NCBI GenBank assembly: GCA_030696775.1
Contig: JAUYRN010000005.1
Span: 62,001-126,000 of the forward strand
Source of the DNA: Sulfuricurvum sp.
Lineage (GTDB): Bacteria > Campylobacterota > Campylobacteria > Campylobacterales > Sulfurimonadaceae
Direction of reading: 5' to 3'
DNA length: 64,000 nucleotides
The notes beneath the pieces were generated by a model. That model ran no database searches. It was not told where the DNA came from and was given only the letters and a program-made list of their open reading frames with translations. Below are positions 1-64,000 of the stretch, in pieces; the stretch's first letter is position 1; each line of letters begins with the position of its first letter. The position numbers were made by a program, and so were the translations under genes.

Positions 1-705
1 AGCGTTTTGCGGTGCTCGCGTCGTATATGCCTTGTAGAGTTCTTCCCGAATAGCACGATTTTGTCCATAGGTCATATAGGAAATATAGGAGGGCATTTGG
101 AGAGTGAAACGATATTTTGTAATACCTTCTTCTTCGAAACGGGCATCGTCTAAATCTCCCTGTGGAATTCCAATAACATCAGCGGGATCAGTAATGATTT
201 TTTCATACACATTGGTAGCGTCTAGAACATTTTGGGAAAAATCATTGGTAAGTGTGCTTTTGCGAAGATTGATTTGTGCTAAACGCTCTTTTGAAGTGTC
301 GTCAAGATGGGCTCCGGCGAGTTCAAAATGGAGAATATTAAGATCAAGAATTCGTTGTTGAGCAAGATTTAAAGTGCTGTATTCATTTTTTTTAACTTCT
401 TTGAAGGCATCATAAATAGCGAGATTCTGCCCTACAAAAGTCGAGTAATCGGTGAGAATTGGAAGTGCATCCGCATACACTTTTTGTGATTCTTCAGAAT
501 TATTGACAGCATTGATATGTGAAAGAGGCGTAAATAAAAGCTCCATTTCTTCTTCCATAAAATCAAACGGGCGGACAAAATTGGTGTAGGTTTTATCGTG
601 AATATCCAGTAGGTTGGCGATGGTAGTGTAGTTTTTTTTGATGAGTGTGTTTAAATCATCAATAAAAGTCTCTAAATTAAGGCTAAAATCTGTAAAAGGT
701 TGCAT
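1..705 (-). CDS. prlC: Oligopeptidase A-like M3 metallopeptidase, N-terminal part (3' end outside window)
   Basis: Reading the minus strand from an ATG at 705 gives an unbroken frame of 235 codons that runs off the window edge. The translation begins MQPFTDFSLNLETF and has the all-helical N-terminal architecture of the M3 (thimet/oligopeptidase A, Dcp) family, including a stretch ending in MTYGQNRAIREELYKAY, which in this family lies upstream of the catalytic domain. The HExxH zinc site would be in the missing part. Members are cytoplasmic and degrade short peptides, including cleaved signal peptides. The start is preceded by AGGAG about 5 bases upstream. It is divergent from the DUF502 gene, with 85 bp between the two starts. 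Family assignment is from recall of the M3 N-terminal pattern; the exact subfamily (PrlC or Dcp) is less sure. Confidence 0.8.
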   Translation of the reverse strand, partial: MQPFTDFSLNLETFIDDLNTLIKKNYTTIANLLDIHDKTYTNFVRPFDFMEEEMELLFTPLSHINAVNNSEESQKVYADALPILTDYSTFVGQNLAIYDAFKEVKKNEYSTLNLAQQRILDLNILHFELAGAHLDDTSKERLAQINLRKSTLTNDFSQNVLDATNVYEKIITDPADVIGIPQGDLDDARFEEEGITKYRFTLQMPSYISYMTYGQNRAIREELYKAYTTRAPQNA

Positions 706-757
706 AGGTTCTCCTGTAAATATATGTTATTGTAGTAAAGTGTTTCAAAAAGTATTC

Positions 758-779
758 TATAATATGACAATTTGTCATA
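758..779 (+). promoter_or_regulatory. Promoter -10 box with overlapping palindromic operator-like site
   Basis: TATAAT at 758-763 runs directly into TATGACAA-T-TTGTCATA (763-779), a perfect 8-bp inverted repeat around one central base. It sits where transcription of the DUF502 gene (ATG at 791) would start. The AGGA ribosome-binding site lies 3' of the palindrome. The arrangement looks like a repressor operator over the start site, but the binding protein is unknown. It could equally act on the divergent oligopeptidase gene. Confidence 0.5.
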
Positions 780-790
780 AAAGGACGTTT

Positions 791-1411
791 ATGGGCTTAA
801 GAGCCAAACTGTTATTCCGTTACATTTTTGTAGGTGCTTTATCGCTCTTACCTTTGATTTTAGTTTTTGTGGTTGTTAATTATCTTAAAAATTTAGGTGT
901 GAGCGCTTATCTCTCTTTGCACGATTATACAGATTCTTTTGAAATAACAATTTTTTTAATGATAGGAGTAATTGCAGTTTTTGCATTCCTTGGGTTTTCG
1001 ATTGAAAAATATGGACGTTCAATTTTTGTTTCAATGATTGACAGCACTTTTGAAAAAATCCCTGCGATCCGTTCGGTTTATTCAGTTTCTAAAAAACTGG
1101 CGGCAATGCTATCTGGTAATGAAGACGGGACCAAAAAAGAGGTAGTTTTGGTTGAGTATCCTAAAGAGAATTTATGGGTACCTGCGTATTTATTGAACCG
1201 TCATGAAAATATTTGTGTATTATTTATTCCAACATCGCCAAATCCGACAAGCGGTTATACAATTTTGGTAGATGAAGCATTGATTAAAAAGACCTCTTTG
1301 AGTCTTCAAGAGGCATCGTCATTTATTATCAGTATGGGAGCGGACTTTCCACAAAAAGAGAACGTTTCTCGGCTTATTCAAACTCATCAAACTTCGGTTC
1401 AAGCGCTTTAA
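791..1411 (+). CDS. DUF502 family inner-membrane protein
   Basis: The product has 206 residues, with two membrane segments near residues 10-32 and 55-75, followed by a soluble C-terminal domain. This is the DUF502 architecture (membrane protein of unknown function, widespread in bacteria). I chose the ATG at 791 because AAAAGGA lies just upstream and the first hydrophobic segment then begins at about residue 10; a longer frame back to 638 would run through the promoter and the start of the neighbouring gene. The 3' end overlaps the end of the convergent protease gene by 38 bp. No biochemical role is established for the family, and I infer none here. Confidence 0.8.
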   Translation: MGLRAKLLFRYIFVGALSLLPLILVFVVVNYLKNLGVSAYLSLHDYTDSFEITIFLMIGVIAVFAFLGFSIEKYGRSIFVSMIDSTFEKIPAIRSVYSVSKKLAAMLSGNEDGTKKEVVLVEYPKENLWVPAYLLNRHENICVLFIPTSPNPTSGYTILVDEALIKKTSLSLQEASSFIISMGADFPQKENVSRLIQTHQTSVQAL

Positions 1412-2471
1412 AATTGTCGATGAGATTCTTTTGATATTCAGGAGCGAGTCGGTAAAGTGCTTTTAGCGTACGTTCGCCTTCTTCTTGAGTCAAAGAAGTA
1501 TCGATAATAACGTAGGAGAGATAAATACTATTTTGATCGATTGCGAGGCGTAAATTTTCTAGATTACCATTCTCACGTAGTAAAAAATCGTATAAACGTT
1601 CAATGTTTTCCTGTGGTATCCGACACACTTCACACTCTGCGATGATGACTCCATTGTCGTAATAGTTGATCTCAAAGCGGGATGTTCCTGATTCAAATCG
1701 CCAACTTCGCTGACTGCGTCTTGAGAGCGTGACATTAATCTCCAGTTTTTCCAGTATCTTTTCGAGTAATGCGACAACTCCCGATGGTTTGTATCCCTCG
1801 CGGCGACGCTTTGCAACATCGAGCTTAATACCGCATTTTGGACAATAGTCATTTTTTATTGAGGATTCAAGAATCAAATTTTTACACGATACACAACGAA
1901 TAATATCGATTGCATCAAGGGCTAAAAATCCATCCAATGCTTCTTGGAGGAGATAATAGGGGAGGGCGAAGCCGAGATTGTTGGAGTTTTGAATAATAAA
2001 GGTGTTGACCCCTATAACTTCACCCGCGTCATTCAATAAGGGCCCGCCACTGTTTCCAGGATTGATGGCTGCATCGAATTGAATGTATTCAGTCTCTCCC
2101 TGCAAGCGTATGGCTTTGGAAATAATTCCTTCTGTGGTAGAGTAATTAAGACCATAAGGATGACCGATAGCTATAACGCTATCTCCATCGTTAATAGAGC
2201 TGCTGCAAAGGATTAAGGGATGATTAGGAAGCAATGGCACAGGTGAGCGAATAAAAGCCAAATCATATCCTGCATCATCATAAATAACCTGTCCAATAGT
2301 ACGCGGAAGTGTTTTCGTACTAATAATGACTTCTTTTAATCCTCCGACAACATGCGAATTGGTAATAATTAAATCACCGATGATAAAACCGCTTCCGGTT
2401 GCGTAGGGGGTCATGATTTGTACGATGCTTTCGATGGAAATTTCCAGTGTTTTTTGGGTGAGCTGTTTCAT
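1374..2471 (-). CDS. Cytoplasmic HtrA-like serine protease with zinc ribbon and CesT/YbjN-like C-terminal domain
   Basis: The 365-residue protein has no signal peptide or membrane segment. Residues 1-185 form a trypsin-like S1C protease domain with the complete triad: His40 (TNSHVVGG), Asp70 (GYDLAF) and Ser141 (NPGNSGGP). A CxxC-x13-CxxC zinc ribbon follows (Cys193, 196, 210, 213). Residues from about 228 to 360 have the pattern of YbjN/type III chaperone CesT-like domains (long helix, strands, then a helix ending in LLREN, more strands and closing helices). There is no PDZ domain, so this is not a standard DegP. The stop lies 3' to an overlapping convergent gene. The next upstream gene ends 3 bp before this start, so the two are probably one transcript. 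The protease call is firm; the C-terminal fold is inferred from pattern only and the substrate is unknown. Confidence 0.85.
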   Translation of the reverse strand: MKQLTQKTLEISIESIVQIMTPYATGSGFIIGDLIITNSHVVGGLKEVIISTKTLPRTIGQVIYDDAGYDLAFIRSPVPLLPNHPLILCSSSINDGDSVIAIGHPYGLNYSTTEGIISKAIRLQGETEYIQFDAAINPGNSGGPLLNDAGEVIGVNTFIIQNSNNLGFALPYYLLQEALDGFLALDAIDIIRCVSCKNLILESSIKNDYCPKCGIKLDVAKRRREGYKPSGVVALLEKILEKLEINVTLSRRSQRSWRFESGTSRFEINYYDNGVIIAECEVCRIPQENIERLYDFLLRENGNLENLRLAIDQNSIYLSYVIIDTSLTQEEGERTLKALYRLAPEYQKNLIDNFKALEPKFDEFE

Positions 2472-2474
2472 TTT

Positions 2475-3794
2475 CTACAGTTCCTGATAATCAAGATTTT
2501 TGATTTGGAGATAGAAGCTTTGGCTGAAGTGATCAAGATCGCTGTAGTTCAGTTCTTTTGCAAAGTTGCGAAGATTTTTGTAACGAGCTTGATAGGGTGA
2601 CAGTGCGGCATCAATGGCATTGGAAATGGATTCTTTTTGAAAGAGTTTTCGTGAACTGTCATAAAGTATGATTTCACCCTCATCGGCGAAAAAATCTGAA
2701 GCATAAATTTGAACATGCAGATGCAATAATGCGCGAAGTGAGGGATGGACACCGTAGTTGAAGAGAATATACAAAGCAATGTAGCGATAAATTGTGGTAA
2801 TAACGTAATTAACATGGTTGTTTTTATACCAACGTACTTTAGCTAGGGATTCATCAATAAATTCCGCAATGTCATCGTGCATTGCTTGATCAAATGGAGA
2901 AAAAGTGGTACGAGCACTGTAAAATTGAGTCGAAAATGTCTCAAAGCTCATGGCTTCAAGTTCAACGAGGTAGCTTTCTAAATCGCTATTTTTATCTTGA
3001 GTGAGTTTTTCATCTTCCATGAAATAGGTGTTGATTTTTTCATTGATCTCTTTTGCCATTTTTTTATGGGGAATAAGAAGATAATCAATTTGAAGTAACA
3101 ATGCGAGATAGCTAAAAGACGCCATGCCGCTGTTATCATTGGAGAGTAATCCGACTAGACTTGATTTGGTTGTTTTTATCCATTCTTGCATTGTGTCGTA
3201 ATAGCGGTGAAGTTTAGGAAGACTTAGTGGTGTGATGTGATCATATTCAAGCAGTGCTGATACATCAAATTCACTGGAAATAAACTCTTTTTCAAAATCC
3301 GCATTCAGGGCAAGCTCTCGCAAGGGAAAAAAGATTTTTTGCGGAGTAATCGTGGTGTTTTGTATCTCTATAGACAAAGAAACAGTGTCCTCTTTTTGGC
3401 TAAAGCGACAATATGTGAGTTGAAAGTTTCGTTCTAAAAATCGTCTTTTCATGGCAACATGGAGCGATGATGCTTGTGCGATTTTGGCATATGCTTTAAA
3501 TATTTTTTCAGTTATTTCACCATGAATAATGGCAGTTCCTTGCATGAGTTTAAAGGTAATTGTGTCGGCGCTGCTCATAATCTCTAAATGTTTTGAATCA
3601 TCAGCATGTTGAAGTGATTCCAGAAAAGTACGGTATCCAAGCAATACGTCGTTTGAACTAAATGCGATTGAAGACAAATCAAAGAGCTCTTGCTCTTTTG
3701 GATTAGGAAGGGCGTGAATACTTCTGCCGTAGTGGGGAGGGACTAGCGGTTTGACTGGCTTCCATAATTTTTCAAAAAAAGTCAAAAAGTTCAC
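2475..3794 (-). CDS. Uncharacterised 439-aa protein, partner of the HtrA-like protease; possible CesT/YbjN-like domain
   Basis: No family is recognised with certainty. The protein is soluble, acidic and helix-rich, with no signal peptide. Residues of about 45-175 read like a second CesT/YbjN-type domain: two helices, strands around TFKLMQGTAIIHGEI, a helix ending in RFLERNFQL, then strands and a helix with LRELALNADFEKEFI. The remaining 260 residues are mostly helices rich in Tyr, Phe and Asp. It is the first gene of a two-gene unit with the protease, separated by 3 bp, and is divergent from pyrH with 92 bp between starts. A joint function, for example as adaptor or regulator of the protease, is inference from position and the shared domain pattern. 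Confidence 0.7.
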   Translation of the reverse strand: MNFLTFFEKLWKPVKPLVPPHYGRSIHALPNPKEQELFDLSSIAFSSNDVLLGYRTFLESLQHADDSKHLEIMSSADTITFKLMQGTAIIHGEITEKIFKAYAKIAQASSLHVAMKRRFLERNFQLTYCRFSQKEDTVSLSIEIQNTTITPQKIFFPLRELALNADFEKEFISSEFDVSALLEYDHITPLSLPKLHRYYDTMQEWIKTTKSSLVGLLSNDNSGMASFSYLALLLQIDYLLIPHKKMAKEINEKINTYFMEDEKLTQDKNSDLESYLVELEAMSFETFSTQFYSARTTFSPFDQAMHDDIAEFIDESLAKVRWYKNNHVNYVITTIYRYIALYILFNYGVHPSLRALLHLHVQIYASDFFADEGEIILYDSSRKLFQKESISNAIDAALSPYQARYKNLRNFAKELNYSDLDHFSQSFYLQIKNLDYQEL

Positions 3795-3853
3795 ATATTT
3801 CCTTTACCCAATAAAAGCAAATCTTAGTCAAAGCAACCTTAAAGCGACAGTAA

Positions 3854-4597
<744 letters not shown>

Positions 4598-4619
4598 ATT
4601 TTAGACAAAAGGACACTAG

Positions 4620-4835
4620 ATGAGACTTGAACAATTAACTGCAAAAGCATTAGAGACCGCAAATATTGACCGTTATCAGTTGGCATTAGCCGTAGCAAAA
4701 CGCTCAGAGCAACTTCAAAACGGTGCATCAACAAAGCTTAATGTTGATTTGAAAAAAGCAAAAGCTGCTGACGTTGCTTTGATGGAAATTGCTGAAGGGC
4801 ATATTACCATCAAAGGTTTCGTAGACAAAGCGTAA
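4620..4835 (+). CDS. rpoZ: RNA polymerase omega subunit
   Basis: A 71-residue protein beginning MRLEQLTAKALE with the omega pattern NRYQLALAVAKRSEQL (here with Asp in place of Asn at the first position). It binds the beta-prime C-terminus and helps RNA polymerase assembly. In many bacteria omega also forms part of the ppGpp site, so its place directly before spoT is functionally sensible. It sits between pyrH and spoT, with AAAGGA before the ATG. The length is typical for Campylobacterota. Confidence 0.95.
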   Translation: MRLEQLTAKALETANIDRYQLALAVAKRSEQLQNGASTKLNVDLKKAKAADVALMEIAEGHITIKGFVDKA

Positions 4836-4856
4836 TCCCCACACAAAGTCGCATCG

Positions 4857-7022
4857 TTGAACCAAATAGATATTGAAACCATCAAAAAAATCAATGATGT
4901 AGAAAGTGCTATTGAGTACTTTCGTGCACGAATTCCCACATCAGCTCTTCTTGAACAAGCTTTTTTACTAGCATCTACTGCCCATAAAGGGCAATGTCGT
5001 AAAAGCGGCGAACCTTATATCGTACATCCTATTTTAGTTGCCAGTATTGTTGCTGAACTTACCGGTGATGAAGCGATGGTTATTGCAGCATTATTACATG
5101 ATGTCGTGGAAGATACGGCGATAACCATTGAAGAAATAGGATTGGATTACGGAGCGGATGTTGCTCATTTAGTGGAGGGATTGACAAAAATTGATATGAT
5201 TCGTGATGCGGAGCTTATCCCCTCCCACTCCGATCAAAAATTGGTCGTTTCTGCTTTAACTTTCCGAAAAATGCTCCTTGCTTCTATCGAAGATGTCCGT
5301 GTATTGGTTGTTAAATTGTGTGACAGACTTCACAATATGCTCACGCTTGATGCCCTTACACATGCTAAGCAACATCGTATTGCAGAAGAAACATTGGTCG
5401 TTTATGCTCCGATTGCGCATCGTTTGGGAATCTCTTTTCTAAAAAATCTTTTGGAAGATTTGAGTTTTAAATATCTTTTTACCGAAGACAAGCTTGCTAT
5501 TGAAAGTTATTTGGAAGAAAATTTTCGATCCATCAACGAAAGACTGGGTGACTTTTGTGAAAAATTAACTCAAATTTTACTTTCTAACGGAATGTGTCAA
5601 GATGATTTTGAGATACTGAGCCGTGTAAAGCATCACTACTCTATTTATCTAAAAATGCAGCGCAAAGGGATCAGTATCGATGAGATTCTTGACCTCTTAG
5701 CCGTTCGTATTTTGGTTAAAGACCCAATAGATTGTTATAAAGTTCTTGGGATGGTTCATCTCAATTTTCAACCTTTGAGTGCACGGTTTAAAGACTATAT
5801 CTCCATTCCAAAAGAGAATGGTTATCAGACGCTTCATACGACGGTGTTTGATGAGAGCGCTATTTTTGAGGTTCAGATTCGTACGATTGAGATGCATGCA
5901 ACAGCGGAACTCGGTGTTGCTGCCCATTGGAAATATAAAAGCGGTGGGAATAATTCGATCAATCTTGATTGGCTGCATAATCTTCAGTATCAAAATGAAT
6001 CGGTTGAAGCGTTTTATGAGCTGATTAAAAATGACCTTTACAGTGATGATATTTCAGTCTTTTCACCTAAGGGAAAAGCATTTACACTTCCTCGCGGAGC
6101 AGTGGCACTTGATTTTGCCTATGCCGTTCATACGGCAGTCGGAGACAAAGCTGAAGGGTGCTTGATCAACAAAGAAAAGGCCAGTCTTTTAACGGAGTTG
6201 CATAATGGTGATGTTGTTAGAATCGTTACGGCATCCGATAGTAAGAAAATTACACGATGTACATGGATTGATGCAGTAAAAACATCACGTGCAAAATCAA
6301 GTATGCGTGCCAATTGTAATGGGCGTATACGTGCAATAGATCATGAGAGCGGTGTTAATATTCTATCGACAGTTCTTCGTTTGCCTGCGGATAAAGTGGC
6401 AGAAGTTTTAGAAAAAGTAGAGCTTTCAGATCAATGGTATCGCATACCTCGCGAGCTTGATTTTTTCAAAGAAGTACTCAACCGGATTAAAGATGCAATG
6501 CAAGAAAGCAGCCGTTTTGGAGCATTTTGGACGCGAGGCCGTTTCAAACTCAAACCTTTTCTTTTCAGCTCGATAGAACTGCTGTCCAATCAAAATATTT
6601 CAGATGCAGTTTTTGATTATTGCTGTCATCCTAAATCGGGTGATGAAATTGTTGCATTTTACCAAGATGGGAAAGCGCATATCCATCATAAGATGTGTAA
6701 GCATGCGGCAGGAATGATTGAAGAACACCAGCCAATGGTGTTTGTTCAGTGGAAACAGCAGCATTTCAGTCGATACCATTTGATTATTAGTATGGCAAAC
6801 GCGAAAGGCTCACTTGCAGACTTGTTAACGTATATGGCAAAGATGGGGGCTGATATAGAAAGTATAGAGCTGGGAAAAGCAAAATCAGAGCATACTCAAT
6901 ACTGCGAGATGGAGTTTCAAACGTTAGAACGGGATTTAAATCGACTGCGTTCAAAACTCGATAAAAAAGGAAAAATAATACAATTTTTTCGGACCGATGA
7001 CGCGTACCGAAGCCAAGGATAA
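4857..7022 (+). CDS. spoT: Bifunctional (p)ppGpp synthetase/hydrolase, RelA/SpoT family
   Basis: The 721-residue protein has the full long-RSH layout. An HD hydrolase domain (about residues 25-190) carries HP, LLHDVVEDT and LCDRLHNM, so hydrolase residues appear intact. The synthetase domain (about 220-380) has RVKHHYSIYLKM, the DYISIPKENGYQTLH G-loop region and the EVQIRT segment. A TGS domain (about 395-455) is followed by a helical and zinc-finger-like region (FDYCCHPKSGDEI) and a C-terminal ACT domain (about 640-720). It is probably the only stringent-response enzyme of this organism, as in other Campylobacterota. Translation appears to start at TTG 4857, 21 bases after rpoZ. The next in-frame ATG lies well inside the protein, so the unusual start is accepted. 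Confidence 0.95.
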   Translation: MNQIDIETIKKINDVESAIEYFRARIPTSALLEQAFLLASTAHKGQCRKSGEPYIVHPILVASIVAELTGDEAMVIAALLHDVVEDTAITIEEIGLDYGADVAHLVEGLTKIDMIRDAELIPSHSDQKLVVSALTFRKMLLASIEDVRVLVVKLCDRLHNMLTLDALTHAKQHRIAEETLVVYAPIAHRLGISFLKNLLEDLSFKYLFTEDKLAIESYLEENFRSINERLGDFCEKLTQILLSNGMCQDDFEILSRVKHHYSIYLKMQRKGISIDEILDLLAVRILVKDPIDCYKVLGMVHLNFQPLSARFKDYISIPKENGYQTLHTTVFDESAIFEVQIRTIEMHATAELGVAAHWKYKSGGNNSINLDWLHNLQYQNESVEAFYELIKNDLYSDDISVFSPKGKAFTLPRGAVALDFAYAVHTAVGDKAEGCLINKEKASLLTELHNGDVVRIVTASDSKKITRCTWIDAVKTSRAKSSMRANCNGRIRAIDHESGVNILSTVLRLPADKVAEVLEKVELSDQWYRIPRELDFFKEVLNRIKDAMQESSRFGAFWTRGRFKLKPFLFSSIELLSNQNISDAVFDYCCHPKSGDEIVAFYQDGKAHIHHKMCKHAAGMIEEHQPMVFVQWKQQHFSRYHLIISMANAKGSLADLLTYMAKMGADIESIELGKAKSEHTQYCEMEFQTLERDLNRLRSKLDKKGKIIQFFRTDDAYRSQG

Positions 7023-7025
7023 AGA

Positions 7026-8237
7026 ATGATAGATCAAAAAATACATGAAGCATTAGAAGAAATTAAACGAGGAACAGCTGAAATTATTGATGAAGCTCGC
7101 ATCGTAGTTTTATTAAAAAGTTTTTTTGAAAAAGGGGAAACGTATACGGTTAAAGCTGGATTTGATCCTACGGCACCCGATTTACATTTAGGGCATACGG
7201 TTTTACTTCACAAATTAGCCACGTTTCAAAAGTATGGAGCCAATATTCAATTTTTGATTGGAGATTTCACCGCCCAGATCGGTGATCCAACGGGAAAAAG
7301 TGAAACGCGTAAAAAATTGCTTCCGGCTCAAATCGAGGAAAATACGCAAAGTTATAAAACGCAAGTCTTTAAAATTTTAAATCCTGAACAAACAACCGTT
7401 GTTTTTAATGCGGATTGGATTAATGCACTTGGTGCTGCCGGTATGCTGGAGCTTACTACGACATTTAATGTTGCACGTATGCTTGAACGTGATGATTTTG
7501 ACAAACGTCACAAAGCAGGTATCTCTATCTCTATCAGTGAATTTTTGTATCCACTTCTCCAAGGCTACGACAGTGTCCATCTTAAAAGTGATATTGAAAT
7601 TGGGGGGACAGATCAAAAGTTTAATCTTTTGATGGGACGTCATCTGCAACGTGCATATCAAGTCGGTAAAGAACAAGCGGTCCTGATGATGCCGATTCTT
7701 GAAGGCCTTGACGGCGTTCAAAAAATGTCAAAAAGTTTGGGTAATTACATCGCAGTTGCGGATGCACCTAACGATATGTACGGTAAGATTCTCAGCATCA
7801 GTGATGAACTGATGTGGAGATATTACGAGCTTTTGAGCACTCTTAGTCTAAGTGAAATTGAAGCATTAAAAGTAGGTGTAACGGATGGTTCCTTGCATCC
7901 AAAAAAAGTTAAAGAGACATTAGCGCTTGAGATTACAGCTCGTTTTCATTCTATGGAAGATGCGATAAGTGCTGGCGAAGAGTTTCATCGTGTCCATGCG
8001 CAAAGCGAAATTCCCACTGAAATGGATGAATATACTTTTGAAGGACCTGTTTGGATTGCGAAAGTTCTTACTGAGTCCTCACTTACTACATCTACATCAC
8101 AGGCGCGTCGCGACATTAAGCAAGGCTCTGTTAAAATTAACCAAGAAAAAGTAGACGATGAGCAGTTGCAGTTAAATGCAGGTGAGTACGTTGTGCAAAT
8201 CGGCAAACGAAAATTTGCCAGAATAAAGGTGTCCTAA
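7026..8237 (+). CDS. tyrS: Tyrosyl-tRNA synthetase
   Basis: A class I aminoacyl-tRNA synthetase of 403 residues that charges tRNA-Tyr. The HIGH signature is HLGH (residues 54-57) and the KMSKS loop is exact (233-237). The C-terminal 60 residues form an S4 RNA-binding domain (SQARRDIKQGSVKINQEKV). The length and the KMSKS sequence fit the TyrZ-type enzymes common in Campylobacterota. It starts 3 bp after spoT, and its TAA stop shares one base with the next ATG, so translation of these genes is likely coupled. Confidence 0.97.
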   Translation: MIDQKIHEALEEIKRGTAEIIDEARIVVLLKSFFEKGETYTVKAGFDPTAPDLHLGHTVLLHKLATFQKYGANIQFLIGDFTAQIGDPTGKSETRKKLLPAQIEENTQSYKTQVFKILNPEQTTVVFNADWINALGAAGMLELTTTFNVARMLERDDFDKRHKAGISISISEFLYPLLQGYDSVHLKSDIEIGGTDQKFNLLMGRHLQRAYQVGKEQAVLMMPILEGLDGVQKMSKSLGNYIAVADAPNDMYGKILSISDELMWRYYELLSTLSLSEIEALKVGVTDGSLHPKKVKETLALEITARFHSMEDAISAGEEFHRVHAQSEIPTEMDEYTFEGPVWIAKVLTESSLTTSTSQARRDIKQGSVKINQEKVDDEQLQLNAGEYVVQIGKRKFARIKVS

Positions 8238-9328
8238 TGAGTTTTAAACCACTTCAAATCGGTAAATATACTATCCCCGTTCCCATCGTTCAAGGTGGTA
8301 TGGGTGTTGGAATCAGTTGGGACAGACTCGCTGGGAACGTTTCACTTGAGGGTGGTCTTGGTGTTATTAGTTCGGTAGGGACTGGAAATTACGGAGACAA
8401 AAGTTATTCAGACAGACTTGTTGCAGGTCGTCCGTTGGAAGCAGAAAACTTTTATTCTCGAAAAGGACTTATTGCTATTTTCGAAAATGCTCGTAAAATT
8501 TGCGGTGATGCTCCGTTGGCATGTAACGTGTTGTATGCTATTAATGATTACGGTCGGGTAGTAACGGATGCATGTGAAGCGGGTGCGAATATTATTATCA
8601 CTGGTGCCGGATTACCAACAAATATGCCTGAATTTACGGCTGATTATCCTGATGTTGCACTCGTTCCGATTATCTCGTCTCCTAAAGCACTTTCGATTAT
8701 TTGCAAGCGATGGCAAAAGCGTTATAACCGTCTTCCTGACGCTGTTATTCTTGAAGGTCCTAAAAGTGGCGGTCATCAAGGGTTTACCTATGAGCAATGC
8801 GCTATGGATGAATATCAGCTTGAAAACTTGGTAAAACCAGTTGTTGAAGAAGCGGCATTGTGGGGAAATATTCCTGTTATAGCCGCGGGTGGTGTGTGGA
8901 ATAAATCGGACATTGATGAAATGATGGCATTAGGTGCAAACGGTGTTCAAATGGGAACCCGTTTCATTGGTACTTTTGAGTGTGATGCGCATGAAAATTT
9001 CAAACAAGTCCTGCTTGATGCCAAAGAAGAAGATATAACTTTGATGAAATCTCCTGTAGGTTATCCTGCTCGCGGTGTTCGTACTAATTTACACGGCCTG
9101 ATCGATACACGCACAGGTCCTGCAATCAAATGTATTTCTAACTGTGTAGCACCATGCCACCGTGGTGTTGAAGCAAAAGAGGTTGGCTTTTGTATTGCCG
9201 ATCGTCTTAGTGATGCTTATTTTGGAAATTTAGATTTTGGTCTTTTCTTTTCGGGAACGAATGGTTACCGTATTGATAAGATTATCTCCGTCAAAGAGTT
9301 GATGCGTGAACTGACGCAAGGTGAATAA
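8237..9328 (+). CDS. NAD(P)H-dependent flavin oxidoreductase, nitronate monooxygenase-like
   Basis: The 363-residue protein has a TIM-barrel FMN-binding layout of the NPD/2-nitropropane dioxygenase family. It begins with PVPIVQGGMGVGIS and carries the phosphate-binding segments LEGPKSGGHQG and VIAAGGVW, then GANGVQMGTRF. Such enzymes either oxidise alkyl nitronates or act as NAD(P)H:quinone reductases, and FabK belongs to the same superfamily, so the substrate cannot be set from sequence. A cysteine-containing insert (KCISNCVAPCHRG) near residue 295-310 is notable. A gene of this family also follows tyrS in Campylobacter. It overlaps the tyrS stop by one base and lies 6 bp before the amidase. 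Confidence 0.85.
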   Translation: MSFKPLQIGKYTIPVPIVQGGMGVGISWDRLAGNVSLEGGLGVISSVGTGNYGDKSYSDRLVAGRPLEAENFYSRKGLIAIFENARKICGDAPLACNVLYAINDYGRVVTDACEAGANIIITGAGLPTNMPEFTADYPDVALVPIISSPKALSIICKRWQKRYNRLPDAVILEGPKSGGHQGFTYEQCAMDEYQLENLVKPVVEEAALWGNIPVIAAGGVWNKSDIDEMMALGANGVQMGTRFIGTFECDAHENFKQVLLDAKEEDITLMKSPVGYPARGVRTNLHGLIDTRTGPAIKCISNCVAPCHRGVEAKEVGFCIADRLSDAYFGNLDFGLFFSGTNGYRIDKIISVKELMRELTQGE

Positions 9329-9334
9329 TACGGC

Positions 9335-10951
9335 ATGCTAAGACAAATTACTTTTTTTTTGCTACTTTCAGTTTCCTTATTATTGGGAGCATCCGATGAT
9401 ATGGCACGCTTGGAGGGAGCTAAAAAAGCACTCACCAGTAATGATGAAATTGAACAATTTCGAGGATATAATGAGTGTAAAAGTATTTATCTTAGAGCAA
9501 CGCAATCCAAGAATAGCGCCTTAGAAAAAGAAGCATTAGAAGGAATAGTAAAAGGTGGAGAACTTTTACGAATTGACGTTACGAAGTATAAAACCGAGCT
9601 GACAAAGTTTTCTTCACCTGTCGCTTCTCCGAGCCCTTCTGCAGCTGCACTTGCTGTAGCAGCAATCCCAAAACCTTTAGATCCAATGCAAAAGCCCCTC
9701 GTATTTCCGAAAGAATATCTAAAAATTTCTCTCCCGCCACCCAGTACTGCCGTTTCTGATTTTTTGGTACCAACAAAAGAGGAACTCAGTAAAAAACCTG
9801 AGATTCTCAAAACGGTCAATGAAGTGGAACTGCTGAAGCGTCATCGTTTGCTTGATGCACAATGGAAGGATAAGGGAATAGAGTTGACTTTTGACTCAAA
9901 GATAGAAGCCAATGAAATTCATCTTTCTAAAATAATTGAGTCTGATAAGCAGCGTTTTCGCTATATTATTGATATTGATGGAGGAAATCTATCCCAAACT
10001 AAAATTCTTGACCAAAATTCGATTCAAAAAATTCGTTTAGCACAATACGATTCTAAAACACTGCGTGTCGTTATTGAACACAACGAAGCCATCGCAATAA
10101 AGCCAATAATGAAAGGTCAATCGGTATACATTGACCTTTCATTGCCAATCTCAAACAAGGGCGTGACTCCGCCTCTAGCTGCATTAGTTGTTCAGCCTCC
10201 AATTATTAAAGAGCCTCCTTCTTTGATTGGTACTTTGCCCCCTTTGACAAACATTACCCCTCGTGACAGAAGTAAGAAAGTGATCGTTATTGATCCAGGT
10301 CATGGTGGAAAAGACAGCGGTGCTACTGGCAATGGATACATGGAAAAAGACATTGTATTGCAAGTAGGTCTTCAGCTTTCAGAGCAGCTTCGTTCTATGG
10401 GATATACGGTTTATATGACGCGTTCGAATGACTCATTTATAGAGCTTAAAGATCGAACAAAATTTGCAAATGATAAGTCAGCTGATCTTTTTTTATCTGT
10501 TCATGCGAATGCAATCCCCAAAGGTTCTGATATAAATGCGGCATACGGCATCGAAACTTATTATCTTTCACCAGGGCGAAGTGAGCGAGCAATGCGTGTT
10601 GCTGCGTTAGAAAACTCAGAAGATATGAGTGAAATGGGTGCGTATGGTAAGCTCAGTTTTTTAAACGTATTAAACAGTGAAAAAATTATTGCGTCCAACA
10701 AACTTGCGATAGATATTCAAAAGGGTGTTTTGAATAATTTGCGAAAACTGTATCCAAACGTTAAAGATAACGGGGCACGAGAAGCTCCTTTTTGGGTTCT
10801 AGTCGGAGCACAAATGCCAGCAATATTATTAGAAATAGGCTATATCAGCAATCCTGATGAATCGGCTCGTATTGCAGATGGTAAATATCAAAAGTGGATG
10901 GTAGAGGGAATGATGGATGGCGTTAAACATTATTTTGCTAACAATCCATAA
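9335..10951 (+). CDS. amiC: Periplasmic N-acetylmuramoyl-L-alanine amidase
   Basis: This 538-residue protein cuts the amide bond between MurNAc and the stem peptide during cell separation. It has a cleavable signal peptide (LLLSVSLLLGASD), a helical region, a proline/alanine-rich linker (about 90-150), an AMIN-like beta domain (about 170-270) and a C-terminal Amidase_3 zinc domain (about 310-535). Zinc and catalytic residues are visible: His323 in DPGHGGKD, Glu in YMEKD, His in LSVHANA and Glu in LLEIGYISN. The position after tyrS and the flavin oxidoreductase matches Campylobacter amiA. It is the last gene of the pyrH operon. A short AT-rich inverted repeat follows the stop, but without a U-tract. 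Confidence 0.92.
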   Translation: MLRQITFFLLLSVSLLLGASDDMARLEGAKKALTSNDEIEQFRGYNECKSIYLRATQSKNSALEKEALEGIVKGGELLRIDVTKYKTELTKFSSPVASPSPSAAALAVAAIPKPLDPMQKPLVFPKEYLKISLPPPSTAVSDFLVPTKEELSKKPEILKTVNEVELLKRHRLLDAQWKDKGIELTFDSKIEANEIHLSKIIESDKQRFRYIIDIDGGNLSQTKILDQNSIQKIRLAQYDSKTLRVVIEHNEAIAIKPIMKGQSVYIDLSLPISNKGVTPPLAALVVQPPIIKEPPSLIGTLPPLTNITPRDRSKKVIVIDPGHGGKDSGATGNGYMEKDIVLQVGLQLSEQLRSMGYTVYMTRSNDSFIELKDRTKFANDKSADLFLSVHANAIPKGSDINAAYGIETYYLSPGRSERAMRVAALENSEDMSEMGAYGKLSFLNVLNSEKIIASNKLAIDIQKGVLNNLRKLYPNVKDNGAREAPFWVLVGAQMPAILLEIGYISNPDESARIADGKYQKWMVEGMMDGVKHYFANNP

Positions 10952-11055
10952 TTGAAATAAGCTTTTCAATCTGTTTGAATTAAAATGAGTAATGGTTTAC
11001 TAGTGCTTTACTTTTTATGAGTTAGATAAATATTCCTTTATACTTTTCGAATTTT

Positions 11056-11307
11056 TTAACAATATGCTTGTGTTGCCTGCCATTCTTTTTCTTTATCAGT
11101 ATGGGTGATTGTGTGCCAACCTTTCCCTTTGATAGAAACTTCAACAATCATGTAAGATTCAATTTGAATAAGTTGGGGCTTACCCTCGATCACCATTTCT
11201 ACTTTACGTTTTACTGATGGCTCATTATCCCTGATAACTGCCATGCGCCCATCTATGAGCTTTATTAAAGCGTCTCTTTTTAACTGTTTTGTATAATGTT
11301 CTTTCAT
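11056..11307 (-). CDS. Orphan 83-aa protein
   Basis: I do not recognise this protein. It is small and basic, without a membrane segment. The N-terminal half is helical (KQLKRDALIKLIDGRM) and the C-terminal half looks like strands (KVEMVIEGKPQLIQIESYMIVEVSIKG), and it ends in a cysteine. The ATG has only a weak upstream AGG, and TACAAT lies 10 bases before the start, so the transcript may have a very short leader. It could be the distal gene of the decayed element or a host gene that flanks it. Confidence 0.45.
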   Translation of the reverse strand: MKEHYTKQLKRDALIKLIDGRMAVIRDNEPSVKRKVEMVIEGKPQLIQIESYMIVEVSIKGKGWHTITHTDKEKEWQATQAYC

Positions 11308-11758
11308 GGCGACATTGTACCTTCTTTTGTATCAACACTTGACTAAATATTGACTATTATAGGTGTGAATTATTTTACCCGAAACCCTTACAAATACCGT
11401 TCTTATCGAGTTTTGTGTTTCCCATAACTTGTGAATTTTCTATCAGACTTTTATCGGATTTTTATATGCCTATTAACGTGTTTATTTGGCTATTCACTAT
11501 CTTTGATAATCTCATCATGCACGGGCTTTACTCATTCGCTTTATGTTCATAACATCGCCCAAATTTTGCCGTTCCCTTTTAGTATCTCCTTTTCTTGATA
11601 AAGCACGATAACAAGGGGGTTTAAGTATGTCATTTTGTGTTCCATTTTGCTGTTGAATTTTACAGTTCAGAAACTCTTAAAACCTCATCATGCACGGCGT
11701 TTGTTTGTTCGGTTATCTGTAGCATTTTAATATTTAAAAAGTGGGAAATTAGACTTTG
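11308..11758. other. Noncoding, AT-rich part of the decayed element with a 14-bp direct repeat
   Basis: No convincing gene is present on either strand. The sequence CTCATCATGCACGG occurs twice, at 11511-11524 and 11684-11697, 173 bp apart. On the minus strand both copies read Val-His-Asp-Glu in a short frame that ends soon after (VHDEIIKDSE-stop and VHDEVLRVSEL-stop). They may therefore be two remnants of related coding sequence rather than protein-binding sites. A 28-codon minus-strand frame ends near 11545 and shows no family resemblance. Confidence 0.4.
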
Positions 11759-12022
11759 CTAAAGGGTAGCCCCTCTCTCACTACCCCATAAAGAGTAAGA
11801 GAAAAATGAAGGAAAATCACACGCGGGTCTAATCCATAAAATCAAGATCATCATAGCCATTACAAGAGGGAGCAAAGTAAATATTGTCCGTCTGTCTATG
11901 CTCAAATAATCGGCTAACTTTATTTTGTTAATCTCTCCGTTTGGTTTTGTGAAGTCTCCTTTATCTATTGCCTCTTTGATCTGAATAACCCGATTTTGTT
12001 TTTTGGCTTGTACTTCTTTCGA
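11759..12022 (-). pseudogene. Out-of-frame continuation of the 95-aa gene (HTH-like segment)
   Basis: A minus-strand frame opens right at the place where the upstream gene contains TTTT (12022-12025) and runs to a TAG at 11759-11761. It reads SKEVQAKKQNRVIQIKEAI and then DKGDFTKPNGEINKIKLADY, which resembles a helix-turn-helix segment of mobile-element proteins. A hydrophobic stretch follows. There is no start codon near its beginning. Restoring one T would join it to the upstream frame (HPQFDF-SKEVQ), so a single-base deletion is the simplest explanation. A sequencing error or programmed frameshift is also possible. Confidence 0.4.
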
Positions 12023-12252
12023 AAATCAAATTGAGGGTGATTCCTAAGTAACTTGTTTTTAATTCTACTCACCGTTGAAAGGAGACTATAAAATTTCGTT
12101 TCCAACTGCATAACGTGATTATTTGAAAAGAACTCGTTTGAGTATTCTTGCATGATTAGAGCGTTACTATTATCACCGCCAAACTTTTGAGGGTTCGCTT
12201 TGATTTTCTCAAGTGTCCAAACGTGAAGATGATTTCTAAAATCCTTATCCAT
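11965..12252 (-). CDS. 95-aa protein of the remnant element, probably truncated by frameshift
   Basis: Family unknown. The product begins MDKDFRNHLHVWTLEKIKAN and is helical and basic. Its ATG overlaps the last base of the AlpA-like gene stop (TGATG), so the two were translated together. The last 20 residues (after NHPQFDF) change to a Lys/Arg-rich run, while another frame continues with better protein-like sequence, suggesting a one-base deletion in a T-run near 12022. The true product could therefore have been about 160 residues long. A GTG at 12255 is a possible alternative start. Confidence 0.45.
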   Translation of the reverse strand: MDKDFRNHLHVWTLEKIKANPQKFGGDNSNALIMQEYSNEFFSNNHVMQLETKFYSLLSTVSRIKNKLLRNHPQFDFRKKYKPKNKIGLFRSKRQ

Positions 12253-12425
12253 CACGCTACCGCCATACGTGAAGCGATAAACGCATCTAAATTAGCCCAT
12301 ACCGTCACACGGTCGCTTAACTTGATCGCTTTGATCTTTCCTTGCTTACTGAATAGCCAAATTGTGGATTTCCCCACACCTAAGTATTGTGATGCCTCTT
12401 TGTCTCTAAGATATTGTTTTTCCAT
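12252..12425 (-). CDS. AlpA/excisionase-like helix-turn-helix regulator
   Basis: A 57-residue frame begins MEKQYLRDKEASQYLGVGKS and continues with TIWLFSKQGKIKAIKL. This is the standard winged-helix pattern of the AlpA/MerR-like HTH_17 family: an acidic-aromatic lead-in, EASQYLGV helix, STIW recognition helix, then a Gly-Lys wing and a strand ending VWANLDAFIAS. Such proteins regulate integrase or excision in islands and prophages. The start codon is ATG at 12423-12425. Stop and next start overlap (TGATG). The location inside a tRNA-linked element supports the call. It looks intact, unlike the integrase. Confidence 0.75.
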   Translation of the reverse strand: MEKQYLRDKEASQYLGVGKSTIWLFSKQGKIKAIKLSDRVTVWANLDAFIASRMAVA

Positions 12426-12550
12426 GATGGTAATCCTATGGATTGAACTACCGCCGCCAGCTTTGGTGTATCGTTATTGTATGGAGTTAGATGGTTTTAG
12501 TCCAACGTAGAAAAATGCGATAATCTGCATTTTTATGGGAGGGTGATCGA

Positions 12551-13129
12551 TTAAAATTTAGATATAAATTCTCTAACAGATAAAAAATCAATAGGGAGGG
12601 AGTGCCTCTTTAGTATTTCGAGAACCCTATTCTCAATATCTTTTTTTGTAGTTTCATTATCAAAATATGCTCTTTTTCTAACTAAAATCATTTTATCTTT
12701 ATTCGTCGATTTTTTCATATTATTTAAATCTTGTAATATGCTTTCTGATGTACCTATAAATGTTTTTAGATTTTCCTTGAAAACATCATTAAGTTCATTA
12801 CTGTCGAGTTCACCAACGTGTTTAAAATTATCTCTATCTTTCAATCTATTGATAAACTCTAAAATCTTTTCGACCGTTTCAATATCTCTTTTTATAACAC
12901 GTTTAGGCGTTTTTGATTGAGTCGTGTAATCATAAGTATTACAATCTATAAATGCATAAATTTGATAAAAAACATTGATCGTCTCCATGTTTTTATATTC
13001 ATCAGGAATGCCGTCTAAAAAACTGGTGTAGTGTTGCAATGTATCAGAATGATGTAATATAAATTTTTGTATCCATGAACCTTGATTAGTTTGTCTTTCA
13101 AACTTTTTTATATGTTCCCAAAACGTCAT
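12551..13129 (-). CDS. Unknown 192-aa protein coupled to the integrase remnant
   Basis: I do not recognise the family. The protein is soluble, highly charged and helical, with a run of Asn, Lys and Asp (LQDLNNMKKSTNKDKM) and no membrane segment. Its ATG overlaps the TGA of the integrase tail (ATGA), so it was probably co-translated with the integrase when that gene was intact. The frame is open for its full length although its neighbour has decayed. That may mean it is younger, selected, or decaying by missense only. It could be a cargo protein of the element, for example a defence or immunity factor, but there is no motif to support that. Confidence 0.55.
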   Translation of the reverse strand: MTFWEHIKKFERQTNQGSWIQKFILHHSDTLQHYTSFLDGIPDEYKNMETINVFYQIYAFIDCNTYDYTTQSKTPKRVIKRDIETVEKILEFINRLKDRDNFKHVGELDSNELNDVFKENLKTFIGTSESILQDLNNMKKSTNKDKMILVRKRAYFDNETTKKDIENRVLEILKRHSLPIDFLSVREFISKF

Positions 13130-13299
13130 TTTTTCACCTCATCAAGATAATCCGCCCACCATTGTATAAACCCTAAACGCTCTTTTGTGTATTCTGCATG
13201 ATTATAAGCCCCTATAACCTTGTTTCCCTAGACGTAAGCTAAATATCGCTCTATTACGTCCGTATGGTTTCGGCTTTAGCGTTCTTTATAGTCGGATCT
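13126..13299 (-). pseudogene. int: C-terminal remnant of a tyrosine (P4-type) integrase
   Basis: The frame ending at 13126 reads DVIERYLAYV-stop-GNKVIGAYNHAEYTKER and LGFIQWWADYLDEVKK. The AYN-x-AEY-x-x-ER and W-W-A-D-Y-L-D pattern is the hallmark C-terminus of P4-like prophage integrases, just after the catalytic tyrosine helix. There is a TAG at 13228-13230 (GAG would be expected) and a TAA at 13276-13278, and no further integrase sequence toward the tRNA. The catalytic domain is thus lost and the gene is dead. Its place 190 bp from tRNA-Ser fits site-specific insertion into that tRNA. Confidence 0.75.
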
Positions 13300-13319
13300 G
13301 TGCAACTTGTCTATGTGGC

Positions 13320-13357
13320 ATAATGTACCTTTTTTAGGTATTGATGAGGTACATTAT
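13320..13357. repeat. 11-bp inverted repeat, possible operator or attachment-region site
   Basis: ATAATGTACCT at 13320-13330 pairs exactly with AGGTACATTAT at 13347-13357 across a 16-base spacer. A third partial copy (GTACATT) follows at 13364-13370. It lies between the integrase remnant and the tRNA, where directionality factors or an integrase promoter would be expected. There is no U-tract, so a terminator is less likely than a protein-binding site. Confidence 0.5.
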
Positions 13358-13487
13358 ACGAAAGTACATTAAAAATATGAATGGGGTTGTATCAGATAAA
13401 TACGCATTAGAGGCTAAATAGTTGCAAATGTGCTTATTTAAGGGGTTTGTCTTTGTATTTTTGGATTGTGATTGAGGGGATTAAGTG

Positions 13488-13577
13488 TGGCGGACGAGGA
13501 GAGATTCGAACTCTCGGTACCGTTGCCAGTACGTCTCCTTAGCAGGGAGGTGGATTCAGCCGCTTTCCTACTCGTCC
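13488..13577 (-). tRNA. tRNA-Ser (GCU anticodon)
   Basis: The minus strand folds into a class II tRNA with acceptor stem GGACGAG/CTCGTCC, G73 discriminator, encoded CCA (13488-13490), the T-arm GTTCGAATC, an extra-long variable arm and anticodon loop CTGCTAA. The long variable arm and G73 are typical for tRNA-Ser; the GCU anticodon reads AGC/AGU. It stands alone and is flanked on its 3' side by the integrase remnant, making it the probable integration target of the decayed element. Confidence 0.95.
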
Positions 13578-13659
13578 GTATATGTCTAAGAGGGCGTAAT
13601 TATAGTCAGGCTTAGATAACAAGCACCTTAAATAGGTACTTAATATATGCAAGATAATC

Positions 13660-14343
13660 TTATAAACTGGCAATAATTTTTTGTACAACTAATGTAGGGT
13701 CTTTGGAAGCATAGATCGGTCGTCCTACGACGATAAAGTCAACTTTTGCATTATGAGCCACTTCAATGGTTGCAACACGTTCTTGATCTCCTGCTTCTTC
13801 ACCAAACGGCCGAATACCAGGGGTTAGGGTGATAAAGGCATTGGAAGTAAGGGATTTGATCGAAGCGCTCTCATACGCACTGCACACAACTCCATCAAGA
13901 CCTGATTCATGAGCATCTTGCGCAAATTGATCGGCTTTATCTGCGATGGATTTTTCGTATACATGGGTAAATTCAGTTTCATCAAAAGAGGTCAATGCCG
14001 TAACGGCTAAAACTAATGGACGATTATTGTATGGCTGAAGTCGTTTCATTACTTCAGTCATTGCTTTACGACCAGCAGAGGCATGAACGTTAAACATATC
14101 AACGCCAAGTCCCATGATGGATTCGGCAGCGTCTGCCATTGTATTAGGAATATCGTAGATTTTTAAATCGAGAAAGATTTTGAAGTCAGGATTGATAGCC
14201 TTGATGGCATCAATAAATGGTTTACCGTCTCGAATATAGGATCGCAGTCCAACTTTTAGCCAAACAGGATAATGTTTAATTTTTTCAATAAGTTCTAAGT
14301 TGTCTTGCATTGTGGGTAGATCCAGTGCGACGCAAAGTTCCAT
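13660..14343 (-). CDS. pyrF: Orotidine 5'-phosphate decarboxylase
   Basis: The product has 227 residues and converts OMP to UMP, the last step of pyrimidine synthesis. The N-terminus MELCVALDLPTMQDNLELIE, the catalytic DLKIYDIPNT segment (D-x-K-x-x-D), the VNVHASAG-type segment and the phosphate-binding VVGRPIYAS at the C-terminus are all present. I chose the ATG at 14343, preceded by AAAAGG; a TTG eight codons earlier is less likely. A -10-like TATACT lies at 14369-14374 on the minus strand. Confidence 0.95.
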   Translation of the reverse strand: MELCVALDLPTMQDNLELIEKIKHYPVWLKVGLRSYIRDGKPFIDAIKAINPDFKIFLDLKIYDIPNTMADAAESIMGLGVDMFNVHASAGRKAMTEVMKRLQPYNNRPLVLAVTALTSFDETEFTHVYEKSIADKADQFAQDAHESGLDGVVCSAYESASIKSLTSNAFITLTPGIRPFGEEAGDQERVATIEVAHNAKVDFIVVGRPIYASKDPTLVVQKIIASL

Positions 14344-14469
14344 AATATGCCTTTTTGATAGTTGCAAAAGTATAGCAAAGCTTAAATATTTTCCCCATTA
14401 ACCGAGCGTTAAGTAATCATTCTGAAAAACACACTACAATAAACAAATTTTCTAATTAAAGGATGTCCA

Positions 14470-15036
14470 ATGAAGAATCATTTGATTGCTACTGTCGTAT
14501 CGAGTTTAATGTTAGGATCAATATCATTATTTGCTGCACCATACAGTGTGGATGTTTCTCATTCAAGTGTTGGATTTAAAGTCAAGCATATGATGATTAG
14601 TACCGTTAGTGGTAATTTTAGCGGTTTTAGCGGCGCATATGACCTGAACAAAGGGGTATTGAAATCGTTAAGCGGCACGGTTAAAACCTCAACGATCAAT
14701 ACGGGGATTGTGAAGCGTGATGATCATCTTCGTAGTGCTGATTTTTTCGATGTTGCTACTTATCCTGAAATGACGTTTATAATGACGTCACAAAAAGGTA
14801 AAAAAGTGACGGGTAATCTTAGTATGCATGGTATTACTAAAGCCGTAACAATGACTATAGATATGGGTGGAGAGATTACAGATCCGTGGGGTAACAAACG
14901 CTCTGGTTTTGTATTGAATGGGCAAGTAAACCGAAAAGATTTTGGACTTAATTGGAATAAAGCCATTGAAACAGGCGGAGTAGTTGTCGGTGATGATGTC
15001 AAAATGACAATAGAAGTAGAAGGGGTAGCAGATTAA
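14470..15036 (+). CDS. YceI family periplasmic protein
   Basis: This 188-residue protein has a cleavable signal peptide (LMLGSISLFA-AP) and then the YceI lipocalin-like fold: YSVDVSHSSVGFKVKHMM at the start, DDHLRSADFFDVATYPEMTF in the middle and GLNWNKAIETGGVVVGDDV near the end. Family members bind isoprenoid chains such as polyprenyl or ubiquinone-like lipids; the ligand here is unknown. It is monocistronic, with TACAAT at 14435-14440 as a possible -10 and AAAGGA before the ATG. The GC-rich inverted repeat in the short convergent space to valS may serve as a shared terminator, though it has no U-run. Confidence 0.92.
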   Translation: MKNHLIATVVSSLMLGSISLFAAPYSVDVSHSSVGFKVKHMMISTVSGNFSGFSGAYDLNKGVLKSLSGTVKTSTINTGIVKRDDHLRSADFFDVATYPEMTFIMTSQKGKKVTGNLSMHGITKAVTMTIDMGGEITDPWGNKRSGFVLNGQVNRKDFGLNWNKAIETGGVVVGDDVKMTIEVEGVAD

Positions 15037-15044
15037 TTCTGCTC

Positions 15045-17663
15045 TTACCCTTGTAGTGATTTTAACTGTTCACCAATTTTAGTAATTTTATCGTGAGCAT
15101 CTGCTAAACCGTTACGATTTTCAGTAATGACAGCTTCCGGAGCATTGGCAACAAAGCGCTCGTTGGAGAGCATGCCGCTTAGTTTATCTACTTCTTTTTG
15201 AAGTTTTTCACGCTGTTTACTCAGGCGGTCGATGATGGGTGATAAATCAATCGCTTCGGTTGGGATATACACTTCAACACTCTCGCCAATATCGCTGATC
15301 GCATTGTCAACTTTACTGTCTGTAAATTTCAGAGTTTCAACTTTTCCTAATCGCGCAATAAAGGGCTCCATCATGGTGTGGTTTCCATCGCATTTGACAT
15401 AGGCTAAAGGGATTTTTTGATTCCCGCAGTCAACAAGTGTCTTAGCACGACGAATGGTAATAATAGCATCCATAATAATGGCAAACTCCGCTTCAATCTC
15501 TTCATCGATAGTGACATCGTCAGGATACATCATGACCATAATGGAATTGCCATCTTCGAGAGTTGTTCCTGAGAGTTCGTGATAAAGATGCTCAGTGATA
15601 AACGGCATGAATGGATGTAGTAGTTTCATTGACTCTTTAAAGATACTTCCAAGCTCATTAACGCTCTCTTTGGAAGCTTTACCAAGCTCAATACCCCAGT
15701 CACAAAATTCATTCCACAAGAAGCGATAGAGAGTAGTTGCTGCATCATTAAAGCGGTATTCATCCAAATACCCTCTCGTCTCAGCTGTAGCACGTCTGAA
15801 ACGGCTTAGCATATAGCGACCCAGCGGAGTAGTAATCTCTTGTTGGGACAAATCTTTAAATGTTTCGACGTTCATTTGTAAGAACTTTGAGGCGTTAAAA
15901 AGTTTATTGGTGAAATTTCGGCTTTGTTCAAGCTTGTCAGAACTGAGACGAATATCACGACCTTGAGCCGCTAAAACAGCAAGGGTAAAGCGTAGCGCAT
16001 CAGTGCTGTATTGCTCTATCATATCGAGGGGATCGATAACATTACCTTTGGATTTGGACATCTTCTGACCATTTTCATCACGAACAAGGGCATGTAGGTA
16101 AATGTGTTTAAACGGGAGTTCTCCTGTGAAACTTTCTCCCATCATCATCATTCGCGCAACCCAGAAAAAGAGGATGTCAAATCCTGTGATAAGGAGACTG
16201 TTTGGATAAAACTTCGCCATGTCTTCACTTTGAAACTGTGAATCAAAACTTACATCGCCATTGCCCCATCCTAATGTTGAAAATGGCCAAAGGGCAGAGC
16301 TGAACCATGTATCAAGAACGTCAGGATCTTGGGTAATCGCTGTGCTTGCACAATGAGGGCAGGTGGTAGGGTTTTCTTCCAGACTCGCCCATTCGTGATC
16401 GCAATCACTACAGTAAAAAACAGGAATACGGTGCCCCCACCACAGCTGGCGAGAAATACACCAGTCGCGCAGTTCTCCCATCCATGAGTTGTAGCTGTTA
16501 ATCCAATGGGGCGGGAAAAACTGAGTAAGTCCGTCATTGGTTTTATCGATAGAACCGCGTGCTACTTCTTTACGAACAAACCACTGCTTTGAGATATATG
16601 GTTCAACGATATTTTTACAACGGTAACAGTGACCTACTTGATGAACGTGATCTTCGATTTTTTCGATAAATCCTGCTTCATTAAGACGTTTGACGATAAT
16701 TTCACGTGCGGCAAGACGCTCTAGGCCCTCAAATTCTCCGGCATGATGATTTAAAATTCCTTTTTCATCAAAGACCGTAATAAATTCCAAATCATGACGT
16801 TTGCCTACTTCGTAGTCATTGGTATCGTGGGCAGGGGTAACTTTAACGACACCCGTTCCGAAATCCATATCAACATGGCTGTCGGCAATGATTTTGATTT
16901 CACGGTTGATGAGGGGGAGGGTGATACTTTTGCCAATCAAATGGGTATATCGTTCATCATCAGGATGAACCATGATAGCTGTATCTCCAAAATAAGTTTC
17001 AGGACGTGTAGTTGCAACCGTGATATGACCACTCCCATCGCTAAATGCATAGCGCATGTGGTAGAAATGCCCTTGATGCTCTTCGTGCTCTACTTCGATA
17101 TCACTGAGTGCGCCATCATGCGTACACCAGTTGACCATATAATTTCCTCGAATGATGAGGTTTTTATTGTAAAGATGGACAAACGCTTCTTTTACGGACG
17201 TTTTTAGTCCCTCATCCATAGTAAAACGCTCACGGCTCCATGCTGGAGAGACCCCGAGTTTTCGAAGCTGTCCAACCATGATCCCGCCACTTTCTTCTTT
17301 CCATTCCCAAACACGTTCTAAAAATGCTTCGCGACCGAGTTCTTCTTTGGTTGTTCCTTCGGCTAAAAGCTGTTTTTCAACAACATTTTGAGTAGCAATA
17401 CCGGCATGGTCGGTTCCAGGTTGCCATAATGTTGCATAGCCATCCATTCGTTTATAGCGTACAATAATATCTTGAAGAGTAAATGTGAGCGCATGACCGA
17501 TATGTAGACGTCCGGTAACATTAGGAGGAGGCATCATGATGGAAAAATGTTTATTTGGTTTTACAATAGTTTTATTGCCATCCACTTCAAAGTAACCACG
17601 ATTTTCCCAAATAGGGTAGTAGCTTTCTTCAATATTTTTGGGATCGTAGTGAGTAGCGGACAT
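15045..17663 (-). CDS. valS: Valyl-tRNA synthetase
   Basis: An 872-residue class Ia synthetase that attaches valine to tRNA-Val. The HIGH motif (PPPNVTGRLHIGHAL, HIGH at 54-57) and the KMSKS loop (KMSKSKGNVIDP, near residue 530) are exact. The CP1 editing domain lies between them (TTRPETYFGDTA, GTGVVKVTPAHD). A zinc-binding pair CSDCDHEW and CPHC is present around residue 430. The C-terminal coiled-coil arm (LSKQREKLQKEVDKLSGML) is typical of ValRS. The length is normal. A promoter with TATAAT lies just upstream. Confidence 0.97.
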   Translation of the reverse strand: MSATHYDPKNIEESYYPIWENRGYFEVDGNKTIVKPNKHFSIMMPPPNVTGRLHIGHALTFTLQDIIVRYKRMDGYATLWQPGTDHAGIATQNVVEKQLLAEGTTKEELGREAFLERVWEWKEESGGIMVGQLRKLGVSPAWSRERFTMDEGLKTSVKEAFVHLYNKNLIIRGNYMVNWCTHDGALSDIEVEHEEHQGHFYHMRYAFSDGSGHITVATTRPETYFGDTAIMVHPDDERYTHLIGKSITLPLINREIKIIADSHVDMDFGTGVVKVTPAHDTNDYEVGKRHDLEFITVFDEKGILNHHAGEFEGLERLAAREIIVKRLNEAGFIEKIEDHVHQVGHCYRCKNIVEPYISKQWFVRKEVARGSIDKTNDGLTQFFPPHWINSYNSWMGELRDWCISRQLWWGHRIPVFYCSDCDHEWASLEENPTTCPHCASTAITQDPDVLDTWFSSALWPFSTLGWGNGDVSFDSQFQSEDMAKFYPNSLLITGFDILFFWVARMMMMGESFTGELPFKHIYLHALVRDENGQKMSKSKGNVIDPLDMIEQYSTDALRFTLAVLAAQGRDIRLSSDKLEQSRNFTNKLFNASKFLQMNVETFKDLSQQEITTPLGRYMLSRFRRATAETRGYLDEYRFNDAATTLYRFLWNEFCDWGIELGKASKESVNELGSIFKESMKLLHPFMPFITEHLYHELSGTTLEDGNSIMVMMYPDDVTIDEEIEAEFAIIMDAIITIRRAKTLVDCGNQKIPLAYVKCDGNHTMMEPFIARLGKVETLKFTDSKVDNAISDIGESVEVYIPTEAIDLSPIIDRLSKQREKLQKEVDKLSGMLSNERFVANAPEAVITENRNGLADAHDKITKIGEQLKSLQG

Positions 17664-17694
17664 AAAATAGCCTTAAATAGGAAAATATACGCGA

Positions 17695-17700
17695 ATTATA
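17695..17700 (-). promoter_or_regulatory. -10 box of the valS promoter
   Basis: On the minus strand the sequence TTTTGGTATAATTCGCG precedes valS by about 30 bases. The same extended pattern TGG-N-TATAATTCGC recurs before rplU and pal in this window. Confidence 0.55.
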
Positions 17701-17758
17701 CCAAAATTTAGGGGGAACACTTATTGCTCTTATTGGCTATTAAACATCAGGAGCAACC

Positions 17759-18139
17759 ATGCAATATGAAGTGAAGTCACCTATTTTAGGATTTGATCAA
17801 ATAAGTACAGTAAAAATTACACCTATCGACGAGTTATTTTTAACATTGATAGGCGGTGAAGATTCAAATATTAGTTTTACTCTTGTTGATCCGTACAAAT
17901 TACGTGAATACTCCTTTGATGTACCAGCTTCTATGCGTATTTTGCTTGATATTAATGAAAAATCAAACGTGCTCGTATATAATGTCGTTATTATTCAAAA
18001 TCCGCTGGATGAATCATGCGTTAATTTCCTCGCTCCATTGATTTTTAACCAAGATAATGCAACTATGGCACAAGTAATATTGGATGCAAAAGATCATCCT
18101 GAATATGCATTGGCTGAACCAATTAAAAATTTTAAATAA
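17759..18139 (+). CDS. fliW: Flagellar assembly factor FliW
   Basis: The 126-residue protein has the FliW beta-barrel pattern: SPILGFDQI at the start, a middle SFTLVDPYKLREYSFDVP and the conserved NPLDESCVNFLAPLIFNQDNATMAQVIL at the end, where the N-L-x-A-P-(I/L)-x-x-N motif is diagnostic. FliW binds the post-transcriptional regulator CsrA and frees flagellin mRNA from repression; it also binds flagellin. It lies divergently from valS, and helicase gene translation begins 30 bp after its stop. The valS-fliW neighbourhood is also known in Helicobacter pylori. Confidence 0.92.
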   Translation: MQYEVKSPILGFDQISTVKITPIDELFLTLIGGEDSNISFTLVDPYKLREYSFDVPASMRILLDINEKSNVLVYNVVIIQNPLDESCVNFLAPLIFNQDNATMAQVILDAKDHPEYALAEPIKNFK

Positions 18140-18169
18140 GCTTCTATTGCAGAAGCTTTAGGGAGCTTC

Positions 18170-20242
18170 TTGCCACTTTCTCGCCTCAATTCTCAACAGC
18201 ATACAGCAGCAACTGCACCGTATGGTCATAATCTCATTATTGCCTCAGCCGGTACAGGTAAAACTTCTACGATTGTCGGGCGTATTGCCTATCTCCTTTC
18301 GCAAGATGTTAAGCCCGAAGAAATTTTATTATTGACATTTACCAACAAAGCAGCTCAAGAGATGGTGGAGCGTGTCGCAGCATTCTTTGGTGCAGAGATT
18401 GCTTCCAAGGTCGATGCTGGGACATTTCATGCTGTGAGTTATCGATGGCTTAAGCGTAAAGAAGGAAAAGTGGTTTTAAAACAACCTCGCGAACTTAAAA
18501 CACTTTTTAGAAGTGTTTATGAAAAACGAACCTTTTCTCACTTAGATAATGCTACCCCTGCGTATGGTGCCAATTATCTTTATGATGTCTATTCCTTTTA
18601 TCAAAATACCGAAATTGAGATTAATTTTGAAGAGTGGATACTGACGCGTCAAGATGAGCATGCAGTATATGCCATGATTTATGCCGATATAATTGATGAG
18701 TTTGAAGCTCTAAAAAAAGAATACGGTTTTGTCAATTTTAATGATTTATTACTTCAAATGCGCCATTTGGCGTCCCAAAACGATTTGGGTTACAAAGAAG
18801 TATTGATCGATGAATATCAAGATACCAATGCTTTACAAGGGACCCTGATTAATGCAATGCGCCCGCCTTCGCTTTTTTGCGTAGGGGATTATGACCAAAG
18901 TATTTATGCTTTTAATGGAGCTGACATTTCTATCATTGGCTCATTTAGTACCAATTTTCCTGATGCAAAGGTTTATACACTCAATAAAAATTACCGTTCA
19001 ACAGTTCCGATTCTCTCGCTTGCCAATACGGTCATTGCGTACAACGAACGTATTTATCCAAAAGCCTTAGAAGTAACACGAACAGGAGAAGCACAGTCTC
19101 CATCCTTGTTGATTTATGAGGAATTGTTTGAACAATACCATGGAATTGCCCGCTTAATCGGCGATTCACCAACGGATCGCGAAGAAATTGCAGTCATTTT
19201 TCGTAATAATGCATCGGCAGATGGCATTGAAGCAACACTTCGTGAAATGGGAATTGCTTGCCGTAGACGTGGCGGGACAAGCTTCTTTGATTCTAAAGAG
19301 ATCAAAGCGTTACTGGATATGTATACACTACTCGTGAATGAATCGGATATGATGGCATTTATACATTTATTTGATTATGCTAAAGGTGTGGGAAGTGCGG
19401 TTGCTAAAGAGCTATTTGTGGCTCTTCAAAAGTTGGGGCATGGTTCGTTTTTGCGGGGATTATATACACCTGACACCTCCATCTCTAACCCTTTTGAAAA
19501 ACGTAAACTTAATCATCAGTTGGGACTTTTTGATGACTATGCTGAACTTGGTAGTGCAGGGCGATTTGCGAAGCTAGGGCTTGACCCCAATTTTATGGGA
19601 AATCCCATTCTGAAACATGCAAAGCTAACGAAAGAATCAGCAACTTTTTTACATGATTTATTTATGTTATTTCGAAAGCTTCGTGATGCTAAATTACCCA
19701 AAGAAGCAGTGCAAAAGATAGCTGTTTCAAATCTTTATGGCCATGTGATAGAACATTTATCTCATAGGCGTGCAATGACTGAAAATGGATCTGTGGATGA
19801 ACGGGTAAAGGGTGAGTCAAAAGAGAAAATTCGAAGAAAATGTACCATATTATTCGAGCTTTCACGCCCTTACAAAGAACATGAACGATTTTTAAATGCA
19901 ATGGTATTAGGATCACAGGACTTAACCCAAGGAGAGGGCGTTCATTTACTCAGTATCCATGCATCCAAGGGATTGGAATATAAAGAAGTCTATGTAATCG
20001 ATTTGATGGATGGTCGATTTCCCAATCGAAAATTAATGAGTCGCAGCGGAAGTATTGAGGAAGAGCGTCGACTTTTTTATGTAGCAGTGACTCGGGCAAA
20101 AGATCGACTTTATTTAAGTTATGCAAAATATGATAAGATTAAAAAAGCAAATTTTGTCCCCTCCCAATTTTTATTTGAGACAGGACTGATTCCTAAGGAT
20201 GAGACCTATAATTCTTTAGTACAAAAAAAAGAAGTGGATTAA
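18170..20242 (+). CDS. uvrD: UvrD/Rep-family ATP-dependent DNA helicase
   Basis: A superfamily 1A 3'-5' helicase of 690 residues. Motif I is ASAGTGKTST (about residue 28), motif Ia is LLLTFTNKAAQEM, motif II is DEYQDTN, motif III is GDYDQSIYAFNGAD, motif IV includes NYRST, motif V is LLSIHASKGLEYKEV and motif VI is VAVTRAKDRLYLS. It acts in DNA repair and replication restart. Whether it is UvrD, Rep or PcrA cannot be settled without a tree. The start is a TTG at 18170 preceded by GGGAG; no ATG occurs near the N-terminal Q-motif (LNSQQHTAA), so TTG is favoured. It is 30 bp behind fliW and convergent with the gspF-like gene. Confidence 0.93.
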   Translation: MPLSRLNSQQHTAATAPYGHNLIIASAGTGKTSTIVGRIAYLLSQDVKPEEILLLTFTNKAAQEMVERVAAFFGAEIASKVDAGTFHAVSYRWLKRKEGKVVLKQPRELKTLFRSVYEKRTFSHLDNATPAYGANYLYDVYSFYQNTEIEINFEEWILTRQDEHAVYAMIYADIIDEFEALKKEYGFVNFNDLLLQMRHLASQNDLGYKEVLIDEYQDTNALQGTLINAMRPPSLFCVGDYDQSIYAFNGADISIIGSFSTNFPDAKVYTLNKNYRSTVPILSLANTVIAYNERIYPKALEVTRTGEAQSPSLLIYEELFEQYHGIARLIGDSPTDREEIAVIFRNNASADGIEATLREMGIACRRRGGTSFFDSKEIKALLDMYTLLVNESDMMAFIHLFDYAKGVGSAVAKELFVALQKLGHGSFLRGLYTPDTSISNPFEKRKLNHQLGLFDDYAELGSAGRFAKLGLDPNFMGNPILKHAKLTKESATFLHDLFMLFRKLRDAKLPKEAVQKIAVSNLYGHVIEHLSHRRAMTENGSVDERVKGESKEKIRRKCTILFELSRPYKEHERFLNAMVLGSQDLTQGEGVHLLSIHASKGLEYKEVYVIDLMDGRFPNRKLMSRSGSIEEERRLFYVAVTRAKDRLYLSYAKYDKIKKANFVPSQFLFETGLIPKDETYNSLVQKKEVD

Positions 20243-20256
20243 ACTCCTTTTTATTT

Positions 20257-21504
20257 TTAATGTCGTCCTTGAACAGCATCTCCCATTGACCACATTGGCA
20301 AGAAAATACCTAAGGCGAGTAAAATAACCATACCTGCAATCATAAAGAGCATGATAGGCTCAATGGCTTCAGAAAGTCCATCGATGATAGCATCAAAGCG
20401 CATTTTATAATACTCCATTACTTTTTGCAGCATCGCATCGAGCTGTCCACTTGCTTCTCCGGCAGAGATCATCTGAATAATCATATTTTCAAATAAATTC
20501 GTTTCTTTAAGCCCTGAATGTAAAGAACTTCCTTTTTCAACTGCTGAACGAACAATTAGCAAACGTTCTTGCAGAGGGAGATTGTCAATCATAGCAGTAG
20601 ATGTTTCCAAAGCTTCAGCTACAGGTATCCCTGCCCGTACTAGCTCAGAAAAAACTAGAGTAAAGCGACTAAGAGTTGAGAACATAATAATATTTTTAAT
20701 CAAATAAACTTTGAGTAAAAATTGATGCCATTTGTACTTAAATTCTCTATTATGATCGAGTGCATATCTAAAGGAAAATAAAAAGAGGATAATTCCTGCT
20801 AAAACATACAGTCCATAGGTGTTAAAAAGATGCTCTAAAAATAGTAAAATTTTGGTTGGTAGAGGTAGTTCAGCATGCAATTGTTCGAAAATAGCTTTAA
20901 ATTGTGGTACAACATAAGAGATAAGAATTGTAAACGCCACGCCCATAGCAATCATAACGTTCCGAGGGTAGGCCATAGCTTTTTTAAATTTAACAATATT
21001 GCGTCGAATTTCTTCAAGCATATCTGCAAGTTTATGAAGTGCTTCTGCCATATTCCCTGTTTTTTCACCCAGTTCAATCATTGCCAGGCTTAACGTTCCA
21101 AGCTCATAACTAAATTTAGCAGCAGATTTTGAGAGACTATGTCCTGCATTGATATCTTCGGCCATTGTTCCTAAAACAATTTGAAGTGTTTTATCAGTGG
21201 TGGCATCCGCTATTTCATGGAGTGAATCATGGATAGAAATACCAGCATTAGCCATAACTGCAAGTTGACGAATGGCTGCAATGAGAGAATCTTGTTTTAG
21301 TTTACGCTTCTTAAGATTAGAAAAAAGTGTTTCTTTAAACTTTCGAAATTGATCTTCTAAAGGAGCTGCTGATTCTACTACTTTTAATATCATTCCTGAA
21401 AATTTTATTTTTGCAAGATATTGAGCCTCTTTTTTATGCTCCGCATAAAGACCATACTCATTTTTATGCCCTTTGCTGAGAACTGTTATTAGAAAATATT
21501 TCAT
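20257..21504 (-). CDS. ctsF: GspF/PilC-like inner-membrane platform protein (Cts-type transformation system)
   Basis: The 415-residue protein has the two repeated T2SSF domains (about residues 75-195 and 280-400) with three membrane segments at about 180-200, 225-245 and 380-405. Typical motifs include RQLAVMANAGISIHDSL and RFTLVFSELVRAGIPVAEAL, the latter from the second domain, and MISAGEASGQLDAML. These proteins anchor the secretion ATPase at the base of pili and pseudopili. Its start overlaps the gspE stop by 4 bp (ATGA). The gene order matches Campylobacter ctsF-ctsE. It is the last gene of the long minus-strand run. The N-terminal 60 residues are family-specific and poorly conserved. 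Confidence 0.88.
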   Translation of the reverse strand: MKYFLITVLSKGHKNEYGLYAEHKKEAQYLAKIKFSGMILKVVESAAPLEDQFRKFKETLFSNLKKRKLKQDSLIAAIRQLAVMANAGISIHDSLHEIADATTDKTLQIVLGTMAEDINAGHSLSKSAAKFSYELGTLSLAMIELGEKTGNMAEALHKLADMLEEIRRNIVKFKKAMAYPRNVMIAMGVAFTILISYVVPQFKAIFEQLHAELPLPTKILLFLEHLFNTYGLYVLAGIILFLFSFRYALDHNREFKYKWHQFLLKVYLIKNIIMFSTLSRFTLVFSELVRAGIPVAEALETSTAMIDNLPLQERLLIVRSAVEKGSSLHSGLKETNLFENMIIQMISAGEASGQLDAMLQKVMEYYKMRFDAIIDGLSEAIEPIMLFMIAGMVILLALGIFLPMWSMGDAVQGRH

Positions 21505-23237
21505 CCTTTTGCCACCCTTAATATTTCATCTATAGTTGTTATTCCTTGTACAGCTTTTGCCATACCATTTTCAAACATCCCTACAAAGCCTTCTTCTTTG
21601 GCTTGTTTGAAGATTTCATCTTTCGATCCTCCCCTGGCGATAAGACTGGATAAGGCTTCCGTTATAGGCAAAACTTCACAAATCATTTCTCGTCCCATAT
21701 ATCCTGATCCATTGCACTCTTTACACCCAGCTCCAACATAAAAGACAGTATTGTGAGGGATATGGGCGCTGTATTCTTCTCGTAAAAGTAAAGGTATATC
21801 GGCTTCTTTCTTACAATATTTACATATCCTACGAACCAAGCGTTGAGCTTGAATCGCCATAAGTGCTCCACTAATAAGATAGGGCTCAATTCCCATGTCT
21901 GACATACGAGGAATGGCACTAATTGCATCATTGGTATGAAGTGTTGATATAACTAAGTGACCCGTTAAGGCTGCTTTAATGGCAATTTCAAGCGTTTCGT
22001 GATCACGAATTTCTCCAATCATAATTTTATCGGGGTCTTGACGAAGGATGGATCTAAGTGCATCAGCAAAAGATAGCCCCACTTTTGCGTTCACTTGAAC
22101 TTGCTGGATTAGATTCATTCGATACTCTACTGGATCTTCAACCGTAATGACCTTATCTTCAACATTTCGCAATTCATTAAGTGCCCCGTATAGAGTTGTC
22201 GTTTTACCACTTCCTGTTGGTCCAGTAACAAGGATAATACCAAATGGCGATTCAAGTGCTTTTATAAGCTTTTGGTAGCTCACAGAATCCATTCCTGATT
22301 CTTCGAGTTTTACGAGTGCTTTGGTTTTATCCAAAATACGCATTACAATGGATTCTCCATAAAGTATTGGTAAGGTAGAAATACGAAAATCAAATTCTGC
22401 ATCCATAACAATGGCAGAAAAACGCCCATCTTGTGGTTTTCGTCGTTCAGCGATATCAAGATTCGCTAATAATTTAACTCTGGAAGCAAGAGGTGGATAG
22501 ATGTCACGGTCAAAAATGAATATTTCAGCTAATTTACCATCAACTCTCCCCCGAACGACACAGTTTTTTTCAGTTGGCTCGATATGAATATCACTGGCAC
22601 GACCTTTTATGCATGCTTTTAAGATAACATCAATCAATTGTAAGATGGAGGATGCTTCTTGCTGTTCTTCAATAGTCCCAATATTACGTAATTCATTACG
22701 AATATTATTTACTAGCTCTTTTACACTGTCTTTTAATTCAATTTTAAAGAGATAAGCTTGAATTTGTTTTTCAGTAGCAATTCCTACTTTGAGTGATTTA
22801 CGTGGAAACATGCGTTGTAATGATTCTTGAGCTTCAATATTGAGTGGATCGGCAAAGGCAATAAGGACATACATGTCATCTTGTGAGATGGGCAATGCAT
22901 TATACCGCTTGAGTTGAGTTGTTGGTATTTTTTCAGTGAGTTTATAATCCATATCGATAGAATCTAAATCAAGAAAAGGAAGCTCTAAAATTTCAGCTAA
23001 GTAACTTAAAATGGAAGATTCATCTAAAAAATGATAATTTTTAATGACAGAGAGTTCATAAACACCTAAGCGTATTTGTTCGACTACAAAACGTTTAACA
23101 AAGTTAAGAGAAACAGCACCTACTTTTGTTAGTGTTTCTAAAATAGTTTCATTTTGAACACCTCTCGAGAGCAGGCGATCGATCTGCTGTTGAGTAATAT
23201 GGCGTTTTTCTAATAAATCATTGGTAATTCGATCCAT
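21501..23237 (-). CDS. ctsE: GspE/PilB-like secretion ATPase (Cts-type)
   Basis: A 578-residue hexameric ATPase that powers pseudopilus assembly. An N-terminal GspE N1/N2 domain (about 1-160) is followed by the ATPase core with Walker A GPTGSGKTTTLY (near 339), Asp box IMIGEIRD, His box GHLVISTLHTNDA, and a four-cysteine zinc module CKYCKKE...CKECNGSG near residues 465-500. The presence of the zinc module and GspE N-domain fits the T2SS/T4P assembly ATPases, not PilT retraction ATPases. It is tightly linked to gspF and lies 12 bp behind an orphan envelope gene. Confidence 0.9.
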   Translation of the reverse strand: MDRITNDLLEKRHITQQQIDRLLSRGVQNETILETLTKVGAVSLNFVKRFVVEQIRLGVYELSVIKNYHFLDESSILSYLAEILELPFLDLDSIDMDYKLTEKIPTTQLKRYNALPISQDDMYVLIAFADPLNIEAQESLQRMFPRKSLKVGIATEKQIQAYLFKIELKDSVKELVNNIRNELRNIGTIEEQQEASSILQLIDVILKACIKGRASDIHIEPTEKNCVVRGRVDGKLAEIFIFDRDIYPPLASRVKLLANLDIAERRKPQDGRFSAIVMDAEFDFRISTLPILYGESIVMRILDKTKALVKLEESGMDSVSYQKLIKALESPFGIILVTGPTGSGKTTTLYGALNELRNVEDKVITVEDPVEYRMNLIQQVQVNAKVGLSFADALRSILRQDPDKIMIGEIRDHETLEIAIKAALTGHLVISTLHTNDAISAIPRMSDMGIEPYLISGALMAIQAQRLVRRICKYCKKEADIPLLLREEYSAHIPHNTVFYVGAGCKECNGSGYMGREMICEVLPITEALSSLIARGGSKDEIFKQAKEEGFVGMFENGMAKAVQGITTIDEILRVAKG

Positions 23238-23249
23238 ATAATCTCTTCC

Positions 23250-23792
23250 TTAGTACACGTGATGCAATGTTAATATTTTATCATAGTATTCATCAATAGC
23301 AATCGTTTTTCGACCATTCAACTGAGTTGGATAAAGTTTATAGCTAATACGATTATTGGTGAAATCGTTATATTCTTTAATACTATTTCCAGGTTGAGGA
23401 TGATTGCAGTACAGAGTAAAAAGCTTAGAAATAAGATGGGAACTTGTGGGAAACTTGAGTGATTTTAGCGGATAATTATCATATAAAGCCTGAAGTAAAA
23501 GTTTTTTTTGCATAACCAGCATGGAGAAATAGGAAGCATTTACCCTCGCTTCACTGCTTTGACTGAGTAGCATTATTGGTGTGTTTAGACGATCTATATG
23601 GTCGGCTTTCAGACAAGAGAACGCATAAATTGAAACATAAGCTTCGTTTAACTCAAATTCTTTAAAATGCAGTAAACCAAGGTTGCAAGATTCAGCATAC
23701 TCACCTTTTTGATACAGTTGATACATTTGATCAGGTATGCCTGCATACAGAATATTCAAAAAAATAAGACAACAGAGGAGTATTTTTGTCAT
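23250..23792 (-). CDS. Unknown secreted 180-aa protein of the transformation cluster
   Basis: No family is recognised. A signal peptide (KILLCCLIFLNILYAG) is followed by about 160 residues of predicted periplasmic, tyrosine-rich helical sequence. The segment MYQLYQKGEYAESCNLGLLHF reads like a TPR repeat, and a second cysteine (CLKADH) could form a disulfide with the first. Its ATG overlaps the stop of the upstream TPR gene (ATGA). Position inside the Cts-like cluster suggests a periplasmic accessory role, such as pseudopilus or secretin assembly. Confidence 0.65.
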   Translation of the reverse strand: MTKILLCCLIFLNILYAGIPDQMYQLYQKGEYAESCNLGLLHFKEFELNEAYVSIYAFSCLKADHIDRLNTPIMLLSQSSEARVNASYFSMLVMQKKLLLQALYDNYPLKSLKFPTSSHLISKLFTLYCNHPQPGNSIKEYNDFTNNRISYKLYPTQLNGRKTIAIDEYYDKILTLHHVY

Positions 23793-24538
23793 TTAGACAC
23801 ATCTTTTTCAAATGAGTCCAATAAGTTTCTCGCAGCATCAGAATTTGATTGTGAAATATAAAGTTGAAGTGTTTTTTTAGCTTGGTCTGTTTTTCCAAGT
23901 TTTACCATTGCTTTAGCAAAAATCAGCCAGCTTTCTTCGATCGTATTGTTAATCGAATTTGTTTTTAAAGCATAATTATAGGCTTCATTATAATTCCCAT
24001 GATCATAATGATATCGTGCAATGTAAAGTCCCAAATGAGGGTTAGAATTGTTTTTAAAACGATCCTCAATTTCATGAATATCGAAAGTAGCTGTATCTCG
24101 TTTGATACTAGATGGCTGAGTGGTCGATTTAATAGTGGGCGTAATGAGCGAAGGTGGAATAATTACATTTTGAGCTATCTTGGCAGGAGGTGAGATAGGA
24201 GCAATCTTCTGCATAGTTGCTACATTTTTTGGAGGAAGGATAGGAATACTTACACTAGTGGTCGTACTTTGACTGACAGTGGACGGCATAGTTTCAATGA
24301 ACTGCATTGAAGGTTCAAGAATTATTTCAGGATTTATATCCTTTGTCTGAAGGATAATATCTTTAGATTCTTGTTTTACAAGAGTAGGTAATGTTTGTTT
24401 ATTAGATTCCTCTAAATGTATAAAAATTGTGATTACAATAATTAGTGTAACAGTTAGAAATGAGAATAACATATAAGGAAAATAGCTTTTGATTTTGTAC
24501 TTAAGCCATCGTCGTTCTAACGAAGGTATATTAAGCAT
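23789..24538 (-). CDS. Single-pass membrane TPR protein of the transformation cluster (MshN- or CtsX-like)
   Basis: The 249-residue protein has a short basic cytoplasmic N-terminus, one membrane helix at residues 22-41, a Pro/Thr/Ser-rich periplasmic linker (about 50-150) and a C-terminal TPR pair (YIARYHYDHGNYNEAYNYAL and SWLIFAKAMVKLGKTDQAKK). This layout resembles MshN of MSHA pilus clusters. Campylobacter has a membrane protein, CtsX, in this cluster region, but I cannot claim orthology by sequence. The start overlaps the ATPase stop by 8 bp and the stop overlaps the next start by 4 bp. Confidence 0.65.
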   Translation of the reverse strand: MLNIPSLERRWLKYKIKSYFPYMLFSFLTVTLIIVITIFIHLEESNKQTLPTLVKQESKDIILQTKDINPEIILEPSMQFIETMPSTVSQSTTTSVSIPILPPKNVATMQKIAPISPPAKIAQNVIIPPSLITPTIKSTTQPSSIKRDTATFDIHEIEDRFKNNSNPHLGLYIARYHYDHGNYNEAYNYALKTNSINNTIEESWLIFAKAMVKLGKTDQAKKTLQLYISQSNSDAARNLLDSFEKDVSK

Positions 24539-25340
24539 GAATAAGACCGGTGTGAATGGCAGCCATCTCTATGTATTTAGGTTTAAGAGAATTATAATTT
24601 ATTTTACTCGGATGATACTCTTCAAACCATGCGTAAAGTGAAAAAAGTGAGAACATAAGCTTATTGGCATCACGATAATTACCTTTAGTTAATCTACTAA
24701 TTATTTTAATGTTTTTATCATTTATCATATTCGCGACGTCAAAGCAATTAGATTTAAGCAATTTTTTTTGAATATAAATTTTGAGCTCTTCTGGTGAAGC
24801 ATTTTGAAGTTCAATACTTTCCCAAATACGTGTTTGGAAATGTTCTTTAGCAATAATGTCCTCATCATCTGTTTTGTGAAGGGTAATCACAAATTTTAAT
24901 GCACGTGCATCAGAAATAAGTCGAATCTTTTCCATTAAAGCAGTGCTATACAGTTGTGCTTCATCGAGTAAGACTATGGGCGTTTGAGGATAGTTAACAG
25001 CGCTTGCAAGTTCTAAAAAAGTGGTAAGGGTAATTGCATCTCTGTTTACATGCCCATAAATTTTTTGAGCAAGAACGCGTAAAAAATCATTTTCATCTAT
25101 AATAGGAATATCCACCATAAAAACTTTTTGGTGTTTTGAGAGATCATGATGTAGCTTGTGCAATAACATACTTTTCCCCGTTCCTGGTTTACCATAAAGT
25201 AAAATCATTTTAAGTGGCTTTTGCACGGAAGATTTTAAATTTTGATACATATGAGAAACACTGTCAATTTGGACGTAATCACGAGGATTCACTATGTCAA
25301 TAAACAGCTCTTTAGGCTTTGAAAACAGCGAATGCCCCAT
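24531..25340 (-). CDS. ctsP: ExeA/MshM-like AAA ATPase (CtsP-like)
   Basis: A soluble 269-residue ATPase with Walker A YGKPGTGKS (about residue 50), Walker B PIVLLDEAQLY (about 125) and a sensor-1-like KFVITLHKTDDE. The C-terminal helical part matches the AAA_22/ExeA lid. ExeA-type ATPases help secretin assembly across the cell wall, and the cognate protein in Campylobacter transformation is CtsP. It lacks the C-terminal membrane and peptidoglycan-binding region of full ExeA, so it must act with a membrane partner, plausibly the TPR protein encoded next. It lies 3 bp behind the secretin gene. Confidence 0.8.
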   Translation of the reverse strand: MGHSLFSKPKELFIDIVNPRDYVQIDSVSHMYQNLKSSVQKPLKMILLYGKPGTGKSMLLHKLHHDLSKHQKVFMVDIPIIDENDFLRVLAQKIYGHVNRDAITLTTFLELASAVNYPQTPIVLLDEAQLYSTALMEKIRLISDARALKFVITLHKTDDEDIIAKEHFQTRIWESIELQNASPEELKIYIQKKLLKSNCFDVANMINDKNIKIISRLTKGNYRDANKLMFSLFSLYAWFEEYHPSKINYNSLKPKYIEMAAIHTGLIHA

Positions 25341-25343
25341 CCT

Positions 25344-27095
25344 TTATTTATTCTCTTTCATCTCTTTAACGTCTTTGTTATCTGTTTTGGATACTTCAGC
25401 TTGCTTTATCTGGTCTTTCTCCATCGCAGGAGCTAAACGACTGTACCCTAAGTCAGAAAGACCTACGTTTGAACCATCTTTTTTAACAATATGAGGTTCA
25501 ATAATAATAACAAGTTCTTCGACTTTTTCACTAATACCCTCTTGTTTAAATAAGTAGCCTAAAACAGGAATATCTCCAAGAAAAGGCACTTTGGTAACAT
25601 TATTGGTTGATTTTCTGTTGATCAAACCACCTAAAACAATACGACTGCCATCTTGAACGGATACGACAGAGGATATTTGGCGACGACTTAGATCGGGTGG
25701 CATGGTACGCAATGCATTGTCTGCTGATAATACACTGGCTGTTTCAGAAACGGATGGGTTAATACGTAAGGTGATTGTCCCATCTTTTGAAATTTCAGGG
25801 GTAATATCGAGAAGAACTCCAGAAAAGACTGAGCTGACTACTTCCGAGGAGGATTGTGTCCCCGTTGAACCGCCTGCTAGTGTTGACGTCGTTAAAGTTT
25901 TATAAAACAATTCTGTACCAGCAGTAATAAGTGCAGGCTGATTATTAAGTGTCATGATTTTTGGATTTGAGATCGCATAGACATCTCCTTGTGTTTTCAA
26001 AAACATGAGAAGATTGTTAATGCTGATACTGTTACTGAGCGTGAAAAGCTTTGACATTGCATCTACTGGAGCGCGTACACCTGCAACATCCATTAATCCG
26101 TAGGTTGGAGCAGCAGGTGTTCCTCCCGTTATCGCAGTTACTTGTACTTTATCACCTTCGTAAGCAGTATCAAAGGTAGCGCCTGTAACATTGGTTCTGT
26201 TGGCTTTATCGAATCCGAGTTTAAAGTTCTGAAGGTTATAGATCTGTGACCAGTCGATACCTGTCGTTGATCCATCATTAAAGACAACGCTGTACATTTT
26301 AACATCAATCATGACTTGAGTTTGCATTTTTTTCTCTAAATCACTGATATAAGTATCAAGACGTTTAATTTGTTTCCCAGTACCCGTAACCGTTATTAAG
26401 CCTGCATTTTTATTGATAAAAATATTATGCCGATCCTCTTCTTCTACTGCTTTGTCTTTTGAATCTAAGCTAGGTATTTGTTTTACTTGTTTGTATTGGT
26501 CCTCAGGGCGACTTAATATGCTTTTAACCTCTTGCTCTAATGTTTCCCAAAATTTTACTTCATCCACTGTTGTGATATTGGTTCCTGATTCTGAGGATGC
26601 ATTATTACTCTTTGAACTTGTTGAAGAAGCTGTGGAAGTTGTTCCCGTTGTAGCTGCACCGGTAGATGAAGTACCTGAATTTGAACTCAATCGGATATTA
26701 GTACTGCCTGTCCCTTTACGTTCTGTCGTTATATAGTCGATATTGTAAGTTTTAGTTGTAAGATAAGTAATTTTTAAAACATTGTTTTGCAAGGTATATT
26801 GTAAATCATTTTCTTTGATGATAAGATCCAACACTTCGTTAATAGTCAGATTTTTTAGATAGGTTTTATTCATCTGTTTTTTGAGAATGTTTTCAGCCTC
26901 GGAATCTGCGACAATAACACTCATCCCGCATTCATCACTGATTTGGTCAATGAACTCACCGACGCTAGTTCCTTTAACTGAGGCTATGTTAAAGAGTTCA
27001 TAGGTGCAATCTGCACTCAAAGGAGTTGCCAGTAAAGCAGCTGTAGTGACTGATAATAAGAATGCTCGCGTAGTGGGTTTAAATACTAATTTCAT
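25344..27095 (-). CDS. ctsD: Outer-membrane secretin (MshL/PilQ/GspD-like, CtsD-like)
   Basis: The 583-residue protein has a signal peptide (LLATPLSA-D). An STN/N0-like domain (about 35-125) is followed by a low-complexity Ser/Thr/Gly linker (about 135-175), an N1-like domain (about 200-255) and the secretin channel domain (about 330-555). Typical secretin motifs are TLNNQPALITAG, DITPEISKDGTITLRINPSVSE and VQDGSRIVLGGLINRK with VPFLGDIPVLGYLFK. The order STN plus secretin fits the MshL/PilQ group. It forms the outer-membrane pore for DNA uptake or pilus exit. The poly-Ser linker is unusual in its composition and may span peptidoglycan. Confidence 0.88.
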   Translation of the reverse strand: MKLVFKPTTRAFLLSVTTAALLATPLSADCTYELFNIASVKGTSVGEFIDQISDECGMSVIVADSEAENILKKQMNKTYLKNLTINEVLDLIIKENDLQYTLQNNVLKITYLTTKTYNIDYITTERKGTGSTNIRLSSNSGTSSTGAATTGTTSTASSTSSKSNNASSESGTNITTVDEVKFWETLEQEVKSILSRPEDQYKQVKQIPSLDSKDKAVEEEDRHNIFINKNAGLITVTGTGKQIKRLDTYISDLEKKMQTQVMIDVKMYSVVFNDGSTTGIDWSQIYNLQNFKLGFDKANRTNVTGATFDTAYEGDKVQVTAITGGTPAAPTYGLMDVAGVRAPVDAMSKLFTLSNSISINNLLMFLKTQGDVYAISNPKIMTLNNQPALITAGTELFYKTLTTSTLAGGSTGTQSSSEVVSSVFSGVLLDITPEISKDGTITLRINPSVSETASVLSADNALRTMPPDLSRRQISSVVSVQDGSRIVLGGLINRKSTNNVTKVPFLGDIPVLGYLFKQEGISEKVEELVIIIEPHIVKKDGSNVGLSDLGYSRLAPAMEKDQIKQAEVSKTDNKDVKEMKENK

Positions 27096-27104
27096 CTTGC
27101 TGTC

Positions 27105-27632
27105 CTATTTTGTATTTATGGTGATGTTGTTGTTGGATTTACTAAGAAATAAAATCAAAGGCTGACTCTTTTTCCCACTTAATAACACGGAACCTTGCTT
27201 TATTTCAGCTAAATTATAACTGCGTACTGTGTCGTTTAATTTGTACCATTTACCATTAATAAGTGCTGACTTATTCATAACTGCTTGTAAGCGTAGAGGC
27301 TCTTCTATGACTTTTTGTATGGCTGGAATCAGTGACATACTCCCTAATTTTGGTGGAGCAAGAAGCACAGATCCGCTGTTTTTACTAGGTAGACGTGTTG
27401 GCGCTATATATCTAATAGGATCGATGAGAGAATTTATAAATCCATCCGCAATTCCAACGCGAGAGGGTACAATTGCTTTGATCTGTTCATCTACCCACAG
27501 TAGCTCTTTATCATTTTCGGGTTGTAAAACCGTTACATTTCCAGTACTTGGAAGTACCATCGGTGAGTTTATTTCATTATTGGCACATAGTGTTAGCGAA
27601 ATAATTAAGGATATTAAGGCAAATATTTTCAT
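27105..27632 (-). CDS. Periplasmic PilP/MshK-like protein (CtsR position)
   Basis: From the ATG at 27632 the product has 175 residues and starts with a signal peptide (KIFALISLIISLTLCAN). The C-terminal half (LQAVMNKSALINGKWYKLND and VRSYNLAEIKQGSVLL) has the small beta-barrel pattern of PilP/GspC-HR or MshK proteins that contact the secretin N0 domain. The ATG overlaps the preceding stop (ATGA), which decides this start over a GTG-like upstream one. It is located directly before the secretin gene, as ctsR is in Campylobacter. Functional assignment rests on position and this fold pattern. Confidence 0.65.
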   Translation of the reverse strand: MKIFALISLIISLTLCANNEINSPMVLPSTGNVTVLQPENDKELLWVDEQIKAIVPSRVGIADGFINSLIDPIRYIAPTRLPSKNSGSVLLAPPKLGSMSLIPAIQKVIEEPLRLQAVMNKSALINGKWYKLNDTVRSYNLAEIKQGSVLLSGKKSQPLILFLSKSNNNITINTK

Positions 27633-28264
27633 TGTCGTACAATCCCCCATACTGAAATATTAAGCTCACTTTTAAGTTTAGTATCTGCTGTCATATTCAT
27701 ATCATGAAGATCAACAACAAGGGTGCTTTGCTCAAGAGCATTAATAAATTTGAGAGTATTTTTGAACGGAGCATCAGAAGAAATCGAGATATCTAAGACG
27801 TGTCCAAAAGAGCTATTGTCAGTTGTTAAAGTATTGCCAAACTGAGTTAATTTAACATTATATGCTCTTGCATATTTGGAAATTGAATCCAAATAAGCTC
27901 CCCAAATAACTTCATCATAATAGAGAGAAGAAATTTGTTCCAATCTATCTTTGATGTAAGTATTATATTGAATGTAATGTTGATACTCTAATTCAATGAC
28001 TTTGGTCTCTTGTTCAATTTGAGTAATGCGCTCAGGTGGATTGGCTTCTAGATATTGTTTGTCATTATTTAGATCACTCTCCATAGCGATTGCTTTTTCA
28101 TGAGAAGTTTTAAAATCTGCTTCAGAACTATCCCAAAAAAGTAGATAAGAGAAAGCAAAAAGTCCAGCAAATATCATCCCATATAGCATCATCTTATCGC
28201 GTTCACTTTTGAGCGATAATGTATGATCAAGACTGTAAAGATAATTCTCAATATTTAATGTCAT
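27629..28264 (-). CDS. PilO/MshJ-like inner-membrane protein
   Basis: The 211-residue protein has a cytoplasmic N-terminus, one membrane helix (about residues 26-44), a coiled-coil segment (about 55-105) and a C-terminal alpha/beta domain (DEVIWGAYLDSISKYARAYN onward) with the pattern of PilO/GspM/MshJ. These proteins form the alignment ring between platform and secretin. The start and stop both overlap the neighbours by 4 bp (ATGA). Family call is by architecture and position. Confidence 0.65.
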   Translation of the reverse strand: MTLNIENYLYSLDHTLSLKSERDKMMLYGMIFAGLFAFSYLLFWDSSEADFKTSHEKAIAMESDLNNDKQYLEANPPERITQIEQETKVIELEYQHYIQYNTYIKDRLEQISSLYYDEVIWGAYLDSISKYARAYNVKLTQFGNTLTTDNSSFGHVLDISISSDAPFKNTLKFINALEQSTLVVDLHDMNMTADTKLKSELNISVWGIVRQ

Positions 28265-29808
28265 TTAAGTACCGCCTTAAGTTCACTGAGATAGCCTGTA
28301 TTATTGCCATCATATGAGATTAATTTTAGATCAAAATCATAGGTGTCTTTTTTTGTCGCAGTTAAATATTTTAGTAAAGCAGTAATATCTTGTGTATTTT
28401 TAGCGCTAAGTATAAAGCAAAAAGTTTTACTTGAAATATTGTTTTCTTCATTTACTATTTCTGAATATCCCAATGAATTTAATTTAACTCTATATTGATT
28501 AAAACTACGCGAAAAGTCAGCAATAATTTTTGCTTTCATCGGATAATTTACTTTTTTCTCATGAACTTGAGAAAGAGTATCTTGTTTTTGTTTATAGGAA
28601 GCCTTTTGCTCGTCTAGAAGTCCTTGAGCGGTACTTTTAGTGGCTAGCTTCAGATTTACAGTGGCTTCACGAGTTGTTTTATCAATATGAACTTGCTCAT
28701 ATTCTTGATTCATAAGGGCATAATGAAACTCTTCAACATAAGAAAGTCCCCAGTAGGTTCCTGGATAAAGAAGTGCGGCTGCTAATGCGGCAGCGGTTAC
28801 AAGTATGAGTTTTCCACTATCACGTTTTGCAAATGGAGGAGGTCTATGAAAAATTGTAAAATTACACTCATATCGCTCATTGGATTCAAGCCGAGCATAT
28901 AAATGCATAAGTTGATGAATTTGATCAACGTTCTTTTCTTGTGTATTGAATCCAAAATCAAAATTAAAGGGTTGTACTTTTAGTCCAAGATAGGTTTGAG
29001 CATATTCATCTAAGCCGTTGATTTCACCTACAGACGCTCCAATATAAATGGATTCGAATTGTTTGATTTCGAAAGCTCGCTTTGAATAAGTAATGACATC
29101 GTTAACATGAAGAAAAATTTCACCAAAAAGTTTAAGTAAATTCTTTTGATATTCCGGACTATTGACATTTAATCCCTGAGTTGCAAGAATATTTTGAAAA
29201 CTTAATAACTCAATTGGTTCACCTAGTAATTCGCAAAAACGTTCATGCATTTGTTTAAGTGAATATTTTAGTGATTTAGTATAAATAAACTCTTGCTCAT
29301 TGTAAACAGCAAAAAAAGCATCATTTTCTTGAAAATAGATAAATCCATGAGCACCATTAGATTCAATGAAATTTTTCACATACAGTGATTTAAGCAATAA
29401 TGCTACAGGTACAATTTGATCAATATACTTTATGTCATTAACAATGGAGGCAAATTCCTGTGTTAATAAAAGAGGATCAACGACAAAAATATGAAAAAAG
29501 CGTTCACTATCACTGATATGATTGACGGCTTCAACATATTGAATTTGGTATTCAACTGCCATATCTAGAGCAAGTTCTTCATATACCTTATTTTCTAAAG
29601 CGTCATATATATCATCATCCGGGACATTTTTACTAATTCCAACCAGTGCAGAAATAAATCCTTTTGTGTTTAAAAAAGAAATGGCATACTGTTCTTTTGA
29701 AAAGGAAGGGGATGCAATATCCGTAATGCTATTAAGCGTACTAAGATAAAAATCTTTTCGGTACGGATTGGCAGATAGGATGGTAGAAAATGTATGTTGT
29801 ATGCTCAT
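28261..29808 (-). CDS. PilM-PilN-like (GspL/MshI-like) alignment-complex protein
   Basis: This 515-residue protein looks like a fusion of a cytoplasmic actin-like PilM/MshI domain (about 1-320) with a PilN-like part. A membrane helix (about 331-350, ILVTAAALAAALL) is followed by a periplasmic coiled coil and a ferredoxin-like domain (about 400-515). This is the GspL/MshI architecture. It would link the ATPase to PilO- and PilP-like proteins. Phosphate-loop residues of PilM are not clearly kept, as in MshI. Its start overlaps the carboxypeptidase stop (ATGA), the junction where cell-shape and DNA-uptake genes meet. Confidence 0.7.
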   Translation of the reverse strand: MSIQHTFSTILSANPYRKDFYLSTLNSITDIASPSFSKEQYAISFLNTKGFISALVGISKNVPDDDIYDALENKVYEELALDMAVEYQIQYVEAVNHISDSERFFHIFVVDPLLLTQEFASIVNDIKYIDQIVPVALLLKSLYVKNFIESNGAHGFIYFQENDAFFAVYNEQEFIYTKSLKYSLKQMHERFCELLGEPIELLSFQNILATQGLNVNSPEYQKNLLKLFGEIFLHVNDVITYSKRAFEIKQFESIYIGASVGEINGLDEYAQTYLGLKVQPFNFDFGFNTQEKNVDQIHQLMHLYARLESNERYECNFTIFHRPPPFAKRDSGKLILVTAAALAAALLYPGTYWGLSYVEEFHYALMNQEYEQVHIDKTTREATVNLKLATKSTAQGLLDEQKASYKQKQDTLSQVHEKKVNYPMKAKIIADFSRSFNQYRVKLNSLGYSEIVNEENNISSKTFCFILSAKNTQDITALLKYLTATKKDTYDFDLKLISYDGNNTGYLSELKAVLK

Positions 29809-31106
29809 TTCGTGTCCTGTTTAAAATGTGCGAGAATCATCCCACAAAAACGGTTACCTCTATAAAATTCAACTCGATAAACCTGATGGTCTCGATCGAG
29901 TGAATATTTAGGATCTAAATCATCCATGCTAACACGCACGTTAGCCTCATTTATCCCTTTTTTAGGCGAATAACCGATTATGTTTACTCGAATATCTTTA
30001 TTATGAAGTATAACCTTAAAATCGGCAGTTACTAAAAATTCTGTAGCAAAAGCGATATTTTTTTGATTGTTATCAACTTCAATGGTAATATTTTCATCAT
30101 AAACACCTGCTTCGTGAAAACTAGGTGTTAGTGAACTTGTTTTTTTATTACCAACATAAAGATCATACTTATCATTTTTTTTTACTGCAAAACCTAATGG
30201 ATGAGAAAAATTAAAGTTGTTACTGTCTGATTGTAACGGAATGAAACTTAATTCATTTCTTAAGTTTTCAAGATTTAGACTAGATGTGTTATTAATTGTA
30301 ACATTTCCGTCACATTCTAAAATATTTTTAAGATTTTCACTGTTTAAATCAAAAGATCTTGAATAAGAAATTCCCATATAGCGCATATAGCCTTCTATTG
30401 CGCGAAGTTGGTAAAAAACTTTTTCATTAAGTGTAGGAAGATTTTTACTCGTTTCGATTGCAAAGGCTGGTTTATTCTGATTAATAGCAAAGAAAGTGAG
30501 GGAGTGCTTCATTGCTTCATCATCAAAACGGGTGTTAGTATTACGTATAGCGAAACAGTGATGATTTTCAATGAGATTCCCATTTACTTCTTGTTGGACT
30601 GCTAACGCAATTTTGTCTAAATTTTTATATTGGTGATCACCATCGAGTGATTCTTGGTCAATAACACATGTTTGTCCCCATGCTCCTGGGTTGAAAATAG
30701 TATTCTGGTAGTCTTTTCTATAAAAACCATGACCATCATGCAAATTTAAAATAAGATCAACTTTTGGATCAGTTATGATTTTTTTTATCTCTTTAATGAT
30801 GTTGAGATCAGGATCGCTTGTATTTATATCTGCAAATTTTCGATTCATATCTCCATTAATACCACGACTGTTCATCGCAATGCTAAGAGCATTTAGGTTA
30901 GGAACAATCCAAAGATTTCCTTTATTAATGGTGTAATATTGGGAAAGAATGGATGCTGCAAAATAACTTCCAGGTTCATTTCCATGAATTCCACCTATAA
31001 CTAAAAGCGTTGGTCCATAATTTGTAGATGTTTCGTGTTTTATAAGTGAAAAGGGAAGAGCATAAGAAAACGATACAAAATAAAGAATAAATAGTATTAC
31101 TTTCAT
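29805..31106 (-). CDS. csd4: DL-carboxypeptidase of peptidoglycan, Csd4/Pgp1 (M14-like)
   Basis: The 433-residue periplasmic enzyme trims tripeptide stems of peptidoglycan to dipeptides, which sets helical or curved cell shape in Helicobacter and Campylobacter. A signal peptide (ILFILYFVSFSYA) is followed by an M14-type zinc carboxypeptidase domain with His41 and Glu44 (GGIHGNEPGS), His123 (LNLHDGHGF) and catalytic Glu218 (AIETSK). H. pylori Csd4 is recalled to use a Gln at the position of His41; here the classical His is present. Two further beta domains follow (about 250-433). I chose the ATG one base after the csd6 stop; a TTG start 18 bases earlier is the alternative. Confidence 0.9.
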   Translation of the reverse strand: MKVILFILYFVSFSYALPFSLIKHETSTNYGPTLLVIGGIHGNEPGSYFAASILSQYYTINKGNLWIVPNLNALSIAMNSRGINGDMNRKFADINTSDPDLNIIKEIKKIITDPKVDLILNLHDGHGFYRKDYQNTIFNPGAWGQTCVIDQESLDGDHQYKNLDKIALAVQQEVNGNLIENHHCFAIRNTNTRFDDEAMKHSLTFFAINQNKPAFAIETSKNLPTLNEKVFYQLRAIEGYMRYMGISYSRSFDLNSENLKNILECDGNVTINNTSSLNLENLRNELSFIPLQSDSNNFNFSHPLGFAVKKNDKYDLYVGNKKTSSLTPSFHEAGVYDENITIEVDNNQKNIAFATEFLVTADFKVILHNKDIRVNIIGYSPKKGINEANVRVSMDDLDPKYSLDRDHQVYRVEFYRGNRFCGMILAHFKQDTK

Positions 31107-31107
31107 A

Positions 31108-32079
31108 TCAAATCTCTGAAACAATGGAAATAGATTGATCTGTATTGAGCAGGAGCATTAATGTTTTAGGTCCGGTGAATGTATGATTGTTGCTAGTATA
31201 AACTTCATCAAATGTGACCATAAAAAGATTTTGGCGCTCACCAGGGTAAGGAATGATATTTAGATTGGAAAGAAGAATTTCTTTTGATTCTTTTTTATCA
31301 AAAATACGCTGTTTATAATTTTTAAAATCGTAATACTCCATTCCGTCGTAACGGATAAAAGTGGTATCATAAAAGGAGAGATAGGTTTGAAAATCGTTAT
31401 ATTTCCATGCATATCGCCATTGGTAGAGTTGTGCAATAATCGTTGCATAGGGAACGTTTAAATTTTCTTTTGGTTTAGTATCAATAACAAGTAGAGTATT
31501 TTTGTAATCAATCTTTTGGTCTAGGCTGGTTAGTTCGTTGTTGTCAATAACAATGCATCCTTTGGTAAAGTTATCTCGATCACCAGAAGCAGGTTGTCCA
31601 TGTATCCAAATTCCATCACCACTTTTTCCTCGAATACGGTCGTATAAATTGGGATAAGAAGTGACAAACGCCATCGGTCCGTAGAAAGGATCGACAGTCA
31701 ATAGCTTTTGGGTGAGTGAATAAATACCTATAGGAGTACGTCGATCTCCGGCACTTAATTTATCACCTTCATATTTTCCTGTAAATGCGGGAATGGTTTT
31801 TAAAAGAGCAAAGCGCTCATGTTTACCTTTGTTCTCTTTACGATAGAGACTTAGTGTAGGTTGATCTTTTTCGCATACAAGAAGCGTATCTGTAGCTTCA
31901 TAGTAACCAAATTTAAGATCTTTATTTAAAATCTTTGAATTCCAGAAGCTTGAATCACCGAGTCCGTGATCGATTTCTTTGGCGATAGCATTCATTCCTC
32001 CACTACGATATAAATCCATCACTTCACCTGCAAAAAGAGAAGTCATGAAAAATGGAAGTAATAAAAGTTTTTTTACCAT
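31108..32079 (-). CDS. csd6: L,D-carboxypeptidase/transpeptidase-fold enzyme Csd6/Pgp2
   Basis: A 323-residue secreted protein with signal peptide (LLLPFFMTSLFAG), an N-terminal helical dimerisation region, a YkuD domain with the catalytic pair His160 (IWIHGQ) and Cys175 (TKGCIV), and a C-terminal NTF2-like pocket (about 210-323). Csd6/Pgp2 removes the terminal D-Ala from tetrapeptides, giving the tripeptides that Csd4/Pgp1 cuts. The two consecutive activities are encoded next to each other here. The gene overlaps era by 7 bp. Adjacency of era and csd6 is also found in H. pylori. Confidence 0.93.
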   Translation of the reverse strand: MVKKLLLLPFFMTSLFAGEVMDLYRSGGMNAIAKEIDHGLGDSSFWNSKILNKDLKFGYYEATDTLLVCEKDQPTLSLYRKENKGKHERFALLKTIPAFTGKYEGDKLSAGDRRTPIGIYSLTQKLLTVDPFYGPMAFVTSYPNLYDRIRGKSGDGIWIHGQPASGDRDNFTKGCIVIDNNELTSLDQKIDYKNTLLVIDTKPKENLNVPYATIIAQLYQWRYAWKYNDFQTYLSFYDTTFIRYDGMEYYDFKNYKQRIFDKKESKEILLSNLNIIPYPGERQNLFMVTFDEVYTSNNHTFTGPKTLMLLLNTDQSISIVSEI

Positions 32080-32951
32080 TCGTATCCTAAATCACTTAAG
32101 AACTTTTTATCGGTAGTCCACCCTTTTTTGACGGATACAAAAAGTTCAAGATAAACGGGTTTCGTGGAAAGACGCTCAATTTTCTCACGGGCATTTTTGC
32201 CGATGCGCTTAATGGCAACGCCTCCCTTACCAATAATAATCCCTTTTTGGGACTCTTTTTCAACAATAATAGTGGCTCGAATATGTTCTGTTGGAGAGTC
32301 TTCATCGATTTTATCAATTAACACGTCAGATTCATAAGGAATTTCATCACTAATATTATCGAAAATCGCTTCACGAATAAATTCTTTGTATATGGTACGT
32401 ATCATTTCTGTTGTAATGTTTTCAGGATCATAGAGATAGGGTGATTCATTTAGATGCTTAATAATCGTATTAAGTAAATCCTCTTTTCCTACATTCTTAG
32501 TAACTGACATAGGAATAAGGGCTTCAAATTTATCACTGTATTGATTGTACTCGCCAATTTTTTTCAGTAAATCACCTTGAGAAATTTGATCGATTTTACT
32601 GAGAACGATTATGTGTTTGCGTTTGTTTCCATTAATTTCTAAAAATTTCTCATAATAGCTCGTTTTATCGGATGCGGGTGCTAAGTAAACAACAATATCA
32701 CAATCACCAATTGCTTTGAGAGCTTCTTCTAGCATGTATTGATTGAGAAGCTTTTCGGCCTGGTGCAGTCCAGGTGTATCTACAAAAATAATTTGATCGT
32801 CATTATGCATGACAATTGCATTCGAGCGTTTACGTGTAGCATTTGCCTTTTGGCTTACAAGGGCAATTTTTTCTCCCAGTATCCAGTTCATCATGGTGCT
32901 TTTACCCGCATTAGGTCGCCCGATAAGAGCTACAAACCCTGCTTTACTCAC
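32073..32951 (-). CDS. era: GTPase Era
   Basis: The 292-residue GTPase helps 16S rRNA maturation and 30S assembly. The G1 motif GRPNAGKS (residues 11-18), switch I region [10 protein letters not shown]3 DTPGLH and G4-like LSKID are present; G4 has Ser in place of Asn (SKID for NKxD). The C-terminal KH domain has [19 protein letters not shown]. It starts with GTG, overlapping the rplI stop by 4 bp (GTGA), so translation of era depends on rplI. In C. jejuni and H. pylori hslV and hslU lie between rplI and era; here they are absent. Confidence 0.95.
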
Positions 32952-33397
32952 GAAAGGCCCTGAATTTCAAGATGCAATGTTGCATGAATTCCATGCCCAA
33001 GCTTAAGGTCTAAGTCATGCAATCCAACGGTTTTAATTCCATGTTTTGCATCCAACTCTTTTTTATCGATCTCTATTGTGTGTTGGTCCTGTAATGCTTG
33101 AGCAATTTCCTCTTTTGTTACGGAGCCAAAAAGATGTCCTGTATCACCAAGTTTTTTCTTGATGACTACTTTAATCTCGGCTAGTGTTGCTTTGATGGCA
33201 TTTAAGCGTTCAATTTCGGCAGCTTCATGTGCCGTTTTTTTACGCTGATCGGACTCGTATTTTTTTAATACTTCGTTCGTTGCAAGAAGTGCAAGCCCTT
33301 TTCCGATAAGAAAATTTTTGCCGTAGCCATCTGCTACTTCTTTGATTTCGCCAGCTTTACCGACACCTTTGACGTCTTTACTTAATAATACTTTCAT
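32948..33397 (-). CDS. rplI: 50S ribosomal protein L9
   Basis: The 149-residue protein has the L9 N-terminal domain ([33 protein letters not shown]), the long central helix and the C-terminal domain ending in HATLHLEIQ. It binds 23S rRNA near the L1 stalk. It is the first gene of the 13-gene tightly packed run that ends at gspF. A gap of 99 bp separates it from the upstream rhodanese gene and probably contains a promoter, though no clear -10 is seen. Confidence 0.97.
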
Positions 33398-33496
33398 AAT
33401 GATACCTTCAATTTTGAACGCCTAAGAAATAGAATCCATTAGGCTTCACTATAACCGCTAGTGCACTAAACTTTGTTTCGAAAGAAACGAAAATGC

Positions 33497-34237
33497 TTAG
33501 CCGCGGATAATTTTGCCGTTAAAACTGACAATTCCGTGAGCGAGGTTGGACACTTTTGTGAAACCCATATCAGTTAAGATACGTTGACAGTGAGCACTTC
33601 GACTACCAACGTGGCAGTAGACAATAATGTTATCATCGTTTTTTAGTTCAGCTTCATTAAGAGTTTGAAAAAAACTGCTGGTAGGGATTAGAACATCAGC
33701 TCCTTCAATACGTCCTGATTTCCATTCCATCCATTCGCGTACATCAACGAGTTTAAACGTTACCATTCCAAGTTCGCGCGCTTCAAAGAGTGAGATTAGT
33801 TCATCTGAATCAATATTACGTTTTTGAAGTAAAAATTCGCATTCTTCTGTTGTTAGACCTCGTGAATGTTGATGGGCAACGGTTTCAATCTCTTCAGATT
33901 TCATTAAAGATGCTGCGTATTCTGGCGTACAGAAGATTTGACAGTGACAGACACCATCTTCAGGGATTTCTTTTTCAATAGCTGGGGTACAAGGACAAAG
34001 TCTATTGTCACTGCTTTTATAAACACCATCAATTTCTTCAACCATATAACAAGGACAAAATCGCTTGTTGTACATCATTTTATTACGAGCGAGTCCCATT
34101 TGAACCCCCTCATTAATTTCAGAATGAGGATTATAAACCCAATTAAACTGTTTGACTACTTTATCTGTAAATTTAATCGTTTTTTCAAGTTCAGCCTGAA
34201 ACTCAGGCGAATTCATATCGATTTTGATAATGCTCAT
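33497..34237 (-). CDS. Ferredoxin:thioredoxin reductase catalytic-like domain fused to rhodanese
   Basis: The 246-residue protein has no signal peptide. Residues 20-110 carry the cysteine pattern of the FTR catalytic subunit: CPC at 61-63, CPC at 81-83, CHC at 97-99 and Cys103. These would hold a [4Fe-4S] cluster next to a redox-active disulfide. Spacings (17 and 13 residues between motifs) are longer than in plant FTR. Residues 155-246 form a rhodanese domain with the active-site loop CHVGSRS (Cys208). The fusion suggests coupling of iron-sulfur electron transfer to persulfide handling. It lies 13 bp after argG on the same strand. Confidence 0.88.
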   Translation of the reverse strand: MSIIKIDMNSPEFQAELEKTIKFTDKVVKQFNWVYNPHSEINEGVQMGLARNKMMYNKRFCPCYMVEEIDGVYKSSDNRLCPCTPAIEKEIPEDGVCHCQIFCTPEYAASLMKSEEIETVAHQHSRGLTTEECEFLLQKRNIDSDELISLFEARELGMVTFKLVDVREWMEWKSGRIEGADVLIPTSSFFQTLNEAELKNDDNIIVYCHVGSRSAHCQRILTDMGFTKVSNLAHGIVSFNGKIIRG

Positions 34238-34250
34238 TTTTTATCCTTTA

Positions 34251-35471
34251 TTATTTGTTTTTCCGTGCTTTTCCAGCGATAATGAAGCGCAATGCATTGA
34301 GTTTAATAAACCCTCCTGCATCTTTTTGGTCATAAACAGAATCTTCTTCAAAAGTACAGTACTCAGGGTTAAAAAGAGAAATGTCAGAGCTGCGTCCAAC
34401 CACCATTATATTACCTTTGTAGAGTTTCAAACGAACGGTTCCACGAACATTTTGCTGAGTTTTATCGATAGCGGCTTGTAGCATTTCACGCTCTGGTGCA
34501 AACCAAAAACCATTATAAATAAGTTTTGCATAGCGTGGCATAAGCTCGTCTTTTAGGTGTGCTTCTTCACGATCCAAGGTTAAAGATTCGATAGCACGGT
34601 GAGCTTTGAGCATTACAGTCCCACCTGGTGTTTCATAGCATCCACGGCTTTTCATTCCTACAAAACGATTTTCAACAATATCAGCGCGTCCGATTCCATG
34701 ACGACCTGCAATGATATTGAGCTGTTCTAGCATTACAGCCGGAGAGAGAGATTTGCCATTTAGGGTAATTGGATCACCTTTTTCGTAGCCAATTTCAATG
34801 TATTCACTCTCATCAGGGGCATTTTCTGGAGAAGTTGTCCAACGCCACATGCTCTCTTCAGGTTCAGATGCCGGATCTTCGAGTATTCCACCTTCATACG
34901 AAATATGTAAGAGATTGGCATCCATGGAATAGGGCGACTTCGTTCCGCTCATTTCAATTTTAATGCCATGCTCTGCTGCATAGGCTAGGAGTTTTTCTCG
35001 TGAATTAAGCTCCCATTCTCGCCATGGTGCAATGATAGTTAAAGCACTATTTTGTCCTAAGTATCCCATTTCAAAACGGACTTGATCATTCCCTTTTCCT
35101 GTTGCGCCATGACTAACGGCGTCTGCTCCAGTAATACGAGCAATTTCTGCTTGGCGTTTAGCAATTAGTGGACGTGCGATAGACGTCCCAAGAAGGTATT
35201 CTCCCTCATAGATAGCGTTAGCACGAAACATTGGAAATACGTAATCGCGGACAAATTCTTCACGGAGATCTTCGATGTAGATATTCTCCGGTTTGATACC
35301 GAGACTAATTGCTTTTGCGCGGGCCGGTTCTACTTCTTCACCTTGGCCAATATCAGCAGTAAATGTAACAACCTCACATTTGTATTCATCTTGAAGCCAT
35401 TTGAGGATAACGCTGGTATCCAAACCACCTGAATACGCGAGTACGACTTTTTTAACCTCTTTTTTCATCAT
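34251..35471 (-). CDS. argG: Argininosuccinate synthase
   Basis: A 406-residue enzyme that joins citrulline and aspartate with ATP in arginine synthesis. The PP-loop AYSGGLDTS is at about residue 11, followed by family motifs [15 protein letters not shown] and [19 protein letters not shown]. The start may be either of two adjacent ATGs (35471 or 35468). The argG-rplI order with genes in between is shared with Campylobacter (argG, rplI, hslV, hslU, era). The length is normal. Confidence 0.97.
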
Positions 35472-35546
35472 TCTATCCTATGAGTATATTTTCCACATTC
35501 GTGAAGTAAATGGGGCGATTCTAGCAAAAAATAGATGAGATAACGG

Positions 35547-35807
35547 TTAAAGTTTGAGATTGATAGAAGAAGCAGATATATTTTCAGTAGCTTTTAGAAA
35601 CTCAATGGTATTTTTGAGTTGTGAGAGGGAATGAAGGGTTGATGAGCGTTCACTCTCCAAAAATGTTTTAGCATTAAGAAGAAGATAAGCTGCCTCTTCC
35701 ATATCAAGGAGAGAAGTAAATTTAGGTGCTTGATCTAATAATGAATCAAGTTTTTGGACATCTTGGAGAATGATCGCTTTTTTAAGATCATTGAGCCATG
35801 GTGACAT
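35547..35807 (-). CDS. Small helical protein of the flagellar operon (FliT-like position)
   Basis: An 86-residue helical protein (MSPWLNDLKKAIILQDVQKL...). I do not recognise a defined family. It overlaps the fliS 3' end by 20 bp, so it is co-translated with the flagellin chaperone. Size, helix content and place after fliS recall FliT, the FliD chaperone, which is similarly small and follows fliS in enterobacteria. No sequence motif of FliT is visible, so this is inferred from context. Confidence 0.6.
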   Translation of the reverse strand: MSPWLNDLKKAIILQDVQKLDSLLDQAPKFTSLLDMEEAAYLLLNAKTFLESERSSTLHSLSQLKNTIEFLKATENISASSINLKL

Positions 35808-36165
35808 TTTCTCTCCATGCTTCTAGCAGCCCTTTTATAACACGATTAACTTCATCAAGTTTTCCAGAATCGTTTTGAATATTCGCCTCAATTAACAGTC
35901 GCAACTGATAATGATAAAGTCCGGCAAGATAATGTGAAATATCGCCTTGTCTATAGTCAAGAACATTAATAAGTTCCGCAAATACAGCATTTGAACGATT
36001 AATCCAATAGGTTCGTCGCTCAATGTCTCCTTCATTAATAGAACGTTTCGCTTGCATGTTGAAGCGTAAAATCCCCTCGTACATCATTTGAATTAATTTT
36101 TCAGGTGATTCTACTCCGACATTATTTTGGGTATAAGTATTGTAGGCTAAATTATTATTGTACAT
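35788..36165 (-). CDS. fliS: Flagellin export chaperone FliS
   Basis: The 125-residue four-helix-bundle protein keeps flagellin unpolymerised before export. Typical parts are the N-terminal YTQNNVGVESPEKLIQMMYEG and the NVLDYRQGDISHYLAGLYHYQLRLLIEAN core. It lies 47 bp downstream of flaG and overlaps the following small gene. The filament cap gene fliD, which often sits between flaG and fliS, is not here. Confidence 0.95.
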   Translation of the reverse strand: MYNNNLAYNTYTQNNVGVESPEKLIQMMYEGILRFNMQAKRSINEGDIERRTYWINRSNAVFAELINVLDYRQGDISHYLAGLYHYQLRLLIEANIQNDSGKLDEVNRVIKGLLEAWRENVTMAQ

Positions 36166-36212
36166 ATTGGTTTCCTTGAATATTTGAAAATATGGTTCTG
36201 AAAAAGTGCTGC

Positions 36213-36602
36213 TTAGCCTTTATGGTCGAAAAGTAATCCTGTAACTTCTTGCATTTTAGGTAATAGTTGTTCTGCTTGCTCAAGTGGAAAACGTCTTAAC
36301 ATACGATTACTTTGAGTATCAACAACGGATACGTAAAAATCTTTAGAAGTGTTATCAAAACCAAAACGTAATGATGTATTAAAAGGATCCAGTGAATGGT
36401 TTAACTGGCTGATGAGTTTATCCATTTGCTCTTGAGAGCCTACTTTTTCTGTTTTAGCGTCAGTTTCTTTTTGCGCGACTTTCTCTTGATGAATTTGCGC
36501 TTTTTGAATCTCTTGAACACTTTGAGATTGTGGTGCTTGTGCGACTTTTGGTGTGCTCATTTGGGATTGTTGCATTTTTGCGGTTGATTGTAACACTTCC
36601 AT
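36213..36602 (-). CDS. flaG: FlaG family flagellar protein
   Basis: The 129-residue product starts at ATG 36602, chosen because AAGGAG lies 7-8 bases upstream; a start 11 codons earlier lies upstream of that site. The N-terminal half is Gln/Lys-rich and probably disordered. The C-terminal half (LNHSLDPFNTSLRFGFDNTS to EVTGLLFDHKG) is the FlaG domain, with the pattern S-L-R-F-x-x and R-x-F-P-x-E. FlaG affects filament length in Campylobacter. A strong sigma-28 type promoter precedes it. Confidence 0.9.
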   Translation of the reverse strand: MEVLQSTAKMQQSQMSTPKVAQAPQSQSVQEIQKAQIHQEKVAQKETDAKTEKVGSQEQMDKLISQLNHSLDPFNTSLRFGFDNTSKDFYVSVVDTQSNRMLRRFPLEQAEQLLPKMQEVTGLLFDHKG

Positions 36603-36650
36603 GGTAATACTCCTTGGGCTTTTTTTATAAAGCATTTTTTGCTACACACT

Positions 36651-36677
36651 AAATCGCCCTAAAAAATAAAAACTTTA
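36651..36677 (-). promoter_or_regulatory. Sigma-28 (FliA) promoter of the flaG-fliS operon
   Basis: On the minus strand TAAAGTTT is followed after 11 bases by GGCGATTT. The enterobacterial FliA consensus is TAAAGTTT-N11-GCCGATAA, so the -35 element is exact and the -10 element matches at five of eight positions. The inferred start site lies about 40 bases before the flaG ATG. This is the expected class for late flagellar genes. Confidence 0.75.
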
Positions 36678-36713
36678 ATTCCAAATTGATTCTACTGTGA
36701 TACTCTTACGTTT

Positions 36714-37925
36714 ATGAAACGTTATTGGAATCTTTTAGCGCTAGAACCGTTGCTGGCTCGACTGTCGCTTATTCAACTTATCGCTTATTTTGGTGCATGG
36801 TTTAGCAATGTAGCTATTTACACTTTACTGATTCAATTGCACGTCAATGCATCAACGATTGCTTTTGTAGCAGCACTTCATTTTTTTGCTGGAGTACTGC
36901 AAGCACCTTTGAGCGGGGTGATTATTGATCGAATTTCTCCTAAAAAACTGATGATTTTTTTGACCATTACGGAAATTGTGGCTACGGTGTTGCTAATTAG
37001 TATTGATGATGTTTCCAAGCTTGGGTGGTTGTATTTGCTTGTATTTATTCGCATGGGGGCTGCAAGTTTCCAATTTACGGTTGAAATGTCCTTATTGCCA
37101 AAAATTGTTGAAGGTAAAGCCTTGCAGTATGCTAATGAAATTCACTCAATTATTTGGTCTTTTTCATATACGTTTGGAATGGCACTTGGGGGTGCTGTGG
37201 TTTATTATATTGGAACTACGTATGCCTTTTTATTGGATGCATTACTTTTTTTAGTGGTTCTAAGCCTCGTTCTTATGCTGAAAATTGAGATTGAAATAAA
37301 GAAAAATAGTGAACGCTTTTTGACAATGATGGGTGACGCTTTTCGCTATATTCAACGTGAGCCAATAGTGATGCATCTAATGCTACTGCACGCAGTGGTT
37401 GGTTTTACGGCATTTGATGCCCTGGTCGTTCTTAGTGTGGAGCATTATTACTCCAGTGTAGTAGCAGTATCTCTTGGAATTGGGTTAGTGAATGCCTTTC
37501 GAGCCATTGGCCTAACAGTTGGGCCGTTATTACTAGGAGAATGGGTTAATCTTCATCGGCTCAAATTTTTGCTGATTGCGGAAGCTCTTGCAATCATTTT
37601 CTGGGGGATTGTCATTGAACATTTTTATTTATCTTTAGTGGCATCAGTGCTAGTTGGATTGGTGACCACTACATTGTGGTCGTATACGTACACTCTTTTG
37701 CAGGAACATACCCATTATGATTATTATGGGCGAGTGGTTGCCTATAATGATATGATCTTTTTAGCGACGGGAGGGCTGGTGTCCTTGCTCATTGGTTTTT
37801 TAGTGGATCAACAGTTTGGGCTTGGGGTTATTGCTTCACTTTTAGGAAGTGCTTTTGGTATTGCGGCTCTTTATTACACATGGATTCGCGCACATTACAG
37901 TTTAAAAGAGATTGGAAATCAATGA
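36714..37925 (+). CDS. MFS transporter
   Basis: A 403-residue protein with about 11-12 hydrophobic segments and the MFS loop motif SGVIIDRISPKKLMIF between helices 2 and 3 (D-R-x-x-x-K-K), repeated weakly in the second half. The pattern fits the MFS group of drug or siderophore exporters (EntS/MFS_3-like). The substrate cannot be told from sequence. Its TGA overlaps the ATG of the following 92-codon gene by 3 bases. It is divergent from the flagellar operon, with 111 bp between starts. Confidence 0.85.
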   Translation: MKRYWNLLALEPLLARLSLIQLIAYFGAWFSNVAIYTLLIQLHVNASTIAFVAALHFFAGVLQAPLSGVIIDRISPKKLMIFLTITEIVATVLLISIDDVSKLGWLYLLVFIRMGAASFQFTVEMSLLPKIVEGKALQYANEIHSIIWSFSYTFGMALGGAVVYYIGTTYAFLLDALLFLVVLSLVLMLKIEIEIKKNSERFLTMMGDAFRYIQREPIVMHLMLLHAVVGFTAFDALVVLSVEHYYSSVVAVSLGIGLVNAFRAIGLTVGPLLLGEWVNLHRLKFLLIAEALAIIFWGIVIEHFYLSLVASVLVGLVTTTLWSYTYTLLQEHTHYDYYGRVVAYNDMIFLATGGLVSLLIGFLVDQQFGLGVIASLLGSAFGIAALYYTWIRAHYSLKEIGNQ

Positions 37926-38200
37926 TATACAAACATGAAGAATATGAAATCGATCTTGCAAAAGTAACACGCCTCTATCCGGCAGCACTTATTAGTGCCG
38001 GAGGAGAAAGTGCATCGGTATCACTGGAATGGGCACAGATGAAAGAGGATAAAATTTTTCTTGAAGCATATGTTTTGATTTGTGATTTTGACCCAGTGGG
38101 AGAAGTCCCTGTTAATCGTATAGAATTAAAGTTTGAAACGAAAGAACAGCTTTTTCTTGCCATGAATGATATTTCTATTTTGTTAAAAGAGGAAAACTAG
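37922..38200 (+). CDS. Orphan 92-aa protein coupled to the MFS gene
   Basis: No family is recognised. The protein is soluble and acidic with alternating strands (ILEAYVLICDFDPVGE-like centre) and a C-terminal helix ending in LLKEEN. The ATG overlaps the transporter stop (ATGA), so the two are likely co-translated, and it may be a cytoplasmic partner. Its last codons and stop lie in a perfect palindrome shared with the convergent PAS gene. Confidence 0.6.
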   Translation: MIYKHEEYEIDLAKVTRLYPAALISAGGESASVSLEWAQMKEDKIFLEAYVLICDFDPVGEVPVNRIELKFETKEQLFLAMNDISILLKEEN

Positions 38201-38210
38201 TTTTCCTCTT
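38187..38210. terminator. Bidirectional terminator: 24-bp perfect palindrome at a shared gene end
   Basis: The half-site AAGAGGAAAACT is followed by its exact reverse complement. In RNA of either direction it gives a 10-bp stem with a CUAG loop and a descending arm rich in U (UUUUCCUCUU). Both flanking genes end inside it, each with the codons for Glu-Glu-Asn and TAG, and their stop codons overlap. It can terminate both transcripts and encodes both C-termini. Confidence 0.65.
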
Positions 38211-38610
38211 CTATCATTTGCTGATATTGATTGATTATGGTTTTAAGGCGGCTGCGATCAGGCATTTTACGAGAAGCAATGTAACCAACAACTCCACCTT
38301 CAATATCAAGTTTTGGGACAATATTTACCACAACCCAGTAGTATTTTCCATCTTTTCGAAGGTTTTTGACATATCCTTCCCATGTCTTTCCACTTTCAAT
38401 GATCTTCCACATTCCAGCAAAAGCGGCTTTGGGCATATCCGGATGACGTAGTAAACTGTGAGGCTGACCTATTGCTTCTTCTTTGCTGTAGAGGGTCATT
38501 TCAGTAAATTTGCGGTTTACAAAAGTGATGATTCCTTTGGTATCCGTTTCGGATATGAGGCTTCGTCCATCAAAAAGCACTTCTTCATTCACGGGGGCAG
38601 GGCGTTTCAT
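38197..38610 (-). CDS. PAS-domain energy-taxis protein (Aer/CetB-like)
   Basis: The 137-residue protein is one PAS domain (about residues 12-125) of the Aer type, with ISETDTKGIITFVNRKFTEMT, HSLLRHPDMPKAAFAGMW and GKTWEGYVKNLRKDGKYYWV. The RHPDMP segment and the Trp are characteristic of FAD-binding Aer and CetB PAS domains. No signalling or HAMP domain follows, so it must act through another protein. In Campylobacter the PAS-only CetB works with the transducer CetA; no CetA is adjacent here. It is convergent with the 92-codon gene, with stops overlapping. Confidence 0.85.
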   Translation of the reverse strand: MKRPAPVNEEVLFDGRSLISETDTKGIITFVNRKFTEMTLYSKEEAIGQPHSLLRHPDMPKAAFAGMWKIIESGKTWEGYVKNLRKDGKYYWVVVNIVPKLDIEGGVVGYIASRKMPDRSRLKTIINQYQQMIEEEN

Positions 38611-38783
38611 TATTAAAATCCTTAGGGCGTAAAAATCTAATTTTAAAATATAAGTATAACCAAATCAAAAAATAAATTTCTTTAAACAATCATATTTATC
38701 TCATTTTTGTGTATCAAAGGCAAAATCAATAGGGAAGGGTTTATAATAACACTATTATGAAACAGACAATGTAAGGATAAATT

Positions 38784-39878
38784 TTGGACGTTATCGAACT
38801 TTTTAAACAATTCATCAGCTCAAAAAGTCAAACTCCTGATGATGGGGGAATACTTGAATTTATTGAAAATTATTTGGAAGGGTTTACTTGTATTCGCGTT
38901 GATGCAGAAGGGGTTAAAAATCTTTTTGCATATCGTTATTTTGGAGAAGGAAAACATCTTTGTTTCGCAGGGCACGTCGATGTGGTTCCGGCTGGTGATG
39001 GGTGGGATAGCGATCCTTTTGCGGCAACTGAAATAGATGGATATATTTATGGACGCGGTGCGCAGGATATGAAAAGCGGGGTTAGTGCATTTGTTCAAGC
39101 CGTTAAAGAGGTAAAAGAATTTAATGGAACATTATCGCTTTTACTAACCTCTGACGAAGAAGGACCGGCGAAGTTTGGAACGGCAGAAGTACTCAAATAT
39201 TTAAAAGAACATAGTCTTCTTCCGGATGTTGTAATCGTGGCTGAACCGACATGTGAATCGGTATTTGGAGATGCAATAAAAGTAGGGCGGCGTGGATCTA
39301 TTAATGGAATTTTAGAATTACATGGAAGACAAGGACATGCTGCTTATCCTGAAAAAGCGATCAATCCTATTCACCAGATTGCACCTATTTTAGCCAACAT
39401 CGCAGGAGCTTTTTTGGACGAAGGAGATACGTATTTCGCTCCATCCCAGTTGGTTGTTACCGACATCCGCTCCGGCATCGAGACCACTAATGTTTCTCCT
39501 GGAAAGCTTAAAATGATGTTTAATGTTCGTAATTCGACTAAAACGGACCAGAAAAAGATAGAAATATTCATCGCACAACAGTGCCAAGGGCTAGATTACA
39601 CACTGACTCTCGATCAATCTGCTATTCCATTTGTAACGGATGCCAATACGCATATTGTTCGAACATTGAGCAACTGTATACAAGAAGTGCGTGCGATCAT
39701 TCCAAAACATTCAACTGCTGGGGGAACATCAGATGCGCGTTTTGTGGCATCTTATGGGATAGATGTGATTGAATTTGGTGTGATAAATGACACGATTCAT
39801 GCTCCTAATGAACGGACATCTGTTGTTGAAGTTAAAGACTTGTATAAAGTCTTTAGTTTATTAATAAAACGATTTTGA
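38784..39878 (+). CDS. dapE: Succinyl-diaminopimelate desuccinylase
   Basis: A 364-residue M20 zinc hydrolase of the lysine and diaminopimelate pathway, needed for peptidoglycan cross-links. Metal and catalytic residues are His64 and Asp66 (AGHVDVVP), Asp95 (GRGAQDMKSG), Glu125/Glu126 (TSDEEGPA), a Glu in VAEPT and a C-terminal His in HAPNERT. The TTG at 38784 follows AAGGAT by about 7 bases and gives the expected N-terminus. It is 27 bp before the thioredoxin-like gene. Confidence 0.93.
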   Translation: MDVIELFKQFISSKSQTPDDGGILEFIENYLEGFTCIRVDAEGVKNLFAYRYFGEGKHLCFAGHVDVVPAGDGWDSDPFAATEIDGYIYGRGAQDMKSGVSAFVQAVKEVKEFNGTLSLLLTSDEEGPAKFGTAEVLKYLKEHSLLPDVVIVAEPTCESVFGDAIKVGRRGSINGILELHGRQGHAAYPEKAINPIHQIAPILANIAGAFLDEGDTYFAPSQLVVTDIRSGIETTNVSPGKLKMMFNVRNSTKTDQKKIEIFIAQQCQGLDYTLTLDQSAIPFVTDANTHIVRTLSNCIQEVRAIIPKHSTAGGTSDARFVASYGIDVIEFGVINDTIHAPNERTSVVEVKDLYKVFSLLIKRF

Positions 39879-39905
39879 TAAAATAGTGATCGTTAAAGGA
39901 AAATA

Positions 39906-40304
39906 ATGAAAAAATTATTAGCACTGTGTTTGTTAGCTATAAGCATGTTTGGTGCAGATATTATGTGGAATAGCTCTTACGAGCAAGCTCTTGTCAAAGC
40001 TAAAAAAGAGGGAAAACCTCTGATGGTGCTTATTACGAGTGAAACGTGTCGTTGGTGTCGAAAACTTGAATCTACTACACTGCAAGATGATGAAATTGTA
40101 TCGCGTATTAATACCTCATTTCAGGTTGTTAATGTAACGAAAGACAAAAGTATTTATCCTAAAAATCTAACTGCAAAAATGGTTCCGATGAGTTATTTTG
40201 TCGATCCTCGTAATGGTAAAGTACTGTATTCAATGCCTGGATTTTGGGGTACAGAAGATTACAACTCCATTTTAGATGATGCGATACAAAAATACAAAAA
40301 ATAA
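39906..40304 (+). CDS. Periplasmic thioredoxin-fold protein (SoxW/Thioredoxin_7-like)
   Basis: The 132-residue protein has a signal peptide ([14 protein letters not shown]) and a thioredoxin-fold domain with a CRWC active site ([12 protein letters not shown], about residues 47-53) and the cis-Pro region VPMSYFVDP. Such proteins reduce periplasmic disulfides or cytochrome c and Sox proteins. The partner is not identifiable from context. RidA follows 10 bp after its stop. Confidence 0.85.
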
Positions 40305-40314
40305 AGGTTTACGT

Positions 40315-40695
40315 ATGAAAAATGTTCAAACACCCAATGCTCCTGCAGCAATCGGACCCTATTCTCAAGCGATGATTGCAAATGGTATGGTATTTACTTC
40401 CGGTCAAATTGCTCTCACTCCCAGCGGTGAAATGCTTACTGGTGATGTCAAAGAGCAGTGTGCGCAAGTATTGGCTAATTTAAAGGCCGTTTTGGAAGCA
40501 GCAGGAAGCTCTTTGGATAAAGTTATTAAGACAACGATATTTTTAGATGACATGAATGATTTTGGTGCTGTTAATGAATTGTACGCAGCTGCATTTGGGG
40601 ATCATAAACCTGCTCGTTCTACGGTTGCTGTTAAAACACTTCCTAAAAACGCATTGGTTGAAATCGATGCTATCGCTCTTTTGAGCGATAGTTAA
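40315..40695 (+). CDS. ridA: RidA family enamine/imine deaminase
   Basis: A 126-residue cytoplasmic trimer that hydrolyses reactive 2-aminoacrylate and related imines. It has the family signatures GPYSQAM, GQIALTP and [21 protein letters not shown], with the substrate-binding Arg (PARST) and the Glu in VEIDA. The ATG at 40315 is chosen over an upstream frame start within the preceding gene, giving the normal length. It is convergent with the outer-membrane efflux gene, whose stop overlaps by 4 bp. Confidence 0.95.
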
Positions 40696-42134
40696 CGTCC
40701 TGCCGGAAGTAAATTTGGCAGCGGAGGAGTTTGTTCTTCATTCCAGCCACCTCCTAATGCCTTGTAAAGAGAGATCGTGGTTATAAGAGCATTTTGTTTG
40801 GCAATTAGAAATTGTTGAGAAGCTTGGAGCCATTGTTGCTGAACAAGCAGCATATCACTGTAGCTAATAGTTCCAACGTTATAACGTAGTTTACTTTGTA
40901 AGAGTGCTTTTTGGATTGCATTGGTGCGTGCACCTTGGTAGGTGACTTGCTCTTTTGCTTTAGTCGTTTGCCCTATAGCGTTGTCGGTATCATTAAAAGC
41001 ATTTACAATACTCTTTTTATAGACTGCAAGAGTTTGGTTGTGATCGGCTTCGGCAGTTTTAATCTCACCTGCAATACGACCGGCGGAAAATATAGGGATG
41101 CTGATTGATGGAGCAATGTCCCATATACGTGCTGGATTCGAGACAAAGTTATTAAGGTCAAGGCTTTGAACCCCTAACATTCCTGTTAATTTAATGCTTG
41201 GAAAATACGCGGCACGGGCTACTCCGATTTGAGCATTGGCTGCAATGAGATTTTGTTCTGCAGATGCGATGTCGGGACGATTGGTTAAGATACTAGCCGG
41301 TAAAGTATTCGGAATTTCTGGGACAACAATTGAGTTTAATGGAGATGTATTAACTGCAGAAGGATTACGGCCTAAGAGAATATTGAATGTCGATTCTTCA
41401 GTGATTTTTGAAGATTCGAGCCCAGATAAAGTTGCTTTTGCACTTTCTACTTCAGATAAGGATTGTAACAAAACGGTTTCGGCTATAACGCCATGTTTGT
41501 ATTTGAGCTCATTAAATTTTAAAATATCCTTCGTTAAATTAACATTTTCATTTGCTAAATCGATTTGTCCCTGCAGGGATGAAAGTTTCATATAAGATGC
41601 TGCAACATTAGATGCTATGGAAAGCTTGAGTGTTTGTGATGCATATTCACTCGAGAGAAGTGTCGCGCGAGCAGCTTCATTTGCACGACGTACTTTTCCA
41701 AATAGATCAATCTCATAACTAGCTAATGACAGTGATCCGGCATAGGTAGATGTGATTCCCTCATGTAAGTTAACTCCACCGCTAGAAGCATTTTCTACTC
41801 CTTTACGATCCAAAGAGCCATTGGCGTTGATTTGAGGGTAGAGATACGATTTCGCCTGATCAAATTTACCCAGTAATGCATCAACTGAAGCTTGGGATGC
41901 TTGAAGATCATAGTTAGCTAATAGTGCTTCGTTAACATAGTGGGTAAGAGAAGCATCGTTGAAGCTTTTCCACCATTGCAGGTTAATATTTTGCTGAGCT
42001 GTTTTATTGATATCCGTATGAAGAAAGGTTTCCGGTACGGGAACATCAGGACGTACGTAGTCTGGACCTATAGCGCATCCGCTCACTAATAAAGCAGTAA
42101 GGACCAGAGATCCGTAGATAGGATATCTATTCAT
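40692..42134 (-). CDS. RND efflux outer-membrane factor (OprM/NodT-like lipoprotein)
   Basis: A 480-residue TolC-family channel with a lipoprotein signal ([15 protein letters not shown]; cysteine at residue 20), long helical hairpins and paired OEP domains (about 60-255 and 275-460). It forms the outer-membrane exit for the AcrAB-like pump. The ATG at 42134 is chosen since it restores the lipobox spacing, and it overlaps the acrB stop by 8 bp. It is the last gene of the marR-acrA-acrB-oprM-like operon. Confidence 0.92.
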
Positions 42135-45100
42135 GAATAACTCCTTTTTCTGGGGCAATTTTCTCTTTAATGGTTGAAACCCAATAATACAAGAAAGGGA
42201 TGAAATACCGCTCGATAAACGTTGCAGCTAACATACCGCCAAACATTGCAACACCGATCGAGAATCGTCCCATAGCGCCGGCACCGGAACTGAATATGAG
42301 AGGTAACATTCCCGCCAAAAAGGCGAACGAGGTCATCATCATCGGACGGTAACGCAATCGTGCTGCTTCCATCGCTGAATCGTAAATACTTTTTCCCATT
42401 TGTCGCTGTTCTTCGGCAAACTCGACAACTAAAATCGCATTTTTTGCCGAGAGGGCTATGAGGGTTAGTAATCCGATTTGGAAGAAGACGTTGTTATTTA
42501 AAAATGGAATCAGCCATACTACGGTGTAGGCTCCCATAATACCATATGGGACCGCAAGCATGATCGAAATTGGTAATGTCCAGCGCTCATACAATGCCGC
42601 AAGAATCAAATAAACCAAAACCAAGGCAAATGCCATAATCATAAGTGCTTTAGAGCCGACCAGTTTTTCTTGGAGATATAAACCGTCCCAATCGTAAGTA
42701 ACACTTGCCGGTAAAACAGAATCCCCTTTCGCTTCCAAAATCTTAATCAAATCACCGGAACTGTATCCAGGTGCGGGAGAACCCATGACTGTAGTACTGA
42801 GAACACCATTAAAATGTTCAATGGATGATGGCGCGCTTGACATGCTCACATGTACCACAGAAGAAAGTGGAACGAGCTGCCCAGCGGATGAGCGAACCCA
42901 TGCTCTACCGATATCTTCGGGAGTGGCGCGGTACGGCGAATCAGATTGCATCTGCACCCAGTAGGTTTTACCGTTTTTATCGAACTGGTTGACGTACATG
43001 CTTCCTATCGTTGCTTGAAGTGTTTGGAATACATCACTGATAGCAAGACCCATCATTTTTGCTTTCTCACGATCCACTTCGACGCTCAGAGTAGGAGTAT
43101 TGATGTTCATCGTGCTCATCGGGTTTTTAATGCTTGGATCGTTGCGAAGTTCACCGACAAAAGCATTGGTTGCTTGTGCCAGTTTGTTAAAATCGTTGTC
43201 TCCAGGTTGGAGCAGGCGCAAGCTGAACATATCCGATGGTCCCATACCCCGTATCGGCGGTGGCGGCATAGCAAATACTTTCGCTTCTTTGATACTGCCC
43301 AGTTTTGGTCCTAAGGTTCCGAGAATACCAAATACTTTTAGCTCCTTCGTAGTTCGCTCATCCCAAGGTTTAAGTCGGGTGAAGATAACCGCTGAATTAG
43401 GCTCTTGAGAGAAGGTAAGGATATTAAGTCCTGTAATGGCGGTGTATTTATACACTCCGTCTTGTTTACTTAAAATAGCTTCGACTTGTTTTACTACCTC
43501 TAACGTTCGATTGGCAGTAGCACCATCAGGGAGGTTAACGCTCGTAATGAAATACCCTTGGTCTTCCATTGGTAAAAAGGCACTAGGCAGAGTTTTATGA
43601 AAAAATCCGATAAAGAAGTAAGTTGATAAATAAATGATGAAAAATATAAACGATTTACGAATCATCCATCCCGAACGGCGGACATAATTGTCGGTCATTT
43701 TAGCAAAAACACGGTTAAACCAGCGGAAAAAACGGGCAGGTTCATTTTCATGGTGTCTAAGAATGAGTGCACCGATTGCAGGAGCAAAAGTCAACGCCAT
43801 AAAGCCTGAAAATACGACGGAAATCGCAATTGTTGCGGCAAATTGTTTATAGAGCTGTCCCGTCATTCCCCCAAGGAAAGTGGCAGGAACAAAAACAGCA
43901 CACATAACGAGGACGATCGCTACGACTGGGCCGGAGATTTGGCTCATGGCTTTGATAGCTGCTTCGCGAGGAGAGAGTTTCTCATGCTGGAGTATCCTCT
44001 CCATGTTTTCGATAACGACGATGGCATCATCCACGACAATACCGATGGCGAGAACCAGCCCGAAGAGGGTGAGGGTATTGATCGAATAGCCTAAAAGGTA
44101 CATTCCGATAAAAGCACCAGTGAGCGAGATCGGGATGGAGAGGATCGGGATCATCGCGGCGCGCGAGCTTTGTAAAAAGAGATAAATAACCAAACTTACC
44201 AATAGGATAGAGGCTAGAAGAGTAAAGACTACCTCTTCAATCGAAATCTTGACGAAGTCAGTCGTGTCGTAAGGAATGTTGTACTCAATTCCTTTCGGAA
44301 ATTTTTTGGAGAGTTTTTCCATTTTAGCGGCGACGGCGGCAGAGGTATCCAGTGCATTTGCATTGGTATCGGCAAAAATACCGATCATGGCCGCAGGCTT
44401 ACCGTTTACCCGTCCGAAAAATTCGTAGTTTTGGCTTCCGAGTTCAACTCTGGCAACATCTTTGAGACGGAGCATTGAGCCGTCACCTTTGGCACGAACA
44501 ATGATATTTTGAAACTCTTCAGGAGTTGAAAAACGCCCTTTAGAAGTGAGTTGCATCGTCCACATCTGCGCATCGTCTGTTGGTCCTTGTCCTAAACGTC
44601 CGGGAGAGACTTGAATGTTTTGGTCTTTGATTGCACTCGCAATATCAGTTGTGCTCACACCCAAAGAAGCCATTTTGTCAGGGTTGAGCCATATGCGCAT
44701 CGCATAGTCACGTTGGCCGAAAATTTGTGAACGTCCGGCTCCCGGAGTTTTTTTGATCTCATCGAGAAGATTAGCAGAGATATAGTTACTAATCTGGGTC
44801 GAATCATAACTGCCATCTGGAGAAGTAACGGCGACAAGTAACAAGATGTCGGAAGTCTTTTTTTGAACACTTACCCCAAGATCACGGGTTGTTTGAGGGA
44901 GCTGTGCTATAACGGAATTGATCCGATTTTGTACATCTACTGCGGCTAAATCTTGATTGACACCGATGTTAAAAGTACACGTAATCGTAGCGCTTCCTGG
45001 TAATGCGGCGGCTTTGGATGACATATACATCAGCCCATCAGCACCGGAGATTTGAGACTCTAATGGCGTGAGGATAGTATTCGCGATTGTTTGTGCATCC

Positions 45101-45258
45101 GCACCCGGATACTGTGCGCTCACCACGACCGTTGGAGGGGTGAGATTAGGAAGCTGTGAGATCGGCAACGTTTTGATTGCTACAAAGCCCAGCAACATAA
45201 TAATCATTGCAATAACAGTTGATAGAACAGGTCGATTGATAAAATATTTACTAAACAT
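42127..45258 (-). CDS. acrB: RND efflux transporter, AcrB/MexB-like (HAE1)
   Basis: The 1043-residue inner-membrane pump has 12 membrane helices in two repeats and the large periplasmic porter domains. The proton-relay motif GLVLAIGIVVDDAIVVIENMER in helix 4 is intact with paired Asp residues. N-terminal FSKYFINRPVLSTVIAMIIM and the helix-10-to-12 region (SAKNAILVVEFAEE) are HAE1-type, so it likely exports hydrophobic drugs or solvents by proton antiport. Its start shares one base with the acrA stop. Confidence 0.95.
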   Translation of the reverse strand: MFSKYFINRPVLSTVIAMIIMLLGFVAIKTLPISQLPNLTPPTVVVSAQYPGADAQTIANTILTPLESQISGADGLMYMSSKAAALPGSATITCTFNIGVNQDLAAVDVQNRINSVIAQLPQTTRDLGVSVQKKTSDILLLVAVTSPDGSYDSTQISNYISANLLDEIKKTPGAGRSQIFGQRDYAMRIWLNPDKMASLGVSTTDIASAIKDQNIQVSPGRLGQGPTDDAQMWTMQLTSKGRFSTPEEFQNIIVRAKGDGSMLRLKDVARVELGSQNYEFFGRVNGKPAAMIGIFADTNANALDTSAAVAAKMEKLSKKFPKGIEYNIPYDTTDFVKISIEEVVFTLLASILLVSLVIYLFLQSSRAAMIPILSIPISLTGAFIGMYLLGYSINTLTLFGLVLAIGIVVDDAIVVIENMERILQHEKLSPREAAIKAMSQISGPVVAIVLVMCAVFVPATFLGGMTGQLYKQFAATIAISVVFSGFMALTFAPAIGALILRHHENEPARFFRWFNRVFAKMTDNYVRRSGWMIRKSFIFFIIYLSTYFFIGFFHKTLPSAFLPMEDQGYFITSVNLPDGATANRTLEVVKQVEAILSKQDGVYKYTAITGLNILTFSQEPNSAVIFTRLKPWDERTTKELKVFGILGTLGPKLGSIKEAKVFAMPPPPIRGMGPSDMFSLRLLQPGDNDFNKLAQATNAFVGELRNDPSIKNPMSTMNINTPTLSVEVDREKAKMMGLAISDVFQTLQATIGSMYVNQFDKNGKTYWVQMQSDSPYRATPEDIGRAWVRSSAGQLVPLSSVVHVSMSSAPSSIEHFNGVLSTTVMGSPAPGYSSGDLIKILEAKGDSVLPASVTYDWDGLYLQEKLVGSKALMIMAFALVLVYLILAALYERWTLPISIMLAVPYGIMGAYTVVWLIPFLNNNVFFQIGLLTLIALSAKNAILVVEFAEEQRQMGKSIYDSAMEAARLRYRPMMMTSFAFLAGMLPLIFSSGAGAMGRFSIGVAMFGGMLAATFIERYFIPFLYYWVSTIKEKIAPEKGVIHE

Positions 45259-46388
45259 TATTTTGTATTCGGAATGACTTCCGCTCCAGGTTTAAGTTTA
45301 GGAAGCCCATCGGCGGCAATTTTTTGACCGGCAGTGATATCGCCTTCTATTAAGACGTTGTCACCTATCCATTCACCTGCCATAACAGGTTTAGGGGTAA
45401 CGGTATTATTGGCTTCAATCGCATAAACAAACTTCCCTTTGTCTCCTGTCAACAATGTTTTTTGAGGGATATAAAGGGCATTTTTCCACTCCATCCCCTT
45501 GACTTTAACGTGGACAAATTGACCCGGCAAAAGTTTATGATCGGCGTTGTCGATAAGTGCACGATAGGTAATATTTCCAGTCGTTGAATCGATAAATGGT
45601 GCGATAAAGTTGATTTCTCCTTTTCGTACTAACGTCGTTCCATCACTCAGTGTGAGTTCCACCTCATATTTTCCATCTTTAGGAGCTTCCAATTTACCGC
45701 TGGAAATAGCATTTTGTCGTGCAATTTTTTGATTTTCGCTAAAGGTAAAGTTGACGTACATTGGATCGGTTTGATAGACCGTGGTAAGCAGTCCATTGGC
45801 TCCTGCTGCAACATAAGTACCGACATCGATTTTAGATTTATCGACAAAACCGCTGATGGGGGATGTAATTGTGGTGTAGCTAAGATTGAGTTTGGCTTGC
45901 TCCAACGAAGCTTTTGCCCCCATTACGGCAGCAGCGGCATTACGCTCATTGGCAGTCGCACTGTCAAGATCTTGCTGCGAAGCGGCATTGGCTTGCGCCA
46001 AGGGTTTGATACGATTCAAAACGGCTTTTGCATTGCTGTAGTTTGCGTTTGCAAGTTCATATGCAGCTTTTGCACTCTCTAAGGAGTTTTTCAAATCAGA
46101 AGGATCGATTGTAAAGAGGGTTTGCCCTTTATTGACATGTGCGCCTTCGATATATGCTCTTTTTTGGAGATATCCGTTAACTCGTGCAAAAACCTGGACC
46201 GTATAAAATGCTTGAGTTTGTCCGGTTGCTTCAAGTATAGCGGGGAAATTACCGGTTTTTACTTCTGTAGTTGTGACAGGCACAGGCCCTTCGGGCGGCT
46301 TCTCCATACCGGCAGCTTTAGGGCGTTCACATCCGCCAAGTGCGAGTAGTAAAGCAGTGGATAGCGCTAGTGTGGTAAAACGGTTCAT
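45258..46388 (-). CDS. acrA: RND efflux periplasmic adaptor, AcrA-like lipoprotein
   Basis: The 376-residue membrane fusion protein has a lipobox (LLALGGCERPKA), a barrel-sandwich lipoyl domain (VFARVNGYLQKRAYIEGAHV), a helical hairpin (about 100-165), a beta-barrel and a membrane-proximal domain. It links AcrB to the outer-membrane channel. The ATG overlaps the marR stop by 4 bp, so regulator and pump are co-translated. Confidence 0.94.
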   Translation of the reverse strand: MNRFTTLALSTALLLALGGCERPKAAGMEKPPEGPVPVTTTEVKTGNFPAILEATGQTQAFYTVQVFARVNGYLQKRAYIEGAHVNKGQTLFTIDPSDLKNSLESAKAAYELANANYSNAKAVLNRIKPLAQANAASQQDLDSATANERNAAAAVMGAKASLEQAKLNLSYTTITSPISGFVDKSKIDVGTYVAAGANGLLTTVYQTDPMYVNFTFSENQKIARQNAISSGKLEAPKDGKYEVELTLSDGTTLVRKGEINFIAPFIDSTTGNITYRALIDNADHKLLPGQFVHVKVKGMEWKNALYIPQKTLLTGDKGKFVYAIEANNTVTPKPVMAGEWIGDNVLIEGDITAGQKIAADGLPKLKPGAEVIPNTK

Positions 46389-46855
46389 TTGGATTCCTTG
46401 GGTGAATTTTTAGAATAATTTAAAAGAGAGCACATCTGTTTTAAGACACGTAAAGTAATAGCAAGTTCGTTGGGATCGATGTCGTTATGGATATATGCAT
46501 TTGCACCAGCTAACGTTTCCATAGTAGGTTTTTCCAATGCAATTCCATGTGGCGTAAGAGTGACAAGGTTACATCTTTTATCATGTGCATCAGTGGTGCG
46601 AGCGATTAATGCACGTTTTTCTAACCCTACAATGAGCCGCGTTATACTCGCTTTATCTTTACCAACAAAATCGGCAATGGTTTGTTGTGTAGCACTTTTT
46701 TCATTCCATAATGCAACCATCACCTTAAACTGCTCGATGGTCATATCAATACCGTTAAGTGCAAGTTGTCGTGTTAAGAACGTACGCGCCGCAAAAGCAG
46801 CATGATTGGTCAAGCAGCCTAATGATTCATCAACTGGGCATTCACATCGATTCAT
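46385..46855 (-). CDS. MarR-family repressor of the efflux operon
   Basis: A 156-residue winged-helix regulator with TIEQFKVMVALWNEKSATQQ, the recognition helix DKASITRLIVGLEKRALI and the DKRCNLVTLTPHG wing. The N-terminus has three clustered cysteines (Cys4, Cys6, Cys14) and two more occur later, which could sense oxidants or metals. It is the first gene of the operon and overlaps acrA. A palindrome lies directly between its -10 box and its start, so autorepression relieved by a ligand is the likely control. Confidence 0.92.
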   Translation of the reverse strand: MNRCECPVDESLGCLTNHAAFAARTFLTRQLALNGIDMTIEQFKVMVALWNEKSATQQTIADFVGKDKASITRLIVGLEKRALIARTTDAHDKRCNLVTLTPHGIALEKPTMETLAGANAYIHNDIDPNELAITLRVLKQMCSLLNYSKNSPKESK

Positions 46856-46867
46856 AAATTTCTCCTA

Positions 46868-46885
46868 TAGTTGACTATGCAACTA
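46868..46885. promoter_or_regulatory. MarR-type operator palindrome
   Basis: TAGTTG at 46868-46873 and CAACTA at 46880-46885 form an inverted repeat with a 6-base spacer. It lies between the -10 box and the ribosome-binding site of the MarR gene. Position and symmetry match autoregulated MarR operators. Confidence 0.6.
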
Positions 46886-46894
46886 ATTGAGGGA

Positions 46895-46923
46895 ATTGTA
46901 GCTCTCCATTATTAATATGTCAA
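46895..46923 (-). promoter_or_regulatory. Consensus sigma-70 promoter of the efflux operon
   Basis: TTGACA (46918-46923) and TACAAT (46895-46900) are separated by exactly 17 bases on the minus strand. This is a near-perfect promoter, rare in Campylobacterota where -35 boxes are usually absent. Strong basal activity would fit a repressed operon. Confidence 0.75.
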
Positions 46924-46929
46924 GTTAAA

Positions 46930-47502
46930 TTAGAGACGGATATTTAGTACCTCAGATAAAAGCACTTCAAGATCCTCTTTCGTCGCTCCGGCAAAGGCAT
47001 TTTTCATAAAATGGACTATTCCCTTGTTTTCGTGCTGAATCAGCGGGACAATTTTAATTCCTGTAATTTCCGACATAAAATGCGATTGGTCCCCCTCTTC
47101 GTATGCATGAAGGAGAATAGAGCGGGAAAAATTATTGAGTATATGATAGTAAATATGCAAAAATTCTGCTTCGAGAACTTTTAATCCATAAAAGTGAGTG
47201 ACTATACGGCTTTCATGCGTTGCGATTGGATGGACTTGAGAGGGTTTGATCGTAATTCCGATTTCCTCCTTTACCTCACGTACAAGGGCATCCAATAGGG
47301 ATTCATTCTCATCAACCGTCCCTCCTGGAAATCCCATTCGTCCATCCCAGCGATCGATCATGATGAGGGCAGGGCATTTTATGTGCTGCATATCATCCTT
47401 AAAATATTTCCAAGGTGAAATCGATTCAACATAGATAGCTAAAAATACAGCATTTCTTTTAGGATGCTCATTCCAGCCAAAGGGTACTCTGCGTGTTGTC
47501 AT
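46930..47502 (-). CDS. Nudix hydrolase
   Basis: The 190-residue protein has a complete Nudix box GGTVDENESLLDALVREVKEEIGI (G-x5-E-x7-R-E-x2-E-E-x-G) near residues 60-83. The layout, with a leading segment of about 40 residues and a C-terminal helical part, is reminiscent of the Nudt16/X29-like group, but the substrate is unknown. It likely hydrolyses a nucleoside diphosphate derivative. It is a single gene between the efflux operon and the ribosomal protein operon. Confidence 0.88.
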   Translation of the reverse strand: MTTRRVPFGWNEHPKRNAVFLAIYVESISPWKYFKDDMQHIKCPALIMIDRWDGRMGFPGGTVDENESLLDALVREVKEEIGITIKPSQVHPIATHESRIVTHFYGLKVLEAEFLHIYYHILNNFSRSILLHAYEEGDQSHFMSEITGIKIVPLIQHENKGIVHFMKNAFAGATKEDLEVLLSEVLNIRL

Positions 47503-47693
47503 GTTTAATATCTCACTAATTTTTTAAGATGAGGAAGTTTTTTAGAGTTTTTAGAGCAATTTAGTGTAAAATAATACCTTTGTGATTCTAAAAAAGAGTT
47601 GGTTTTTAAATAATAATGGAGAATGTGGGGAAAATTATTGGTCTTACTTTCACTAGATAATCCTGTTTAATCCAAGCTTAAAAAATGTTTGGC

Positions 47694-47699
47694 TATAAT
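47694..47699 (+). promoter_or_regulatory. -10 box of the rplU operon
   Basis: TTTGGCTATAATTCGCAAC precedes rplU by about 40 bases. It matches the valS and pal promoters in the TGG-N-TATAATTCGC pattern. Confidence 0.6.
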
Positions 47700-47735
47700 T
47701 CGCAACTTTTGTAGACTTATAGGTAAGGAATGCTA

Positions 47736-48044
47736 ATGTACGCAATCATTAAAAATGGTGGTAAACAGTACAAAGTTCAAGTGGGCGATATCCTCTTGTT
47801 CGATAAAATGGGACTAGATCCTAAAACTGCCATCGAAATCAAAGAAGTTTTAGCTGTTAATAGCGGCGAACTTCGCACTGGTACTCCATTCGTAGAGGGT
47901 GCTGTTGTTATGGCTGAAGTAATCAATGAAGGTCGTGACCGTAAAGTCGTAATTTTCAAAAAACGTCGTCGTAAAGACAGTAAAGTAAAACGTGGTTTCC
48001 GTAGAGATCACACACGCGTTCGTATCACTGCGATCAACGCGTAA
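47736..48044 (+). CDS. rplU: 50S ribosomal protein L21
   Basis: The 102-residue protein starts [20 protein letters not shown], the typical L21 N-terminus, and ends with a basic [20 protein letters not shown] region. The ATG at 47736 is preferred over one six bases earlier because AAGGAA then lies at proper distance. It begins the block rplU-rpmA-obgE-proB-fmt-birA-parA-parB conserved with Campylobacter. Confidence 0.97.
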
Positions 48045-48060
48045 TTAGTAGGAGAACAAC

Positions 48061-48318
48061 ATGGCTCACAAAAAAGGTCAGGGTAGTACACAGAATAACC
48101 GCGACTCAGCGGGACGTAGACTCGGTGTTAAAAAATATGGTGGTGAAGTAGTACGTGCGGGTAATATTATTATTCGTCAACGTGGAACCAAAGTTCACCC
48201 AGGTAAAAATATCGGTATGGGTAAAGACCACACTTTGTATGCATTAGTTGACGGTGTTGTTGCTTTCGAGCGCAAAGACAAAAAACGCAAACAAGTTTCA
48301 GTAATACCTGCCGCTTAA
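48061..48318 (+). CDS. rpmA: 50S ribosomal protein L27
   Basis: The 85-residue protein begins [20 protein letters not shown], the conserved L27 N-terminus that reaches the peptidyl-transferase centre; there is no Firmicute-type N-terminal prepeptide. It lies 16 bp after rplU. A hairpin terminator follows. Confidence 0.98.
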
Positions 48319-48326
48319 TTTCCTCC

Positions 48327-48361
48327 ATCGAGCATTTTATGCTCGATTCTTATGCTTTTTT
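48327..48361 (+). terminator. Rho-independent terminator after rpmA
   Basis: ATCGAGCAT and ATGCTCGAT pair as a 9-bp stem with a TTT loop (48327-48347), and a TTTTTT run follows within 8-14 bases. It would separate ribosomal protein expression from obgE, though some read-through is likely as the offset to the T-run is long. Confidence 0.6.
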
Positions 48362-48512
48362 CAAAATATTATTTTTTTAATAGTGTGTTTTATTTCGCAA
48401 AATGTGGTATTGAGCAAATAATTTCTGTCTTATAAAGACAATTTTCAGCGCCTTGTACAGGCCAGAGCAGCCAATAGAATTGTTTCTTTTGGCGTTATAT
48501 AAAGGATATTCG

Positions 48513-49607
48513 ATGTTTAATGACAGTGTAGAACTTACTCTCTCTTCAGGTAAGGGCGGCGCAGGATGCGTTGGTTTCAGACGTGAAAAATACGTCCTCC
48601 AAGGCGGACCAAACGGTGGAGATGGTGGAAAAGGCGGTGATGTTTATTTCAAAGTTGATAATAACACGCATACACTATCGCATTTCCAGGGAAATAAAAA
48701 CCTAAAAGCTGAAAAAGGCAAACCGGGTATGGGCTCTAACATGGCAGGAAGAATGGGACAACGACTTGTCGTTGTAGTACCACCTGGGACACAAGTAGTA
48801 GACGTTGAAACCGGTGAAGTGTTACTCGATTTACTCGAAGATGGAAGAGAAGTTCTCTTTTTAGAAGGGGGACGTGGCGGACTTGGAAACGTTCACTTTA
48901 AATCATCAACCAATCAAAAACCTATGTATGCACAACCGGGCGAACCTGAAGTTGTCAGAGTCGTTAAGCTTGACCTTAAGCTCATCGCGGACGTTGGGTT
49001 AGTTGGATTTCCTAATGTTGGAAAATCAACGCTTATATCAACGGTTTCGAATGCTCGTCCAGAAGTGGCAAACTATGAGTTTACGACTCTTACTCCTAAG
49101 CTTGGTCAAATCAACATTGATTACGATTCATACATTATGGCAGACATTCCAGGAATTATCGGCGGCGCATCTGAGGGAAAAGGACTGGGTTTAAAATTCT
49201 TACGCCACATTGAGCGAACAAAAACATTGCTCTTTATGATCGATTTAGCGTCGTATCATGAGCTTGAATATCAATATGAAACACTCAAAAAAGAATTAGT
49301 AGCGTTTTCACCACTTTTGGCTGAACGTAATTATGCTATTGCATTGACACGGGCAGATGCTATGAGTACTGAAGAAGCAATTGAAAAAACCAATTTGTTT
49401 TTGAAACTTGTTCAGTTGGATGCGGCGAAAAAAAGCCGATTTGGATTTAGCAGTGATTATCCTGTGTATGAGCAAGAGAGTTTTGATGTAGGTTTTTATG
49501 ATAAAACATTGCCTGCCTTTATCGTCCCTATCTCCTCAGCCATTGCCCTTAATATTAAACCGTTGACGTATGCACTTTATCAAATGGTAGTGTCACAGCG
49601 CAAATGA
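48513..49607 (+). CDS. obgE: GTPase Obg/CgtA
   Basis: The 364-residue GTPase has the glycine-rich Obg fold ([20 protein letters not shown] through about residue 158) and a G domain with [10 protein letters not shown] (about 165-174), the switch region FTTLTPKLG and [12 protein letters not shown]. It acts in 50S assembly and stress control. The ATG at 48513 follows AAAGGA; an upstream frame extension to 48453 has no ribosome-binding site. The leader has an inverted repeat GCCAA/TTGGC. It overlaps proB by 4 bp. Confidence 0.96.
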
Positions 49608-50371
49608 AACGGCTTGTTGTAAAAGTTGGCAGCGCTGTTCTAAGTGAGCAAAATCGTATTGCAAAAGATCGTATGCATGCTTTGGTTGATTTTATTGCTG
49701 AACTTAAAGCCCGTTATGAGGTAATTTTGGTCTCATCGGGTGCAGTAGCTGCTGGCTATACCGAGTTGAAACTTGATAAAAAAATTCTTGCCAATAAACA
49801 AGCTCTTGCTTCTATCGGTCAGCCGATATTGATGAACAAATACCGCAAAATGTTTGAACAGCATAATCTCATTCCCTCTCAAATTTTAGTAACTGCCGCC
49901 AATTTTAATACTCTAGAAGAGTCACAAAAAGCCAAAGATACTATTGAAACTCTTTTGGCTCATAATGTTGTTCCTATTATCAATGAAAATGATGCAACAG
50001 CAACCGAGGAATTGGTATTGGGAGATAACGATCAGCTTTCGGCATATGCAGCACATCATTTTGGTGCGGATATGCTCATTATTCTCTCTGATATAGATGC
50101 CTATTATGATAAAGATCCTAGAAGTCATAATGATGCTGCTGTACGCTCACGCATTGAGTTTATTACGGATGAAGAACTTATTATGGAAGTGACGCCCAAT
50201 CATAATTTTGCAACAGGCGGAATTGTTACCAAACTTAAAGCAGCCGACTTCTTACTCAAGCGCGGTGGTTCGATGTTTTTGGCAAGCGGGTTTGATTTGA
50301 GTGATGTACGATCTTTTTTACTGGAAGATTCCCATAAAGGCGGAAGTTTATTTAAAGGGAAAGAACTTTAA
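49604..50371 (+). CDS. proB: Glutamate 5-kinase (without PUA domain)
   Basis: A 255-residue amino acid kinase that phosphorylates glutamate in proline synthesis. It has KVGSAVLS at the start, [19 protein letters not shown]-like [11 protein letters not shown] and the [10 protein letters not shown] segment. The C-terminal PUA domain found in E. coli ProB is lacking, a known short form also found in Campylobacter. Its stop shares one base with the fmt start. Confidence 0.95.
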
Positions 50372-51282
50372 TGACACGTATCATTTTTATGGGAACTCCT
50401 GAATATGCAACTCAAATTTTAAGAACACTTGTTGAAGCTAATGATGTAGAAGTGGTAGCCGTTTATACGCAGCCGGATAAACCGGTAGGCCGTAAAGCAC
50501 TCTTGACTCCGCCTAGTGTAAAAGTTTTGGCGCAAGAAAAAAATATCCCGATTTATCAACCCAGTCGTTTGAGAGATCAGGATACCATTGAAGAAGTTCT
50601 AAGTATTCCGTGTGATTTGATTATTGTAGCGGCGTACGGACAGATATTACCCAAAGCAATTTTAGACTATGTACCGTGTATTAATCTCCATGCTTCGATA
50701 CTTCCTAATTATCGTGGAGCCAGTCCAATACAGCAATCACTTCTGAATGATGATAAAACAAGCGGTGTAACGGCTATGTGGATGGATGAAGGTCTTGATA
50801 CGGGCGCTGTTATTAAAGTTGCAAGTTTGACTATCGCGCCAGATGAAATGGTAGAATCATTATACATACGATTGACTCACATTGCGTGTGATTTAACACT
50901 GGATGTGATACGTACTTGGGATCAAAAAACTGCTATGGTGCAAGAAGAATTAAAAGCGTCGCATTGTAAAAAAATTTCTAAAACTGATGGTTTGATTACG
51001 TTTGACAATGCTCGTGAGATATATAATCGTTATCGCGCTTTTACACCATGGCCCGGCATATTCACTGAGTCAGGATTAAAGATTAAATCACTTGCTTTAG
51101 AAGACGATGAGAGCGTGGGAAATCCAGGAGAGATCATCGATATTAGCGGCACAAGTATTGTAATTCAATGTACGAAAGGATCTCTTCGTGTGATTACGTT
51201 GCAGGCTCCTTCAAAACAAGAGACCTCTGCTATAGCATACTTAAACGGAAAGCGATTGGTTTGTGGAAATACTTTGGCTTGA
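50371..51282 (+). CDS. fmt: Methionyl-tRNA formyltransferase
   Basis: The 303-residue enzyme formylates initiator Met-tRNA. It has the N-terminal formyltransferase fold (RIIFMGTPEYATQIL), the signature NLHASILPNYRGASPIQ with catalytic Asn-x-His, and DEGLDTGAV, and a C-terminal OB-like domain. The 3' end overlaps birA by 20 bp. Confidence 0.97.
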   Translation: MTRIIFMGTPEYATQILRTLVEANDVEVVAVYTQPDKPVGRKALLTPPSVKVLAQEKNIPIYQPSRLRDQDTIEEVLSIPCDLIIVAAYGQILPKAILDYVPCINLHASILPNYRGASPIQQSLLNDDKTSGVTAMWMDEGLDTGAVIKVASLTIAPDEMVESLYIRLTHIACDLTLDVIRTWDQKTAMVQEELKASHCKKISKTDGLITFDNAREIYNRYRAFTPWPGIFTESGLKIKSLALEDDESVGNPGEIIDISGTSIVIQCTKGSLRVITLQAPSKQETSAIAYLNGKRLVCGNTLA

Positions 51283-51898
51283 TGAGATTGATTCTACTCA
51301 AGGGTATCTTATCGATGCTCTTAAAAGCAAAAGGCTAGAAGCACCTATTTGTGTCGGGGCTACATTACAAACTGCAGGACGAGGTTCGCGAGGAAACACT
51401 TGGATTGGTGAAGAGGGAAATTTTTTCATCTCATTTGCCATTAAGCGATCTTCATTACCTAATGATTTAAAACTGGAATCTTCTTCTATTTATTTCGCAA
51501 CCATTCTCAAAGAAACTTTGAAAGTGTTAGGGTCAAAAGTATGGTTGAAATGGCCAAATGATTTTTATTTAGGGGAACAAAAACTGGGGGGATTGATTAC
51601 TAATTTAGTAGGAGATTCCCTTGTCTGCGGCGTCGGGATTAATTTGACAAATGCACCTGAAACTTTTGCAATGATAGACATCGAGATTTCTCCTGAAGAG
51701 TTAAGCAATCTTTATATGTTACGCCTAAAATGTTTTCCATCATGGAAGCAGATATTTAGTAAATTCCAGTTAGAATTTGAAAGAAGTAAATCTTTTTCAA
51801 CACACTCCAACAATCTACTAATTGAATTGAATGATGCTGTCTTATGTGAAGACGGTTCCCTTGAATGCAATGGACAAAGGATATATAGTTTACGATGA
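51263..51898 (+). CDS. birA: Biotin--protein ligase, catalytic-only
   Basis: A 211-residue enzyme that attaches biotin to carboxylases. It shows [21 protein letters not shown] (biotin/AMP loop GRG-x-x-G) and [17 protein letters not shown]. The N-terminal helix-turn-helix of repressor-type BirA is absent, so it does not regulate transcription. The start is a GTG inside the fmt 3' end. It overlaps parA by 4 bp. Confidence 0.93.
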
Positions 51899-52677
51899 GC
51901 GAAGTAATTGTAATTGCAAACCAAAAAGGAGGCGTTGGTAAAACGACGACTGCTGTAAATTTAGCCGCTTCCTTAGCCGTTGCTGAGAAAAGAGTGCTGT
52001 TGATCGATGCTGATCCTCAAGCCAATGCGACTACTTCATTGGGCTATCACCGTAACAACTATGAATTTAATATTTATCATGTCCTTATAGGGGCAAAAAA
52101 ATTACGTGAAATTATTCTAAAGACAGCATTACCTAAACTTTTTATTGCTCCTTCAAATATTGGTCTTGTCGGTATTGAAAAAGAGTATTATGATGCAGCC
52201 AATGCCAAAGGGCGAGAGCTGATTTTAAAACGAGCTATTGCACAGGTAAAAGATGATTACGATTATATTATTATCGATTCACCACCTGCACTTGGACCCA
52301 TGACGATCAATGCACTCTCGGCATCCAATTCGGTCATCATCCCAATACAGTGTGAATTTTTTGCATTGGAAGGATTGGCTCAGTTGTTGAATACCGTAAA
52401 ATTAGTACGTAAAACAATTAATCCAAAACTGACGATCAAAGGTTTTCTGCCGACAATGTACAGCGCTCAAAACAATCTTTCTCGTCAAGTATTTGCCGAT
52501 TTACGCCAACATTTTCAAAGTAAACTTTTCAAATCAAGTGAAGATAATTTTATTGTTATTCCTCGCAATGTAAAACTAGCGGAGTCACCAAGTTTTGGCA
52601 AACCGGCTATTTTATATGATGTAAAATCAAGCGGTTCAATCGCGTATCAAGATTTGGCATACGCCATTATCGCGTAA
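51895..52677 (+). CDS. parA: Chromosome-partition ATPase ParA/Soj
   Basis: The 260-residue Walker-type ATPase has the deviant Walker [15 protein letters not shown] (residues 11-24), [11 protein letters not shown] and [10 protein letters not shown]. It binds DNA and moves ParB-parS complexes. It lies 9 bp before parB. In this phylum the pair sits between birA and the ATP synthase genes and not next to oriC-linked genes such as gidB. Confidence 0.95.
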
Positions 52678-52686
52678 AGGGTATTT

Positions 52687-53535
52687 ATGGCAAAAGCATC
52701 TGCATTAGGTCGTGGTTTAGGGGCGCTGCTCAGTGAAATCGAAGAAGCGTATGATAATGAACTTCCTAAAAAAGGGGGAGTAGAAGATCTTCCTCTTTCA
52801 AAAATTCGTCCAAACCCTTATCAGCCTCGAAAACATTTTGATTCTGAGTCTTTAGCTGAACTTTCTGAATCGATTAAAATACATGGTCTTTTGCAGCCAA
52901 TTGTAGTTAAAGAAGATCTCGATGGCTATATCCTGATTGCAGGTGAGCGACGCCTACGTGCGAGTAAATTGGCTAAATTAAAAACCATAAAAGCAATTAT
53001 TGTTTCGGTAAGTGATGAGCAAATGCGTCAGCACGCTCTTATCGAAAATATTCAGCGTGATGAGCTTAATGCTATTGATTTGGCACAAGCCTATCAAGAA
53101 TTGATTGAAATTCATGAATTAACGCATGAGCAGCTCTCAAGTACTGTCCATAAAAGTCGTGCACAAATCACCAATACGCTTCGTTTATTGCAGTTAGGTG
53201 ATAAAGGTCGAAAAGCTCTGATTGATGGAAAAATATCAGCTGGTCATGCAAAAGTTGTTGTAGGCCTAGAAGAAAAAGAGCAAGTTCTTATTATTGATTC
53301 GATTATAGGACAAAAGTTGAGTGTTCGTGATGTCGAACAAATGGTTAAAAAAATCAAAACGAACGATACCGCTCCTTCGTATGATATGAATAAATTAGCT
53401 GAACTTGATTTTAAAAGATTACAGCTCTTTTTAGAACAAATGGGTTTAAAATCATCCAAAAAAGGATCAAAACTCACCATCGAATTTGATGACAATGAGC
53501 AAATTGATACATTTTTATCCACACTTTCGTCATAA
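52687..53535 (+). CDS. parB: Chromosome-partition protein ParB
   Basis: The 282-residue CTP-dependent clamp has a short basic N-terminus (ALGRGLGALLSE), a ParB/Srx nuclease-like domain with GERRLRASKLAKL and ENIQRDELNAIDLAQAYQ, a helix-turn-helix segment (STVHKSRAQITNTLRLL) and a C-terminal dimerisation domain. No exact parS palindrome was spotted near the gene by eye. Confidence 0.96.
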   Translation: MAKASALGRGLGALLSEIEEAYDNELPKKGGVEDLPLSKIRPNPYQPRKHFDSESLAELSESIKIHGLLQPIVVKEDLDGYILIAGERRLRASKLAKLKTIKAIIVSVSDEQMRQHALIENIQRDELNAIDLAQAYQELIEIHELTHEQLSSTVHKSRAQITNTLRLLQLGDKGRKALIDGKISAGHAKVVVGLEEKEQVLIIDSIIGQKLSVRDVEQMVKKIKTNDTAPSYDMNKLAELDFKRLQLFLEQMGLKSSKKGSKLTIEFDDNEQIDTFLSTLSS

Positions 53536-53572
53536 AACCCTCCGTTTAACTGTTCCTTCAATTTAAGAGTTG

Positions 53573-53578
53573 TATAAT
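53573..53578 (+). promoter_or_regulatory. -10 box of the ATP synthase operon
   Basis: TGTATAAT, a perfect -10 with TG before it, lies 23 bases before the atpF' ATG and after the parB stop. AGGAGGTGG is the unusually strong ribosome-binding site that follows (53592-53600). Confidence 0.55.
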
Positions 53579-53600
53579 CACGTAACTTTTAGGAGGTGGT

Positions 53601-54023
53601 ATGTTAGATATAAGTCCGATGCTGTTAGTCAGTACACTGATTGTCTTCCTTGTCCTTATTGCCGCTCTAAATAGTTTACTTTATAAACCTCTTTTCAGTT
53701 ATATGGAAAAAAGAGATGCAGATATTAAAAAAGATCTTGAAGAAGTTGGTAACAATGATTCTGAGATTGCTGCATTTCATTCTACTGCTGAAAAGATTAT
53801 TAATGATGGTAAACTTGAAGCGCACGCAATGAGAGAAAAAGTTGTTGCTCAGGCCAAAGCGTTGGCGAGTAACAAAATTGAAGCAAAACGTGCTGAGCTA
53901 GCATTAGAGTATGCTAAGTTCGAAGAGGCGATGTCCGAAGAGCGTTCACGATTGAGTGGGGCGCTTCGATTAGAAGTCCCTAATTTTCAAGCGGCAGTTT
54001 CTGCTAAGCTTCATCAGATATAA
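53601..54023 (+). CDS. atpF': F1Fo-ATP synthase subunit b'
   Basis: A 140-residue protein with one N-terminal membrane helix (MLLVSTLIVFLVLIAALNSLLY) followed by a long helical stalk (about 40-140). A second b-type gene follows, so this organism has a heterodimeric b/b' stator, known in Campylobacterota, cyanobacteria and some phototrophs. It is the first gene of the atp operon. Confidence 0.93.
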   Translation: MLDISPMLLVSTLIVFLVLIAALNSLLYKPLFSYMEKRDADIKKDLEEVGNNDSEIAAFHSTAEKIINDGKLEAHAMREKVVAQAKALASNKIEAKRAELALEYAKFEEAMSEERSRLSGALRLEVPNFQAAVSAKLHQI

Positions 54024-54032
54024 GGAGAGTAT

Positions 54033-54548
54033 ATGGGTAAAATAGTAATAACTGTATTAATGCTTAGTGCATATCTCTTTGGATCTGATGCGGCACACGA
54101 GGGTTCAACGGATATAGTTCAACGAACCGTCAACTTCCTTGTATTCGTGGGTATTCTTTATTATCTTTTGGCTGAGCCTATCAAAAATTATTTTGGTGGC
54201 CGAAGTGCGGGTATCGCAAGTGAACTTGAAAAAGTGCAAGAGCGTCTCCGTGAGTCAAAACGTCTTAAAGAAGCTGCTGAGCTAAAGATTGATGAAGCAA
54301 CACGCTTTGTTAATGAGCTTGGTGAGATGACAAAAAAAGAGTGCAAAATTTTGAGTGATAAAGTTATGTCTCAGTGTGATCAAGATGCTGACATTATGCA
54401 AAAGCAAAGCAATGCATTAATGGATCTTGAGAAACGTCAAATGGTACGTAGCGTTGTTAACGAAGTTATGGGTGAAGTTATGTCTGCTAGTGATGCTAGC
54501 ATGGGTAGTGAAGCTATGACGGATATTTTGAAAAAGAAGGTGGCGTAA
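54033..54548 (+). CDS. atpF: F1Fo-ATP synthase subunit b
   Basis: The 171-residue b subunit has a signal-like hydrophobic N-terminus (ITVLMLSAYLFGSDA), a second membrane helix (RTVNFLVFVGILYYLLAEPI) and a long charged stalk helix. The N-terminal extra hydrophobic segment may be a cleaved signal peptide, a feature of this group. Its stop directly abuts the atpH ATG. Confidence 0.93.
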   Translation: MGKIVITVLMLSAYLFGSDAAHEGSTDIVQRTVNFLVFVGILYYLLAEPIKNYFGGRSAGIASELEKVQERLRESKRLKEAAELKIDEATRFVNELGEMTKKECKILSDKVMSQCDQDADIMQKQSNALMDLEKRQMVRSVVNEVMGEVMSASDASMGSEAMTDILKKKVA

Positions 54549-55085
54549 ATGAAGCAAGAAATGATTGCTAAACGTTACGTTCAATCTCTTGTCGGTGTTT
54601 TAGATTCATCGTCATTGGATAATACTTCTGACCTTTTTGCAGTTTTAGCAACTGCTTTTGATGATTCAAAATTTCTTCAAATTATGAACAGCAATGATAT
54701 TGCCTCTTCAGCAAAAACTACCTTGATCCTTGGAATGGTAGAAAGTGCTAAGAGCAGTGAAATCAATAACCTCATTAAACTTTTGGGTGAAAATGGGCGT
54801 TTAATATTGATACCAGCCATTGCAAAAGAGTTGAAACGTCAAATTGGATCGATCAAGCGTGTTTATACCGGTCGTATTTACAGCGTTTCAAAAATCGATC
54901 AAGCGACAATTGATTCTATTGCTCATGATCTTGGAACAAAAATGGATGCTAATATTTCTTTGAAGTTTGTAGCTTCAGAGTGTGATGGTGTTCGTGTTGT
55001 CGTAGATGGTCTCAATATTGAAATCGATTTTTCAAAAAGCCGCCTTAATGCTCAAATCACTGAGCACATTTTAAAAGCAATTTAA
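54549..55085 (+). CDS. atpH: F1Fo-ATP synthase subunit delta
   Basis: The 178-residue delta subunit begins QEMIAKRYVQSLVGVL and ends in SRLNAQITEHIL; the I-D-x-S-x-x-x-R-L pattern near the C-terminus is typical. It connects the b/b' stalk to the top of F1. It lies between atpF and atpA as in Campylobacter. Confidence 0.95.
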   Translation: MKQEMIAKRYVQSLVGVLDSSSLDNTSDLFAVLATAFDDSKFLQIMNSNDIASSAKTTLILGMVESAKSSEINNLIKLLGENGRLILIPAIAKELKRQIGSIKRVYTGRIYSVSKIDQATIDSIAHDLGTKMDANISLKFVASECDGVRVVVDGLNIEIDFSKSRLNAQITEHILKAI

Positions 55086-55106
55086 CCCTCGCGAAAGGAG
55101 AAACTA

Positions 55107-56624
55107 GTGGTAGCAAAAGTACAAGCAGATGAAATCAGTTCAATCATAAAAGAAAGAATTGGCAATTTCGAACTTAATGTAGATATTAATGAAACCGGTA
55201 AAATCGTCTCATATGGAGATGGCATTGCCCAAGTATACGGTCTAAACAATGTTATGGCCGGTGAAATGGTTGAATTCGAAGACGGGACTCAAGGTCTTGT
55301 TATGAATCTTGAGGAGAGCAGTGTTGGTATCGTTGTTCTTGGTCGTGCTAAATTACTTCGTGAAGGTATGAGCGTTAAACGTCTTGGACGTTTGTTGCAA
55401 GTTCCTGTAGGTGATGCACTTCTAGGACGTGTTGTTAATGCTCTTGGTGAACCGATTGATGGAAAAGGACCGATTGAAACAACTCAAAGCCGTTTCATTG
55501 AAGAAAAAGCTCCAGGAATTATGGCTCGTAAATCAGTACATGAACCAATGGCAACCGGTATTAAAGCAATTGACTGTCTTGTTCCAATTGGACGTGGTCA
55601 ACGTGAGCTTATTATTGGAGACCGTCAAACTGGTAAAACGACCGTTGCACTTGATGCTATTATCAACCAAAAAGGTAACGGCGTAGTATGTATTTACGTT
55701 GCTATCGGGCAAAAAGAATCAACAGTTGCTAACGTTATTCGTCGTCTTGAAGAAGCGGGAGCAATGGAATATACGATTATCGTTGCTTCATCGGCTTCAG
55801 AAGCTGCAGCACTTCAATTCCTTGCACCGTATACCGGTGTAACGATGGGTGAATATTTCCGAGATTCTGCTCGTCATGGTTTGATTGTTTATGATGATCT
55901 CTCTAAACACGCAGTAGCATACCGTGAGATGTCACTGATTCTTCGCCGTCCTCCGGGCCGTGAAGCGTATCCAGGGGATGTTTTTTACATTCACTCACGT
56001 CTTTTAGAGCGTGCTGCTAAATTGAACGATGAGTTGGGTGCAGGTTCTTTGACTGCTCTTCCAATCATCGAGACTCAAGCGGGTGACGTTGCGGCGTATA
56101 TCCCTACTAACGTTATTTCAATCACTGACGGTCAGATTTTCTTGGAAACTGATTTGTTCAATGCAGGTATCCGACCAGCGATCAACGTAGGTCTTTCTGT
56201 ATCACGTGTTGGTGGTGCGGCGCAAATCAAAGCAACGAAACAAGTTGCTGGAACATTGCGTCTTGATTTGGCACAATATCGCGAACTTCAAGCGTTTGCA
56301 CAGTTTGCTTCTGATTTGGATGAAGTAAGCCGCAAGCAGCTTGAACGTGGACAACGTATGGTTGAAGTTTTGAAACAGCCTCCATATTCTCCAATTTCAG
56401 CTGAGAAACAAGCGTTGATAATTTTTGCAGGTAATGAAGGGTATCTTGATGACCTTCCAGCATCAGCTGTTGTTAAATTTGAAGCGGATCTTTATCCATT
56501 TATTGATGCAAGTTATCCACAAATTCTTGATAACATCCGAACAACATCAAAAATTGATGATGAGACGATGGGGATGATGAAAAAAGCGATCGAAGAGTTC
56601 AAAACTACTTTCGTTGCTAACTAA
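55107..56624 (+). CDS. atpA: F1Fo-ATP synthase subunit alpha
   Basis: The 505-residue alpha subunit has the beta-barrel domain, Walker A GDRQTGKT (about 169-176), the arginine-finger region [13 protein letters not shown] and a C-terminal helical bundle. Translation starts at GTG 55107, with AAAGGAG about 6 bases upstream. It forms the alternating non-catalytic sites of F1. Confidence 0.98.
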
Positions 56625-56632
56625 GGATTCTC

Positions 56633-58935
<2,303 letters not shown>

Positions 58936-58955
58936 TTGCTTTTTAAAGGAATGAA

Positions 58956-59351
58956 ATGGATACTCTAGTTTTAGAAGTGCTAACCCCAAATGGTTCCATC
59001 TTCAATGGTGCGGTTACAAGCGTAACTGTTCCGGGAGAAGAGGGTGAATTTGGTGTTCTTGCTGGGCACGTAGCATTGACAACACTCCTTAAAGCAGGTG
59101 TTATCGATATTATTAAAGAAAATGGTAATAAAGAGTCCATTGTTGTCAACTGGGGTGTTGTTCAAGTTGCCAATAATACAGTTACAGTATTAGTCGATGG
59201 TGCTGTTGCCATTCGTGGTGAAAATGAAAGTGATATTGCTGCAGCTCTTGATGAGGCAAAATCTCTTATCAATAGTGTTGCAGATTCACATGCAATGATT
59301 GCTTCTGTTTCTGCACGTATTGAATCAGCTGCATATTCTCATATGCATTAA
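58956..59351 (+). CDS. atpC: F1Fo-ATP synthase subunit epsilon
   Basis: A 131-residue subunit with the N-terminal beta-sandwich (LVLEVLTPNGSIFNGAVTSV, PGEEGEFGVLAGH) and a C-terminal helical hairpin. The segment VVNWGVVQVANNTVTVLVD matches the family. It ends the atp set; genes for the a and c subunits are not here, as in Campylobacter where they are elsewhere. TolQ-like translation begins 5 bp later. Confidence 0.96.
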   Translation: MDTLVLEVLTPNGSIFNGAVTSVTVPGEEGEFGVLAGHVALTTLLKAGVIDIIKENGNKESIVVNWGVVQVANNTVTVLVDGAVAIRGENESDIAAALDEAKSLINSVADSHAMIASVSARIESAAYSHMH

Positions 59352-59356
59352 ACCTC

Positions 59357-59923
59357 ATGTTTGAGCTTTTTTCTGACTTCATCACGAAAAGCCATCCAGT
59401 AACACTTGGCGTGTTACTGATCCTTTCTCTTTACTTTATACTTATTAATTGGATTTTTATTTATCGTTGGATTTCTCTAAATGAATGGATTGATGTTGAG
59501 AATGAATCATTGGAAACACTTTTAATGGGATCAGATCGACTTAATGAACGCTCATTTTTAGCTCCATTTGTCAAATCTGCTAATTTTTTGACAAAACCAC
59601 TATCTGATTTAGCGCACTATGCATCGACGAAAGAGGCGACGAAAGGGCTGACAATATTATCTATTGTAGCCTCCACTACCCCTTTTATTGGTTTATTTGG
59701 AACCGTTATTTCAATCTTGGATACGTTTAAGCACATTGGCGGCTCCAATGGGACAATGAGTATTATTGCTTCCGGAGTTTCAGATGCGCTTGTTGCTACT
59801 GCTTCAGGTATTTTCGTTGCTATTTTTGCATATACATACCATCAAATTTTAAAGCGTCAATCCTTTGAAGTAGTTGGCTTAATTCGTATGCAAAGTGATT
59901 CGATTCTTTCGAAAGAGTCTTAA
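59357..59923 (+). CDS. tolQ: TolQ/ExbB-like proton-channel protein
   Basis: The 188-residue protein has three membrane segments (about 17-37, 100-125, 135-160) and the MotA/TolQ/ExbB signature TTPFIGLFGTVISILDTF with GVSDALVATASGIFVAIFAY. With TolR it uses proton flow to drive TolA. The ExbB and TolQ types are hard to separate by eye; I prefer Tol because tolB, pal and cpoB follow. Confidence 0.9.
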   Translation: MFELFSDFITKSHPVTLGVLLILSLYFILINWIFIYRWISLNEWIDVENESLETLLMGSDRLNERSFLAPFVKSANFLTKPLSDLAHYASTKEATKGLTILSIVASTTPFIGLFGTVISILDTFKHIGGSNGTMSIIASGVSDALVATASGIFVAIFAYTYHQILKRQSFEVVGLIRMQSDSILSKES

Positions 59924-59925
59924 GT

Positions 59926-60315
59926 ATGTTTGATTGGGATGAAAAACCAGAACTTAACATTACGCCACTTGTGGATGTAATGTTAGTTTTATTGGCAGTA
60001 TTAATGGTTATCACGCCAAATATTATTTACGAAGAACTGATTAAACTTCCTAAAGGTTCTGCACAAACCGAAGTAAAAGAAAAAAAAGAAATTGAAATTG
60101 TTATTACAGATTCTAAACACATTACGGTCAACAAACAGCCGTTTGAGTTTGCTACCTTCAGTGATAATTTTGCTCTTTTTTCGAATCAATATCCACGTGA
60201 AAGTGTGGTCCGAATCAGTGCAGATCAAAAACTTGAATACGGTGATGTTATGGGAGTGATGAGTGGCGTTAAGCGATCAGGGCTTACCAATATTTCTCTT
60301 GCTACGAGCAACTAA
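59926..60315 (+). CDS. tolR: TolR/ExbD-like protein
   Basis: The 129-residue protein has a short cytoplasmic N-terminus, one membrane helix starting LNITPLVDVMLVLLAVLMV with the essential Asp, and a periplasmic domain. The PLVDVMLVLL motif is the family hallmark. It lies 2 bp after the TolQ-like gene. Confidence 0.92.
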   Translation: MFDWDEKPELNITPLVDVMLVLLAVLMVITPNIIYEELIKLPKGSAQTEVKEKKEIEIVITDSKHITVNKQPFEFATFSDNFALFSNQYPRESVVRISADQKLEYGDVMGVMSGVKRSGLTNISLATSN

Positions 60316-60321
60316 TTTTTC

Positions 60322-61068
60322 ATGTCCAGAGATAATAATCGTCTTTTTCTTTTAAGTGGCATTGCTTCTTTTGTTTTGTTTTTCTTAATTTTATTTACTA
60401 TTGCTTGGCAGGCTAATAAATTTACTAAGCTTGTTTCCTATGCTGCGGTTAAGAGTGATGTGATTTCGGTTTCACTTGATTCTCCTCAAGTTGCTATCGA
60501 AAGTAAACCACAAAATAAACCTGCTGAAGAACTGCCAGAAATAAAGCCCGAGACAGAAAAAAATTCTAAAAGTGCTGAAGCAAAAAAATCTCAGCCTGAA
60601 ATTACCGATCTTTTTTCAAGTGTTAAAGTGATCCAAACTCCAAAAAAATCTAAATCCAATTCTAAAGAACTTTCAGAATTGAGTGCTTTAGAAGAAAAAG
60701 TTCTTTCAACGAAACGGACATCACAATTATTTGAGAAAGCAAAAAGTTTTGATTTAACAAAACCTGGCGTTAAAGTTGTTTCTGCCTCAACTGGACCTGA
60801 AATTGATGCGTACAAAGCTAAGATTCAAGGAATAATTTATTCACAATTTCATCCCGGTGCCGGAACTCAGGGCTTTAGTGCCCGCGTTCGAATAGTGATA
60901 ACACGGGATGGAAAGCTTGGTTCTTATCATGTTATAAACTATTCCGGAAGTGGAGTATTTAATGCTGAAGTGGATTGGTTAAAGGAGCGGCTGCGTCAAG
61001 TAGCACTTCCAAAAAATCCCAAAGGCGATGAAGCTATTTTTGAAATTATTTTGACTGCTAAGGATTAA
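60322..61068 (+). CDS. TolA/TonB-like energy-transducing protein
   Basis: The 248-residue protein has one membrane helix (about 11-31), a Pro/Glu/Lys-rich middle (about 55-130) and a C-terminal TonB/TolA-like domain (about 160-248) beginning IDAYKAKIQGIIYSQFHPGA and containing ARVRIVITRDGKLGSYHVIN. The C-terminal domain reads more TonB-like, while the gene context is Tol. In Campylobacterota this gene is often annotated tonB. It spans the periplasm to contact TolB/Pal or outer-membrane receptors. Confidence 0.85.
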   Translation: MSRDNNRLFLLSGIASFVLFFLILFTIAWQANKFTKLVSYAAVKSDVISVSLDSPQVAIESKPQNKPAEELPEIKPETEKNSKSAEAKKSQPEITDLFSSVKVIQTPKKSKSNSKELSELSALEEKVLSTKRTSQLFEKAKSFDLTKPGVKVVSASTGPEIDAYKAKIQGIIYSQFHPGAGTQGFSARVRIVITRDGKLGSYHVINYSGSGVFNAEVDWLKERLRQVALPKNPKGDEAIFEIILTAKD

Positions 61069-61069
61069 A

Positions 61070-62299
61070 ATGCGTTACTGGATACTGTTTATTCTATCTA
61101 TTATTACTCTATGGGGTGCGGATACCACGCTTGAGGTGACTAAAACTGTTGGGGTATTGCCTAAGTTTGTTATTGAAGATGGAAGTACTTTCTCAGGTGC
61201 TGAGACACAAAAATTTCATAAAATGTTAAGTGCGGATATGAAAGTTATATCTTTATTTGATGTTGATGATTCCTATGCAACGCAATCCTTTGAGAGTTTG
61301 CAACCTTCTTTGACTCATAAAGAGGCTGGATACATACTTCGGTATCGTTTGCTGGATGATGGTGCTGGAGGGTTCAAGGCAGAGGTAAAACTGCTTCAAA
61401 ATAGTTTAGAGCTTTTTAATAAAACCTATCTCTTAAAACAAAGGGAAATGCTGGTTTTTCTCTCTCATTCAATTGCCTATGACATCAACATAAAAATGGG
61501 TGGAGCCCCATTGGAATGGATGAAACGTAAGGTACTATTGGTACGCCTCAGTAGTGCGCGACATTCTGAAATTGTGGCTGCTGATTACACTCTTGCCTAT
61601 CAAAAAGTTATTCTGAGTGGGGGCATGTACGGTTTTGCTAAATGGGCAAACCGAGAACAAACAGATTTTTATTACACATCGTTAAGTGATTTTAAACCTA
61701 CAATTTATAAAGGTAATTTAGCGTCTGGGAAAAAACACGCTATTACATCATCGGATGGTATGGCTGTATGCTCGGATGTAAGTGAAGATGGTAGTAAATT
61801 GTTATTGACATTGGCTCCTGGCGGACAACCAGATATATACCTTTATGACCTAGTTACAAATGAGAAAAAAAGGATTACTGATTATTCCGGAATTGATGTT
61901 AATGGTCAATTTATGGGTTCTGATACCATAGCCTTTGTCTCAAATCGCTTCGGAAATCCTAATATCTTTTCAAAAAAAATCAACAGTACTGCTATAACAC
62001 AATTGGTTTATGAAGGAAAAAATAATTCATCATTTACGACTTACCGTAACTTATTAGTGTATAAAACGAGAGATGGAAATGGTTTTAATTTACGTTTAGC
62101 TTCCTTAAATAGTAGTGGAAGCAGACAATTAACAAGCAGCGGTGATAATGATTATCCGAGATTTTCCTACGATGGTGAAGCTATTTTGCACATTAAACAA
62201 GAAGGGTCTCGAAGTTTGGTAGGGATTATTAGAGTAGGGATCAATAAAAGTTTTACTTTTCCACTGCATGTTGGTCGAATACAATCCCTCGATTGGTGA
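61070..62299 (+). CDS. tolB: Tol-Pal system protein TolB
   Basis: The 409-residue periplasmic protein has a signal peptide (ILFILSIITLWGAD), an N-terminal domain (about 20-150) and a WD40-like six-bladed beta-propeller with repeated D-G-S-K-L/D-I-Y-x-Y-D motifs, for example TLAPGGQPDIYLYDLVT and FVSNRFGNPNIF. TolB binds Pal and the TolA system. It starts 2 bp after the TolA-like gene. Confidence 0.93.
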   Translation: MRYWILFILSIITLWGADTTLEVTKTVGVLPKFVIEDGSTFSGAETQKFHKMLSADMKVISLFDVDDSYATQSFESLQPSLTHKEAGYILRYRLLDDGAGGFKAEVKLLQNSLELFNKTYLLKQREMLVFLSHSIAYDINIKMGGAPLEWMKRKVLLVRLSSARHSEIVAADYTLAYQKVILSGGMYGFAKWANREQTDFYYTSLSDFKPTIYKGNLASGKKHAITSSDGMAVCSDVSEDGSKLLLTLAPGGQPDIYLYDLVTNEKKRITDYSGIDVNGQFMGSDTIAFVSNRFGNPNIFSKKINSTAITQLVYEGKNNSSFTTYRNLLVYKTRDGNGFNLRLASLNSSGSRQLTSSGDNDYPRFSYDGEAILHIKQEGSRSLVGIIRVGINKSFTFPLHVGRIQSLDW

Positions 62300-62314
62300 T
62301 TAACCTTTTTTGGG

Positions 62315-62320
62315 TATAAT
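62315..62320 (+). promoter_or_regulatory. -10 box of pal
   Basis: TTGGGTATAATTCGCTAC lies 30 bases before the pal ATG, giving pal and cpoB their own promoter within the tol operon. It shares the TGG-N-TATAATTCGC pattern with valS and rplU. Confidence 0.6.
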
Positions 62321-62349
62321 TCGCTACAGATAATATTAAGGAGTTTCAA

Positions 62350-62907
62350 ATGAAACGTATAACGTATGTGAGTGCAATTTTAGCACTATTGGTATTTAGC
62401 GGATGTTCAACTAAAGCTCCAACGATTGATGCAACTGCAAATGGAAGCGCTTCAAACAGTAGTGCAAATCAAGCTTCAGGTACAGCACAAAGTTCTACAG
62501 GTGCAGATTCAGCTGTTATAGCTCCCCTTACCAATGCAAATGCTGCAGATACAAACAGCAATGCTAATGGAAGTGTTAATGCTGCCAAGGGTGTGACTAG
62601 CATCTTGTTTGATTATGACAAATTTGATATTCGTGCTGACATGCAAGAAAACGTAAAAACCAACAGTGCTTTGGTTAAAAATAAAACGTTTAAACTTGAA
62701 GGTAACTGCGATGAGTTCGGTAGTGATGAATATAACTTTGCACTAGGACTAAAACGAGCAAATGCAGTTAAATCAGCTTTGGTTAATGAAGGTATTAGTG
62801 CAGATTCTATTAGCATGACAAGCCTAGGTGAAGGCAATCCTGTTTGTTTGGAAAAAACTCAAGAGTGCTGGGCTAAAAATCGTCGTGTTGATCTCAAGCT
62901 CCCGTAA
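62350..62907 (+). CDS. pal: Peptidoglycan-associated lipoprotein Pal
   Basis: The 185-residue lipoprotein has a lipobox (LLVFSGCSTK, cysteine at residue 19), an Ala/Asn/Ser-rich linker (about 25-80) and an OmpA-like domain with ILFDYDKFDIR, GNCDEFGSDEYNFALGLKRA and AKNRRVDLKL. The Asp and Arg of the peptidoglycan-binding site are present. Two cysteines (CLEKTQEC) form a probable loop disulfide. Confidence 0.96.
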   Translation: MKRITYVSAILALLVFSGCSTKAPTIDATANGSASNSSANQASGTAQSSTGADSAVIAPLTNANAADTNSNANGSVNAAKGVTSILFDYDKFDIRADMQENVKTNSALVKNKTFKLEGNCDEFGSDEYNFALGLKRANAVKSALVNEGISADSISMTSLGEGNPVCLEKTQECWAKNRRVDLKLP

Positions 62908-63777
62908 ATGCGTTCACTAGTCGTTATTACGCTTCTATCTTCTCTTCTATGTGCAGCAGAACCTTCGGTTTTTGGTGCAGGAGATCTTAATAACCCTAAT
63001 CCATATGGTCTTACGCATGAAGAAAAATTAATTTTAGAGAATAAAAAAGAGTTAGAGGGCATTGCGCATAAGAATAATGTCCAGACTGCTCGTGTTGAGT
63101 CCGTTGCAGAGCGTTTAGACGGAATGCAGGCAATCGTAGAAGGGCTTGGGCAATCTGTTAATGAACATCGAATGGCTTTAGCAAAAATAAATGAATCGAT
63201 AACGGATCAAAATAGTTCCAAATCGATTGATGACTTGGTTAAGCAAAGTTCTATAAACAGTGATAATATTATTCAGCTTAAAACGCTAATAGAAGAGCTT
63301 TCGGCTACAGTCGATCAAATAAATACATCATACGTAACCAAAGAAGAGTTTAGCTCTTTGGTTAAGCAACTCAAAATATCACTTCCCGCAACTGCAAATG
63401 CTCCAAAAAAGATGGATAACGTTAATCTTGAAAAAGAAGCAAAAAAACTCTTTGACCAAAAAAAATATTCTGAAGCACAAACATATTTTGAGTTGATGAT
63501 ACAAAAAAAATATAAAACTGCAGATGCTTATTTTTGGTTAGGTGAAACGTGTTTTGAGCAAAAAAAATACAAAGAAGCTATTTCATATTATAAGCAAAGT
63601 GCTGCTGGAAATGAAAAAGGATCGACAATGCCGACACTTCTTCTTCATACCGGTATATCTATGGAAAAAAATGGAGACATTGGAAATGCTAAAGCATTCT
63701 ACAATGCAACTATTTCAAAATTTTCTGGTTCTGGTGCAGCTGAGGAAGCGAAAGTAAAACTCTCTAAACTCAAATAG
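62908..63777 (+). CDS. cpoB: CpoB/YbgF-like periplasmic TPR protein
   Basis: The 289-residue protein has a signal peptide (LVVITLLSSLLCAAE), a coiled-coil region (about 45-140) and C-terminal TPR repeats (about 170-289; KLFDQKKYSEAQTYFELMI, YFWLGETCFEQKKYKEAISY). YbgF/CpoB coordinates Tol-Pal with peptidoglycan synthesis during division. The ATG directly abuts the pal stop. Confidence 0.92.
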   Translation: MRSLVVITLLSSLLCAAEPSVFGAGDLNNPNPYGLTHEEKLILENKKELEGIAHKNNVQTARVESVAERLDGMQAIVEGLGQSVNEHRMALAKINESITDQNSSKSIDDLVKQSSINSDNIIQLKTLIEELSATVDQINTSYVTKEEFSSLVKQLKISLPATANAPKKMDNVNLEKEAKKLFDQKKYSEAQTYFELMIQKKYKTADAYFWLGETCFEQKKYKEAISYYKQSAAGNEKGSTMPTLLLHTGISMEKNGDIGNAKAFYNATISKFSGSGAAEEAKVKLSKLK

Positions 63778-63809
63778 CTATATGATGGTTTTCAGCCTAT
63801 CTATAGCTA
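63775..63809. repeat. Inverted repeat between cpoB and slyD
   Basis: TAGCTATA at 63775-63782 and TATAGCTA at 63802-63809 form perfect 8-bp arms around a 19-base spacer. The left arm contains the cpoB stop codon and the right arm ends 8 bases before the slyD -10 box. It could be a weak terminator or an operator; no T-run follows. Confidence 0.45.
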
Positions 63810-63816
63810 AATGTGC

Positions 63817-63822
63817 TAAAAT
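63817..63822 (+). promoter_or_regulatory. -10 box of slyD
   Basis: TGTGCTAAAATCGC contains a TAAAAT box with TG before it, 32 bases before the slyD ATG. Confidence 0.4.
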
Positions 63823-63853
63823 CGCATTATCTTAAAATTTGTAAGGCAAGTCA

Positions 63854-64000
63854 ATGGCAATTGAAGCAAATCAGATCGTTTCGATCGAATATGAAGTTCG
63901 CGATGGTGCGAATGTTGTGGACAGTAATATTGGTGGTCAACCATTAGTATTTATGTTTGGAAAAGGGCAAATCATTCCTGGTTTAGAAAATGGGATTGCA
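63854..64000 (+). CDS. slyD: FKBP-type peptidyl-prolyl isomerase SlyD, N-terminal part
   Basis: 49 codons are present before the window ends: MAIEANQIVSIEYEVRDGAN and then IGGQPLVFMFGKGQIIPGLENGIA. The VSIEYEVRD start and the GQIIPGLE segment are characteristic of SlyD-like FKBP isomerases, which also bind metals and chaperone proteins. AAGGC stands before the ATG. slyD after ybgF is also seen in Campylobacter. Confidence 0.93.
   Translation, partial: MAIEANQIVSIEYEVRDGANVVDSNIGGQPLVFMFGKGQIIPGLENGIA

Follow-up and report, generated by a model that had tools for sequence, protein, structure and literature searches.

The window, by which we mean the whole 64,000-nucleotide stretch of Sulfuricurvum sp. 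DNA that was analysed, contains between argG and rplI a single unbroken frame whose 246-residue product joins the catalytic domain of a ferredoxin:thioredoxin reductase (FTR) to a rhodanese (Table 1). A Pfam scan of this protein returned these two domains alone, FeThRed_B (PF02943) at 108.7 bits against a curated cut-off of 22 and Rhodanese (PF00581) at 57.7 bits against a cut-off of 22.2. The sequence-only reading that preceded this work had described an FTR-like domain fused to a rhodanese in one cytosolic protein, and with both domains over their cut-offs in one intact frame the fusion is real; the gene lies on the minus strand, a detail absent from that reading, and its product is probably cytosolic. 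The rhodanese half combines the profile match with a catalytic cysteine, Cys208, inside a CX4R loop (CHVGSRS). Since every genome of the genus, 25 of 25, yields a full-length match to the protein and both Pfam domains occur in 56 of 56 aligned relatives, the fusion is not a chance event. We could rule out a selenoprotein or a variant with an in-frame stop for the Sulfuricurvum gene, which has cysteine codons and zero in-frame stops. Some relatives have stops inside their FTR matches; in those examined at the level of open frames, the stops fall at the end of a gene or separate two split genes.

Table 1. Features of the fusion gene and its flanks, in positions of the window
Feature	Position	Strand	Basis
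argG, syntenic neighbour 13 nt upstream of the fusion	34251..35471	-	Pfam
AAAGGA, ribosome-binding-like, 5' of the start codon	34244..34249	-	read from the sequence
FTR-rhodanese fusion gene, 246 aa	33497..34237	-	open frame and Pfam domains; genus- and phylum-wide conservation
FeThRed_B (FTR catalytic) domain, residues 16-120	33878..34192	-	Pfam E=1.9e-31; Foldseek, model matches 1dj7
First CPC: Cys61, predicted to bind the cluster, and Cys63, predicted to be redox-active	34049..34057	-	aligned to 1dj7 C55/C57; invariant 78/78
Second CPC: Cys81 and Cys83 (predicted cluster ligands)	33989..33997	-	aligned to 1dj7 C74/C76; invariant
CHC: Cys97, predicted to bind the cluster, and Cys99, predicted to form the redox-active pair with Cys63	33941..33949	-	aligned to 1dj7 C85/C87; invariant
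Cys103, seventh conserved cysteine, peculiar to the Campylobacterota FTR group	33929..33931	-	76/78 fusions
Linker with helices, residues 121-159	33761..33877	-	secondary structure of the AlphaFold2 model
Rhodanese domain, residues 160-240	33518..33760	-	Pfam E=1.7e-15; VIA-align Z ~12-16 to solved rhodaneses
Rhodanese active-site loop CHVGSRS, Cys208 its first residue	33596..33616	-	Cys208 in 77/78 representatives
rplI, syntenic neighbour 99 nt downstream of the fusion	32948..33397	-	Pfam; synteny

In 100 of 100 loci (L001-L100), a count that includes near-duplicates, the gene immediately upstream of the fusion is argG. The fusion has argG, rplI and era as neighbours in the home lineage; other families have different ones, and among the families compared we found no conserved operon partner and no conserved sulfur-metabolism neighbourhood. 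The interval between argG and rplI holds the fusion in Sulfurimonadaceae-type loci and a stand-alone rhodanese in ten loci of families f19 and f11. These stand-alone rhodaneses are divergent (L235-L242, L244 and L245, excluding L243), and some of the genomes that have one carry the fusion at another place. Tandem duplicates of the whole fusion occur at L062:6004-7478 and L213:4998-6472 (G354), and an extra stand-alone rhodanese gene is found close to the fusion at L188:6365-6700 and L120:634-987. Beside era, positions 29805-32079 of the window encode, by Pfam, an L,D-transpeptidase whose C-terminal domain is of the Cds6 type, together with a carboxypeptidase (M99) that belongs to the helical cell-shape family; judging from their domains, these are probably cell-shape genes.

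The sequence-only reading had recognised the CPC-CPC-CHC pattern of the FTR catalytic subunit, and the alignment bears it out, as all six FTR cysteines pair one-to-one with C55, C57, C74, C76, C85 and C87 of the solved chain 1dj7. In FTR, C57 and C87 (1dj7 numbering) form the active disulfide, and on this basis Cys63 and Cys99 are the expected redox pair and Cys61, Cys81, Cys83 and Cys97 the expected cluster ligands. When the fusions are reduced at 85% identity the six cysteines are invariant (78/78), while Cys208, which that reading had named as the active cysteine of the rhodanese and which indeed heads the loop, is kept in 77 of 78. Each of the 227 FTR open frames, a redundant set, has all three Cys-X-Cys pairs; 203 of these frames are fused to a rhodanese and 24 are without one. 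The FTR domain is the more conserved half of the protein, with 15 columns invariant even when the stand-alone copies are included. Cys103 sits four residues past the CHC motif and is near-invariant across the Campylobacterota FTR domains (23 of the 24 stand-alone open frames have it too); at the equivalent position 1dj7 has Leu and 4tpu has Val. At one locus (L176:5001-5735, genome G334) the rhodanese loop is degenerate, with Ser in place of Cys208 and the six FTR cysteines intact. In FTR selenoproteins, selenocysteine is found at exactly the two redox-active positions, according to the portion of PMC2398784 available.

An AlphaFold2 model built from 56 aligned sequences has a mean pLDDT of 86 and a pTM of 0.64. 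Its confidence drops to 68-79 per ten residues, which is low, across the cysteine region at residues 61-100. In Foldseek this one model matches both rhodaneses and FTR catalytic chains, the latter with an rmsd of 2.6 over 97 columns to 1dj7, and the rhodanese matches include CoADR-rhodanese and persulfide dioxygenase-rhodanese proteins. The VIA-align rows listed lie mainly over the rhodanese half and are therefore uninformative on the FTR half. A search of the viral structure library gave zero matches below E=0.001. The linker residues H124 to L128 (HSRGL) are invariant in alignment A1. The sequence-only reading had staked itself on a cysteine spacing that fits FTR cluster geometry; judged by alignment and fold only, the spacing appears compatible, and the claim stands at that level.

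The fusion is widespread in Campylobacterota, where the sequence-only reading had proposed to look for it. In our sample of 397 genomes of this phylum, 171 match the fusion protein at 1e-12, and counted from the match table 142 carry an uninterrupted full-length fusion, two have adjacent separate genes only (G391 and G398) and the remaining 27 show one domain only or a weak match. The FTR domain itself is present in 164 of the 397. Some genomes, such as G065 and G070, give an FTR-sized match only, so the FTR domain can function without a fused rhodanese. Among the best 80 of 143 confirmed loci in named genomes, all at least 67% identical and from Campylobacterota members or bacterial bins, the closest relatives (98% identical) come from metagenome-assembled genomes labelled Sulfuricurvum and Campylobacterales. 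Families f11 and f14, which dominate among the negatives listed, look like Campylobacter- and Helicobacter-type lineages from the relationships of their proteins: one ArgG of f11 scores high to 4nzp and one TrxB of f14 to 2q0k, structures that we take to be from C. jejuni and H. pylori, respectively.

In Sulfurovum-type genomes the two domains also occur side by side. On a Sulfurovum mangrovi plasmid, the sole match over the FTR part among plasmid records, the record annotation shows an FTR and a rhodanese as adjacent separate genes, the former already annotated as a ferredoxin-thioredoxin reductase catalytic domain-containing protein. Nine further split loci were found (L165-L168, L249, L252, L253, L255 and L263), and some split-pair genomes (G292, G253 and G249) have the fusion as well. 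In a rhodanese tree of 38 rows (one of which, L212, is labelled as an argG-linked fusion though argG is absent there), the fused domains form one group with 98/98 support that includes three long-branch stand-alone rows, and the split-pair rhodaneses and the stand-alone rhodaneses of the argG-rplI interval fall outside it. Because the split-pair rhodaneses lie outside the fused group, the pairing of FTR with rhodanese recurs in a second form. An independent fusion at the argG-rplI locus is unsupported, as the tree sets the fused domains apart from the stand-alone ones there. Both this tree and the FTR tree, which needs three label changes, are weak, with few columns (about 120); the simplest reading of them would be one old fusion and a second, operonic pairing. 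In a further arrangement, the FTR-rhodanese gene directly follows a stand-alone FTR gene that overlaps or abuts it (L187-L192 of family f16, L210 in G036 and L169 in G277), so the two products may be made together and may form a mixed dimer.

The sequence-only reading had suggested that such a protein would suit a sulfur-oxidising or autotrophic organism, and this holds only loosely. In raw counts that ignore kinship, 89 of 91 genomes with SoxB and 113 of 119 with ATP-citrate lyase carry the FTR domain (the latter count leaves out G236, G269 and G284, which at about 27 bits are barely above the cut-off, and rows below it), but 75 of the 164 FTR genomes are without SoxB, 51 are without ATP-citrate lyase and 21 are without both. 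As the association is incomplete and confounded by lineage, we do not count it as functional evidence; the presence of the FTR domain tracks lineage rather than sulfur oxidation. In Sulfurovum indicum, two rhodanese-like genes with consecutive locus tags are up about 2.8-fold on elemental sulfur oxidation, according to the part of PMC10045233 available, which does not imply that they belong to the FTR-rhodanese family.

The FTR assignment is correct for the domain, not in the sense of a classical heterodimeric FTR. The two gaps between cysteine pairs are 17 and 13 residues in the Sulfuricurvum protein compared to 16 and 8 in 1dj7, and across the phylum the first spans 11-20 residues and the last 12 or 13. 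A search of 101 Campylobacterota genomes for FeThRed_A, the alpha or variable chain of FTR, found it in none, while the Synechococcus positive control was detected. When a profile of 59 rows, fused and stand-alone FTR domains together (A2), was run against PDB chains, the best match was 4tpu (E=5.1e-9), followed by 7pwe, with plant and cyanobacterial chains behind. The longer last spacing and the missing alpha chain place the fusion with the alpha-less type that resembles 4tpu, the ferredoxin-dependent disulfide reductase (FDR) of Methanosarcina. A distinct subgroup with longer spacings, as first suggested from the sequence, is therefore confirmed, but its hallmark is shared with this solved archaeal enzyme, whose last gap is 12.

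Taken together, we tentatively propose, with confidence a little short of even, that the protein is a ferredoxin-linked persulfide reductase, an alpha-less FTR/FDR-type reductase with a tethered carrier for its sulfur substrate that resembles NADH-dependent persulfide reductase (Npsr). Sulfane sulfur, whether it comes from thiosulfate, polysulfide or a thiol persulfide, would be bound on Cys208 as a persulfide and presented to the dithiol-disulfide of Cys63 and Cys99, next to a [4Fe-4S] cluster that Cys61, Cys81, Cys83 and Cys97 are predicted to hold. Two electrons, delivered one at a time and most likely by a low-potential ferredoxin, would regenerate the dithiol, and the reaction would run in the reductive direction, with sulfide released or the reduced sulfur passed on. 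It is possible, though we hold this more hesitantly than the proposal for the single protein, that the fusions form a hitherto undescribed class of ferredoxin-dependent persulfide reductases, ancient and common among Campylobacterota, whose iron-sulfur FTR-type centre acts on the persulfide of the rhodanese tethered to it. Several observations point to persulfide reduction: both active sites are intact and conserved jointly, the fusion recurs in 142 genomes with the split adjacent-gene form besides, no FeThRed_A is found and the nearest solved relatives by profile are 4tpu and 7pwe, and Npsr provides a precedent for a reductase with a C-terminal rhodanese (PMC7969121, in the part available). 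Several others tell against it: no sulfur-metabolism neighbourhood is conserved in the families compared, the distribution follows lineage, one fusion has lost its rhodanese cysteine and retained those of the FTR domain, FTR-sized-only matches and stand-alone FTR domains exist, and the model has a pTM of 0.64 with low confidence at residues 61-100.

One alternative is a ferredoxin-dependent reductase that acts on disulfides of thioredoxin-like or other proteins, with a rhodanese that serves for docking, sensing or regulation and not as a substrate carrier. This would explain why the FTR domain is the more conserved half and why 24 FTR open frames are without a rhodanese and one fusion without its cysteine; a thioredoxin-family gene is also the second listed gene downstream of the S. 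mangrovi split pair. However, Cys208 and its loop are kept in all but one of the 78 fusions and the pairing exists in two forms, which points to a catalytic rhodanese, and we regard this alternative as rather unlikely. Replacement of thioredoxin reductase by the fusion is ruled out by TrxB-like proteins, which match in 24 of 24 panel genomes (20 above the cut-off; 334 vs 343 bits in the Sulfuricurvum genome of the window). The fusion need not serve general thioredoxin reduction, which is probably covered elsewhere. Less probable again is that the rhodanese donates its persulfide sulfur to biosynthesis (thiolation, Fe-S assembly or thiocarboxylates) and the FTR domain sets the redox state of the donor or recycles a disulfide. 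The rhodanese does score against the rhodanese modules of MoeZ and MoeB (E ~1e-13 to 1e-12), and sulfur-respiration genes are not consistently adjacent to the fusion, but the MoeZ/MoeB-type NCBIfam matches are all far under their curated cut-offs and a biosynthetic acceptor gene is not among the conserved neighbours. The lineage-bound distribution with no pathway neighbour would fit a housekeeping or regulatory role, such as a sensor of redox state or sulfane sulfur whose cluster and disulfide do not turn over; Pfam finds neither a DNA-binding nor a signalling domain, and both catalytic sites are complete and conserved, so a sensor seems very improbable. The split-gene versions and the strong conservation of the residues make persulfide reduction by the FTR centre directly testable.

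What appears to be new here is the joining of an FTR-type reductase to a rhodanese; each part was already known, as was the FDR-type spacing in the solved archaeal enzyme. The fusion is not described in the open-access literature as searched by title and the opening of the abstract, a scope outside which subscription papers lie, so an earlier description is possible; the available portions of Campylobacterota papers mention rhodaneses and not an FTR-rhodanese protein. FTR-type centres are known for moving electrons from ferredoxin to protein disulfides. If the proposal is right, Campylobacterota such as Sulfurimonas, Sulfuricurvum and Sulfurovum would have an intracellular route from ferredoxin to sulfane sulfur, and sulfane-sulfur homeostasis inside the cell would be coupled directly to the low-potential ferredoxin pool.

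Among known systems, the catalytic chains of plant and cyanobacterial FTR (1dj7, 2pu9 and 7bzk) share the six cysteines and superpose on the model at 2.6-3.1 A, but they have the shorter last spacing and work with an alpha chain of the kind that was not found in the phylum sample; the fused rhodanese and Cys103 are extras of the Campylobacterota protein. The M. acetivorans FDR (4tpu) has the same FTR-type catalytic domain with a similarly long spacing before the last Cys-X-Cys, and its entry title, ferredoxin-dependent disulfide reductase, gives ferredoxin as the donor. It differs from the fusion in that it lacks Cys103 and its chain is deposited under the name rubredoxin; of its 173 residues the FTR match takes in 4-95, and no match to a rhodanese was obtained in it. 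The FtrB double selenoprotein family (NCBIfam NF041072) is a relative in the FTR domain (E=7.4e-17), but the fusion protein scores 61.3 against a cut-off of 160 and has cysteine where that family has selenocysteine at the redox positions (PMC2398784, in the part available). On the rhodanese side, the persulfide dioxygenase-rhodanese fusion PRF (5ve3) is also a sulfur-handling enzyme with a C-terminal rhodanese, yet its catalytic half is of another family and, by its name, oxidises and does not reduce. Closest in plan are Npsr (6pfz and 3nta) and CoADR-RHD (3icr), whose chains are among the structural matches of the fusion model: they have the same order of a disulfide reductase followed by a C-terminal rhodanese, and the rhodanese domains superpose, whereas the reductase in them belongs to a different family of FAD/NAD(P)H proteins, one that Pfam does not find in the fusion. 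In Npsr, a flavin disulfide reductase, the cysteine of the C-terminal rhodanese is described as the initial sulfur acceptor (PMC7969121, in the part available), and the Campylobacterota protein, if our proposal holds, would be the iron-sulfur counterpart of these flavin persulfide reductases.
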